From assembly GCA_030272155.1 (NCBI GenBank), contig CP126202.1:1116001-1180000 (forward strand): 64,000 nucleotides of DNA, in the 5' to 3' direction. Numbering within the stretch: the stretch's first letter is position 1; each line of letters starts with the position of its first letter. The DNA is from Tetradesmus obliquus (lineage: Eukaryota > Chlorophyta > Chlorophyceae > Sphaeropleales > Scenedesmaceae). Positions 1 to 64,000 of the stretch are shown one piece after another. The notes below the pieces were generated by a model. That model was not told the origin of the DNA. It searched no databases and saw nothing but the letters and a program-made list of their open reading frames with translations. The position numbers and the translations under genes are program-made.

Positions 1-2
1 CT

Positions 3-634
3 CGCCAAGGCGTCGCGCAGCTGCAGCAACAGAAAAGCAACAGCAGTGTGCAGCAAATGAGAAGGGCGTTTGTTGTGACAGAATCAGCCACAGCGCAAAG
101 GCCTGGTAGACTGCTAGGTCTAGCGAGTAGATACCCTAGAACTTCGCCACTGCAGGCGGCGTGAGCGTGCTGGAAGGACTCGTCGAGCCCACCCGCAGCT
201 GCAGGACAGCAGCAAGGGGTTGTCACCAGCGTGAGGTGCATGAAGCTATGCTGTTGCTGAGCGGGCGCAGCACATACCTACACTGCAGCCTCTGAGATTC
301 TGCAGCTGCATATGCAGTGCCTCAGGCAGCAGCAACATCTGGATCAATCTGCGGGTGTTACAGCCAGCTGCCCACCGCCCTCAACATCACGCCCGCCCCC
401 CACTGGCTGGCTCTGTTATATTGGACATTTAGTTCGGCTCTGTTGTATTGGAAAAAAGGTTGCAAGCAGTACATATGCCGCTGCAGCAGCCTGCCACTAA
501 CCGCCCTCAGCGTCACGCCCGCCCACTGGCTGGCTCTGTTATCTTGAAAGTTCAAATTTTTGAATGCATCCGAGGGCTGGGACACATCCTGGGTGCCGCT
601 GCGGCAGATTGAGCGGCAGCTGCGGGGCGAGTAG
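3..634 (+). CDS. possible 3' end of a gene entering from the left edge
   Basis: A plus-strand frame is open from base 3 to a TGA at 162-164. Further on, a short open segment at about 577-634 (after an AG at 575-576) ends with TAG at 632-634 and reads like a terminal exon, with the motif WVPLRQIERQLRGE. Between them, about 360-410 and 495-540, two similar copies of a segment reading roughly TALxxTPA-HWLALL occur. No family is recognised. The opposite strand offers a rival terminal exon at 136-198 (CTGCAG acceptor, 20 residues, TAG). The two readings cannot both be right at 136-164. The call is tentative. Confidence 0.2.
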
Positions 635-2995
635 ACCTGCAGCAGCAAAACACATTGGGGCATGTTGAGCGCCTAAAGTGGACAGAGAAAGACTGCAAGT
701 TTACATCAGGGATGTCATGCTGCACAGGGTGCGTGCGATTCAAGTGCACAGCGCTGCTACAGTGTTGAGACGCTGTCTGGCATGTTGCCCATGCAGCTGC
801 ATGCAGCTGTTGCGCAGGTGACAAGGTTGATGTCAGCAGTGGCCAGATGCTGTGCTGCAGCTGCAATGTTGCAACAGGGTAACCAACATACACCTTCCCG
901 CAAGTTGTGCGTACATTTGCAACAAAGCGCTCACCTGTGCTGTTGCTGGGTGAGCGAGCAGCATCTGGCCGGCCACCAAAACAAGCGACACAACAACCAG
1001 CCCGCATCTGCGATGGCTATGGATAGAATTACCCCACCAAGAGCCCATGACTGTTATCGATTGTACAACTACTGCAATCGCGCAGCCAATTCGGTGGCAA
1101 TCAAGCGCAGCTGTCAGTGTTCAAATGGAATTGCCGGGCGACCGGCCTGACCACACACGTCTCAGATGTACAGGCTGTTCCAGCACGCGTGACAGCAGCA
1201 TTGATGACAACTGCTTTGCATTGCTCATGCTCTGTTACAGCGTCGCCGCCAAATGATGTGACAACATCAAATCCGGCCCGGTTCTGCCAGCCCGGCCCGC
1301 CATCTCCAATCGTTAGCCGAAGCACGTAGACGCCTTAACCCATGGAGCACGAATAAAAGTTTGCTGTAGTATAAAGAGTTACACGTGCAATTGACTAGGT
1401 CTGTGGCTAACGAACTTGCTGCGGTAAAACAGGGCGTCAGGACTTCAAGCCACAGCAAGCCAGTGGCCTAAGGCCATGTGACAACATGCTCTGAGAACTT
1501 TCTTCTGAAAGTTTAAAAGGCCGCAACCGCTTAAGAACGCACATCAAGTAGGATGGAGCTGCAGTACACAACAGCAACACTGGCTGTTGCAGCCGTGGCC
1601 ACCTTTTTGCGAAGCATACCTCAATCAAACAGTACTGGCATGACAGAAGCGCCGGCATGACAAGACAGCAGGTTCGCTGCGGCAGCGCCTGCTGCAGTAG
1701 CCCTGCTGGGCTGCATGCAAAACATAACACTCCCATTATAAAAACATATGCCTGCTGGCACATCAAAGCAGCAGCAAGCTTGCTGCTCGCCTTGAGGTGC
1801 ATTAGGCATGCGGCAGGGCACTAGTGCTGCGAGTCATCTGTCAGTCAACATGCATTCTGTTGTTACAGGGCTGCAGCAACGCGCCACCTGGGCATGTACA
1901 GCAGACACAGCCTTACGCGAATACAAAGCAATAGCCAAACTCGTCTTCAACTGTGCCTCAACGATTGCGTCTATGACTGCGCTCGCGTGTATGCCACACT
2001 GCCAGCATACTGCACAAACCCGTGCAACAAAAGCACCTGCAAAGCATTCACTGACTGGCACAGTACGTGTGAGTGGAGCATAAAGATGGCTGAACACAAA
2101 ACCAACATGCCAATCCAGGCAAAGCACGGCATGAATATGTAACAGCTACAATCACATCAAAAACCGGGACGTGCTTATCCCACGGCCTGTAGCAGACCCA
2201 ACACTCTTGGCCGCTGTCATCAGCAGTACACATGGCATGATACAACCATCACACACCAGCAGCAGGGGACAGCGTGGCCATACAAGCTAATTTGCAGCTG
2301 AAGGTATGGCCAGGAGCAACTTCTCAGTCTGATACATGGGCAGTGTGCCAACAGCCACTGCAAAAAGAGTACAGGCCCACCAACCGGCAAGCAAGGCAAC
2401 TGCGCCCTGTCAATGCCACATGGTGAACGTGTTGTGTTTTCAACCTTCTTCCACAATAAGTCAGCTGCTGCTGCTTGCCGACTGCTGCTGTCTGCCAACT
2501 GCTGAAACAGCTGGTGCATCCAGCTGCACTACGGCACAGCTACTCGAATGAGCTTGAAAGCATGCTGCACCTGTGTGATTGCTGATGGCAGCAGCTCACC
2601 TACAGGGACCAGCCAGACCACTAGCAGCGACAGCAGCAGCAGCTGCCTGTTTATGCACCAGCAGCAGCAGCAGCGCACTTGTGTGCATCAGCATCAGCTG
2701 CCCTAAAGCCAACACATGAAGCTGCATGCACTCCTGCATGCTCCTTCTCTTCCTTCCCAGCAAAAGAAGCAGCAGCAGCAGCAGCTACAGCAGCAGCAGC
2801 AGCAGAACAGCAGCAAGATATGCTGCTCCTGTTCGTGCAGTTGCTGCTGCTAAATCTCTTGAGCCATCTACTCCTGCACCTGCTGCTGCTCCTGAATGCC
2901 CACGGGCTTCTGCGGGTTGCGCGTCATCTGCATCTTGTGCATGCTGCTACAGCTGCAACTGCGGCAGCAGCAGCAGCAGCAGCAGCAAAAGGGCC
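635..2995. other. stretch without a supportable gene
   Basis: Only short open frames without family resemblance or phase-consistent splice partners were found on either strand. Near 2640-2990 there are many (CAG)n and (CTG)n runs. On the minus strand this is the region just 3' of the protease stop codon, so part of it is probably its 3' UTR and intergenic DNA. No TTACA (minus-strand TGTAA polyadenylation signal) was noticed in the first 300 bases. Confidence 0.5.
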
Positions 2996-9168
<6,173 letters not shown>

Positions 9169-10395
9169 GCTGCTGGGCGGTTCCAGCTGCTGAGCTGGAA
9201 CGTGAGAATCTTTGGTTTGAGCCGGCGGGATTACCGATCAAGCCTGCAATACTGCGAGAATCAGTGCAGCACGGATACATTAGACATTTGATGTGGCACA
9301 GGCATGCTGGGCACATTGTTAAGTCAAACATGTCAGAGCCACTAACAGTCTTTGACTGCTGGACAGCTCCTCACACACACGACAATAACCGGGTTCCTGC
9401 GATGCTGAAGTTTAACAGAGCCTGCTGAAGATGCTCACTCAGTGCCTGTGCCCAAGCACTGCCTTTGCTTCCACGCATCATGGCGGCGCAGCCATGCACT
9501 CAGTGCCTTGAAGGCTCAGTCAGGCTGCTGCCTGTAATAATCTCAGCTTGATCATATGTGAGCTCAACACGCCGTGTAAAAAGCAGCGAGTGACAACATT
9601 TCATTGATCAGAATAGCCGTATCCCAGCCTGACAGCACGGATTTGTTACATAACACAACACCCAGGGCGAGCGCCGCTGTTTCAGTTAAAACATCTGAAA
9701 CACAAATGCATTTACTGGACATGCCGTCACCAATGTTACTACCCGACAGCCGCAGTAGTGAGTATTTGGATGCCAATGAAAAGAACCACAAACGGCAGCA
9801 GGGCTCTGCCAGCAGATAGGGACAATATCTCACACTGGTGTGCTGAGCAGCTGCAACACTGTGCAGTGCAACCTGTGCAGTCCAATTGTGGGACGGACAA
9901 CAAAGCTGTGCCAACCATTGCGGCTGTCTGCAGAACCGCCAAGCATTGCTGCCCTCTACAATGAATGAAAAAATGAACAAACGCCTCCCCAGTTGCTGAC
10001 AAATGACCATGTGCAAGCCCGGCATCATTTCAAACAATATCTGGTCAGCGGTGTTACGTATGTCGGGTAAAAGACATTTGGAAATGTCCATTGTTGTGCA
10101 CATTTTCTGGTAATGCCATCGTGTGCAGGGCTCAGCAGCGCAGGTTTTCAGTGCTGCGCGTGCTGCATACCCAATATTGGATGGCCGTAGCGATGCACAG
10201 CCTGCCAAAGAATAATCTGAAACAATTGGCTACACACGCCCCATCCTGGTCTCCTTGCTGTACAACATCGAGAACAATAATGTATGTATTTGGCTGTTCT
10301 GGCACAGCTGGCGCATGCTACGCATGCAAGGGATGCCTTCACAGTGGTCAAACCTTCAAACAGATCAAACATATATGCCGCAGCTCCCGCACTTG
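9169..10395. other. intergenic stretch with one long unexplained minus-strand frame
   Basis: It lies between the start of the protease and the stop of the PhlG-like gene, both on the minus strand. A minus-strand frame of 214 codons (9564-10208) is open. Its first codon is TTG, it is not a recognised family, and it is not low-complexity. Its codon use is more A/T-rich than that of the neighbours. It could be chance, an upstream exon, or an old insertion. The remainder should hold the protease promoter; no clear TATA box was seen. Confidence 0.35.
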
Positions 10396-12603
10396 CTACT
10401 TCTGCCTGTTGTTATAGACCTTGGGAAGCCACCTGGGGAGCGTGCCGTACTCCTGCAGGAAGTGCAGCGCTGCCATGTGGCCGATAGATGTCATGTTGTT
10501 GGCAGGAACATTGGTGGCTGAGCCCTGCAGGCAGCAAGCAACAGTGACAGCAGCAACAGTAGTCATAAGCATCTTCCAGTGGTTTAACAGGCCACCTGTG
10601 GCAACGCGCAGGAGGAAACATCAACATGTTGGGACCTGCCAGGTCATTGTGCGTTGCAATGCCTTCTTGCAAAACAAGGCGAAGCACCCGCAGCCGCAGA
10701 TTCATACTTACTATGTAAGACTTGGCGATGATGGGGTTTGCCAGTGCTGCGATGAAGCTTGTGTCAAAGACGCTGTTGCTGCCAGGTGCCATCAACCCCA
10801 GGAACATCTGTGTGCGCAGCTGCAAGCCAGCTGGAGAGTCGGACCATGTGTGCCTTGTGTTCCCCACAACTCTGGGGCCATCACCAAAGAACGGGTTGCT
10901 CTTTTGGGCTACAAACTCGAGCATGCTGGAGTTGAACACTGTGACCGTCATCAACATCTGTTGGGGTGGGTCACGCACAGGGCAGCATACACATTGAGCA
11001 ACATGCCCGTGACTGGTTGGTTGTGAAGCGGATGGTTGTGATATTCACTGAGTACAAGTGTGCAAAGTACGGCAGCCAGCCACGCAATAGCAATTAGACG
11101 CAGCAATACGGTGCTTCACCTGTTCAGCGCCTTACCTTGGTCTGCATAAACTTGCCCCAGGTGCTCTTGGGGGTGCTTTGCAGGAAGCCAGTGCGGTTTG
11201 TTGGGCACACCCAGGGCTCTGTGTTGGATTTCAGGTCATACCGGCAGCCGGTCAGTGGGATCTCACACCTGCAGGAATAAGGTGACAATAGCAGCAGTAT
11301 TGTGTGTTTGATGATGCAAAGGGTGTGCAAGAAGCAGCTGCAATAAAACCATAACGTTGTCATGGGGGTAAATTGGCCTCCCACTTGACACGCTTGCAAG
11401 CATTGTTATGGCACCGCCATGCATGCAGCTTTGTTGCGCTGTACACAGGGAGTTGCTATAGGCTGCTCACCAAACAAGCTTGCTGCCAACAGTAATCGGG
11501 GTGCTTGATGACGTGTGGAACATGTGGTCTACAGGGTGGAAGAGCAGATGCCTGCAGCATTGCATTCAACACAGCATTACGGTTGAGAAAGGGGCGTGCA
11601 TGCAGGGATTGAGGTACAATGCTCACCCTGTGTGGCAACAAAGCCTTCCTGCAAAGGTTCAGCACATGCGCTGCAATGATATGAGGGTGCACGATGATAT
11701 GCAGTATGCATGCTGGTGATGCTGCAGTCGGCAGGGTAGGCAGAAGCTTCACAGCTGTGCGGATGTACTGGCGTCTTCTGTGAGTAACGGCACGCTCAGA
11801 ATGCTGCAATCGAAGTTGGTTCTTTCAAAACTTGAACCTGCTTACATTGGCATGACGCGGGGTTTGTCAGTGCTGTCCGTGAAGTTTACGTTCTTGTGGT
11901 CGTTATTGAGGAGCCAGACCATCATATTACTTGTGACTCCTGCAAGCGGCTTGAACCTGCAAGATGGCAGAATTATAGGCAGCAGTCAGCAAACAACAGT
12001 AATGTTCACATGGGGCAACTGCAGCTGGCGTACACGACAAAATCGTTCACGTAGGTGGGGTTTTCGGCCATCTGCTTGCATGGTAGTTGGATGCGGCCAT
12101 CATCATTGCCAGCTGCGGAAGGGTGCCCAATCACTGAGTGGTTGATGTCAGGCTGCGGCTGTCAGCCAAGCTCACCTCACATCCAGCTCGAAAACACCCT
12201 TGGTGGCGCTGCCAGCCTTGACGCTGCTGGCAAAGTTGGTCATGCACGAGTAGTCACACATAACGTAGCCCCATGGCGAGTTGGGAGGAGCCCTCTCCTT
12301 GGGCAGCTCTGCTCACAGCAGCGCCACATGCAGGATGCAGCAGTACAAGACGATTCTCTCAATTGAGTGGCTTTGACAGATGTTTGTTTACGTTCTAGTA
12401 GTGTAAGCTTGTTTTTGCCGCTTGCCTTGTTGGTGAAGCTCCAGGTTGGGACCCTCCGCAAAAGCTTCTGTCAGCTTGGACAGGACCTCTGCAGTGACAC
12501 CAGAAGCCGCACTGGAGTTGAAGGTGGACTCAGCGCTGCATCCCCACGTGACTGAAACAAGGAATAGCGGCAGTAACAGGACTGCCGCGACGCGAAGCTC
12601 CAT
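10396..12603 (-). CDS. secreted protein resembling the PhlG (DAPG/phloretin hydrolase) family
   Basis: Eight exons join in phase: 12426-12603, 12181-12308, 12034-12152, 11846-11956, 11471-11551, 11136-11268, 10712-10957, 10396-10524, giving 374 residues. Residues 1-22 are a signal peptide (MELRVAAVLLLPLFLVSV). Several N-x-S/T sites suggest glycosylation. Features that recall PhlG-type C-C hydrolases are NMMVWLLNND, then LLFHPVDH (His184/His188), an acidic residue (Glu208), and near the C-terminus HFLQE (His353/Glu357), the HxxxE spacing of the PhlG zinc site as I remember it. If right, it is a zinc enzyme cleaving C-C bonds in acylphenolic compounds outside the cell or in a vacuole. Intron 1 uses a GC donor (AAG|GCAAGC). 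The gene model is good; the family call is moderate. Confidence 0.75.
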
Positions 12604-12975
12604 TGCGGCAACTGCTGTTCTCAGTTGACGCTCCTGGCTCGTCAAGCGCGAACAATCCAGCTACGAATCGGCACAGCAACAGCGTATACCTACAAAGAAT
12701 GAAACTTGTCAAATCACTTGTTTCTAATTTTAGGAGACTCTAGCAAGCGACATCTGTAAACCCTACACAGTTATCCGTTGACCCATCATCAACTGAGCGA
12801 TCTGCCTGGTTTTACACTCTGAGCCAAGCACTGGCGTCGCCAACGCAATAGCTGTGACGTGCAACTACTCAACAACATAGAACAGTGGCTGTAACTAAAA
12901 AGAGTCGTCTCCATGCATGTTTCAGCATGTGTCAGCACTGTCAAATTGACTGAGGGATTGATGCAGCCATTGCGA
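12604..12975. other. intergenic region between two minus-strand genes
   Basis: It holds the 5' flank of the PhlG-like gene and the 3' flank of the GCK-domain gene. Read on the minus strand, a TGTAAA lies near 12812-12817, about 160 nt after the GCK stop. This matches the usual green-algal polyadenylation signal TGTAA. No other element was recognised. Confidence 0.45.
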
Positions 12976-14464
12976 TCAGCTAGCAGCAGCCATGCTGCTT
13001 CCAGCAGTCACTGTCACCCCTTGCGACACTGTGTGCGTCCCAGCATTGCTGCCTTCTTGCCCGCTGCCCTCTGCCGCTTGCTGCTCCTGCTGGTGTGTGG
13101 TAACCCCTGCTGACACTGCTGCATCACTGCCGCCCTGCTGCGAAGCGGCTGCTGCACTGTCAGCGCCACCACTGGCACTCCTGCTGCTGGCTGATGCTGC
13201 TGCTTTGTTGAGCGCTTCTTCTTCCTTCATTTCCTGCAAGAGGTTGTCGAATACTGCCTTGTTCTTCTCCATGCACAGGTGCAGCTGCTCAAACTGCACA
13301 GCACCCATTGCAGCAGCAGCGCCAGCGGCAGTTGCAGGACACCGTCAGACAATATTAAGCAACGATGCCACTGCAGCACAAGATGCACAAACAGCATGCA
13401 CCGGTACTGCATGCATGCAGGCGCCGCGGCAGGGTTGCACTACCAGCAAGTCCATAATCATTGTGCCAGCTGCATGGCGGGAACCGCCACTGAAAGAAGG
13501 GACTCAAGTGGCTGCATTGCATGCACTGCTTCACTTGTCAGACACTCAGCTGTCAAGCCCTTCCTCTGCCGCACAGCAGCCAAAACAGTGCTGCTGAGAG
13601 GGATATGCGCTTGGCCCAGAAACCCAGGTGCTGCAGCAACACACCTGTGGCAGGCAGTCTGCCATCTCTGAGTCTCCCTTGTCTGCCTTCTCGCCGCAGT
13701 CCATGAACGCCTGCAGCAAAGACAAATAAACACAATGCAACAGCAGTCGGCAACTGCAGGTGAGCTGCAAATACCCGTCTATGTGTTCCATGTGATGGCT
13801 GCAAGCGTCAGCGTCTGTCTCAAGTTCTGATACAGGCAACTGCAGGGTCACAGCTGCTGGTGCAATCGCAGTGCAAATACAACAAGTAAAACCTGTACTG
13901 AAGTTGAACACTAGGTGCCTGTGATGCAGGCTGAGCACTTCTGCGTCTGGTATTCTTGCACATGTTGAAAAGCAGGCAGTTGTGTACCCCGCGGCCCAGT
14001 CCTCACAACTGCTTCGCTCCAGTACCAGTACTGCTGGCATGTCCATGAGAGCAAGATCCATACATGAAGCTGTTTCATCTGTTTCAGGTTGCTGTGCTGC
14101 TAAAGTGCACACACCTTGAACACTTCCTCGCAACCTCCCTTGCGCATCATGACACAGAAAGGGCACTCATACTGCGAGTCCTGCAGTGCAGCGCCCCCAC
14201 AAATGCTTGAGTGCAGCATGCACATGTGCACAGTCGTGGCTTTGAACGTTGACTGCATTAACTTCTGCTGCTGGCTATACATGCGCTCTGCTTTGCTCTG
14301 GTGCACTGCCTGCAGTTGGCAGCAGCAGTGCCAGCAGCAGACAGGAAGCCTAAAACAGGCAGCAGTAGCCTCACCGTGTCAGCGCCAGGCTTCAATGCTT
14401 CTGCTGCTGCGTTTGCAAGCACCTCTGCAGTCTGCGTGCTCTCTGGCTCTTGCTTGGCAGACAT
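12976..14464 (-). CDS. GCK-domain protein
   Basis: Four exons in phase 0: 14375-14464, 14115-14180, 13645-13710, 12976-13293, giving 179 residues. The GCK domain (short Cys-rich plant/algal domain of unknown biochemical role, PF07802 from memory) spans about 31-105: ECPFCVMMRKGGCEEVF, then FMDCGEKADKGDSEMADC, then LHLCMEKNKAVFDNLL followed by an acidic helix. All the expected cysteines and the Gly-Gly-Cys core are present. The last 70 residues are Ala/Ser/Gly/Gln-rich and look disordered. No signal peptide or membrane segment is seen. The start ATG is the first in frame; an upstream TTG-initiated extension is not needed. It is divergent from the PAP gene, 316 bp away. Confidence 0.9.
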
Positions 14465-14780
14465 TACGTGCTGTTGCCAGGTGACTGCTGCCGAGGAGGG
14501 AAAGACGTTTGACAAGGCTGACGAGTGGTTGCACAGTCGCGAACGAATGTCAAGTTACAGATAAAAGTACTTGACGTCTGATCAGGGGCGTCACTCGTTG
14601 TTCGCGAGTGTTACTCGTGTGGTATGGTATGAGGGTTGTGCAGAGGGCCTCGAAGGAGGTCTTTCAAATGCCTGGCTTGAGCGTGCCAACGGTGGAGCTG
14701 TAAACAACTTTAACTAGCCGTTGTTCAGCACGCTACCCTGCTGCCAGCTTTTTTCTGCACCCACCACACTCCTCACAGCA
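14465..14780. promoter_or_regulatory. shared divergent promoter of the GCK-domain and PAP/fibrillin genes
   Basis: Only 316 bp separate the two start codons. An inverted repeat TCGCGAAC (14537-14544) / GTTCGCGA (14600-14607) lies in the middle, flanking a TTGACGTC (about 14570), which is a bZIP/CRE-type ACGT core. The arrangement would suit joint regulation. This is inferred from layout only. Confidence 0.45.
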
Positions 14781-16970
14781 ATGCAGAACTGCTTCACCAC
14801 CCGTTCACGTGTAGCTGGCTGTGCAGCTCCAGCATGCATATCCCGGTCAATCTCACTCAGGTTTAGCAGGCAAGCCGGCAGAAACACTCGATCTGCACGG
14901 GTGCAGGTGAGGCAGTTGGTTGACTGGTGCATGTTCACCCTCCACACACGCACTCACACTGGTGTGCATGCATCTGGCAAGTATGTCCAGCAATGGTATG
15001 CCAAAAAGAGGTTATCAGCAAGCCAAGGCCTGTAAATAATGAGTGCAGCTGCATCTGGTTTGCATTTTTGTACAGCCTGGCACTTCAATTTATGTATGTG
15101 CCATGGCATGGTGTGCACACTGTACATCATCATCTATGCTTGCAGCTGCATCCTGTACAACCATCTCCTGCAAGCTGCAATACATCAGCATGATACATAC
15201 ACAATGTCGGGTGCCACTATATGTGACCTTCACAATACTGGCTGTGTTTGTATGTTCTGCAGGCCACAGCAGCAGTACAAACCAATGCAGAGCTGCTTGC
15301 GGCAGCGCAGAAGCTGGCACAGCTCAGCCAAGAAAAGGCAGAGCAGGCAGCCATTGACCAGCAGACAGACCTGGTGTCTGAGCTGTCACAGGCTGCAGGA
15401 ACAAATGTGGTGCTGCAGGAAATCAATGATGGCACCTTCAAGGGATACACACTGTCGGTGAGTGTGACCAACACTGCTGCGCATTGACCAGCAGCTGCGG
15501 CGCTTGTAATTGCTGGCTGGCCTACAGATGCATGGCTTATGCAGCGGGACCAATCAACAAAGTAATCAACAAGTACATTGCAGATATGCTCAAGAGCCTC
15601 AGCATGTGAAAGGTACCGCAGGAGGTGCCAACTCTTTGCTGGGTGCTTCATCCTGCATCACACATAGCTGGCGGGTACGCGACCTACATGGTTTGCCGGC
15701 ATTTGTGGCGGAACGTTGCCATCAGCTCGCCAGCCAAACCAACGTTTTGAACAAATATGACATGCTGCCTGGACCACTGGCAGTGCATACGGTGACAAAG
15801 TGCAAGGCGGAGCTGCTGCTGCTGCTGCTGCTGCTGCAGGGCCAGACCGCGCAGCGCTTCAGCAGCGTCATCACGCTGGGGGTGCTCAGCTTCAACCTGT
15901 ACCAGCCCAAGGACCTCAAGGTGCGCGGGTCGCCGGGTGACACGTGTCACCTCAAACCATAAGCCCTCAGCTTCACCTGACTAACAGCAGAACCATAAGC
16001 CCCAAGCTTCAACCTGTACCAGCCCAAGGACCTCAAGGTGCGCCCGCTGCCTGTCGATGTGCTGCAATACACAACACAATTCCAACTAAAATCCATCGGC
16101 ACAAGCCCTGAGCTTCAATTTTTACCAACCCAAACGACCAAGAGGTGACTGTTGCATGCTTATCATAATTAAAATCTTGTATCGACAACAACTGGCATGA
16201 CAGTGTTCTTAGCCGGCACTCTGAGCTGTTTCAGCGGCTGCTGATAGCTCTGTTTCCACACCTGCAGCTGACCTGTGCACAAAAAGGTACAGGGAGCTGG
16301 AAGTGTCGTCAGGGCTGGCATGCAAACATCTACAGCTTGTGTGTCACTCTGCAGAACTATCTTGAACTTTACCTGGTGTTCGAGGGACAGTAGTTGTGCA
16401 TCCTGCGACATTGGTCACTGCTGCAGATCAAGACGCTTGGCACAGACTCGGGCGGTGTCTTCAAGGGCAGGCGTGATGACACAGCCACAGCGTACGTCAT
16501 CACCACCCCTTTCGAAGTGGTGGAGCAGCAGGGGGAGGGTGAGGGCGCGGAAGTCACACACACGGGCATCAAGGGGCGCTCATTGGCCATTGGAGAGTAT
16601 GCATTGGCGGCTGACAACCCGCAACGGCTCACCATCAAGTTCAAGAGTGAGTACTGACTAGTGTGATTCTGATCATGAAGGGTTCTGCTATGGGTTGTTG
16701 TACATTGCGCTGAGTTTCAGCGCACCACCGCGAGCCAGTCGCCTGAATCCTGCATGACATCGGGACGTACTGCCAAGAAAGGGGCGAGGTCACAGCAGGT
16801 GGTGCAATGGAATGACTTGACAGCCTGGTCAACACGAGCTGCTCGCAGATTGTTACACAGATTGTTGCTTTCAAAATCTATCTGCTTGGGCCATGTAAAG
16901 CCCCTAGGCTGGCTGGCGCTTGCTTGGTTAGGTGGCTTGAGCACTTGCGTCGCCTGTGACCCTCTCTTGC

Positions 16971-17037
<67 letters not shown>

Positions 17038-17680
17038 TGTAGAGATGCGGCTTGAGCCTGCCTCCGTTGAGCCTGCTGAGCTGCAGCGCTGGCTAGACAC
17101 CTTTGCTGCAACCAACCCCAGCATGGTAAGGCTACTTCCGCTCAAAGCCTTACAAGCATCTGAAATTTTTCTGCCAACCGAGTTATGCGTGTATGTGCTC
17201 AAGTGCTTTGGTGGACACCTTTGCTGCAGCCAACCCCAGCATGGTGAGGCGGGGCGGACTTGCAGCTGTGGGCATGAGAAGCCTTGCGGCTGCGTGTGTG
17301 CATCAGTATGCAGCATGCTGCACAGCAAGCAACTGATCAGCACTGTGAACGCAAGGTACCAAATGTGCATCGCACCATTCAAGTACCATTGGATGTTGCA
17401 ATGCTGTACGTTGTGCTGCAGGATCCTGCTACTAGGGTTATGGAGGTGGACCTGCCGGCCGATTATCCTGAGGGGCTGGATGGACTCTTGTCACATCAGC
17501 TGCTGTCATTTGACATTTAAATTGTTACATGCTGTGCTGCAGGACCCTGCCACTGGTGTGATGGAGGTTGATCTGCCAGCCAAGTCCCCGGAAGGCTGGA
17601 TGGATTACCTGATGATGACCCCTGAGTTCCAGCTGGTGCAGGGAAATTTCGGCAGCAAGACGCTGCTGCAGCGCGTTTGA
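14781..17680 (+). CDS. plastid-lipid-associated protein (PAP/fibrillin family)
   Basis: Six exons in phase: 14781-14906, 15263-15457, 15840-15920, 16427-16646, 17043-17125, 17543-17680, giving 280 residues. Exon 1 encodes a 42-residue chloroplast transit peptide with no acidic residue and many Ser/Arg/Ala. Next comes a helical segment ending in SELSQAAGTN. The lipocalin-like fibrillin barrel follows: FSSVITLGVLSFNLYQP, FKGRRDDTATAYVITTPFEV, TGIKGRSLAIGEY, QRLTIKFK. The closing part is LQRWLDTFAATNP...DPATGVMEVDLP and GWMDYLMMTPEFQLVQGNFG, which corresponds to the family's W-L-D-x-x-Y-L...RI-x-x-G-x-G end. Fibrillins sit at plastoglobules or thylakoid/eyespot membranes and bind lipids. A TGTAA at 17710-17714, 30 nt after the stop, is a good polyadenylation signal. 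Copies of exons 3, 5 and 6 lie in the introns and 3' flank. Confidence 0.85.
15985..16145 (+). repeat. two copies of the 3' edge of PAP exon 3 in intron 3
   Basis: The string encoding SFNLYQPKDLK plus GTGCGC donor (true copy 15886-15926) recurs at about 15998-16044 and, more decayed, at about 16110-16147. The spacing is about 110 bp. Confidence 0.8.
17207..17246 (+). repeat. copy of the 3' edge of PAP exon 5 in intron 5
   Basis: It encodes DTFAANPSM-like sequence followed by GTGAGG, repeating 17092-17131 at a distance of about 118 bp. Confidence 0.7.
17412..17480 (+). repeat. copy of the 5' edge of PAP exon 6 upstream of the true exon
   Basis: A GTGCTGCAG acceptor followed by codons for DPATRVMEVDLPA, matching the true exon 6 start at 17534-17590. 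The copy soon loses the frame used by the gene. Confidence 0.8.
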
Positions 17681-17727
17681 ATGTGTGTCAGTGCGTTACA
17701 TGACAGGTTTGTAAGGGACAGAGGTTA

Positions 17728-17816
17728 GGGCCTGGATGGATCACCTGATCATGGCGTCTGAGTTTCAGCTGGCGCAGGGAAACTTCAGCAGCAAGAGGCT
17801 GCTGCAGCGCGCGTGA
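17728..17816 (+). repeat. copy of the 3' part of PAP exon 6, stop codon included, in the 3' flank
   Basis: It repeats 17598-17680 with substitutions (W-M-D-H-L-like, EFQLAQGNFSSKRLLQRA then TGA). The following TGACAGGTTTGTAA sequence, which holds the polyadenylation signal, is also repeated (17700 and 17838). Confidence 0.85.
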
Positions 17817-19497
17817 ATGCGTGGTGACAGTGTTGTACATGACAGGTTTGTAACAGGCAGAGGCTGAGTTCACTGCAGGTTTACTCGCACGTACCCTCCA
17901 CATGTGGCAGTGCTGGCTCTGCACCCACTAGCAGTACTGTCCTCATACCACGGTTTGTGTGTTACACAACGCGAACACAACAACGTTTTCAAGCCATCAG
18001 CAGGCTGGTTGGGCACCACACGGTGCGCTGCTCAGCCACCAGCAGCTGCAGCAGCACTAGCGCAGGCCCAAATCATCCAGTTGGGGCAGAAATGCTGTGC
18101 GTACCATCGCTTATCTCCAGCAGGGAGCACGCATACACCAGCTGCTTGTGCTTGCAGCAGCGTCACTCACACGCAACAGAACAAGAGCTGCACCATGCAG
18201 GGCCTTGGATAGCGCAGTGCTGCATGCTTGCACTGTCATTCTGGCATGATGCATGGCGCGGCACACTGCCAACAGCTCACACATGCATCCTCAGAATCTG
18301 TGTGGCGATGCACGGCAAACAGACGTAAGAGACAAATAAGACAAAACAGGAACAGCCCGATCACTCAAAGAGTAGGCGCCATAAGGGCTGGGTGGTTGAC
18401 CTGACGTCAAAAGCAAATAATGCTGCCGACAGCAGCAGACCCATTGCTGGGCCACTCATACCACTGTGCAACTCCAACAGGCTGCCCAAGCACGCCTGTG
18501 GCGTGTCTGTTTGTGTATGCGTCACAGATCCAACCCTGAGCAACACCAGCAGCAGATGGCCAGTGTACCAGGCAGTGTCACCTGCAAGTCATCGGCAGGA
18601 CTGTTTTTTGCGCACCGCGCGACAGTGCAGTGTGTGGAACAGGGCGCATGTGCATGCATACCGCGGCTTATCAACAGCACCGCCTGATCCAAAAAAGGTG
18701 CAGCCAAAGCATGTCGAAGCTGCATGTTCCGGTTGCACAGACATCCAAGTATTAGATGCAGCACTATTCGCAGCTCATCACGATGTGCGATCTGCAGTTG
18801 AGCGACCAACTGCTAGCGTCTGTAACCAAAGTGTGTGGCAGCAGCGCATACATGTGTAGCTGATCTGTGCAGCCAAAAGCTGCTCAAGCCACATACAACA
18901 GCTGAAAGCAGCAGCTGCTGCAAGCCTGTGTAGCTGATCTGTGCATTGTCTAAATGTTCAAAGCTACATACAGCAGACCTGGCCTGGCATCTGTTCCATG
19001 TGGCAACAGTTGTGGAACATCCTGTGCTGCCAGCAAGCGTGCAATTCTCCTGAACACACAAATCAGCCCAGGCCAGACAATTCCCTGGGGACACAACACG
19101 CTGCTACAGCTGCTGCTATAGTCCTAACCAGTTTGAAAGAAGGTACAACTCAGCAACACGTGCAAGACACTGCAACACAGCTATCTGTGCAAGGCTACGC
19201 AACGGAGCTACACCCAACAGAAAGCTGCACCTGTGAAACCGCATAGTAAAACATTCGACCATCCACAGCTGTAGAGTGCACGTAATCGAGCAAGACAAGT
19301 GAGTAGCAAGTGACGCTTTGCAACCACTCACGCAAGGAACTCCTGGACAAGTATGCAGGCAGTCTGCACACAACAGATCAATGGGCTGCTGCTGCATGCT
19401 TGCAGGCCAGTGGAGGGCAACGATCTGCATAACAACAGCCGATTAAGGCTGTGCTGAAACCTTTTTGTGTTGACACCTGCACTGAGTGCTAACAAAC

Positions 19498-19960
19498 ACC
19501 TGGCAGTAAGCCCAACACTGTACTGAATCAGCCTGCACCGCCAGTGCAGGTTGCTGTGGGTCCTGGTTCAGTTCTGACCTCTGCCTCACAGGCCTCTGTA
19601 CTGCGCACAGACCACTGTAATTCGCACATGCCAACAGCATGAGTCCATGCCGAGCCGCAAATTGCAAGTATAGTGATCACGCAAACCTGCACCACACCTG
19701 GCAGCGGTAAGCCCAGCAGTGTACTGCACTGCCAATGCAGGCTGCTGTAGGTCCTGATCTCAGTTCTGACCGCTGTACTACGCACAAAGCAACAACCTGG
19801 CAGTAAGCCCAACACTGCGCTGTAGCAGGCTGCTGTGAGTCCTGATCTCGCTTCTGACGGCTGTGCCATGCGCAATCCAACAGCCTGACACCATGCCGAG
19901 CCACAGCCTGCAAGCAGAGTAACCACGCAAACCTGCACCACCTGACATACCTGCAGAATG
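19498..19960. repeat. decayed tandem repeat of about 100-200 bp units
   Basis: The phrase CTGGCAG(T/C)(G)GTAAGCCCA followed by GCAGGCTGCTGT..GTCCTG and TTCTGAC recurs near 19500, 19698 and 19798, with further matching tails near 19620 and 19870 (CATGCCGAGCC). No coding content was recognised. Confidence 0.6.
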
Positions 19961-20369
19961 TTGGCTGAGGCTAGCCCAAAACCCGACGTATACTACGTAC
20001 AACATACATATACAGTAATACGAGGGTTGTAATCAGTGCTAGGCAAAGAAACGACACAGTGCAGGCATTCCCAGCCTTCATGAAATGCTGTGCAGCATCA
20101 CCGCCTTTGCCCGTTTACTCCAAGAAGTGTGTGATAACTTACGGTGTGTCTTGTTATGCGTACGTGTTCGTGCAATAGCCATGGAAATCACTCAAGCAAC
20201 AAGCAGTGCCATGCACCATGCACCATGCACCAGAAAGGCATGCAATCGCCCTGCTGAGCATGCCACTGAAGTGCAACGAGCCCCAGAAGTGCAGCAAAAT
20301 GGGTCCAGTGCTTGTTTTGGTGCTGCGGAGTGCTGCCAAGCTACCATAGGATTGAGCCCAGCCCTAGGC

Positions 20370-20660
20370 CTGAAGTGCAGAGAGAGGTTGATGCTCCTCC
20401 TGAAAATTCAAGGCAATCGTGTATGCTGCATGGCAGCATACTGCACACCCCCAGTGGCTGAGGCTCCAGCGGGTGTTAGCAAGTGTGGTGCTGACAAGCT
20501 GCGGGAGGACTGAGCTCAGCCCTGGGCCTGACATGCAGAGAGACGTTTATGCCCCTGAAGATGCAAGGCAATCGTGTATGCTGCGTGGCAGCGTAATGCA
20601 TACCCCCATGACCTGTGCCATTGAGGCTTCCAGGGGGGTGCATTCAAGTATGAATTGGCG
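20370..20660. repeat. two-copy tandem duplication of about 160 bp
   Basis: The segment with GCAGAGAGA, CAAGGCAATCGTGTATGCTGC, GGCAGC-TA and ACCCCC (about 20378-20455) recurs at about 20535-20610 with substitutions. Confidence 0.65.
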
Positions 20661-22854
20661 GAATGCACCACGATACCCTCCAATGCAGGTGCAGGCGCGT
20701 GTGCGATTCTGCAGATTTTGAACAACTGCACAAGAAGCTCCAGTGAGATCTGGCAAATCCTGCAGACAGTTGGCAGACTCGCAACCACAAACTGACACAC
20801 ACCATCTCGCAGCCATCAAGCGCTCCCTGCTCAAAAGCTGCTGTTCTGGACACCTGTTCTCCTTCTGACTGTCTTCTCTGTCTGCCGCTGGCCACTGCTG
20901 TGTTTGTAAGTGGCTTCTGGCACTGCCTATCTCCTGCATCACCTACTACAAAGTGCTCTTGGCACAGGCTGCTACAACCAACATTCCCATTGTCCCCCAC
21001 CTGACAAGCTACTATAGACAAGCAGCAGCAGCCACAGCAGGGTGGCGGCTGTCTTGCAGCAGCAGCAGCACAATTGACGAGCACACACCGCTCGCGATCT
21101 TCACAGCACTTGAGCAATTTGACTTGATTGCAGGGCTGCACAAGCCAGCCTGACAATTCACCTTCATAGCTAAAGGCTGCCTACGCCAGCCAGCCAGAGC
21201 GTGGTGCAATCAGCAGCGCTGTGACTGCCACAGCATGCCAGCAGCCACCATACCCGCATGTAAGTGCACACAACAGGGTCACATACCAAAAGAAGCCCTG
21301 GTGATCAGATTGCAACCAGGCAGTTGCCGCCAAGTCAACACAGGCGCAGTGCAGGCAGCAGCACAGCGGCACCACCATGCAGGCAGTCGGGCGTGACAGC
21401 TGCTGTACACTGCTGCACCTCATGATGTACGGAAACCCTTTGCGCGCCGCATCCGATTGCTGAACACGCAACAGCAGCGCTGCAGCGCAACCCAAGACTG
21501 AAAAGCAGAGTTAGAAACACACATCGCAGGCACTGCCAAATAGGCATGCCACTTTCCTGGTACTTGCTTGGGGGAGAAAGAGCTCCAACACAGCCTAGTC
21601 AAACAGTCCTGCAAAGCAAGCCTACAGACAGCCCTGCAGGCAACTCTGCTGCCCTACGCAGCACAGCAGTTGATCTGCTGCTGCTGCTGCTACAGACAAG
21701 TGCCGACTACAGGACGCCAGCAGCCTCTATACAAGCCATAGCAGCGCACAGGAAACGCGCCTTCCGGGCATGACACCATTGAGCGTCTCGTCCAGAGGGG
21801 TGCTACTAAGTAACAGCTGTGCAATGCAACAGCTGAACTGCAACCCGGCACCAGCATCCAAGCACACCAGCCGGCTCCCCTCAAGGAGGCAGCCACAACT
21901 AACATTCAAACTCCGACTTTCCAGCACTTGACTTGAACATAAGCAACAGCCGTTTGTAATACAAAGGGCTGCTGTAGCACGACAAGGATGCTGCAGTCTT
22001 AGTGGGAAGCTGCAGCGCCCTTGAGCAGACAGGCAGTACCAATGCAGCGCAAGTGGTTGCTGCAAATGGATACTACAAAGAGAACGGCCAAGGTGCCTTT
22101 GTGCTTCGGTTGAAGCAACAGGTGCCTACCTGGTGTTCCGAACCTCAAAGTGTAAAGCCTCAAACCTCACAAGAAAACCCACAGCCACCAAACCTACCAC
22201 CTGATCTCAGTTGAAAGCCCCCACACTGCTGTTGGATCACATGCATGTGACCTGCAGACGCACGCCTACTACAAACAGTGACACCTCATCCCAAGGCGAA
22301 TCAGTGCAGCTCAGCTACCCCAGTTGCTGCTGTTTTCGACCTCAAGTGCAGACAAAGCCCCTGAGTTGACCGATCACTGTTTGACTGCCTGCTAGCCAAG
22401 AGGCAACTGCACACACAATAGAGGCAGCATCTGCTGCCGAGCAATGTTGGCAGGTTTGAAACGCGGTCGCACTCTAATCGCTAGCATGTAACTCAAGCAC
22501 CCATCACCAGCCCAGTTCAACTGCACTACCTTCAAAACAACCCTGTGGCTGTGATGAGGCATACTCAGCACCACAGGCAGCTCTCAGCAGCCCCTGTTCG
22601 CTACGAACAGAACAGCAGCAAGGGTTTGAACCTTGCAAGCAGTGCCACGCACGCAATCTTCGACTCAAGTGCAGCCACAGGCAAATCATCTGCTCATGAC
22701 AATCAGTCCAGTTTCTGCGCTGCACTGCTGGATTCTGCGCTGCACTGCTGGAAAAGTATGCCTCAGCCGGTTCAAGGCACAAAAATGACGTGCCATGCAG
22801 TGAGACGGCTACAGTACATCAACAAGGCATAGCAGTGACACACAAGTTTGCCTG

Positions 22855-23180
22855 GCACGCACCCAAATCTTGGCAAACATCAAATCGCCCAATCTGTTGG
22901 TGATGCTGGTGCTGTGCTACTGTTGCAGTGCTGTTGTGATGCTGTTCTTATCCAGTATGCGCAAGTAACAAAATACTGCAGTGTGAACACACGCACATGA
23001 AGCGACAGCCAGCTGCGACGGCTCCCTGGCCGGCAATGCATGGCAGCAACACAAAAGCCTGTTTGGAACACACCCAAATCTTGACAAACATTCAACTGCC
23101 GTCCCTGTTAGTGATGCCCATGCTGTGCTGCTGTTGTAGTGCTGTTGCAGTGCTGTTGAGATGCTGCTAGTATCCAGTTT
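22855..23180. repeat. two-copy tandem duplication of about 210 bp
   Basis: The stretch CACCCAAATCTTGGCAAACAT...GTTGGTGATGCT..GTGCTACTGTTGCAGTGCTGTTG...TATCCAGT recurs as CACCCAAATCTTGACAAACAT...GTTAGTGATGCC..GTGCTGCTGTTGTAGTGC from 23068 on. Confidence 0.7.
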
Positions 23181-23814
23181 GCAGCAAGTAACAAAGTAAC
23201 ATGTTTCGAAACAATGCAGTGACAGCCAGCTGTTGTGTGCGCCTGCGTTGACTCTGCACTACCGACATCACATCCGTACTCACACGCCAAGCAGCACACT
23301 TCAATGCTGAACAGTGTTTTGTAAAATAGCAGAGCAGTTGGAAGGCCCTGTTTGTTCAGAGCAAACACTCCGCAGCAGGAAACCACGCACAGCAGCTGTT
23401 CACCATACAAGGGCTTTGTATGATGTCTCCTGCAAGTACTGCTGCACCCTCATTGCTGAATGCAGTATGGGTAGCATGGTGTTTCCTGCAAACACTGCTG
23501 CACCCTCCATGCATAATGCAGTAAGGGTAGCGCGCTGCACTCAGTTCATACAGAACAAACTGGGAACCAAGTCACACATACGTGTGCCAACAAGTTTTTG
23601 TGTGTGTATGTGTGTGCCTGGATTCACATCAGTCAACTGCCACAGCCATCGACAGGTGGCATGGCTGGCACTGACAATAACATGCATGCAATGCAACATA
23701 ACATGCAACATAGCATGCAACATAACATGCATGCAATGCACTGCAAGAGCCGCAACAGCACACTCACTGGATGCTGAAAGAAAACCCTGAAGCCTGACAC
23801 TACAACAGGAGGCA

Positions 23815-24545
23815 CTTCATGCCAGACGTGCACATGCATCCTGTGAGACAGACAGATCCTGGACTGTACGGCCCACGAAAGAAAACCCGCTTCTGGCCAC
23901 GGCAGCCTGCAGCTCCTGTGGAAGAACAAGCATCTCTTCACAGCATGCTCGCTGGCTGCTCAAAGAACCCCTGAGGCTAGCCGTAGGTAGCTACAGTATG
24001 TCAAGCCAGACGTGCGCATGCATGCTGTAAGACAGCAGCATACGCATGCCTATGACGCTGTTGAGACAGTTCCTGGGCTCTACGGCCCACAAAAGAAAAC
24101 CCGCTCCTGCACACGCCGACCTGCAGCTGTCGTGGAAGCAGAATCATCTCTTGACAGCACGCTCGCTGACTACTCAAAGAAACCGCTGCAGCTAGCTACA
24201 GCTAGCAGTAACAAGTGACACCAAGCCAGAAGTGCACATGCATCCTGTGAGACAAACAGATCTGGACTCTAATGCCCACAAAAGAAAACCCGCTTCTGCA
24301 CACGGCAGCCTGCAGCTGCCGTGGAAGCAGAAGCATCTCTTCACAACACGCTCGCTGGCTGCGCAAAGAACCCCTGAAGCTAGCTGTAACTAGCTACAGT
24401 ATATCAAGCCGGACATACACATGCATGCTGTAAGACAGCAGCATAGGCATGCCTACATGGCTGTTGAAACAGATCCTGGACTCTGTAACCCACAAAGAAA
24501 ACCCGCTCCTGCACACGGCAACCTGCAGCTGCCGTGGCAGAAGCC
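23815..24545. repeat. tandem repeat with alternating units (about 190 and 215 bp; dimer about 405 bp)
   Basis: The core CCCAC(A/G)AA(A)GAAAACCCGCT(T/C)CTG recurs near 23872, 24086, 24275 and 24489. Units 1 and 3 share CATCCTGTGAGACA; units 2 and 4 share CATGCTGTAAGACAGCAGCAT. The array is therefore two copies of a two-unit block, a higher-order arrangement. Confidence 0.8.
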
Positions 24546-25236
24546 TCTCTCTATCGTCTGCAGGATGATTCCTCTACCGTACAGCACACAGCACCACCAC
24601 AGGTTGCAGCCAGGGCACACAGTGAAGCCGGGCAGCATGCAGTGTACAGCACACTGGCAACTGCTGTAACCCTTCAAACCAGGGAAGTTGCAATATGCCA
24701 CGCAACCGCTCAATGAGAGCAGCATGCAAAGAAGCAGAGAGCCGGCACCTGCAGTAGGTTGTGCTGCAATCAGCGCAATATTCGCCTGTAGCAAACTGCG
24801 TGCAACGCACCACAGACCATGCAACGCACCACATGCAAGCGGCTGACCTGTGTATGCAACCCGACACTTCCCTGTATGCAACACGACCCTACACAACATG
24901 CACCCTACACCCTCACCTGCCCGACAATGAACCCTGCTCCCACCCAAACCCTGTTCCAGTACACACCTCCGCTAAACCCTCAAGTAGCCACTACTCAAAC
25001 CCACAGACTACTACCAGTGACAGTAACAGTGCAGTGCTGTGGCTGATGCAAAGTGTGTAGGGTATTATACGATGCTGTAATACGATGCTGTATGGAATGT
25101 ACAACCCTTTGCATGCTCAAATGGGCCTGCAGATCCTATCAGCATGCCTAAGCTGCTGTTGCAAGGCATATGCAGCTGAAGCACACACTGAGAATGATGT
25201 GACGTGTTATGCAAGATCCACGGCAGGCTCAGATCA

Positions 25237-25266
25237 CACCTGATCAGATCAGATCAGATCAGATCA
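25237..25266. repeat. short (GATCA)n tract
   Basis: GATCA is repeated about five times after TGATCAGATCAG. No function is assigned. Confidence 0.85.
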
Positions 25267-25904
25267 CACCCTGCTCCTTTATACAAACACACAACCCTGG
25301 ACAACTGATCTGGCACGCCCCAGCCTCTGCGGGACAGAACCCTTGATTGCAAAGCTGGCCAGAGCAGCGAACCCTGGACTGTGAACCCCAGCCAGCACAA
25401 CAAAGCAGAAGCATGAGATGGACCCATGGCTGCCTCAACCCAGATCCCGCCCCTGCCCAAATGTAAAGCACACAACGCTAATAGGGACAGCGCCGTAGGT
25501 ACACACCACTGCACAATTCAGACACCCCGCCTGCAGGTGCCTGACCAGTTCCCGCAATAACAGCTGCACACTACTCGACAGTGCAACGACCCAGCAAACT
25601 ACACAACATCAACTGCATGCAGCCCTTTGTTAAGTGCACTATACAGTACCACAGCTGCACATTGCGCTTTTATGCCCTGTTCCCTGAGCCCAGCCTGCAT
25701 TCAGACACAACCCCAGCCCCGAACCTACACACACAACGCCTAAATGCATAAACACACATCTGCAAGCATGCAAACCCTGCCTGCTCAGGCCCAGCAACTG
25801 CTGTGCCGCACCCGCCTGATCCCGGGATCCCTCCGTCTCACACATTTGTTGTTGACTGTTGACACGCATTGACTGATACTGCGCTGCTGCTGCTGTGCTG
25901 CTGT

Positions 25905-27129
25905 TTATGCAAAGTAGTCGTCAGTGTTATGCAGCACCTGCAGATGTCCTGACACCCCTAGTCCCCCAAATGCACCACAGCAGCTGCCAGCCGTGAAAAG
26001 CACAATCTCGCCGTCACCGTTGCGCTCAAACATGTTTGCATCGCTGCATCTGGTGCTGCTGTCGAGCGCATCTACCTCCATCTTCACCACAACTCCCGCA
26101 GCAGCAGCAGCAGCAGCAGCAGCGTTTTCTGCTGCTGCTGCTGCCTTGTCCTCATGCATCCATGCACTGTGCATGCTGCCAGCAGCAGCAGGTGCAGCAG
26201 CAGGTGCAGCCGGCACCCCGGCAGCAGCAGCAGCAGCAGCAGCATTGGCGATGTAGTACATGCTGCAGGAGCCGCCTTCCACTGCTGCATTGCTGCGGCG
26301 CTGCAGCTGCAGCTGCCCAAAGCTGCTGCAGTGCATGGCGCTGGGCTGAGCTGCTGTCATGCGCTGTGGCACCATTTTGCTTTGTGCTGCTGTTGCAATG
26401 TAACTTGCAGGAAAGCTGCCTCCCTGCTGCGTCTGCAGCACACCACTAGCAGGTGTCAGCATGCTGCCCTGCGCTGCTGCTGCATTGTAGCTTGCAGGAA
26501 AGCTACCTCCCTGCTGGATCTGCAGCACACCACTAGCAGGTGCCAGCATGCTGCCCTGCGCTGCTGCTGCATTGTAGCTCGCAGGAAATCTACCTCCCTG
26601 CTGGATCTGCAGGACGCTGCTAGTAGCAGGTGCAGCGTCAAATGCAGCAGTAGGCATGCCGTAGTAGGCACTGCCGTAGTAGTAGCTAGCCGGGCCAGCC
26701 ACACCCGCCAGACCACCCGCTGCTGCTGGAGCAGCAATGGGCCCCAGTGCTGCTGCCATGCAGGCAGCATCCTGTGGTGCACAGGGCTGCATGCATGGTT
26801 GCTGCACAGCAGCAGGTGTGTGCAGCAGGTGCAGAGGCTCTGCTGGCAAATAGTGCTGGCAGCCGCCAGCAGCAGCAGCAGCAGCTTGACTGCCGGGCAA
26901 CACGGTAGTTGCGAGTGGCACAGCGCTCACCTCAGCAGCTGCTGCAGAAGCAGCAGCAGCAGCGTCAGCGGCAGTCCAGTTGCTGCCGGCTGCGGGCGCG
27001 TCAACAGACGCACACCTGCTGCCCTGCGCGCTGATGCTGCCGCCGCTGCTGCTGTTGCTGTTGCTGCCTGCAGCCTCATCCAGCAGCTCTGAGCACTCCA
27101 GCTCAAACATCAGCTGCTCCTGCTTGATG

Positions 27130-27162
<33 letters not shown>

Positions 27163-27262
27163 AGGATGCGTGTTACTAGCTGCAGGTCCCTGTTCTGTTG
27201 TGGCAGCATCTGGCACACTCCCCTGTCACCAGCACCCTCACTGCCACCAGCAGCCACCACAA

Positions 27263-27317
<55 letters not shown>

Positions 27318-29243
27318 AGCTGCAAATGCGAGGTTGCCGCTGCCACAGTCAGCAGCTGCACCGCCGCAAGTGGCAGGCGAGCGCTGCGCACCACCAGCAG
27401 CAGCAGCAGCATCAAGTGCTGCTGTGATCCCTGCTGCAGCTGTGAAGCTGCTGTGACCAGCGCTGAAGCTGCTGCTGCTGCTCTTCTTGCCAGCTGCTGC
27501 TGCTGCTGCTGCTGGTCCGGCTTGCTCATCTTTGACTGCAGGGTCTGCAGTGTGGTGCAGCAGCTTGCTCTGCACTGCCTGCTGCTGCTGCTGCTGTGGC
27601 TGCAGCTGCTCTTCCTTGATCTTGGTTGCTGCAGCAGTGCATGCTGCTGGCTCCACTGCTGCTGCTGCTGCTGCTGCTGCCAGCCTCTTTGGCTGCCTGC
27701 CTGCATCGTCATCAACTGCTGCTGCTGCTGGCCTTGCACGCTTGCCTGCTGCTGCTGTTGCTCCACGCCGCGGCTTTTTTGCAGGCGCTGCGTTGCCATC
27801 ACTCAGAGCTGCACGGCGGGTGCCACTAGCTGGCAATGCTGCTGCTGCGGCAGCGGCGGCGGGCTTTGCCGTCTTGGCAGCTGCTGCATCGCTGTGCTTC
27901 GTCTTTTTGGCAGCTGCTGCAGCGCTGTGCTTCACCTTCTTGGCAGCTGCAGCGTCGCTGTGCTGCGCCTGCGGTCTCTTGGAAGCCTTCGCACCAGACA
28001 GCGCGATGAGCGCTGCAGCAGCTGCTGTGGCATCTCTCTTGTCAGGCTGCTGCTGCTGCTGATGCTGCTGCTGCTGCTTCTGCTGCTGCAGCTCTTGCAG
28101 CAACTGTGCCTGCTGCTGCCGATGCTGCTCAGTGTCGCCTAAGACAATGGGGCTAACTTTCATCAGGTCAAAGAGCTTGTCGGCCAGCTGGACCTGTTAT
28201 GTTATTTGTTACATTTCAGCACGTTGCACAACAGCATGCGGCAGGGTGTGTCAGAACAGAACGTATGCTTTGTTGGGCTGGAGTTAATGCAGAAAGCAAG
28301 GTCAAAGAAAACTCCTTGAACGACTGCACACTACTACAACACTGGTCAAAGTACAGATGTGACCAACTAACACTTCCAGGTGCATATCACTTGATTAATG
28401 TAACAAAGATGTCGCGTCCTGAGCCTCGCAACACCTTGAGTCATTACATATGAGCATACACGCAGTGTACATGCAGTACTCATCCATCACGCTCACCAGC
28501 TGCTGAGGTTCCAGCCCAAGTTGCTTCGCCTGCTCGTCATTGTTACATCATCGTCATACTTCAGCATATGTGCAGTATATGCTTTCTAACAATGCTCACC
28601 AGCTGCTGAGGTTCCAGCCCAAGCTGCGTTGCCTGCTTCTCCGTTTCAGCCAGCTGCAGCGTGCACAGAGAAAATGACGCAGCAGCAAACAGTCAGTCGG
28701 CCTGACGAGGTAGACACGTGCTGCTTTACGAAGGCCAGCTGCAGCAAGCACAAGAAAATGAAGCAGCAGCAAAACGTAAGGCGGCCTGTTGAGCCAAACT
28801 ACTTGCTGCCTTGCAAAGGCCAGCTGCGGCGTGCACACGTGCACATAACACAGCAGCCAGCACAGGGCAGCAGCAGCAACAGCAGCAGCAGCAGCAGTCC
28901 AGTCATGTGCTGACTCATGCTGCTGATTGGCGCCGTACAAACAAAGCACAGCGGCTAGTACCAAACCAGCCACACTAGATTCCTGTGCAACATGTTGGAT
29001 GTCACATCATACCTAAGATCACACCTACACATCAGCATTTATTCGACAGAGGCCGTTGGAACCACGCATACACCGAGGGATCCTTATTATTGAGCAGCGC
29101 AGCGCCGTCCCTGTTTTTGAGCAGTGCAGCGCCACTTCAACCACACCACAACCACAATGATCAAAGAGACAGGCGCAACAAACCACAGGCACGAACTGCA
29201 TGCACAGCAGACACAGCAGCAGCAGCAGCAGCAGCAGCAGCAC

Positions 29244-29276
<33 letters not shown>

Positions 29277-29430
29277 GCGCTCACCTGGCCTGGGATCTTG
29301 TTCCTCAGCTTGGTGCGTGCAGCAGCCTGCCTGTTTGCAAGCACCCTCAGCGCCTTGCTGCTGGGCAAGTTCGGGTCTTTGTCCAGGGGGTTGCCCTCCT
29401 TCTGGCGCCCGCCCTTGCCGTTGCGCACCT

Positions 29431-29461
<31 letters not shown>

Positions 29462-29585
29462 TCAAAACACAGTCAGGGTTGCGTGCGGGGGTACATGTGT
29501 GGGAACACAGTTGTGGGCAGGGCCAGGTGCTTGTCCAGGGGGTTGCCCTCATTCCGGCGGTTGCCCTAGCCGCCGCGCACCTGAC

Positions 29586-29621
<36 letters not shown>

Positions 29622-29930
29622 GCAGCGCCTCAGGCGCAGATGTCGAGACAAATGCTTGTAGGTGTTCTGCTGGTGTGCAGCAATCTTCAGGCATGCAATG
29701 GACTGATAGTGAGCAGGTCTACAATATTGAAATAGGCATATGCATGCAGCAGGCGCAGCAGCAGCACAGTATCTTACCTGCAGCTTGAACAGCAGCAGCG
29801 CCAGCAGCGGCAGTGTCCAGTCGCCTAGCTTCGGCTGCAGCAGTGCCGTGTACTGCGGCAGGTGGCCGCCCTTGTCATGCAGCTGCGGTGCGGCCTCTGT
29901 TATCGGCGGCGAGCGAGGTATCGCGAGGAT

Positions 29931-29999
<69 letters not shown>

Positions 30000-30079
30000 C
30001 AGGTGAGAGAGCTGTAGCATCGGTGTGTACTGTGGCAGGCAGCCACCCTTGTCATGCAGCTGCGGTGCGGCCTCTGTTG

Positions 30080-30129
<50 letters not shown>

Positions 30130-30250
30130 CAGCATCAGCAGCACAGGTGCGGATGCTGCAGCAGCGCCGTGTACTGTGGCAGTGGCCGCCCTTGTCATGC
30201 AGCTGCGGTGCGGCCTCTGTTATCGGCGGCGAGCGAGGTATCGCGAGGAT

Positions 30251-30282
<32 letters not shown>

Positions 30283-31588
30283 GCAGGTGAGGAAGCCACA
30301 AGCTGCCTGACTCATTGCGGCCGGGGTTTGGCTATCGCACTAGTCCTGCGCAACTAGTCATGCGCTGGGTTGTGTTCGTCACTGCCAATCAAGGTGTAAG
30401 ATTGACTCTTGCCATGGCCCGTCTGCACTAAAAGAAGCATGAACTAGCAGTCCTGTTCACAGCACACAGCATTGCGTACACCATGGCATGATTCAGAGGA
30501 AGGAAGCAGCAGCCGGTCGCGAATGTGTAACAGAAAAGTAGGTTTGACTGGCTGCAAGCTACTTGACGTTCAGTTCAAATGTTCCTACTGGTTCGAGTCT
30601 GACATAGTTTACCAGCACCCACCCATTGCTCGCTCTGCCACATCCTCGTGTGCAGGAGTGAACTGCTGCCGGCTGCGCCTGGAGCACCACATGCAGCTCA
30701 TCATACCAGATGGAGATCGTAGAGCAAACAGATGCTGGTAAACAGCAAGCAGCACGCGGCGCTGCCACTCACCCAGTGCCTTCCCTGCCACCTCTTCGTG
30801 TGCAGCAGTGAACTGCTGCTGGCTGCGCAGCTGCTGCAGCTGCTGCCTGACAGGCTCCAGCAGGCTCACAAACGCTGCTGCTGCTGCCACTGCTGCTGCT
30901 GCTGCTGGTGGTGGTGGTGGTGCGGCTGGTGCCGCTGCTTCTTCCTCTGGCTTGATGCGCACTGGCGGCTGCTGCTGCTGCTGCTGAAGAGCACTCGAGC
31001 AGCCCGCTGCAATGCAGGATCAGTGCACAGGCGGGCAGAGGTATGATTTCGCAGGGTTGTGCACAACGCCAGTAGGGTTTGGCGAGGGGTGCATGCACTC
31101 TTGGGTGTGTCTGGGGTGTGCTCTCCAGCAGCAGGGCGTGGCAAAACGTGTGTACAACAAGTCAGTTATTTGTTTAAATTGAGTTGCTCTGTGCACTTGT
31201 GCAGTTGCAATCAGCAGTCCTGTCGCAGTGTGACTGGGCTGGGGCCAGTGGCTAGCCTGAGCACAGGCTGTAGCTGCATCCGAAACATGCAGAGTGCATG
31301 CAGCTGGCAAGCAAGAGGCACACCAAACGCTGCCATTCAACAACATTGCAGTCACGCGCACGTAGATATAAAGCAGTACCTGTTGGGTGCGATGGCCCTG
31401 CCGCTGCTACCACTAGGCAACACACTAGGCACCACAAGGCTTGTGCTGTGATGTGTCCAGGAGGCCAGGAGCAGCAGCTGCCAGTACTCACGGAACGTGG
31501 CGCTCAGGTAAAGTGCCACTTCGCCTCTCAATAAGTTGCGTTTTTTATGCACGTCCTGCTGCGTGTCATCAGCACTGCCGGAACTCAT
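25905..31588 (-). CDS. large Gln/Ala-rich nuclear-type protein with a degenerate bZIP-like segment
   Basis: Six exons join in phase: 31492-31588, 30773-31006, 29778-29896, 29285-29428, 28600-28653, 25905-28193, giving 978 residues if the ATG at 31588 is the start. Exons 2-4 hold LLEPVRQQLQQLRSQQ, HLPQYTALLQPKLGDWTLP and ALRVLANRQAAARTKLRNKI. The last resembles the basic region of plant VIP1/RF2-type bZIP factors, but is followed by Pro-Gly and an irregular zipper (LGLEPQQLVQLADKLFDLM). Exon 6 is low-complexity: Lys/Ala blocks with AKKVKHS-type repeats, poly-Gln, three tandem 31-residue repeats around LQIQQGGSFPASYNAAAAQ, and an acidic/aromatic C-terminus. Five [IV]KxE motifs suggest sumoylation. 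Probably a nuclear regulator; no exact family. Exons further upstream (one possible at about 32000-32060, phase-compatible) could extend it. Confidence 0.7.
28480..28545 (-). repeat. copy of the 3' edge of exon 5 of the bZIP-like gene
   Basis: It encodes EQAKQLGLEPQQL plus GTGAGC donor on the minus strand, matching the true exon end at 28600-28640 about 110 bp away. Related intron sequence is also repeated between 28650 and 28830 (CTGCAGCTGGCCTT(T/C)..). Confidence 0.8.
29523..29583 (-). repeat. decayed copy of the 5' edge of exon 4 of the bZIP-like gene
   Basis: On the minus strand a GTCAG acceptor precedes GTGCGCGGCGGC and codons for EGNPLDK, as in exon 4 (29380-29428). It carries a stop codon in the gene's frame, so it is not coding. 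Confidence 0.75.
29931..30300 (-). repeat. long (CAG)n tracts and copies of the 5' edge of exon 3 of the bZIP-like gene
   Basis: A (CAG)23 run (29931-29999) lies about 35 bp upstream, in transcription order, of exon 3. The exon start (CTGCATGACAAGGG(C/T)GGC) is then repeated at about 30048-30080 and 30170-30240, each again next to a CAG run (30082-30127, 30250-30283). Confidence 0.85.
30600..30670 (-). repeat. copy of the 3' edge of exon 2 of the bZIP-like gene
   Basis: The minus strand encodes RQQFTPAHEDVAERAMG followed by GTGGGT, against QQQFTAAHEEVAGKALG plus GTGAGT at the true exon 2 end (30773-30825). Confidence 0.8.
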
Positions 31589-33283
31589 GTTGATGACCCA
31601 GCTGCAAGGCAGGGCCTGACGGTTGGTCTGTACCGCCTCGCCAGACAGTAGCAGGAGATTGAGCAGACCCCTACAGGAAGCATGATGAGCGTAGCAGAGG
31701 TGGCAGGAGCGTGCTCAGGGAGGCATACGACAGAGCTGCCTGTTCTGCCGAGAGCAGGCTCAGCCACCACGCCTGTATTGTTCGTGAGCAGGCGCTGATC
31801 ATTTTTTGATGCATTTTGCATAGCTGGGGCAAATAAGCACCGGCCACACGGCAGTGGTGCAGGCAGGACTGGCAGCGTAAGGCAGCGCCTGAGCCAAGGC
31901 ATACGTGCAGCTCGAAATAAACGCGTAATAGCTGCGCAAAGATGATCTTAAAACATATGTGGTGGGCGTTTGTGCTTGCACGACCTGCTGAGCTACAAAC
32001 ATCACCCACCTGATGGCGACACTGGCTGTGTTGGTCACAGGCGCATGGCTCTCGCCCTTACAGCTGCCTCCAAACCTTAACCTTGTACGTTTACAGCTCG
32101 ATCTGGTGCTGTTTGTCTGTAATTCCCTCTCGCAGCTACGCAAGCACTATGGCCCAGCGATTGGCGTCTGTGCTGGGCGGTAAGCCTAGTTTTATATGTT
32201 GAGCAACGTCTATGTCTATGAAATTTGAGGCGAGCTGCGCTGCCAGGCGCATCATAATAATGGTGTGGGCGATTTCTGTCATACGCTAAATCTCCATGGA
32301 TTGGCTGGTTACACAGCACTTCTATCTTAAGCAAAGCCATGCTGGCATAGAAGCATACGATGTACACATTCGCAATATTTGTTGGTTCATTCTTGTTGGC
32401 GAAAACGTCACTGCGACGTTCCCGCCCGCAAAACTGTACTTCCTGATGCGTGCACCAGGCGGCAATCTTGTCATAAAAATCAAACACAACCAGTGTCATT
32501 ATTTGATATTATAGTATTGCGTGCACACCTACATAAGCTCACGGTTGATTACACGACCAACAGTGTTGTATGAAGTGCTGCGATTATACCCTGCTGGTGA
32601 CACCGCATTCCGCAGCCATGAGCGAAGATAACTGACCGTAAACCTCCAAATTGACTTAGTCTGTTCCTTTTTAAAACGATTCAATGGTTGCACAGCCAGG
32701 ACACCTCTACAGGTCTCTGAGTCTTTCCACCATGGTTTCACGTCGGGTAGCGTGTCCCCGTAATACTACGTCACAAGACACACTATTATATTTCATAGTA
32801 TGAAGGAGCTGCGTACAAGTGCACGGACTGCAGCGTTCACATCCAGAGGTGGGCCTCTCAGGCCTCCGAGCAAGGAGTGATTCCTGCTATGACTGGGCAC
32901 AGTGCTTGTGTGATTCACTGGCCGAATCCAGTTGATGGCTAACGGAATAAATGGTTGCCCAAATGAACCTGTCATTGGCTCGGAAACGGGTTGTGTTCCA
33001 GCCGTGTAACACACAAATCGTGCTAACATCAGAGCACCAATCCAGCCACAACACAGCAACCGCATGCCATGATGGCTGGCAGGTAGTGTGTCGCATTGTG
33101 CAGATCATTGTGCAGATGTTACCCTGCATCACATCACAGGCTACCGCACCACGCAGAGTGCAACTTGTCAAAACGTCTGACATGTGACATGCCAGTAATT
33201 GTCCTATTCCTGCCAGCAAGCTGCCTGCTGCTCAGTAGCCTCACATTCTGCTGCCATATAAAGAAAGTTGCCGGTTGCATTCA
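31589..33283. other. A/T-richer intergenic region with small candidate frames
   Basis: CAG/CTG density drops and A/T content rises, most clearly 31900-33000. A minus-strand segment at about 32000-32060 looks like an exon (CKGESHAPVTNTASVAI, AG|GTGGGT donor). It would join in phase to an AG just before the ATG region of the bZIP-like gene, so that gene may start further up. A minus-strand frame 32793-33065 is listed separately. Otherwise nothing is recognised. Confidence 0.4.
32793..33065 (-). CDS. possible small secreted protein, 90 residues
   Basis: A single uninterrupted frame starts with ATG and a signal-peptide-like segment (MRLLCCGWIGALMLARFVC), followed by a polar, non-repetitive region with three N-x-S/T sites, and ends at TGA. 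No family is recognised and no transcript signal is seen. The A/T-rich setting makes a chance frame possible. It could also be the first exon of a longer gene. Confidence 0.25.
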   Translation of the reverse strand: MRLLCCGWIGALMLARFVCYTAGTQPVSEPMTGSFGQPFIPLAINWIRPVNHTSTVPSHSRNHSLLGGLRGPPLDVNAAVRALVRSSFIL

Positions 33284-33400
33284 TTACAAGCATACGCATG
33301 CTGCCATGGCTGCCTCCGCTGCCGCCTCCAGCGTTTGCATGTACTGCTGTCTGGTCGGCTCATAATCCAGCTCCTCGACCACCTCAACACTTTTCAAGTG
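33284..33400 (-). repeat. copy of the C-terminal coding end of the Gln-rich membrane protein gene, 3' of its stop
   Basis: The minus strand encodes VVEELDYEPTRQQYMQTLEA then AAEAAMAA, against VVEELDYELTSQQYIQTLEA then AAEAAMAA in the gene (33560-33655). It is a post-terminal tandem copy about 270 bp downstream of the original. Confidence 0.85.
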
Positions 33401-33527
33401 CCATGTTGCAACACTGCTTACGAAGCAGCAGCGCACTCGCCTGCATTGATGCGGCCTTGCCAGCGGGGCAATTGCCACTGTTTCAACTGCCAACCAGCAA
33501 ATATATCCTAGATGAGATGCCACTATG

Positions 33528-33727
33528 CTAGTCCTGCCAGCATGCTGCCTGCTGCTCAGCCGCCTCATCATCTGCTGCCATTGCCGCCTCAGCTGCTGCC
33601 TCTAGTGTCTGAATGTACTGCTGGCTGGTCAGCTCATAGTCCAGCTCCTCCACCACCTCAGGCACCCACTGAGGCAGCCACAGCCGCACAGATACATGCC
33701 AGCGCTGCTGCTGCTGCTCAGGCAACG

Positions 33728-33763
<36 letters not shown>

Positions 33764-33941
33764 GTGGTGGTGGTGGAGTAGCGATATCGCCCTGTTCAGC
33801 CGGAGCATCTGGCTGCCGCACATCCTGCTGCTGGCCTTGCATGGCAGTGCTGCTGCTGCTGCTGCTACTTGAAGAGCGCCGCCACAGCCTGCTAAGATTC
33901 CAAGAAGAGCGGCCGTTGCTGCCTTCTGCATCTACAGCCGT

Positions 33942-34013
<72 letters not shown>

Positions 34014-34536
34014 ACCATCCTGCTGCTGCTGCTGCTGCTGTTGCTGGACACCTTTGCAGGATGGCGCTTCACTTGGGCGGCTGCTGCTGCTGTTGAAGTT
34101 GCGACGCAAGCTGCCAAGTACAGCAGCAGCAGCTTTTGCCGGATTTGGCAGCTCAAAGCCTGCGCTGAACTCGCTGCTGCGTGTGTGCAGCTCCTGCCAC
34201 CTCGACAGCATCTGTGCATGCGCCAGCAGCAGCTCCTGCTGCTGCATCTGCACCTGCTGCAGCATGCGCACCTGTGCAGAGCATAGCGTGCATGGTGGCA
34301 GCAGTGAGAGACGTGACATGTTACACGATGCAGCCGGGAGGACCGACTCCAGTGGCTGTTCACATTCTCATTCAGCAAAGGCAGGGCAAAGGTAGGGGGG
34401 CAAGCAAGTGTGCACATTGCGCAACTGGCATGCTTGCTGTTGCTGAAGACAAACCCCAGCCGCATTTGCTTTTGCATACAACCAAAGAGCAGCCGAGAAC
34501 AAAGAAAAAAACAAATCCCAGCTGTTCTTCAAGACT

Positions 34537-34581
<45 letters not shown>

Positions 34582-35790
34582 CGTACCTTTTGTCTGCTCA
34601 GCTGAGCCATGTCCTGCCACACCTGCAGCCCAGCAGCCTGCAGCTGCGGTCATCTTTCATCATCACATGAAATGCACACAAGCGCCGCTTGGGCCCTGAA
34701 AGTGTGAGCAATGCGCATCCTGTATGCTTGCTGCAGGCACACAGCAGTTGGTGCAACTCACGCAGCGCACAAAGAGCACGAAGATAAGAACTCACTAGTT
34801 GTTTCTTAGCAGCAGCCCCGAAGGATAAGAAGGCAAGGCGTACCTTCTGCCTGCTCAGCAGGGCCATGTCCTGCCACAGCTGCAGCCCAGCTGCCTGTAG
34901 CTGCGGTCATCTTTGACTATCACAAAATGCACAAGCACCGTTTGGGCCCTGAAAGTGTGCGCAATGCGCATCCTGTATGCTTGCTGCAGGCACACAGCAG
35001 TCTGTGCAACTCACGCAGCGCACAAAGAGCACGAAGATAAGAACTCACTAGTTGTTTTTTAGCAGCAGCCCTGAAGGATAAGAAGGCAAGGCTCACCTTC
35101 TGCCTGCTCAGCAGGGCCATGTCTTGCCACAGCTGCAGCCCAGCTGCCTGTAGCTGCGGTCATCTTTAACTATCACAAAATGCACAAGCACCGTTTGGGC
35201 CCTGAAAGTGTGCGCAATGCGCATCCTGTATGCTTGCTGCAGGCACACAGCAGTCTATGCAACCCACGCAGCGCTCAAGGAGCACGAAGATAAGAACTTG
35301 CTAGGTGCTTCCTAGCAGCAGCCCCGAAAATAAGAAGGCAAGGCTTACCTTCTGCCTGCTCAGCAGGGCCATGTCCTGCCACAGCTGCACCCCTGCAGCC
35401 TGTAGCTGCGCCTCAGCCTGCTGCAGCTGCTGCTGCTGCCATGCGGCCTGCAGCTGCGATGAGGCATACCAGCACAGGGGGTTCCAGCTTTGGTACCCAG
35501 TCTGCTGCTGCTGCTGCTGTACAACCACCTGCTGCTGCTGTGGCTGCTGTGTGGTAGTCTGCTGTGAATCCTGTTGGTGTGATGGTGTATGTTCTTCCTG
35601 CTGCTGCGTTACAGTGCTGGTCAATATCTGCTGCTCTGCCTGGCCTAACTGCTCTACTGCACTGTTCTGCTCCACCTGCGGCTGCTCCTGTTGTTCCTGC
35701 TGTGGTTGCTTCTCTCTACTGTCCTGCTGCCCTTGCTGCTGCTGTCTCTCTGATGCAGTGACATCTTCCACCTGCTGTTGCGCTGACTCT

Positions 35791-35823
<33 letters not shown>

Positions 35824-36063
35824 AGCAGCTCTCCAAGCAGCCCAGCATCCTGCTGCACTGCTGCTGCTGCCTCATCTTGCAGGAAACACTCTGCTACACA
35901 GCCAGGCCCGCACACCGCTTTGCACACAGTGCACCACAGCGCGAGTTGCTGCGCTGCCGCCTGGCTGCGGCGGTGCTGCTGCTGCTGCCAGGGCTGCCGC
36001 AGGGTGGCTTGGTGCTGTGCTGCTGCTGCCAGGGACTCCCAGAAGGACACGGAGTTCTGCAGT

Positions 36064-36094
<31 letters not shown>

Positions 36095-36534
36095 GCAATG
36101 TGTGCATGTCAGTCCCGCAAGGTGCAGATGTGGTTTGGCTGAAAGACGCCAGATTACTGTGCAGACACAACCCATTGCCACACTGATAACACAAAGAGGC
36201 CAGCAGCAGCGCACCTGTATCGCTGCCAGGTGGCCCCCCACCATGCTGCAATGCAGGACGTGTTAGTGACAAGAAGCGGACCAATCACGTTGCATGGCAA
36301 CTTTATCTGTGATCGCGCCAGCATCAGCGCACCTGTATCGCTGCTGCCTACTCACAACGCTATCAATCAGTGGCAAAGGGCTGCACGCCCATGCTGCGTT
36401 GCCAGCAGCAGCATGATTCGGCTGATGTGACCAGCGCACCTGTATGGCTGCCAGGTGCCCGCCCACCATGCCGCATGAGCCCTCGTACCACTGGCAGCGC
36501 TCACCACGCCTGCAGCGGCAGCAGCAGCAGCAGC

Positions 36535-36582
<48 letters not shown>

Positions 36583-36897
36583 GTGCAAGCTGCAGCTTGT
36601 GAGCACGTGTGGGGCATGATATGAAAACCCACACACTGCAGCCCACAGCCTGCAGCACAATCGCGCACACCTCACAGCCTTCAATGTCAATCATCAACGG
36701 GTTGTAGGGTACTCTACACCCTCAAACCCGCCTGTTGTGTGCTTTCCTCGCTGATGACACTCGCTCACCGCTCGATGTCGTCCAGCCTCTCCACCACGTA
36801 CAGCTTCACCCCCAGTGTCACCAGCCCGCCGGCGATCAGCCCGCCCACCACTGCGCCCTCCCACTCGAAGAACCAGGCCTGCAGCGGCGCAAGCCGG

Positions 36898-36936
<39 letters not shown>

Positions 36937-37743
36937 TATGTGAGATGAGAACATTGAGGGCAGCATCGCCGCAGAATCTGTTCCAGCTGCGCTGCTGCGC
37001 ATGTGTGTTTCTGCGCTGTGAGATTGCCTGGCTGCTGACGCTGCACCTGCTGTCGCTGCTGCTGCGCACATGGCAGCTATGTGGCACATCATACTTGCTG
37101 TGGGAAGCCTATAAGACCCTCCCGCTTGTGATCAGCTGTTGCGGTTGTGGCTGGCCCCACCTGGCTTGGCTGCCTCCCTGTGGTACTTGCAAACTGCTGT
37201 CGAAGTCTCCATAAATGCCCTGCCCTGCCAGTCTTTTGCTGTGTGCTGCTATACCTGCCCACCTGGCTTGGCTGACTTTCTGTGGTACTTGCATTGCTGT
37301 CAATAGCCTCCATAAATGCCCTGTCCTGCCTGTCTTTTGCTGTGTTTTGTTTGCTGCTATGCCTGCCCACCTGGCTTGGCTGACTGCCGCTGCTGCTGCG
37401 CACAATGCGGCTATGAGATACATCCTTTCAACTGCTGTCGAACATCATCATCACATCATCCTCCCTGCCCTGCCTTTGCTGTTGTGGCTGGCCCCACCTG
37501 GCTTGGCTGCCTCCCTGCGGTACCTGCAAACTGCTGTCAATAGCCTCCAGAAATGCCCTGTCCTGCCTGTCTTTTGCTGTGTTTTGTTTGCTGCTATGCC
37601 TGCTGCTATGCCTGCCCACAGCCCGCCTGCTATGCCTGCCCACCTGGCTTGGCTGCCTCCCTACGGTACTTGCGCTGCAGCGCATAAAACTTGTTGACCA
37701 GCACGCGCACAACCAGCGAGCCCGGGTAGCGGTAACCATCCGG
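33528..37743 (-). CDS. Gln-rich protein with one glycine-zipper membrane segment (N-terminus unresolved)
   Basis: Six exons join in phase: 37644-37743, 36769-36898, 36671-36713, 36440-36499, 35349-36056, 33528-34271, giving at least 594 residues. Upstream exons are missing from the model. Exon 1 here reads PDGYRYPGSLVVRVLVNKFY. The next carries a membrane segment GAVVGGLIAGGLVTLGVKLY with GxxxG spacing. Exon 5 holds NSVSFWESLAAAA and a Cys cluster WCTVCKAVCGPGCVAEC (possible metal site), then long Gln-rich runs. The final exon has coiled-coil-like MLQQVQMQQQELLLAHAQ, poly-Gln, a Ser run, a poly-Pro run and a conserved-looking C-terminus PEVVEELDYELTSQQYIQ. The family is not recognised. The acceptor of exon 4 (GGTGAG|CGC) is weak. 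Confidence 0.6.
34590..35370 (-). repeat. tandem repeat of about 252-260 bp carrying the 3' edge of exon 5 of the Gln-rich gene
   Basis: The segment encoding QLWQDMALLSRQKV with a GTAAGC/GTGAGC/GTACGC donor occurs near 34605, 34861, 35115 and 35367. The last is the true exon end. Between copies the intron sequence (ATAAGAAGGCAAGGC, GCACGAAGATAAGAAC, GGGCCCTGAAAGTGTG) is more than 90% alike by eye, so the expansion is recent. Confidence 0.9.
36205..36262 (-). repeat. copy of the 3' edge of exon 4 of the Gln-rich gene
   Basis: It encodes MVGGHLAAIQ followed by GTGCGCTG on the minus strand, as at the true end 36430-36475. A further fragment with GCGCACCTGTAT lies near 36328. Confidence 0.75.
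37140..37650 (-). repeat. tandem copies of the 3' edge of the exon at 37644-37743
   Basis: The plus-strand phrase CCCACCTGGCTTGGCTG(C/A)CT followed by a TACTTGC or similar recurs near 37158, 37260, 37368, 37494 and 37639. The minus strand encodes (R)REAAKPG with GTGGG donor. Spacing is about 102-145 bp, and CTCCA(G/T)AAATGCCCTG(T/C)CCTG is repeated too. Confidence 0.85.
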
Positions 37744-40700
37744 CTGCAGGATAGCAATCAATATGCGTTAAGGGTGTGGTTGGTGTGAGAGGGGTGGTGT
37801 TGGCTGCAGGAAAACTGGTGGGACTGGAAGTTGCCGCGGGTGGGTTGCTGGAGGGACAAGCTGCTGTGTTGGTGTGGGTTGAAGGCATGGGCTGCATGTT
37901 TGTGCTGCTGAGTTATGCTTGAACCGCATCATATGTGAGAAATCCACGGAAAACAGACAGCAAGGCTGCATGGGATTTCAGCAGTGTTGGTGCTGCTGCT
38001 ACTGCTGAATGCTACTGCTCTTGCTGCGCTGCTGTCGTCGTCACGATGCTTTCAGCTGCATCCGCTGCATAATGTACTTTACAACCTACCATATCCTTAT
38101 CCCAAAGCCCGGTTGGTTCTGTGACTTATACTCTTCTGCCGGCCTTCTGCAACTCTTGAACTACAAGTACGTCGTTGTCCAGGTGAAGGTGCAACGATCT
38201 TCACATGCGCGCTTTTACCACAAGCAGCAATTGTAACAAGCAGATCGACACTCTGTCCGGCGCGTGGCTTTGGTCCCATCAACCCCTTGAATATGTACTG
38301 CCTGGAACTTCCTGGAGTTGTCAACTCAGAGCCCTTGAAGGTGACAATTGTTACATCACATGGTTTAACCATTGTAATTCACACGTGCTCTGACACCACT
38401 CAGCCCCATTACAAGCTCCGTTTCTTGCATGAAACACACACAAACTGTATGATCACCATGGGCAAACGTCAACAGCAACAGGCCAGGCACCTGTGTTGAA
38501 CAACCCCCAAGCTGTCAATATGCTGGAACAACACCGCTCCTGCCAGCACAGATCCTGCAGGACGTCAACTCAGGCCGTCAGTGCACTGTATGACGTGTGT
38601 TGCAGGACACCAGCGTGTGTTGCACAACACCAGTCTCCAGCAGCACCTTTTGTGCCGCACCAAAGTGCTGACGATGCAATGTTACGTAATGTAACAAACA
38701 GTGACGTATTAAAGTGCTGGCCGCACACATAGGATGGGCACTGTGTATGGTAAGCAATCCAAGCACACACCTCTGCATCATGCAACATGATGTTGGTTGC
38801 GCGGCGGTTGGGCACTTTGCATATGTATGTCAACTGCGGATACTGTCACAGTCACATATGCATGCAAGGCAGCGGGGGATTGGGTGGCACATCAGCATAC
38901 CTCCAACCACACAGTATTAAAGCGGTACAACGTGCAACCACACAAGCATGCATCCACATCATGCCATATGCAAACTCTCTGCTTTCATGCTATATGCAAA
39001 CTCTCTGTGAACATCAGCACGCCTCGGCATCAGCATGCCTCACAACATGGAAACTGTGGAGCAAACATATAACTTCAAATAAGGGCCGCTAGCTGGACTC
39101 GTTTTCCTGCAAGTGAACCTGTTGCACTCCTGCTGGTGCTGAACACACCACACTACAGGCGCTGTTGGTGGCACCTGAGATGTGATCGCAGTCTGCACAT
39201 GTGTTCAGCACATGCAGCTCAGGCCCTGCACATCTTGCAGCAAACGTGGCACGTACACCCCATGTGGGCCATATATGATGGCTGTCTTCTCCTCAAAGAG
39301 CACGCAACTAACCACATAACGGTCAGTCAACAAGAAAATGCTCATAGCGCACTCATCCACACACGGTGAAATTTGCAGCAGTATCAGACACAAATATGCA
39401 CTGGATCCCTGTCCTGCAAGCAGTGGTAGCTGCACCCTGCAACAGCACCTGTCCTGCAAGCAGTGATGGCTGCACCCTGCAACAGCACCTGTCCTGCAAG
39501 CAGTGGTAGCTGCACCCTGCAACAGCACCTGTCCTGCAAGCAGTGGTAGCTGCACCCTGCAATAGCACCTGTCCTGCAAGCAGTGGTAGCTGCACCCTGC
39601 AACACCACCTGTCCTGCAAGTCAGGCAAGCCATGCAATCCACTCAAACTAAACATTGCAAACCCAGGAACACCAAGCTCTTCCCAAGTGCATGTCATAGA
39701 GCAGTCACACAGAGCAACCCCACACAAAATGAAAACAGAGCCAGCACACCATGCATCTTGCAGGATGAGACGCAGTCAGCGCGCACTCCACTGCATAATG
39801 CGATGACAGAACAACCGCACAGAGCAAGCACACACAATAGCCTTTCAGCGCCGGCGCCAGCTTTAGCCCACTGCATACATGTAAACTTTCCCTTCACAAC
39901 AGGGTTTCTTCTACCACAAAACAACACGCCTCAGAAAAACACAAGCCACGGGCTAGCTGATGGACCGCAACCAAGCATTGCTGGCATTGGTTGCAGGCAT
40001 CACAAAAAGAAGCACACACAGATGCACAGCACTGCACCAGCAGCGCCATGGTTGCAGCCACACTCGTCACAAACCCTCTGTTTGCAGGAGCAGAAGAGAA
40101 CACAACAGAACAGAACGCAACAGAACACATGCCCAAACTGCAGATGTGACACGCAGGAGACATGTCCTGCACCCTGCAAGCACATGAGTGCATGTCAGCA
40201 CCATCACTGACATAGCCCCTGCACATGTACCAGTACAATGCTGTTTGCTGAAGCCTCTTTGCAAGCGCAAGCAGTGCTCCCTGTACTTATCTGAACTACA
40301 AATGCTGGCCTGACAGGCCAGCGCTGCTGCAGCGAAGTTCATAGATCCAGCAATTGCAGGCGCTCACTTTCCTGCAAGCCACTTCCGGCGCAGACACACA
40401 TGGAATCCCTCCCTCCTGCAGGCAGCTGTGCTGGCTGCACACATTAACAGCGCAAACTCCACTGCATGATGCGCATAACACACACAGATCCATCTCATAA
40501 TGCGTATCCAGACACCAACAACTTTTGAATTTGGGGTCTTTTGCTGCGGACGCACTGAGCAAGCACATGGCATCTCACAGATGCACGAGCCGTGCATCAA
40601 CAACCCGTGCTGCAACAGCAGGCGCCCGGAGTACCTACGCAAAACAACTGCCGCAAGACAAAGCAAGAGAGCACACCACACGACTTGCGGCAGGCGCATA

Positions 40701-41107
40701 CACCATTTGTCACAGCACAACTTCAGCATGAGGTCAGCAGCTGCAACAGCGCCCATGTACGCTTGACACAGAGATGCAATTCTTCCGCAGTAGCAAGGTG
40801 CGCGTACACTCAGCACAACAGCAAACAGAATGATCTCACACACCATATGCCCTACCCAATGTCGTGCAGTAGTACTTGGTTGACATATTTTTATGACCAC
40901 ATATGACAGCAGCTGCCAGTAGCTCCACCAGTACAGCTGGCAACCTTGCTGGTAAACCCCACCCCCATGGCACACAACCCCGGGCAACACGGCAGCCTGC
41001 GCTGCAGCCTGCACACCGCTGCTTTCCAAGCCCTGCCCACTGCCAACACCAACAACTCCAGCATACTTCTGCTGCTGCTGCCGCTGCTGCTGCTGCTGCT
41101 GCTGCTC
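37744..41107. other. stretch between the Gln-rich gene and the ASMT gene
   Basis: It should contain the missing 5' exons of the Gln-rich gene. Candidate minus-strand coding segments are 38233-38345 (GSELTTPGSSRQYIFKGLMG, donor after TTGTG), about 38760-38830 (VPNRRATNIMLHDAE) and 39230-39345 (DRYVVSCVLFEEKTAIIYGP). None could be tied in by phase. A 262-codon minus frame (40364-41152) is Trp/Cys/Leu-rich without family signal and was not accepted. No RNA gene was recognised. Confidence 0.35.
39405..39615. repeat. 40-bp minisatellite, five copies
   Basis: CCTGTCCTGCAAGCAGTG followed by (G/A)(T/C)(A/G)GCTGCACCCTGCAAC repeats at 39410, 39450, 39490, 39530 and 39570 with nearly exact 40-bp spacing and few substitutions, followed by a truncated copy. 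Confidence 0.9.
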
Positions 41108-41225
41108 AGGGCGCCTGTGGTTCAGCCGCGTCTTTGTAAGCAATGACTGCATCCAGGAAGCGGCCTGTCTTCTTGCCCTGTATGCGCCGGAAGCCTGCTG
41201 CCTCTAGAAGGTGGCTGTACTCTGC
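41108..41225 (-). repeat. copy of the terminal coding part of the ASMT gene, stop codon included
   Basis: The minus strand encodes EYSHLLEAAGFRRIQGKKTG then RFLDAVIAYKDAAEPQAP and TGA. This matches the true exon 5 end (41274-41400) with conservative changes (R to K, SY to RF, I to V), and it sits in the 3' flank. The changes keep the reading frame. Confidence 0.9.
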
Positions 41226-41273
41226 TGTTGCTGCTGCTGCTGCGGCGGCGGCTGCGGCTGCTGCTGCTGCTGC

Positions 41274-42294
41274 TCAAGGCGCCTGCGGTTCAGCCGCGTC
41301 CTTATACGCAATAATAGCATCCAGGTAGCTGCCTGTCTTCCTGCCTTGTATGCGCCTGAAGCCTGCCGCCTCAAGCAGGTGGCTGTACTCAGAGAGCTTG
41401 CGCTCCCTGCCATGTGTCTGTGTGAGCATGTTGAGGGACTGCAGCAGCACCTCTGGGGGTGCAGTGCCTGACTCGTCTAGCAGCATCTCACACAGCAGCA
41501 GCGCGCCGCCTGTTACAACAGTTGTATGTTACAACAGCAGCAGCAGCAGCAGCAGCAGCAGGCGCAGCGGCAGTGAGCAGACAAGAACTTGTTTGAGTCA
41601 GCATGTTGAGGGACTGCAGCAGCACCTCTGGGGGTGCTGTGCCTGACTCATCCAGCAGCATCTCACACAGCAGCAGCGCACCGCCTGTTGATGATATAAG
41701 AAGCAGCAGCAACAGCAGTAGCAGCAGCAGCGAGTACAGGAGGTTTGAGTCAGCATGTTGAGGGACTGCAGCAGCACCTCTGGGGGTGCAGTGCCTGACT
41801 CATCCAGCAGCATCTCACACAGCAACAGCCCACCACCTGCTATATCAATTGTTATAACGGGTGTAACACAGCGGCGGCAGCAGCAGCAATGGTGAGCTCA
41901 TAAAAGCATTGGTGTTGCTTGACAGCAGCAGCAACGGGGCCCACAGCCGTGCTGATTTTTGCAGAACGGCATTTCGCACGGCAAACCCACTGCTACAGCT
42001 CCAGTAAAAACAAGAGAGAAACCTGGTTAGAACTGGTTGCTTATGTGGCCTGCAAATCCTGACAACACATCGTATATATCCCAACGTTGACTGAGAAGGC
42101 AATTTTTGCAGTGCCCTGTCGCGTGTTGCCACCCACGGCAGGAGCAAGCAGCTGAGCATGTTATGCACATGTTACACATGTTACTTAAGTAAGCATGTGA
42201 CGTTGTTAGTAACAAGTATGTGACGCACCTACTGGCAGCCTGCTGTACACCAGCCGCAGCAGCTTCAGGCAGCGGGCCTCCTCCCAGTCTGACC

Positions 42295-42347
<53 letters not shown>

Positions 42348-44170
42348 CAGGCAAGCCAATAAGTATCCATGGCGCACAGTGCGCCAACAGCAATCAAACA
42401 CAGATCAAGGCATGCAAAGGAGGCAGCAGTTGCTGTCGGCGTACAGAGTGCACACGCACAGCTGCTGCAGCTATTCCAACCGCGAGTGCCTGCTGCTGGC
42501 AACTCTCAGGCCTGTCACTGTCCACTCCCTCCACAGCTGCTGCTGCAAACTCGTTTTCAACACCAGCACATGTTACTTACCACTCACGATGCACATATCA
42601 CTTAAAAACCCACACAAGCACCAGCAAATGTCATGCATCACATGGGATGCAAGCAAGTTCCTGCAAGCACACGATTACTGTGCTAAGCCTCACCATGCAG
42701 TATCCTCGACAGCACATAAAGATCTCCTGCAGGCAGGCCCGCCTCCTGCGACTCAGCAAAAAAATCTCCTGCAACCCAGCTGACCCTGTCACCCAAACCC
42801 TGAACCCCAGGCGCTGCCGCAAAGTGCTGCTGCGCTTTTGTTACAACGCCCGGCAGGTCAAACACGACCGCGCGCATTCGCGGGTATAGCTCGCACGCTG
42901 CTGCTGCCAGCGCGCCCGTCGCGCCGCCGAGGTCAACTAACATGTTATAACATGTTAGGTCAAACGCGGTCAACACTGGCTTGGCGCTGAGCTGGCATAG
43001 GCCGTGCATGCCTCGCATGAAGCGCAGCACTGCTGCATCGTTTGAATACACACTGGCAAACACGTCTGCGCTATCAAGCCCAAATGCGCAGGACCAGCAG
43101 TTGCTGCCAGTCACTACTGCTGTCTCCAGGTCTCCCCACAACTTGTATAGCAGCGAGTCTGCAGCAACAGGGAAAAGGGTGACATGTGTAGGAGACGTAA
43201 TTAAAAAGTGAGGCGCAGGAACAGCAGTTGCTGCCAATGACGACTGCAATTTCCAGGTTCCTCCACAGCTTGTACAGCCGCGAGTCTTCAGCAGCAAGGA
43301 AGTTTTAAAAGGATAAGAGGCAGTGCATCGGAAGGAACGAGGCGCAGTTGCTGCCGGTCACTACTGCTGTCTCCAGGTCTCCCCATAGCTTGTACAGCAG
43401 CGAGTCTGCAGATGCATGACAATGTGCAAGGAACAGTGGAGACATGGCAGCAGCAGGAGATGCAGGAACAGTGCATTCTGAGGCGCAAGGACAGCAGTTG
43501 CTGCGAGTCAAGACTGCTGTCTCCAGGTCGCCCCACAGCTTGTACAGCAGCGAGTCTGCGGGGACAGGGAGAGAGTGACATGGGTGGAAACATCACGAAA
43601 GAGTGAGACGCAGGACCAGCAGTTGCTGCCGGTCACTACTGCTGTCTCCAGATCACCCCACAGCTTGTATAGCAGCGAGTCTGCAGGCAACATGAAAATG
43701 TGACATTGCCAGGCAGCGCGGCAAAAAGAGTAAGGGGCAGTTGCTGCCAGTCACAACTGCTGTCCCAGAGCTTGTACAGCAGCGCATCTGCAGCAACCTG
43801 CAAGTCCATCAGATGAAAGGGCAGCGCAGCAGAAAGAGCGACGCGCAGCTGCTGCCAGTTACCCTAATCACCCTCACCTGAGTGGATTATGTAGCCGACT
43901 AGCGAGTGCTGTGAATCCCGTGTCAGGTACGTGTGTGCCAGATCCGTCAAAAAGTATCCATCCCTGCTGCCACCCAGCAGCTGCAGTGACACAGCAGCAT
44001 CCAATAGTCTGCCCAGGCCATCATGACTTGGCTCTGCTCCTTCTTTCGACAGTAGCCTCGCAAGCTGCTGCAGACTCAGCGTGTGCCTGCTGCTGCTGCT
44101 GCTGCTGTTGCCTGCTGCTGCTGCTGCTGCTGAGGCGATTGGGCTGCTGCTGCTGGCTGTGTTGGCGGCG

Positions 44171-44209
<39 letters not shown>

Positions 44210-44591
44210 GGTCCCAGCTGCAGCAGGTCGCACACTCCTAGGCTGACCAGTGTGAACAGCACCTGCGGTATGAACACAACACGATCGTGATGTTTGCAAC
44301 TTTCAGCACTGGTGATAGTGACACATGTTGAAAATCATTAACAAGCTACATTGCTGCCTCATAGCGCTGGTCTGCTTGGCTCTGTGTTCCACGCTGTTGT
44401 GTGTCAGCATTGGCAGTACTTGTTGATTGTGCTGCTGCAGGATTGTAATGTGTGGTGCCACTGTTGAATATTTTGTTTACACCCCTACAGTGCAGCAGAA
44501 TCAAACATGGCCAGCCCACCTTTGATTTGCGAAACCCATTCAGCAGTTCTAGCACTGGTGCCGCATCTGGCAACTCCTGAGCGTCTGCCAT
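41274..44591 (-). CDS. acetylserotonin O-methyltransferase (ASMT)-like enzyme
   Basis: SAM-dependent small-molecule O-methyltransferase of the ASMT/hydroxyindole type, expected to methylate N-acetylserotonin to melatonin or a related phenolic. Five exons in phase: 44520-44591, 43878-44262, 42694-43158, 42229-42288, 41274-41509, giving 405 residues. The N-terminal dimerisation helices (VLFTLVSLGVCDLLQLG) are interrupted by a poly-Gln/Ser/Ala insert. Then come LLDAAVSLQLLGGSRDGYFL, the SAM loop LVDLGGATGAL, VVFDLPGVV, SWVAGDFFAE, and RILHDWEEARCLKLL with the likely catalytic His307 at the exon 3/4 junction. MLLDESGTAPPEVLLQSLNM and LLEAAGFRRIQ...KTGSYLDAIIA close the fold. It matches vertebrate ASMT and plant OMTs well from memory; substrate is inferred. 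No transit or signal peptide is obvious. Confidence 0.92.
41515..41850 (-). repeat. tandem copies of the 5' part of ASMT exon 5
   Basis: Two complete extra copies (about 41598-41690 and 41745-41838) of the segment GGALLLCEMLLDESGTAPPE then VLLQSLNMLTQT, each with a CAACAG or similar acceptor in front, precede the true exon (41274-41509) in transcription order. Spacing is about 150-170 bp. Confidence 0.9.
43225..43810 (-). repeat. five to six tandem copies of the 5' edge of ASMT exon 3
   Basis: The minus-strand segment encoding DSLLYKLWGDLETAVVTGSN occurs at the true exon start (43095-43158) and again near 43240, 43365, 43505, 43635 and, decayed, 43755. Each copy is preceded by a CTGCAG or CCGCAG acceptor. 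Spacing is about 115-145 bp. Confidence 0.9.
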
Positions 44592-45680
44592 ATACGGAAC
44601 CTTTGTTTCAGGGGTAGGCTAGCTAAATCCTTCACTAATCGCGCCGATGCGGGACCCGCTTGCAATGAGAGCGGCAGGCTGCACTTGGCCTCCTGCTGTT
44701 GTGCTACTGCTGTTAATACTGCTGCTGAACTGCTACAATTGTTGAACTGCCAAGGTTACTGCAGCGATCGTCTTGTTACGTGTGTAGTCAACATTTGTAG
44801 CAACATACAACGTGGCTTGAATCGAGCAGAAAGCCGGATGCTTGTGTGCTGGTGCCACGATGGTGCGTCGGCGTTTAGTTGCGTATGATATCTATACAGA
44901 CAAATGGTATATCGAACGCACATTAACTACGATTTGTGTCTATATGCTGTGGGTCGTAGGATCGCCGAAGGGACCAAGGAACAAAGACACGCTCGAAAGG
45001 ACTGTCCTACTGCAGATGACATGTTCCGCGTGCAGAGATCAGCGGTTCCAGCTCGGGGATGAGTCTCTTACAGCATATTTTTTTCTCCTGACCAACAGGG
45101 CGCGTGCGTGTGAACTGTTCATAGCAGTACTTGTAGTGCGTCACCCAGCATCAGCGGCCAGCAGACGTGTACCAAGTCGTTCGCCCTTCCCAACGAGCTG
45201 ACAACCTCCAAATCATACAATTGAAGCTGACGTCGCTCGTCCGAGTCCGTGTAGGCTGAGCATTAGGTGAGTGCTGTCATCATGGTGCAGTGCGGCTTGA
45301 TCGCAGCACGCTGGATCTGCACGTCGACTTTATTGCTGTAGTTGAACATCATCATGTCATTGATCATCTTGCTTGGCGTCTCCGACGGAGCTCGCTGAGC
45401 ACTCTGAAAGGCTGCATCACATCTGTCAGCAGCATTGCTGCTGCTGTGTACACACATTGCACGCAAGCATGCAGTGCCCACGCAGCAAGCACACATACTG
45501 GATGTCATCGACATTTCATCCACCACTGCACTTGCTAATCTGTCCCTCCAAAGCTGCAGCACTGCCATTGCTGCTCAAGCGCAAATCCTGCGTTTGAACC
45601 CTCTCCTTGCTGCTGCTTGCCCTGCAGTCGTTTACACCCACCGCTACGCCGCGGTTCACCAAGCATAAATCGTCCCTACC
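44592..45680. other. divergent intergenic region between ASMT and the giant H2A gene
   Basis: Start codons of ASMT (minus) and the giant gene (plus) are 1,089 bp apart. Two small frames lie here: plus 44842-45201 (119 codons; from the inner ATG it begins MVRRRLVAYDIYTDKWYIER) and minus 45263-45568 (101 codons, ATG start, ending KVDVQIQRAAIKPHCTMMT). Both are non-repetitive and A/T-richer than their neighbours; neither is a recognised family. They may be chance frames or small genes. The rest presumably holds both promoters. Confidence 0.35.
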
Positions 45681-48600
45681 ATGGAGCAAGACGTCCCACA
45701 GCATCAACCGCAAGATCAGCAGCAGTTCATGCAGCAGCGCACCACCAGTGCTACTGCTCCTGGACTAGAGACAGTCAGCGTGGACATCAATGCGGTCAAG
45801 ATCAACATAACACGCAAGAGGCAGTGGCAGCCAGGTGCGGCACACTTTTAGAATTTTGTGCATAACTGTACACCAGCGTATGCACAGATTGTATCTGGCA
45901 GTATACCGGGGAATTTTCCAATGTTCCATCTGTTGCATGGATGTGTTGCTGCACATGAGTGCAGCGTGCAGCAGGCATGCTCTGTCACCTCAAGTACCTG
46001 CTGCATTCGGTGCCATAGCATTCAGTCAGTTGCTCTGCCACTCGGCCGCGCCTTGAGCGCTGCTGTAAGCATCACACACCAGCACCAAGTTCACTGATGC
46101 ACGCTCTCACACACCCTCGTTCCCCCTTGTTTGTTTATGCCATATGCAGGCACTGCGCCTGCGCCACCATCCCTGGGTGCCTCACAGCCAGAAGACCAAG
46201 AAGATGAAGAGACAGCAGCAGCAGCAGCTGGTACCGCACCTTCTGCTGCTGCTGCAGAGGTGCCGCTGGATGAAGGCAGCAACCCCTTTGCCACACCGGC
46301 GCGCGCTGCGCCAGTGCGCGCGGCTGCAGCTGGCGTGACCCCTGAGGAGCCTGCAGGGCAGCGCGCACAGGTGACTGCTTTGACATGAGCACATGTGTTT
46401 GCAGCAAGAGTACCTGCGCATTTAATGTATATAGTATGTTTTGTTTAAATGTTGCCCAGTGTTGCCTGCATGAGCCTGCAGCGGCAGGCGTGACGCCTGA
46501 GGAGCCTGTAGCGCAGCGCGCACAGGTGACTGCTTTGAGTTAGATGAGAAATGTGTGCAGCAGAAACACCTGGGAGCATAGTATTGTCTGCATGAGGCTG
46601 CAGCAGCTTGCCTGACGCCAGAGGAGCCTGCAGGGCAGCCCGCACAGATGCGGCACATGACCAAGCGTTGCTGGGGAAGCAGGCAAAAACTGCGTGCATT
46701 GAATACGGCTGCATGCATTGTAGCTGGGCTGACTTCAAAGGAGCCTGCAGGGCAGCCCACACAGGTGCGGGTGTGGTGACATATGTATCCCCTGCAAATA
46801 CCAAGCATGTGGTGCAGCTTATGGTGTTGTCATACAGTTGCTTACAACACAGCTGTCAGCTGCTGCTCACCTTTCGGGACAAGATTATATCAGTAATCTC
46901 TGCGGTGTCACTGCCATACTAACTCTTGCCTCACCTTGCTTTGCTGTCCTGCTTTGTCTGTGTCTGCAGCCCAACGCAGCTGCTGCGGCAGCGCCGGCAG
47001 CAGCAGCCACACCAACACCCGGCACTGCTGCTGCTGCTACTCCTACAGGCGCCCCTCCAGGCGCTGTGCATGTGACCACCACCACAACTGCTGCTCAGCT
47101 GCAGCCAGGTGCAGGTGAGCTGATGCTGTTGTTTGACCAATGTTTGACCATTGTTTGACCACTGTTTATATCAATCATGATGATATCGTTAGCTGGGAAG
47201 TTGTGTATTTTTGTTGATGTATTGTGGAATAGCATAGATTGCCGCTGCGCCAGGCCAGTTGAGCTGCTGCGGCTGCTGCCTTGCCGCTGTACAGCAGCAG
47301 CTGTGGTGTGTAGCTGAATGTGAAAACCTCGCGTCCATCAATGAATGCGCAGCAGTGGCGTCCAGGTTGTACAGGCCTGACGGCGTTGCTCATCCTGGAC
47401 GCAACTGCTGCCTGAACACCTTGGCCGTGGAGGCTGTCGCGGCAACCAAACTTTGACCAGCGATCTACCATTGTTTGACCAGCTCAATCATAGTGTTCAG
47501 CTGGCGCGTGTGTGTGCTGTTGTTTCCGCCGGTTGTGTGTGGTGTAGCATGAACTGCACTGCTGCACTAGGTGTAGTTGAGCTGCTGCAGCTGCTGCGGC
47601 TGCTGCCCTGCTACTGCACAGCAGCGTGTGTGTGTAGCTAATTGCGCCATCCCTGCGCGCCTCATGATCAGTGCAGGCACAGCAGTGGCGTTCAAGATGT
47701 GAAACACAACAGGTGTTGCCCAACCTGGACGCAACTGCTGCGCAATCACCCTGGTGGAGCTGCTGTGGCTGTCATGGCCCACTTAGTTTTAGCTGATTGT
47801 GTGTGCAGCAGTGTGAGCTGCACTGCTGCGTCAGGTGCAGTGGACCTGCTGCAGCTGCTGTACAGGGCAGGAACAACAGTACTACAACCTCAACAGCAGC
47901 AGGCCGTGTTGCCGTGTCGCCGTGTCGCCGCTAGCTGGTGTGTAGCTGAGTTCACACCCATGCGCCCCCCAGTGAATGCGCAGCAGAGACGTCCTGGTGC
48001 TCGACATCGCTGAGTTGTTGCTCAACCTGGACGCAACTGCTGCGCTGTCACCCGGGTGGAGCTGCTGTGGCGGCAGCCAGTGTTTGACCAGTGATCTACC
48101 ATTGTTTGACCAGCTGGAGCATATTCTTCAGCTGTGACACGTGTTTGCTGTTATCTGTGTCGCTTGTTTGTCATACAGCATGAACTGCACCGCTGCACTA
48201 GGTGTAGTCGAGCTGCTGCAGCTGCTGTGGCTGCTGCCCTGCTGCTGTGCAGCAGCGTGGGTACAGCTGACTGCAAAATCTTGCATCCCCGATGAATGCG
48301 CAGCAGTGGCGTCCAAGTGGAGGACGCGAGTGACCGTGTCCCTTATTCTGGACGCAGCTGCCGCACATTCTGCATGGTGGAGTTGCTGCTGGTGACTGCC
48401 GCATGTGCCTTGGCCGTTTTCGTACATCATGTTGTGTTACCAATAGCATTACCAATATCAACACCGAAGTATAGGACAAACCTACCTCGGCTAGTTTGAG
48501 GCAATGCAAGAGCGATTGTGGGAGGAGGCAGGAGCTGGCGCTTGGCTTGGTACTGACAGCCAGCCAAGTCCCAGCTGCTGACTCAGCCCAGATGGCTTGC

Positions 48601-49311
48601 TCCCCTTTATCCCCTTTCCCCTTTTCCCTCTCTTGGTTGCCTCGCTTTCCTGGTTGTCTAAGGCATGGTCACAGCAGCCAGTGAGGCACAAAAAGCACAC
48701 GTGGGCCAGGGCAGCAGCTCATGTTGTTGCTGTTGGGGGTTGTTGTTTATGTTCCTGACTGCCCAGGCCCCATTCACAGCAATACAATAAAGCGAGGCGC
48801 GCAACAGCACACTTGGGCAAGGAATGTCTGCAAGCGTGATAATGAAATAGTGATCCCTCACCTTCCCCCGTCTCCTGTTCTTTCAGCCGCTCCTGTGGGG
48901 CGCGGGGCCGATAGCGACGTTGCTATGGCTTAAATGGTAACATGATGATGACGTGGGCAAGGACAGCAGCTGGTACTGCGCAGGGCGACACCTCTTCGCC
49001 CCGCAGCACCAGCTGCTGACTCAGCCCAAGTGGCCTGCGGCCCTGCTGCCTTTCATCAAGTGGCTTCTGTGATATGTGGTGTATGGCGATATGATGACAT
49101 AGTGTACACATAGAGTCTGGCTGACATGCAATGGATGTTGCTTTGTTTGTTGTTGTGATCTGAGGCCTGCGTGCACACATGCAGCACTAGCACAGCTGGG
49201 GCTAAGAAGCATGACACAGACCACGCTGCTGCAGCATGTTCTGCTTGGTGGTCGCGGTGTCAGTGGTGTAGTGGCAGGGATGCTAGCAAACCTCAAACCC
49301 TTTCACGAAGG

Positions 49312-49360
<49 letters not shown>

Positions 49361-50470
49361 CAACAGCAGCAGATGCGCTCAGGCGGGGGCTGGCCCATAT
49401 GCCGTCAGCTGTTGCTGTTGATGTATCACACCCCCCGCCTCAGTGCATGGCACTGCTTGTTCTGGTGCCAGATGGTGTAATGGCAGCGCTGCTAGCAAAG
49501 CTCAAACCCTTGCACAAAGGACAGCAGCAGCATCACCACGTGCGCTCAGGCGGAGGATACTTGACAATGGGCTCCTTTTGCTGCTGTCCTTACCCATCTC
49601 CCACCTCAGCGCATGGCACTGTTTGCTCTAGACTCTGTTCAGTATGTTGCACGATTTGCTTTAGACTCTGTTTGGTTGAACCTCACCCTATCTCGCTGCC
49701 CGTGCTCGTGCTGTTTGTCACCATCTCATTCAACTTGTACATTTTGCTACATCACTTGCTCTCAGTTCGCTCACCTCGTTTCAACATCTCAACAACGCAT
49801 GGATGTGTATGCATGCATACGTATCCTATATGCACCCTGTGCAGGTGCCGGTGCCATTGCTGGCACTCTGACGGCAGTGTCCTCAGCTGTGCGCCCCCTG
49901 GCAGCAAGACTCATCAAAGTGTTTTGATTTCAAACAACAACGGGAATGCATGCATTCACTGCTTGCAGGTGCACGTGTCATTGCTGGCACCCTGGCGGCA
50001 GTGCCCTCAGCTGTACCCCCCCCCCCCCCCCGGCAGCCAACGCCATCATTTTGTGCTGATAATCACACATTGAAACAGAATGCATGCATGTATTGCACAT
50101 GTTCTGCAGGTGCCGGTGCCATGGCTGGGACGCTGGCGGCAGTGCCCTCAGCCGTGCGCCCCCTGGCAGCCGTCCAGATCTGATCAAGTCGTCTAGAATG
50201 TTGAAATGTAACAGGAATGCGTGCATTCACTGCTTGCAGGTGCTGGAGCCATTGCTGGCACCCTGGCCGCAGTCCCCTCAGCCATGCGGCCCCTGGCTGC
50301 CGAACTCACCCATTCGTTTGTGAAGTCGAACAATAATGGAATGTATGCGTTCTTTGCTTGCAGGTGCAGGTGCAATCGCCGGCACACTGGCAGCAGTGCC
50401 CACAGCCGTGCGCCCCCTGGCTGCCAGCGCCATTGCAGCAGCATTGGGACCAGACGCCACCACACCACAC

Positions 50471-50511
<41 letters not shown>

Positions 50512-52843
50512 GCCAACAGAAGCAGCAGGCACACCAGCACCACCACCAGCAGCAGCAGCAGCAGCAGCTGGTGAGGCAAGTGACTACCATGTGCATGAGC
50601 CGGCAACATCTGCTGATGCTGATGCTGATGCAGCAGGTGCTGCTGCACACCAAGCAGCAGCAGATGGTGCAGATGCAGGCGGCAGCAGCGCGCATCCACT
50701 CACTGCAGCAGCAGCTGCTGCTCAGCACACGCAGCACACCACAGTGGAAGAGCTGTTTGATGTCTCAGAGCTGCTGCTGGGCAATGGTGATGATGCAGCA
50801 GCAGCAGCAGCAGCAGCAGTGCCAGCAGCAGCGCCAGCAGCAGCAGCAGCGCCGGCTGCTGGTGGTACTGAAGCCGCCAGCACTACAGCAGATGACTCAG
50901 TGCTGCTGCCGACACTGGTGTATGAGGACGTGGCTGCTGCTGCTGCTGCTGGGCCTGAAACACTAGTTGCTGCCCTAGACGCTGCTGCTTCTGCTGCGGC
51001 TGCTGCCACACCGCAGCATCAGCAGCAGCTGCCGCTGTCCTTTGCACCCCTGGCAGCAGCACCAGCAGTGCCACTAGCAGCAGCAGCAACAACAGGCGCA
51101 CCTGCTGCTGCTGCTGCTGCTGCTGTGGTACCAGTGAGCTTTGATTCCTCAGAGCAGCAGCTTCCAGAGGAAGCAGTAGCCGCTGCAGCTGCTGTAGCGG
51201 CAGCAGCAGTGGCAGCAGCAGCAGCAGCACAGCAGGCTGCGGGTGCTGTTTCCGGCCCTGGCAGCAGTGCACCTGCAGGTGCTGCAGCAGGTGGCACAGC
51301 AGAAGCTGGCGACTCAGCAGCAGATGTGACAACTGCAGATGGTGCAGCACAAAAGCGTGGCAATGCGGCTGTGGATGTGGCTCCTGCTGCTGCTGAGCAG
51401 GTCGGAAAGGAGACGGTGCACAGAATGTTGCGTGTGGCTGCAGCGGCAGCAAAAGGTGGCAGCAGTGACGGAACTGCTGGGCAGCCAGCGACGGGAGATG
51501 GTGCGACAGCAGAACATGCTGCTGCTGCTCCTGCAGCTGCTGAGCAGGTTGGGGAGGAGGCAGTGCACAGAGTGGAGCGTGTGGCAGCAGCAGCACGCAA
51601 GCAACCTACTGATGAAGCAGCAGCAGAGGCAGGCGGGGAGGGAGTGACAGCAGACGGTGCCACGGCAGAGCGTGACGATGCAGCTGCTGCTGCTCCAACT
51701 GCTGCTGAGCAGGTTGGGGAGGAGGCAGTGCACAGAATGGAGCGTGTGGCTGCAGCAGCAGCAGCAGCAGCGGATGGTGGCAGCAGCAAAATCCCCTCTG
51801 AGCAGCCAGCGACGGCAGACGGTGCCACAGCAGAACGTGACCATGCAGCAGCCGCGGCTGCTCCTGCTGCTGCTGAGCAGGTTGGAGAGGAGACGGTTCA
51901 CAGGGTACACCGTGTGGCAGCAGCAGCAACCAAGCAACCTGCTGATGAAGCAGCAGCAGCAGCAGCAGCAGCAGACGAGCCGGAAGGGGGGTTTACGACA
52001 GCAGACGGTGCCACAGCAGAGCGTGATGATGCAGCTGCTGCTGCTCCTGCAGCTGCTGTGCAGGTTGGAGAGGAGGCAGTGCAGAGGGTGCAGCGTGTGG
52101 CAGCAGCAGCAAGCAAGCCACCTGCTGATGCAGCAGCAGCAGCAGCAGAGGCAGGCGGGGAGGTTACAACTGCAGATGGCGCCACAGCAGAGCGTGATGA
52201 TGCAGCAGCAGCTGCTGCTGCTGCTTCTCCTGCTGAGCAAGTTGGAGATGAGGCAGTGCACAGAATGGAGCGCGCGGCAGCAGCAGCAGCAGCGGAGCCA
52301 GCCGCAGGGGAGGCAGCACATGCTGCTGATGCTGCTGCACCGGCTGAGACTGAGACTGTGCCTCTGGAGGTAGCAGCAGCTGCAGCAGAGGCCGCAGCAG
52401 CTGCAGCCGCTGCTGCTGCTGCCACAGCAGTTGCCAATGCCTTTGCAGAGCTTGCTCCAGGCTCTGGAGACATCCAGCTGACCTCACCGGCAGCAGCAGC
52501 AGCAGGGCTGGAGCCGGCGGCTGCCGAACTTGGAAGTTTACTAGGAAGTTCACTGCTGGGCTTTGAAGCTCTCGGTGTGAACTTGGATGTGAACTTGGGC
52601 GTGAATGTGGGGCTGGAGATGCAGCGGGCAGCAGTGCCGGAAGGCCAGACTGCACTTGGCATTGTACAGCAGGGGCCAGTGTTTGAACTGTTTGGCCAGC
52701 AGCAGCAGCAGCAGCAGCAGCGGCAGCAGCAGCAGCAGGGCTTAGGGTTGTTTGAGAGTGCGCTGCTGCAGGCATCACAGGAGGACACAGCAGCAGCTGG
52801 TGAGGTGGCAGGTGACTTGGGTGGTACCTTGCAGGTTGCCGAC

Positions 52844-52875
<32 letters not shown>

Positions 52876-52942
52876 TCGCAGGCGAAGCCGCTTCAGCACG
52901 CAACGCCGCACCAGCCAGCAGCAGCAGGGCGCTACAGAGGCA

Positions 52943-52979
<37 letters not shown>

Positions 52980-53698
52980 CCCCTGGCAGCTTGCTGGGGC
53001 GCTTTGGTTTGCCTGCTGCTGCTGCCACTTCAGCTGGATCAGCAGAAGATGCAGAGGACCAGCAGGGCACAGCAGCAGCAGCAGAAGCAGCAGCAGCAGG
53101 GCGGCGCAGCCGGCAGTTCAGAGGCCTGCCTACATATGAAGAGCAGGCAGAGGAGCTGCAGCAGCAGGAAGATGAAGATACAGCAGCAGAAATGGAGCTG
53201 TACCAGCTTGGCAGCATCACAGTTCAGCGTGATGATGTTGATGGTGATGACATTCTGGAGTATGCAGCCACGGCAGCAGATGCTGCAGCAGCAGAGGATT
53301 CTCTGTTTGCAGCTTTGGATCTGCCCACCACGCCAGATGCTGCTGCTGCCGCTGCTGCTGCTGCTCATCGCCGCCGCCGCAGACGCAGCAGCAGGCAGGC
53401 TGATCAGGCATTGCAGCAGCAGCAGCAGCAGCAGCAGCGCACAAGGCAGGCAGGAGTGCGGCTGTTCAACCCATGGAGTGCGGCAGCAGCAGCAGGCAGC
53501 ATCGCTGCGACACTGGTGGGTGCGGTGCGGTCTGTGGTGGGCGGCATTGCTGGCGAGCTTGCTGCTGCTACTGCTGCTTCATCTGGAGAGGAGGCAGAGG
53601 AATTGGCGGCAGCAGCAGCAGCAGGAGATGAGGAGGAGCAGCTGGCAGCAGCAGAGGAAGAGGAGGAGGAGCAGGAGGAAGAAGATGCAGAGCTGGCG

Positions 53699-53736
<38 letters not shown>

Positions 53737-54937
53737 GGAGGAGGGAGAGGATGAGCAGGCAGATCAGGGTGCTGCTGCAGCTGAAGAAACAGAGTTCAGC
53801 CCCGAAGCAGGTCCTGCTGTGGATGATGATTTGGCAATAGCAGCAGCAGCACATGAGACAGCAGCGGCAGCAGCGGTAGGTCCTGCTGCTGCAGTGGATG
53901 ATGCTGGCGGCAGTCCTGATGTTGCACGCGCTGCGGCGCAGGCTGCAGCCGCAGCTGTGCAGGCAGCTGAAAAAGAAGCAGCAGCAGCAGGTAGGGAGGC
54001 TGGTACAGCAGCAGCAGCAGCAGCAGCAAGCACAGAGGGCCTTGCGAGGACAGCAGCATCAGCAGCTGCAGCAGCAGCAGTTGATGCTGTGGGCGAGGGT
54101 GATGCAGCAGCAGCAGTAGCAGCAGGGGATGCTGCGGCAGCAGCAGCAGTGCAGGCTGCTGCTGCTGCTGGGCCTGGGGCTGTTTCAGATGAGGCTGTGA
54201 TAGCAGCAGCAACTGCAGCGGCTACTGCTGCTGCTACTGCCACTGCTGCACTGACTGGAGCAGCTCTGAAGGAGGCAGAGGATGAAGCGACAGCAGCAGC
54301 AGCAGCAGCAGATGCTGCTGCTGCATTGGAAGCAGGGCCAGTAGAAGACAGCATGCTGGTGCTGCCAGCAGCCACAGATGATGGTGAAGAAGCACCTGCC
54401 GCCGCTGCTGCTGCTGCAAATGAGACAGAGCTTGCAGCAGCTGCTGCTGTTGATGCATCTGACATTGAGGCAGAGGCAGCAGCAGAGGCTGACAGGGCAG
54501 CAGCAGCAGCGGCAGCGGTTGCTGGCAGAGAAGCAGCAGATGCAGCAGATGCAGCAACAGCAGCGGAAGCAGGGGATTCTGACAAGGCAGGTGATGCTGC
54601 TGTTGCTGGCGGGGAAGCAGCAGATGCAGCAGCAGCAGCAGATGCAGCAGTAGCAGGTGATACTGACGAGGCAGCTGCAGTTGATGCTGCTGTGGCAGCA
54701 GTGGATGAGGCTGTAGCAGCAGTTGAGGCTGCTGAGCACGCCGCAGCAGCAGCAGCAGCAGATGCAGCTCCTGGATCTGTTGAGGATGATGCAGCTGCTG
54801 TCAGTGATGCAGCAGCAGCAGAGGAAAAAGAAGGAGAGGACGAGGATGAGCAGCAGCAGCAGCAGCAGCATGGCAACCTGTCAGACAGCCAGCTGGAGGA
54901 GCAGCTGCCTGGCTGGCAGCCGGTGCGCAAGCGCAGC

Positions 54938-54975
<38 letters not shown>

Positions 54976-55722
54976 ATCTACCGATGCTGCACAGCTGCTG
55001 CATGCAACCCCAGCAGCAGATGGAGCAGCAGCAGCAGACGGCGCAGGACACAAAGCAAAGAAGGCAAAGGCCAGGGCAGCAGCAAAGCCCCTCACAGCGC
55101 GCCGCCGCACACGTGCATCAGCAGCAGCAGATGAGGCTGCAACTCCAGCAGCAGCAGCAACAGAGTCGGACCAGCCAGCAGCAGCAGCAGCAGCTCCTAG
55201 CAGGGCCAAGCCCCGCAGGAGCAGCAGGCTAGCTCCTATGGCCGCTGCTGCAGATGCAGCGGACGCAGCGGCAGCACCAACACGCAAGCGCCGCAAGCAG
55301 CAGCTGCTGCAGCCTCTTGCACACGACAAAGCCCCTGCACCTGCTGCTGCAGCTGCTGCTGCCGCTGAAGGTGAAGACACTGAGGCAGATGCTGGTCATG
55401 ACACTGAAGCAGCAGCAGCAGACACAGCAGCAGCAGCAGCAGACGCAGCTGTTGAGGTGGCAGATGGCAGCAGTGTGCCACAGTTCCTGAGGGCATGGCA
55501 TGTGGGTGGGGTGGGGGCCCTGGCACCTGCTGCTGCTGCTGCCATTGCAGCAGCACAGCACGGTGCTGCTGCTGCTGGTGGGTTCAGCAAGACGTTTGAG
55601 AGCAGGCATGGCGGCAGGAGGAAGAGCAGCGTGGCGCGGCGACTGGAGCTACGAGCTTCAGCTGCTGATGATGATGATGTTACTGCTGCTGCTGCTGCTG
55701 AAGGCGGCGGCACAACCGTGAT

Positions 55723-55779
<57 letters not shown>

Positions 55780-55831
55780 GCAGAGTGGCCAGGACTCTCC
55801 AAGAAGCCTCACACTGCGCCTGCGGCCACCT

Positions 55832-55876
<45 letters not shown>

Positions 55877-56427
55877 GATGCTGAGCTGCCCTCCCCAACC
55901 AAGTCTCGCCTGCTGAGGAAGAGGCCGCTGCAGCAGCCCTTGGCAGGGCATGCTGCAGAGGCAGCAGCAGCAGCAGCAGCAGCAGCAGCGCCGGCAGCAG
56001 CAGCAGCGCAGGCAGCCACGCCAAGCCGCCGCATGAAGATTGGCAATACAGGTGGGATGATGAGATATCTTGCTTTCAAAGTGTTTATGAAAAGGTCCTG
56101 GCTTGCAGTTCTGTAGAAAGTGGCGTACATGGCAGCATGCTAGCCAGATACGCCACTTTTCATAGAACCGCAAGCCTCCATGTTTCGCCGCACACAGCTG
56201 TGGAGACATAGACCATATGCATCACACAGTTTCTCCGCACGCGTTTTTATGAAAGTGTTGCTGAATGGTTGTGTGGCGGCAACGGTTTTCCATGTTGTAC
56301 TGCCTGCACTGTACTGCCTACATTGCATTGCTTGCATTGTACCTCCTGAACTGTACTGCCACACCAATCTGTCCACATTGCACTGCACTGCCTGCCCAAC
56401 AGCAGCAGCCCTACCGCCAGCAATGGC

Positions 56428-56463
<36 letters not shown>

Positions 56464-56949
56464 CGAGGACCAGCTTGAAGAGCAGCGGGCCAGCCCTGAG
56501 CTATGGACAGGCACTGCTGCTGCTGACTTTGGCTTCGAAGCAGACTGGGCTGCAGCAGCAGCAGACGATGAAGCTGCTGCTGCTACAGCAGCAGCAGACG
56601 CAGAAGACGCAGACGAGGCAGCAGATGGCAATTATGATGCTGCTGAGCAAGATGCAGCTGCAGCTGCAGGTGATGTGACTGGCTTCACTGTTGATGCAGG
56701 CTGGGATGGCTATGAGGACAGCTTGGGGATAGCAGAGGATGATGCAGCAGCAGCAGCAGCACCGCAGGATGCAGAAGCTGCTGCTGATGCTGCCGCACCC
56801 TTTGCCAGGGGTGGTGGCAGCAGCAGCCGCGGCAAGCATAGGGGTCTAGCAGCTGCAGCACCACCTGCTAGGGCCGCAGCCAGTAGGGGCAGGGCTGCTG
56901 CTAGCCATGGCACAGCCAGGGGCGGTGGCAGCAGCAGCCGTGCTGCTGC

Positions 56950-57009
<60 letters not shown>

Positions 57010-57553
57010 CCGTGTGAGCAGCAGTGCCAGGGCAGGGCTGATCTTCCCAGTGGCAAGGGTGGCACGGCACATGAGGCAGAGGAACTTGGCAGCGCGCATG
57101 GCGAGAGGTGAGGCTGTGTGTGTGATGTATCCGATTTCATGCTTTGTACAGCCTTGATCATGCTTTGTACAGCTTTGATCATGCTTTGTACAGCCTTGAT
57201 CATGCTTTGTACAGCCTTGATCATGATGTGCTGCCCACATAAGGGAGAACTTGGCGGCACGCATGGCAAAAGGTGAGGCTGTGGCTGCATTGAACAGCCT
57301 GTAGTATCACTGTGCGCAAAATTGCACTGCATGCATTGCACTGCACACATGAGGGCGCTCAACTCGGCAATGCATATGGCATCCTTGCAGGGGCCGTCAA
57401 CTGTTGCGCCGTGTGCTGCTGCGCGTGTACGTGATCATGTCGTTGTCTGAGTTGTTGGTGATGTGTGCCGCAGCCCTCAAACAAGTGCCTATTGAGTGCC
57501 AGCCCTCAAAACAGCTGACGGCTGCACTGCTGTTGGTCCTGACATGTGTATGC

Positions 57554-57629
<76 letters not shown>

Positions 57630-58408
57630 TGCGCCCGTGTACATGGCTGCTGTGCTGGAGTACTTGGCTGGCGAGGTGATGGAGCTGGCTGGGCAGGCAG
57701 CAGCAGAGGTGGGCAGGCGCCGCATTACACCAAGGTGAGGGTTTGTTTGTTGTTACAAATGTTATAAGTAGTGTTACAAATGTTACATGTACATCAGCAT
57801 ATGGACGCTTTTAGGTTCTCTATTGGAGCTGGCAGGGCAGGCAGCAGCAGCGGTGGGCAAGCGCTGCATTACACCCAGGTGAGGGCCGTGTTCCTTTTAC
57901 AAGGTGTTTCGTATCGTGTTTCAAGTTTGCATGCCTGTGACACAGCACTAAGAGTTTGGCCGGGGGCGTTGGCAGCGTTATATTGTTGCTGCCGCTACAG
58001 GCACCTGGATATTAGGGGCGATGCTGAGCTGTCGCGGCTGCTGCCCTTGCGAAGATCTACTTCCCTTGCCAAACTCAAAACCAACCCCTTGTAACCATGC
58101 TGCTGCCCCTGCAAGCACCTGCAGCTGGCCATTTGGGGCGATTCTGAGCTGTCGCGGCTGCTTCTACTGGCCCACAAACCTGCTGCTGTTGCAGAGGTAT
58201 TATCTGACCCAAACCTTGAACCCTTCTGCTGCTCTGCAGGCACCTGCAGCTGGCCATCAGGGGCGATGCTGAGCTGTCGCGACTGCTGCAGCACACAGTC
58301 ATCAGCCAGGGTGGCGTGCTGCCCCACATTGAGCCTGCGCTGCTGCCAGCCACGCGCAGGCAGCAGCAGCAGCAGCATGGAGCAGCTGGTGCATCGGACA
58401 GTGAGTGA
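45681..58408 (+). CDS. giant protein with a C-terminal histone H2A fold
   Basis: Seven exons join in phase: 45681-45834, 46150-46370, 46970-47114, 50364-56051, 56403-57107, 57629-57734, 58240-58408, giving about 2,395 residues. Residues 1 to about 2270 are low-complexity: Ala, Gln, acidic blocks, six diverged repeats around [14 protein letters not shown], and basic clusters ([34 protein letters not shown]) that look like nuclear-localisation or DNA-binding tails. Residues about 2276-2376 are H2[75 protein letters not shown]. Acidic-patch residues are kept (E56, E61, E64, D90, E92) except E91, which is Ala. The tail is short, Gln-rich, and lacks an H2A.X SQ motif. The H2A core is certain. The full fusion rests on splice phase alone; separate or alternative transcripts are possible. 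Confidence 0.75.
46470..46775 (+). repeat. three copies of the 3' edge of exon 2 of the giant H2A gene
   Basis: Segments like GC(G/C)TGACxCCxGAGGAGCCTG(C/T)AG followed by GGCAG(C)xCGCACAG|GTG recur near 46488, 46610 and 46728 after the true exon end at 46320-46376. Each keeps a CACAGGTG-type donor or its decayed form. Confidence 0.8.
47240..48400 (+). repeat. four diverged tandem units of about 250-375 bp in intron 3 of the giant gene
   Basis: A block with TTGAGCTGCTGC(G/A)GCTGCTG...GAATGCGCAGCAG(T/A)G(G/A)CGTCC...CTGGACGCA(A/G)CTGC recurs from about 47250, 47575, 47830 and 48205. Between them ATCTACCATTGTTTGACCAGCT recurs at 47463 and 48095. No coding role is seen. Confidence 0.75.
48500..49060 (+). 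other. intron 3 segment with a decayed duplication
   Basis: AGCTGCTGACTCAGCCCA(G/A)(A/G)TGGC occurs at 48577 and 49009, each followed by a polypyrimidine-rich stretch. This may be a remnant of the same kind of duplication. No gene is recognised. Confidence 0.4.
49225..49640 (+). repeat. two-copy duplication of about 200 bp in intron 3
   Basis: The stretch from GTGTAGTGGCAGGGATGCTAG through CCTCAAACCCTT, a CAG run, GCGCTCAGGCGG, to CCTCAGTGCATGGCACTG (49265-49455) recurs at 49475-49625. Confidence 0.8.
49845..50330 (+). repeat. four tandem copies of the 5' edge of exon 4 of the giant gene
   Basis: A TTGCAG or TCTGCAG acceptor with codons for GA(G)[18 protein letters not shown] occurs at about 49843, 49968, 50108 and 50240 before the true exon at 50364 (spacing about 125-140 bp). 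Several copies stay open across the exon-like part. One has a 16-C run (50016-50031) replacing a few codons. Confidence 0.9.
51391..52290 (+). repeat. six-copy coding repeat within the giant exon
   Basis: The motif (E/V)QVG(E/K/D)E(A/T)V(H/Q)R(M/V)xR(V/A) begins near 51395, 51542, 51707, 51875, 52055 and 52235, with intervening [14 protein letters not shown] segments. Spacing is 147-181 bp, always a multiple of three or re-framed by CAG-run length. It may form a helical array. Confidence 0.85.
56117..56159 (+). promoter_or_regulatory. perfect inverted repeat directly after the read-through stop of exon 4
   Basis: AAAGTGGCGTA (56117-56127) and TACGCCACTTT (56149-56159) can pair over 11 bp with a 21-nt loop. 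If intron 4 is retained, the giant frame stops at TAG 56114-56116, immediately before this hairpin. It could mark an alternative mRNA end or be a remnant of a small element. Its loop is far too long for the classic histone 3' stem-loop. Confidence 0.5.
57140..57222 (+). repeat. 20-21-bp minisatellite in intron 5 of the giant gene
   Basis: TGATCATGCTTTGTACAGCC or a one-base variant is repeated four times in a row. A nearby copy of the exon 5 end (AACTTGGCGGCACGCATGGC then AAAAGGTGAGGCTG, 57247-57280) follows. Confidence 0.9.
57825..58180 (+). repeat. copies of the exon 6 end and exon 7 start of the H2A core in intron 6
   Basis: 57829-57895 repeats the end of exon 6 ([17 protein letters not shown] plus GTGAGG). 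58000-58052 and 58118-58165 repeat the start of exon 7 (HLQLAI-GD-ELSRLL with CTACAG or CAAGCAC in front) before the true exon 7 at 58240. The copies contain changes that would damage the histone fold, so the phase-consistent outer pair is the best model. Confidence 0.85.
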
Positions 58409-58479
58409 GCTGATGCTGCGAGTCAGAAGCAGCAGGCAGCAGCAGCAGCGGGCAGCAGCAGCAGGCTCAGGCAAGGAGA

Positions 58480-58630
58480 GAGCCGCTGCTGCAGCACACA
58501 GTCATCAGCCAGGGTGGCGTACTGCCCCACATTGAACCTGCGCTGCTGCCAGCCACGCGCAGGCAGCAGCAGCAGCAGCAGCAGCAGCGGCACGGAGCAT
58601 TTGGTGCTTCGGACTGTGAGTGAGCCTGCG
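58480..58630 (+). repeat. copy of the C-terminal coding part of the H2A core in the 3' flank
   Basis: It repeats [20 protein letters not shown] then [10 protein letters not shown], ending near a GAGTGA. A further fragment CTGCGCTGCTGCCAGCCACG lies at 58627. A CAG/CTG inverted run (58712-58750) could form a hairpin. Confidence 0.85.
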
Positions 58631-60562
58631 CTGCTGCCAGCCACGCGCAGCAAGCAGCAGCAGCAGCAGGTGGTGGTGGCTTGAGCGGTGTCAGCAGTGA
58701 CTGAGCGCCTGCGCAGCAGCAGCAGCAGCTGCTGCTACTGCTGCTGCTGGGCAGTGACTCAAAGCAAGTGTACAACAGGCACGGTCATTGGCAGCACAAT
58801 TGACTTTGCAGCATGAGGGTGTGGAGATCTACCGTGCATTGCATTAAGCAGCACGACGGCTGGCTTTTGCACCTTGCAGGAACGGCCACGTTGGTGTGTT
58901 GTTATGTTTCCTGGCAATGTGATGCCAGGATGGTTTGCTAGGAGGTATCAAGATCAGCAACTGACCTGCTACGATACGTATTGGCGCCATGCATAAGGCG
59001 CCGCAGGTTTTGTTTCGGCATTCCTGCAAGGATGTATGACCCCCTCACCCACTACTGTGACGCATCATGTGACTTGTTGCGGCGGCTGGTCACTTGGCGG
59101 GTTTTGATGGCGAGCATTATTTGTTGCACAGCAGCCCCAGCTGACATGAATCTCATTTGACTGCCAGGGTTGCCTACCCAGCACTTGGCAGTTGTGGCGC
59201 GCACTGTGGCACTGGAGCCAGAGGCTTCAAGCCTAATAACTTATAAAAAGTTGGTTGCACTGGTGCAATGTTGCCAACAATATGTGCCATGCTGGTAGGG
59301 GGTGCGCGGCATATGTGTGTTGGTTCAACTTGTGACAGACAACTTGTGTGCGGTGCCACCGTGCCAGTGACTGCTCTGGTGACGCCGTACTACGGCAGCT
59401 AGTAGCTGTGACTCACCGATACTGTCACACTTGAAGTTCAGTGTCACCACTGGACTGCAGCATTGAAAGGGCCAGCTGCCAGGACAGATCAGGTGGGTAG
59501 AACATAAGTTGCCGACTACTGCTGTGCGGCAGAGGGACAGGTGTGCCATGCACATGATGTGCTGCCCATGATTTCATGATGTGATGTCACGGACGCACCG
59601 TTTGCATGCCGGCAGTGCCACACCTCGGCGTACTCAACTAGCACTCTACCTACACCCCTCCAATGGTTCCGAGTACAATGGGAGCCAAGATTAGAACCAT
59701 TACAGGGTCTAGAGGACATGATACACGACCCAGCGCTGCGAACAAAGCTTAAGAGGCTACTCAGTAAACGGCCGGCACATGTAAAGCAACACATGTGGTG
59801 TACACCACCCCACCGGTGGATCCATCGTACTTAGCACTAGACTTGTCCTCAGCAGAAAAACAAGGCATCTTTAGTCCGACTGAATGCGTCTATGACGTCA
59901 CGCATGGCCAGCAGATACGCACTCTTGTACACACCCACCCAGAGCCAATCAACCCACACCTAGATATCATTGGGACAGGCTTGCATGAAGTTATTATTAG
60001 GCCTGTCTATTACCGGATCCATGGTGAAATGGGCAACTCCACATGTGGATTCGGATCCGAAGCGTAGGACTTGTAACTTGTAACATGATGTGATGTGGAC
60101 GCATGCCCTGCAATGACTCACTACATCGAATCAGAGCAGGCGGCTCATTGAACGGAGAGATAAACTCCACAACCAGTAGTCGAATGATTGACACCGTGTG
60201 TGGTACTGTTGCGAGAAAGGCGCTCCTAAATGGTAAGCGCACAGGCAATTACAGGAGTAGTGATAGTACTGCCAGCCGTGAGGAGTACACGCAGGCGATC
60301 AGCCTCTGGCACAGCTGCTATTGATATATGCTAAGGTTGAGAGAGCGCAGCATGGCGGCGTGGCGTAGCTCACGTTCACCGGAACTTCTCTAACATGTTC
60401 TCGTTAGCAAATGGCAACAGCCCGATTAGCATATACAGTGGCAAGACCTTTCAGCTCAGTGTGGGAGGTTGTGGCTGACTTTTCAAACGTTGAATTAGAC
60501 AAAAGTATGAGTGAAATGACCCCGTAATCAGATGCATCGGGATTAGAAACTAGAGGAACGCC
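58631..60562. other. intergenic region with an A/T-richer island
   Basis: 58750-59570 shows nothing codable. From about 59570 to 60560 the sequence loses its CAG character and has non-host-like frames: plus 59795-60067 (90 codons, includes HTHPEPINPHLDIIGTGLHE), plus 60103-60324 and minus 60404-60601. A 25-bp direct repeat (CATGATGTGATGT then GGACGCA) occurs at 59576 and 60085. This may be an inserted or foreign segment; its nature is unknown. Confidence 0.35.
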
Positions 60563-62851
60563 ATGGCTCGCAAGCCAGGATTCTACGTCAGGCAGCTGCA
60601 ACAGCTAGAGGAACAGCTTCAACTCAAGCAGCAGCGAGTAGAGAAGCTGGGGCTGCAAAAAGCGGCGTTGCAGCAGGTGGGCGCAGAGTCGATGGCTCTG
60701 CAGCGATGTAGCGCGTCCCATCATGGCTAACGACACGATGCGTTTGCATTTGCAGAGGGAGCAGCTGCTGGTGCAAACGACAGCACAGATTGGTGCGGCC
60801 ATAGACGTCACCAAAGACTCTGCCACCAGTGACGAGGCTTTCTTCACCGACAGCCTCTGCAGCAGCATATCACCTTCACCATTAAAACCTATGAGCATGA
60901 TTACAGCAGCCCTGGAGCTCGCGCTGTTCTCTGCGCTTGAGCAGCAGGAACAGCAGCAACAGAACAGCCCATCACGCCCAGCAGACAGTGGCGGGGCCAA
61001 CGCAGCAGCAGGCGATGGTTGCAACTGCACGCTTCGGCGTCAGCTCGCGGACATCGAAGTCGAGGTTCAGCAGCTGCTGCTGAAGCTGCGCTGCAAGCCA
61101 CAGCAGGGACAGCTGTCTGTTGCAAGCAGCTGCCTGCAGCGCCTGACCCCTGCACGCATGCTGCAGCTGGCGCAGAGGCCATTGGAGCAGTGCTTGCAGG
61201 AAGCAGCAGATGCTGTTGAAATGCTCAGCAACTGCTTGCCTAGGTGAGGCGCGCGTCTGTTGCGTGTGTTCTGCTGCTGATTTTACTGCAGACTGATGTG
61301 TGCGGGGACAGCAGCAGCATGCCTGTGTATGCAGCTGTGCCTGCAGAGCAGTTGTTTTTCGTGCCCAGTTTGCTTTGACTCCCAGATTGCTACCCAGAGG
61401 ATGTTGTGCTGTTTATATAGCCAGCCGTGCATGCACAAGGTTCTGCTTGCCAGCAGCCATGAGGCAGCAAATCCTGCAAACAACAGGTGCGCCGTGCGAC
61501 ACATGCGTCTGCCTCCTATGCTGACTCTCCTGCCACCGTTGCTGTGTGTCTTATTTTCCTGCATTCAAATTCCGTGCGACAGCTACGGTGACGACATCAT
61601 CGCCAGGCTGAGGGTTGACCATCTGGTCAACGCCCAAGCTGAGGCAGTGCTGGCAGTGGGCTTTGCAGGACAGCCGCGGCAGCTGCTGCAGCTGCTGGGA
61701 GTCAACTTGAGCAGCGCTGCTGCTGCAAGAGCAAACGCGCTGCATGCCTTTGAGTCGCCTATGCCTGCGCGCTGGGAGCATGTCGCTGTGGTGAGTTGCG
61801 CCGTGGCCTGCTGCTATTGCTTTAGCCTGGTATACCACGTATCCTTGCTTTAGCCTGGTATACCTACGTAGGCAGCGAACACACATCAGGTCAGCGCGCG
61901 TTTCGAGTCCTGCAAGCAGGCAGCAGTGCCGCACCTCTGCCAGTTCACAATGCTGCCGGCTGTTCCCTGCTCATAACTTAATTTGAATTTGTGCTATTTA
62001 TAATTTGAATTATGCAGGCTGTCGAGCTGACAGACGACCAGCTGGTGCTGCTCAAAGCTGCCTGGCACAAGACAGCTGCCGACAGGTCAGCGCTGCTGCA
62101 GCAGCACAGCGAGCTGGCAGCACGGCTGCTGCAGCTGCAGCAGGCTGGCGACCAGCAGCGGCAGCAGTTTGCGCGCGGCATGCAGGCAGCATTCCAGCGC
62201 AACTACTGCTATTACTTGGAGCCGTGCACAGGGCTGTGGCTGCAGCAGCAGCAGCAGCAGATGTGGCATGGGCGGTGTGGCAGCTTAGAGGCCTGCGCAG
62301 ATGCTGCGGCGGCAGCAGCTATGCTGGCTGATGGACTGATGTTGCCGATTAGCAGCAGCAGCACTGCTTGGCACACTCCTGGCCTGCAGCAGCAGCAGCA
62401 CAGTGCCGCGTTTGTGCAGGCGTGCATGCACACCGGCAATGTGCAGCCGATCATGTGCCCACCTGTGCTGCCAGCAGCAGCAGCAGCAGCAGACAGCAAG
62501 TGTGCTGGCATTCGGCAAGCCTGCAGTAGCTCCTGTTCTCATTCTTCCAGTGTCTCTGGCTCTACCAGCTGGCAGGACAAAGCAGCAGCAACAGCAGCAG
62601 TGACAGCATGTCAGGTTGCCACTGACCCAGATCTGCTGCTTGATGCTGGCGGTGCAGAGCAGCAGCAGCTTGAGGGTGAAATGAAGAAGTTGCTGAACGC
62701 GGCAGGTGTGCTGCACTTCACGCAGCACCTGCAGATGTATAATGTGCTGAGCCGCAAGCAGCTGGCGGCTGCTGCAGTTGCTGCTTGGCCGTGGCAGTTT
62801 GACCCAGCTGCGCTGTGCGAGGCGCTGGACGGCATGGGCTGGGCGGTGTGA
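60563..62851 (+). CDS. algal bZIP-type protein (degenerate basic region)
   Basis: Four exons join in phase: 60563-60676, 60756-61243, 61583-61790, 62018-62851, giving 547 residues. The N-terminus RQLQQLEEQLQLKQQRVEKL, continuing to LQREQLLVQTT, is a long coiled coil like the zipper of chlorophyte bZIP factors. The preceding basic region (MARKPGFYV) is too short to bind DNA, so an upstream exon may be missing or DNA binding is lost. Exon 4 starts with ELTDDQLVLLKAAWHKTAAD and then a second helical region (SELAARLLQLQQAGDQQRQQ). Many chlorophyte bZIP proteins have an L-T-x-x-Q helix after the zipper, as I recall. The middle is Gln/Ala/Cys-rich, and the C-terminus FDPAALCEALDGMGWAV is short and conserved-looking. 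Probably nuclear. Confidence 0.6.
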
Positions 62852-63119
62852 AGTTCACACTGACTGGGAACAGGCCGACTGTGAAGTTCACAGTTCAGGC
62901 CAACGGCAATTTCACCCAGCTGCCCTGTGCGAGGCGCGGGACGACATGGGCTGGGTGGTGTGAAGTTCACACTGGACAGATACAGGCCGACTGTGAAGTT
63001 CACAGTTAAGGCCCAACTGCAGTGTGACCCCGCTGCCCTGTGCGAGGCGCTGGACGACATGCGCTGGGCGGTGTGATGTTCACACTCGCCAGATGCAGGC
63101 AGACTGTGAAGTTCACAGT
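62846..63119 (+). repeat. three tandem units of the gene's 3' end (stop codon included) carrying near-perfect palindromes
   Basis: Units of about 110 bp start with ALCEALDDMGWAV-type codons and TGA. Each holds GTGTGAAGTTCACAC (62846-62860, 62958-62972; imperfect at 63071) and ACTGTGAAGTTCACAGT (62878-62894, 62990-63006, 63103-63119). The first palindrome overlaps the true stop codon. These dyads could form hairpins in the 3' UTR. Confidence 0.85.
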
Positions 63120-64000
63120 TGCCAGGGATAGGCAGACTTGAATCGTACAGTCCAGTTCTATCGTGTCTTTTGGCAGCTCTGTTACACTCTTCTCTCGCAG
63201 CATGCGCTGCAGCGGATGCACTGACTGTGCAGCTGCTGCGCGGGACGTGTTGTTAGTAGGCAGCTGGGCAGCAGCAGGGCCAGGGTATGTGCTGGTCAGC
63301 ACACATGCAACCGCAGCTTAACTGCATGTGACAGCAGATACATCTGCACATAGTCGCAGCTGTATCTGCGTGTGGAGGAGGTGCAGTCATGGGCTGTTGT
63401 GCTGACTGGATCCAGCAAAGGATTTGATCTAGCATCTGATCAAACATCTGGCAGATCTGGGTTGTCAGTCGGATAGTATGGCGGCTTAGACGGCCAGCAT
63501 TGGGCAGTGTTCAGACTGCCAGCAGTTGGCAATGCTAGCATTGTAGTAGCTTGATACTGCCTGGTCTGCTGCGTTACGTGGCTCATGCATGCTCAGTGTG
63601 TATGCAGCAGCTGGTCCCAGCCTTGCAGTTGGGTCTGGCCTTTACGTTCGGCGTCTCTGTTTCACGCATTGCCGCATGCATTGCGCAGCACTCAAAGTTT
63701 GGCGTCTCTGTTTCATGCATTGGCGTCTGTGCTTGTTGCTTGGATCTGTTGTTTGCAGTTTGTTTAGAGAGTCAGGGATGGGGTCTGCATGTTGTGTACG
63801 ACGTGCGAATGGCACGTTGCTCTACGCACATGCAACAGCACTGGATACCGGGTTCATATCAGTCCGCGCTTGCGTCGCAAGGACTGCCTCTGTTGCATTC
63901 AGCAACACCCCCGCTGTCAGCTGTGGTCCCACAGCCGGTCGTGGCTGGGTGCGGTTTCTGTACCTTGAAAGGCACTGCTGCACTGAAACCAAACTAAAAT
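63120..64000. other. right-edge stretch without a supportable gene
   Basis: A 148-codon plus frame (63551-63997) contains a small internal duplication (TT(C/T)GGCGTCTCTGTTTCA at 63648 and 63700) but no family signal and no splice support. Nothing else was recognised. Confidence 0.4.

Follow-up and report, generated by a model that had tools for sequence, protein, structure and literature searches.

An H2A-type core predicted at the C-terminal end of a very long low-complexity arm in Tetradesmus obliquus

Histone tails are usually 15-40 residues long. What, then, is encoded at a locus of Tetradesmus obliquus where an H2A core appears to follow a predicted arm about twenty times its own size (~2,270 amino acids)? 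If working, such an H2A would break the rule that core histones stay small, and it would offer a natural test both of the limit to nucleosome bulk and of whether tails alone organise chromatin. Is the locus (positions 45681-58408 of the window, i.e. of the whole 64-kb stretch of DNA analysed) one gene or two, is its arm a real protein, and could its core enter a nucleosome?

The earlier note had joined exons across this locus in phase at all six junctions, and this is borne out: seven exons, whose borders were picked by eye using GT-AG and phase as the only criteria, add up to 7,188 nt, that is 2,395 codons with only the terminal stop, and all six introns are of the GT...AG type (6/6). The four peptide stretches quoted at that time were likewise all found in the translation. 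The exons are as follows.

45681..45834, + strand: exon 1, M1 to residue 52, phase 0, donor CAG|gtgcgg
46150..46370, + strand: exon 2, acceptor ATGCAG|G, donor CAG|gtgact, frame without stop
46970..47114, + strand: exon 3, acceptor CTGCAG|C, donor CAG|gtgagc
50364..56051, + strand: exon 4, the bulk of the arm (Ala-rich, acidic, poly-Gln)
56403..57107, + strand: exon 5, a single open frame running from ~200 arm residues (Ala-, acidic- and RG-rich) through 22 consecutive Ala into H2A alpha-N and alpha-1
57629..57734, + strand: exon 6, end of H2A loop 1, alpha-2 and into loop 2 (92% over 39 residues)
58240..58408, + strand: exon 7, H2A alpha-3, docking domain (GGVLPHI), C-tail and stop

The start codon lies in the context ACC-ATG-G and exon 1 encodes a basic stretch. 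Over its 1,895 codons exon 4 is free of stops in the coding frame, while stops number 30 and 97 in the remaining forward frames and 23, 23 and 10 in those of the reverse strand. The public annotation of T. obliquus keeps only the last 103 residues, a model without alpha-N and without half of alpha-1, so that, if our gene model is true, gene prediction can miss such proteins. A structure model of this fragment (mean pLDDT 72.8) places helices at residues 3-39, 47-55 and 58-63, which is consistent with alpha-2, alpha-3 and alpha-C. Elsewhere in the window, ten long open frames (of 84 listed, at least 150 amino acids each) had no Pfam match at E <= 0.001.

Could the arm and the core belong to two genes? 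With intron 4 retained, a long Ala-rich protein would then stop at an in-frame TAG (56114), and the H2A would be a gene of its own, starting at ATG 56180, 56249 or 56423. The frame of exon 5 is indeed open upstream into predicted intron 4 from 56144, with the first two of these ATGs in frame there and the third within exon 5; GC3 differs between the arm (0.41) and the core (0.71), and the public model depicts a separate short gene. However, only ~60-310 nt would be left for a terminator plus a promoter, the + strand is devoid of the TGTAA signal from 50212 to 58089, the 56051/56403 junction has a GT donor and an AG acceptor in phase, and exon 5 shares both the Ala/acidic style and the GC3 (0.41) of exon 4. 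We regard two genes as rather unlikely; the H2A product would even then measure ~319-400 residues and still carry an Ala/acidic extension. Because exon 5 by itself links an Ala/acidic arm segment of ~200 residues to H2A helix 1, with no junction needed, an extended H2A is likely encoded even should the exon 4-5 junction be wrong.

Is the arm under selection as a protein? Its Ala content is 37%, and exon 4 contains six internal repeats (residues about 500-840) and two basic patches (about 1010-1200 and 1690-2070); neither exon 4 (E up to 0.01) nor the first 210 residues of the arm matched any Pfam domain. Among perfect trinucleotide tracts of at least four units within the coding sequence, all 18 CTG tracts are read as Ala, none as Leu or Cys, and the 48 CAG tracts are read as Ala (38) or Gln (10), never as Ser. 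Since exon 4 is free of stops, the CTG tracts all encode Ala and the repeats of the arm have pN/pS values of 0.36 and 0.16, the arm looks translated, with marks of protein-level selection. Its length is partly accounted for by the growth of CAG/CTG repeats, which is common in the T. obliquus genome. Such tracts occupy 118 bp/kb at the locus versus 13-54 in five sampled regions. A search of the genome for paralogues with 82- and 58-residue pieces of the arm returned its own locus and two weak matches (E > 0.1).

The gene is unstable, as shown by copies of its own exons in its introns; a further copy lies past its stop codon.

49845..50330, + strand: pseudo-exons in intron 3, where the start of exon 4 is repeated in part four times, each time behind an AG acceptor (read by eye)
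57246..57395, + strand: in intron 5, the end of exon 5 copied twice, both copies decayed (D11, D12)
57822..57880, + strand: in intron 6, a decayed partial copy of exon 6 (D10, 84%)
58001..58200, + strand: in intron 6, the start of exon 7 copied twice, both copies decayed (D9)
58486..58626, + strand: past the stop, a recent duplicate of the exon 7 end (98% over 95 nt; D5)

Do the copies, both the intronic ones (introns 3, 5 and 6) and the one lying 3' of the gene, mean that the gene itself is decaying, as the non-functional remnant of an H2A at a locus rich in CAG repeats and prone to duplication? The high tract density would fit such a fate, but some of the copies carry stops whereas the main exons are open over 2,395 codons, and the frame bias of the tracts, pN/pS below 1 and a core conserved in Scenedesmus all speak against decay, which we hold to be very improbable.

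That an H2A core stands at the end of the long open frame, as was first noticed from the sequence, is confirmed by two Pfam scores above their cut-offs, 47.4 bits for Histone (against 26.4) and 46.8 bits for Histone_H2A_C (against 20). In the PDB, 210 distinct sequences matched at E <= 0.001, and all 60 of those listed are named H2A. The core is 59% identical to the ordinary H2A of T. obliquus, 90% identical to a Scenedesmus relative (65 of 72 columns) and up to 66% identical to proteins outside Scenedesmaceae; 18 residues are common to the core and the Scenedesmus protein and differ in the ordinary H2A, and the two pair in a tree with a support of 100. In the alignment, R29, R42 and R77 (human numbering) and five of six acidic-patch residues are retained, E91 being replaced by Ala. 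Because these main contact residues are kept, incorporation of the core into nucleosomes is plausible.

Might the fold instead be used by a long, low-complexity nuclear protein to dimerise with H2B or to bind nucleosomes, without ever entering the nucleosome core? It is divergent from the ordinary H2A, with loop 1 and the last part of alpha-2 heavily altered, and one conserved acidic-patch residue is lost, all of which would suit such a role. Yet two genera keep the docking domain, which is required within the octamer, and the DNA-contact arginines are kept in the T. obliquus core, R77 also in the Scenedesmus record (which begins too late for R29 and R42), so that we consider a purely non-nucleosomal fold distinctly unlikely.

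To which class of H2A does the core belong? H2A.Z is marked, according to PMC12459048, by the LEYLTAEVLELAGNA signature, one additional residue in loop 1 and a docking domain shorter by one residue; the core has a different signature, no length change relative to canonical H2A and 54% identity to the H2A.Z of T. obliquus, and was rejected as H2A.Z. H2A.X was rejected because the C-terminal SQ[D/E][F/Y] is missing, the protein ending in GAAGASDSE; macroH2A because the chain continues for just 19 residues beyond the docking-domain LLP and the core piece has no macro domain match; and H2A.N because the QSLRA motif of alpha-N is replaced by other sequence. A replication-coupled H2A was rejected as well, since the 3' stem-loop GGTGTT-loop-AACACC, present 48-133 nt past the stop in 11 of the 12 other T. 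obliquus H2A genes, is missing from both strands of the window. It was sought by pattern because Rfam at its gathering score reports no histone stem-loop for T. obliquus. Judged by its sequence, the core is a distinct replacement-type H2A variant.

Regarding its origin, an alignment-based scan of one collection of viral contigs gave 42 pattern matches, none of them encoding a relative, and a viral source was rejected as far as that collection goes. A protein search found 1,542 matches, and many of the 120 listed are basidiomycete H2As; fungal transfer was not adopted because the tree leaves the position open (supports 65 and 43) and RVAR of alpha-1 is nearer to the algal RLAR than to the fungal RIHR.

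The reading we favour, with roughly an even chance of being right, is that of a replacement-type (replication-independent) Scenedesmaceae H2A variant, with its core at the C-terminal end of a long, putatively mostly disordered arm, acting as a nucleosome-anchored scaffold. It is supported by the single in-phase frame, the two Pfam domains, the tract bias and pN/pS below 1, by the retained arginines and acidic patch, the Scenedesmus core and the missing stem-loop, and by exon 5 fusing arm and core without any junction. It is weakened by the 103-residue public model (incomplete as that is), by the GC3 difference and the lack of TGTAA on the + strand until 1,371 nt past the stop, by the loss of E91 and the exon copies in introns, and by the arm being joined to a core in no second genome of those available. 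Under this scaffold reading, the core would pair with H2B and enter nucleosomes by exchange, at low density; segments near it that are basic and RG-rich (residues about 1690-2070 and 2205-2275) might lie on nearby DNA, and the acidic, Ala- and Gln-rich remainder might project as a bulky flexible brush, holding neighbouring nucleosomes apart and gathering chromatin factors. The protein would thus be a nucleosome-anchored scaffold rather than a packing histone. It is conceivable, though we offer this tentatively and with more doubt than belief, that this giant nucleosomal H2A of Scenedesmaceae is deposited in chromatin as a covalently anchored disordered scaffold and that it may join a second long-armed, H3-like histone of the same genome in special nucleosomes whose tails outweigh the octamer.

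Is there any histone like it? The earlier proposal of an H2A with a huge arm stands as far as the core, the open frame and constraint on the arm are concerned, whereas the roles it suggested, in spacing, phase-separating or marking chromatin, are hypothetical; and, as it had also supposed, no histone with a similar arm emerged from the literature searches made or from the proteins of 327-1040 and 1317-4191 aa that were searched. Among 416 candidates of 1317-4191 aa, the two H2A matches (P0121 and P0122, the latter judged by domains alone) contain domains from other genes and appear to be merged models. Another 27 matches came from 1,280 candidates of 327-1040 aa, a range just above the 319-residue product expected from ATG 56423. 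All 29 were measured by script and ten inspected individually (P0121 and nine of the 27). Eighteen of the 27 are fungal proteins, either gene merges that include other domains or H2A/H2A.Z preceded by long 5' parts, and four are macroH2A by domain. The remaining five are metagenomic: P0142 looks like an H2B-H2A doublet, P0136 has a 240-residue part that is Ser/Ala-rich near the core (its start is perhaps Met 129), P0130 has a 67-residue part, and the others include P0147, described below. No N-terminal part of more than 60 residues among the 29 exceeds 17% Ala, versus 37% in the arm.

How does the protein compare with known systems? The Scenedesmus relative with 90% identity, 'histone-fold-containing protein, partial' of Scenedesmus sp. 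NREL 46B-D3 (P0002), begins at the same exon 6 border and has a similar ...DSE end; its record is 5' incomplete. The canonical H2A of T. obliquus shares the histone fold, the docking domain and most acidic-patch residues, but its genes mostly lie near other histone genes, with the 3' stem-loop and a short tail. P0147 (340 residues) resembles the layout of the arm protein in that an H2A-type core, H2A.Z-like by eye, follows a 145-residue low-complexity N-terminal part; this part is about 1/16 as long as the arm (30% D/E, 30% K/R, 6% Ala) and, unlike in T. obliquus, 94 residues extend past the core. MacroH2A also combines an H2A core with a large extra part, but its macro domain is at the C-terminal end. 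H2A.N of brown seaweeds is likewise an H2A variant defined by a longer N-terminal tail, extended by ~30 residues and with QSLRA in alpha-N; in PMC12459048, a search of green and red algae failed to find it. The Dictyostelium cenH3 likewise has its core histone fold preceded by a very long N-terminal tail, of over 520 residues (cited in PMC9145170), the longest histone tail met in the portions of the literature consulted; it is, however, a centromeric protein of the H3 type, and its tail is about a quarter of the length of the T. obliquus arm.

The gene under study, which lies on the plus strand at 45681-58408, consists of seven exons that join into one frame of 2,395 codons followed by one stop, and, as the earlier note had proposed, all six exon junctions are in phase, each intron being of the GT...AG type. 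The parts referred to below are:

47115-50363, plus strand, intron 3 (3.2 kb)
50364-56051, plus strand, exon 4, encoding most of the ~2,270-residue N-terminal arm
56403-57107, plus strand, exon 5, running from the arm into the H2A fold

The claim that the protein ends in an H2A core was likewise borne out: its final 121 residues score 47.4 bits with Pfam Histone and 46.8 bits with Histone_H2A_C, both well over cut-off. In the PDB they match 210 distinct sequences with E no higher than 0.001, and 60/60 of the matches listed bear the name H2A. The database protein of the green alga Tetradesmus obliquus (Scenedesmaceae), P0001 (OEZ86_004512), is 100% identical to the locus; since it has only 103 residues and begins within alpha-1, it is missing the whole arm and a portion of the histone fold, and, being derived from the same assembly, it is not independent evidence for the gene. 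The locus is a real and intact gene, apparently mis-annotated, that codes for an H2A variant with an extension.

Does the arm encode protein? Exon 4 runs for 1,895 codons without a stop, whereas stops number 30 and 97 in the other forward frames and 23, 23 and 10 in the reverse ones. CAG/CTG-type tracts reach 118 bp per kb across 45681-58408, compared with 39 bp/kb in the window's first 44 kb, 17 bp/kb in its last 4.7 kb, and 13-54 bp/kb in five 8-kb sample regions. Within the coding sequence, CTG tracts read as alanine in 18 of 18 cases, and CAG tracts as Ala in 38, Gln in 10 and Ser in none of 48; because non-coding tracts would land in any frame, this bias is strong evidence for a coding arm, with no clean probability attached, as duplicated tracts are non-independent. 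The whole predicted protein contains no cysteine. In six internal repeats (residues about 500-840), synonymous sites have diverged further than non-synonymous ones, with pS 0.31 versus pN 0.11 for a 17-residue block in all six copies, and pS 0.48 versus pN 0.08 for a 14-residue block in five, the sixth having diverged from the motif; these blocks are short and the copy pairs not independent. Counted against a coding arm is its GC3 of 0.41, versus 0.71 in the core (0.53 and 0.78 without Ala and Gln codons), a gap that reflects GCA/GCT alanine codons and may also signal a different history of the arm. At the level of sequence, we regard the intact frame, the H2A core, its conservation and the constraint on the arm as established.

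In exon 5 a single unbroken frame leads from the Ala/acidic arm, by way of an RG-rich stretch and a run of 22 alanines, to alpha-N and alpha-1, so that the gene codes for an H2A with an extension unless its translation begins inside alpha-1, as in the public model. The larger claim, that exon 4 is joined to exon 5, is based on splice consensus, phase and style of sequence. The main rival, which we consider rather unlikely, is a separate gene for an H2A of about 319-400 residues: the frame of exon 5 stays open upstream as far as 56144 and offers ATGs at 56180, 56249 and 56423, and that of exon 4, if left unspliced, would terminate at 56114, yet two separate genes would then be only some 60-310 nt apart. 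TGTAA, the green-algal poly(A) signal, is absent from the plus strand between 50212 and 58089, a weak argument against a separate gene because it is also absent for 1,371 nt past the real stop. Across both strands of the window (1-64000), TGTAA occurs 103 times against 68 expected, a count reached in 0/100 shuffles, in keeping with poly(A) signal use. The likeliest reading, to which we give about an even chance, is that the full 2,395-residue form works in nucleosomes as a variant. The core of this form would dimerise with H2B and the variant be exchanged into nucleosomes, where the basic and RG-rich segments of the arm near the core might rest on DNA, and its acidic, Ala- and Gln-rich remainder could serve as a flexible brush for nucleosome spacing and factor recruitment.

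The locus is growing through tandem duplication and repeat expansion, which could explain the great length of the arm. Intron 3 holds four pseudo-exons copied from the start of exon 4 and is packed with repeated units, including, by eye, several GGACGCAACTGCTGC-like segments; intron 5 carries exon-piece copies, intron 6 carries copies from exons 6 and 7, and another copy lies 3' of the stop (98% identity across 95 nt). Some of these copies contain stops.

Elsewhere in the genome, the following histone loci and signals were found:

G000:C5:729700-731900, minus strand, L046, a 299-residue open frame (Pfam Histone, 53.9 bits)
G000:C7:3658000-3660200, plus strand, L048, exons encoding what is, by eye, a probable centromeric H3
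L001-L003, L009-L018 and L021, loci with a conserved stem-loop, GGTGTT-loop-AACACC, near histone genes

In L046 a divergent histone fold, H3-like by eye, comes after some 210 residues that are largely acidic; the frame seems distinct from the CENH3-like gene. With this second long-armed histone, the alga might conceivably have unusual nucleosomes, a speculative link. The stem-loop probably directs 3' processing of histone transcripts in this alga; for the loci tested, Rfam does not report it at its gathering score.

Other H2As with a long extra part were sought among proteins of 1317-4191 aa and of 327-1040 aa. Two H2A-matching proteins of 1317-4191 aa each carry domains of other genes and are most likely merged gene models; the 27 of 327-1040 aa comprise 18 named fungal proteins, four macroH2As by domain and five unnamed metagenomic ones. 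No N-terminal part among these 27 comes near the alga's arm in length or Ala content, nor was an H2A with so large an arm found among the papers listed from the literature covered, mostly outside subscription journals. The metagenomic P0142 (367 aa) resembles, by eye, an H2B-H2A doublet histone. Long N-terminal parts do precede the H2A in two unnamed metagenomic proteins, P0147, where K, D and E abound in a stretch of 145 residues, and P0136, with a stretch of up to 240 residues, but both are far shorter and less rich in Ala than the alga's arm. Among described histones, Oikopleura H2A.Z has an 11-residue extension (PMC3156773), brown algal H2A.N about 30 extra residues (PMC12459048), and cenH3 long tails with a maximum above 520 residues (cited in PMC9145170).
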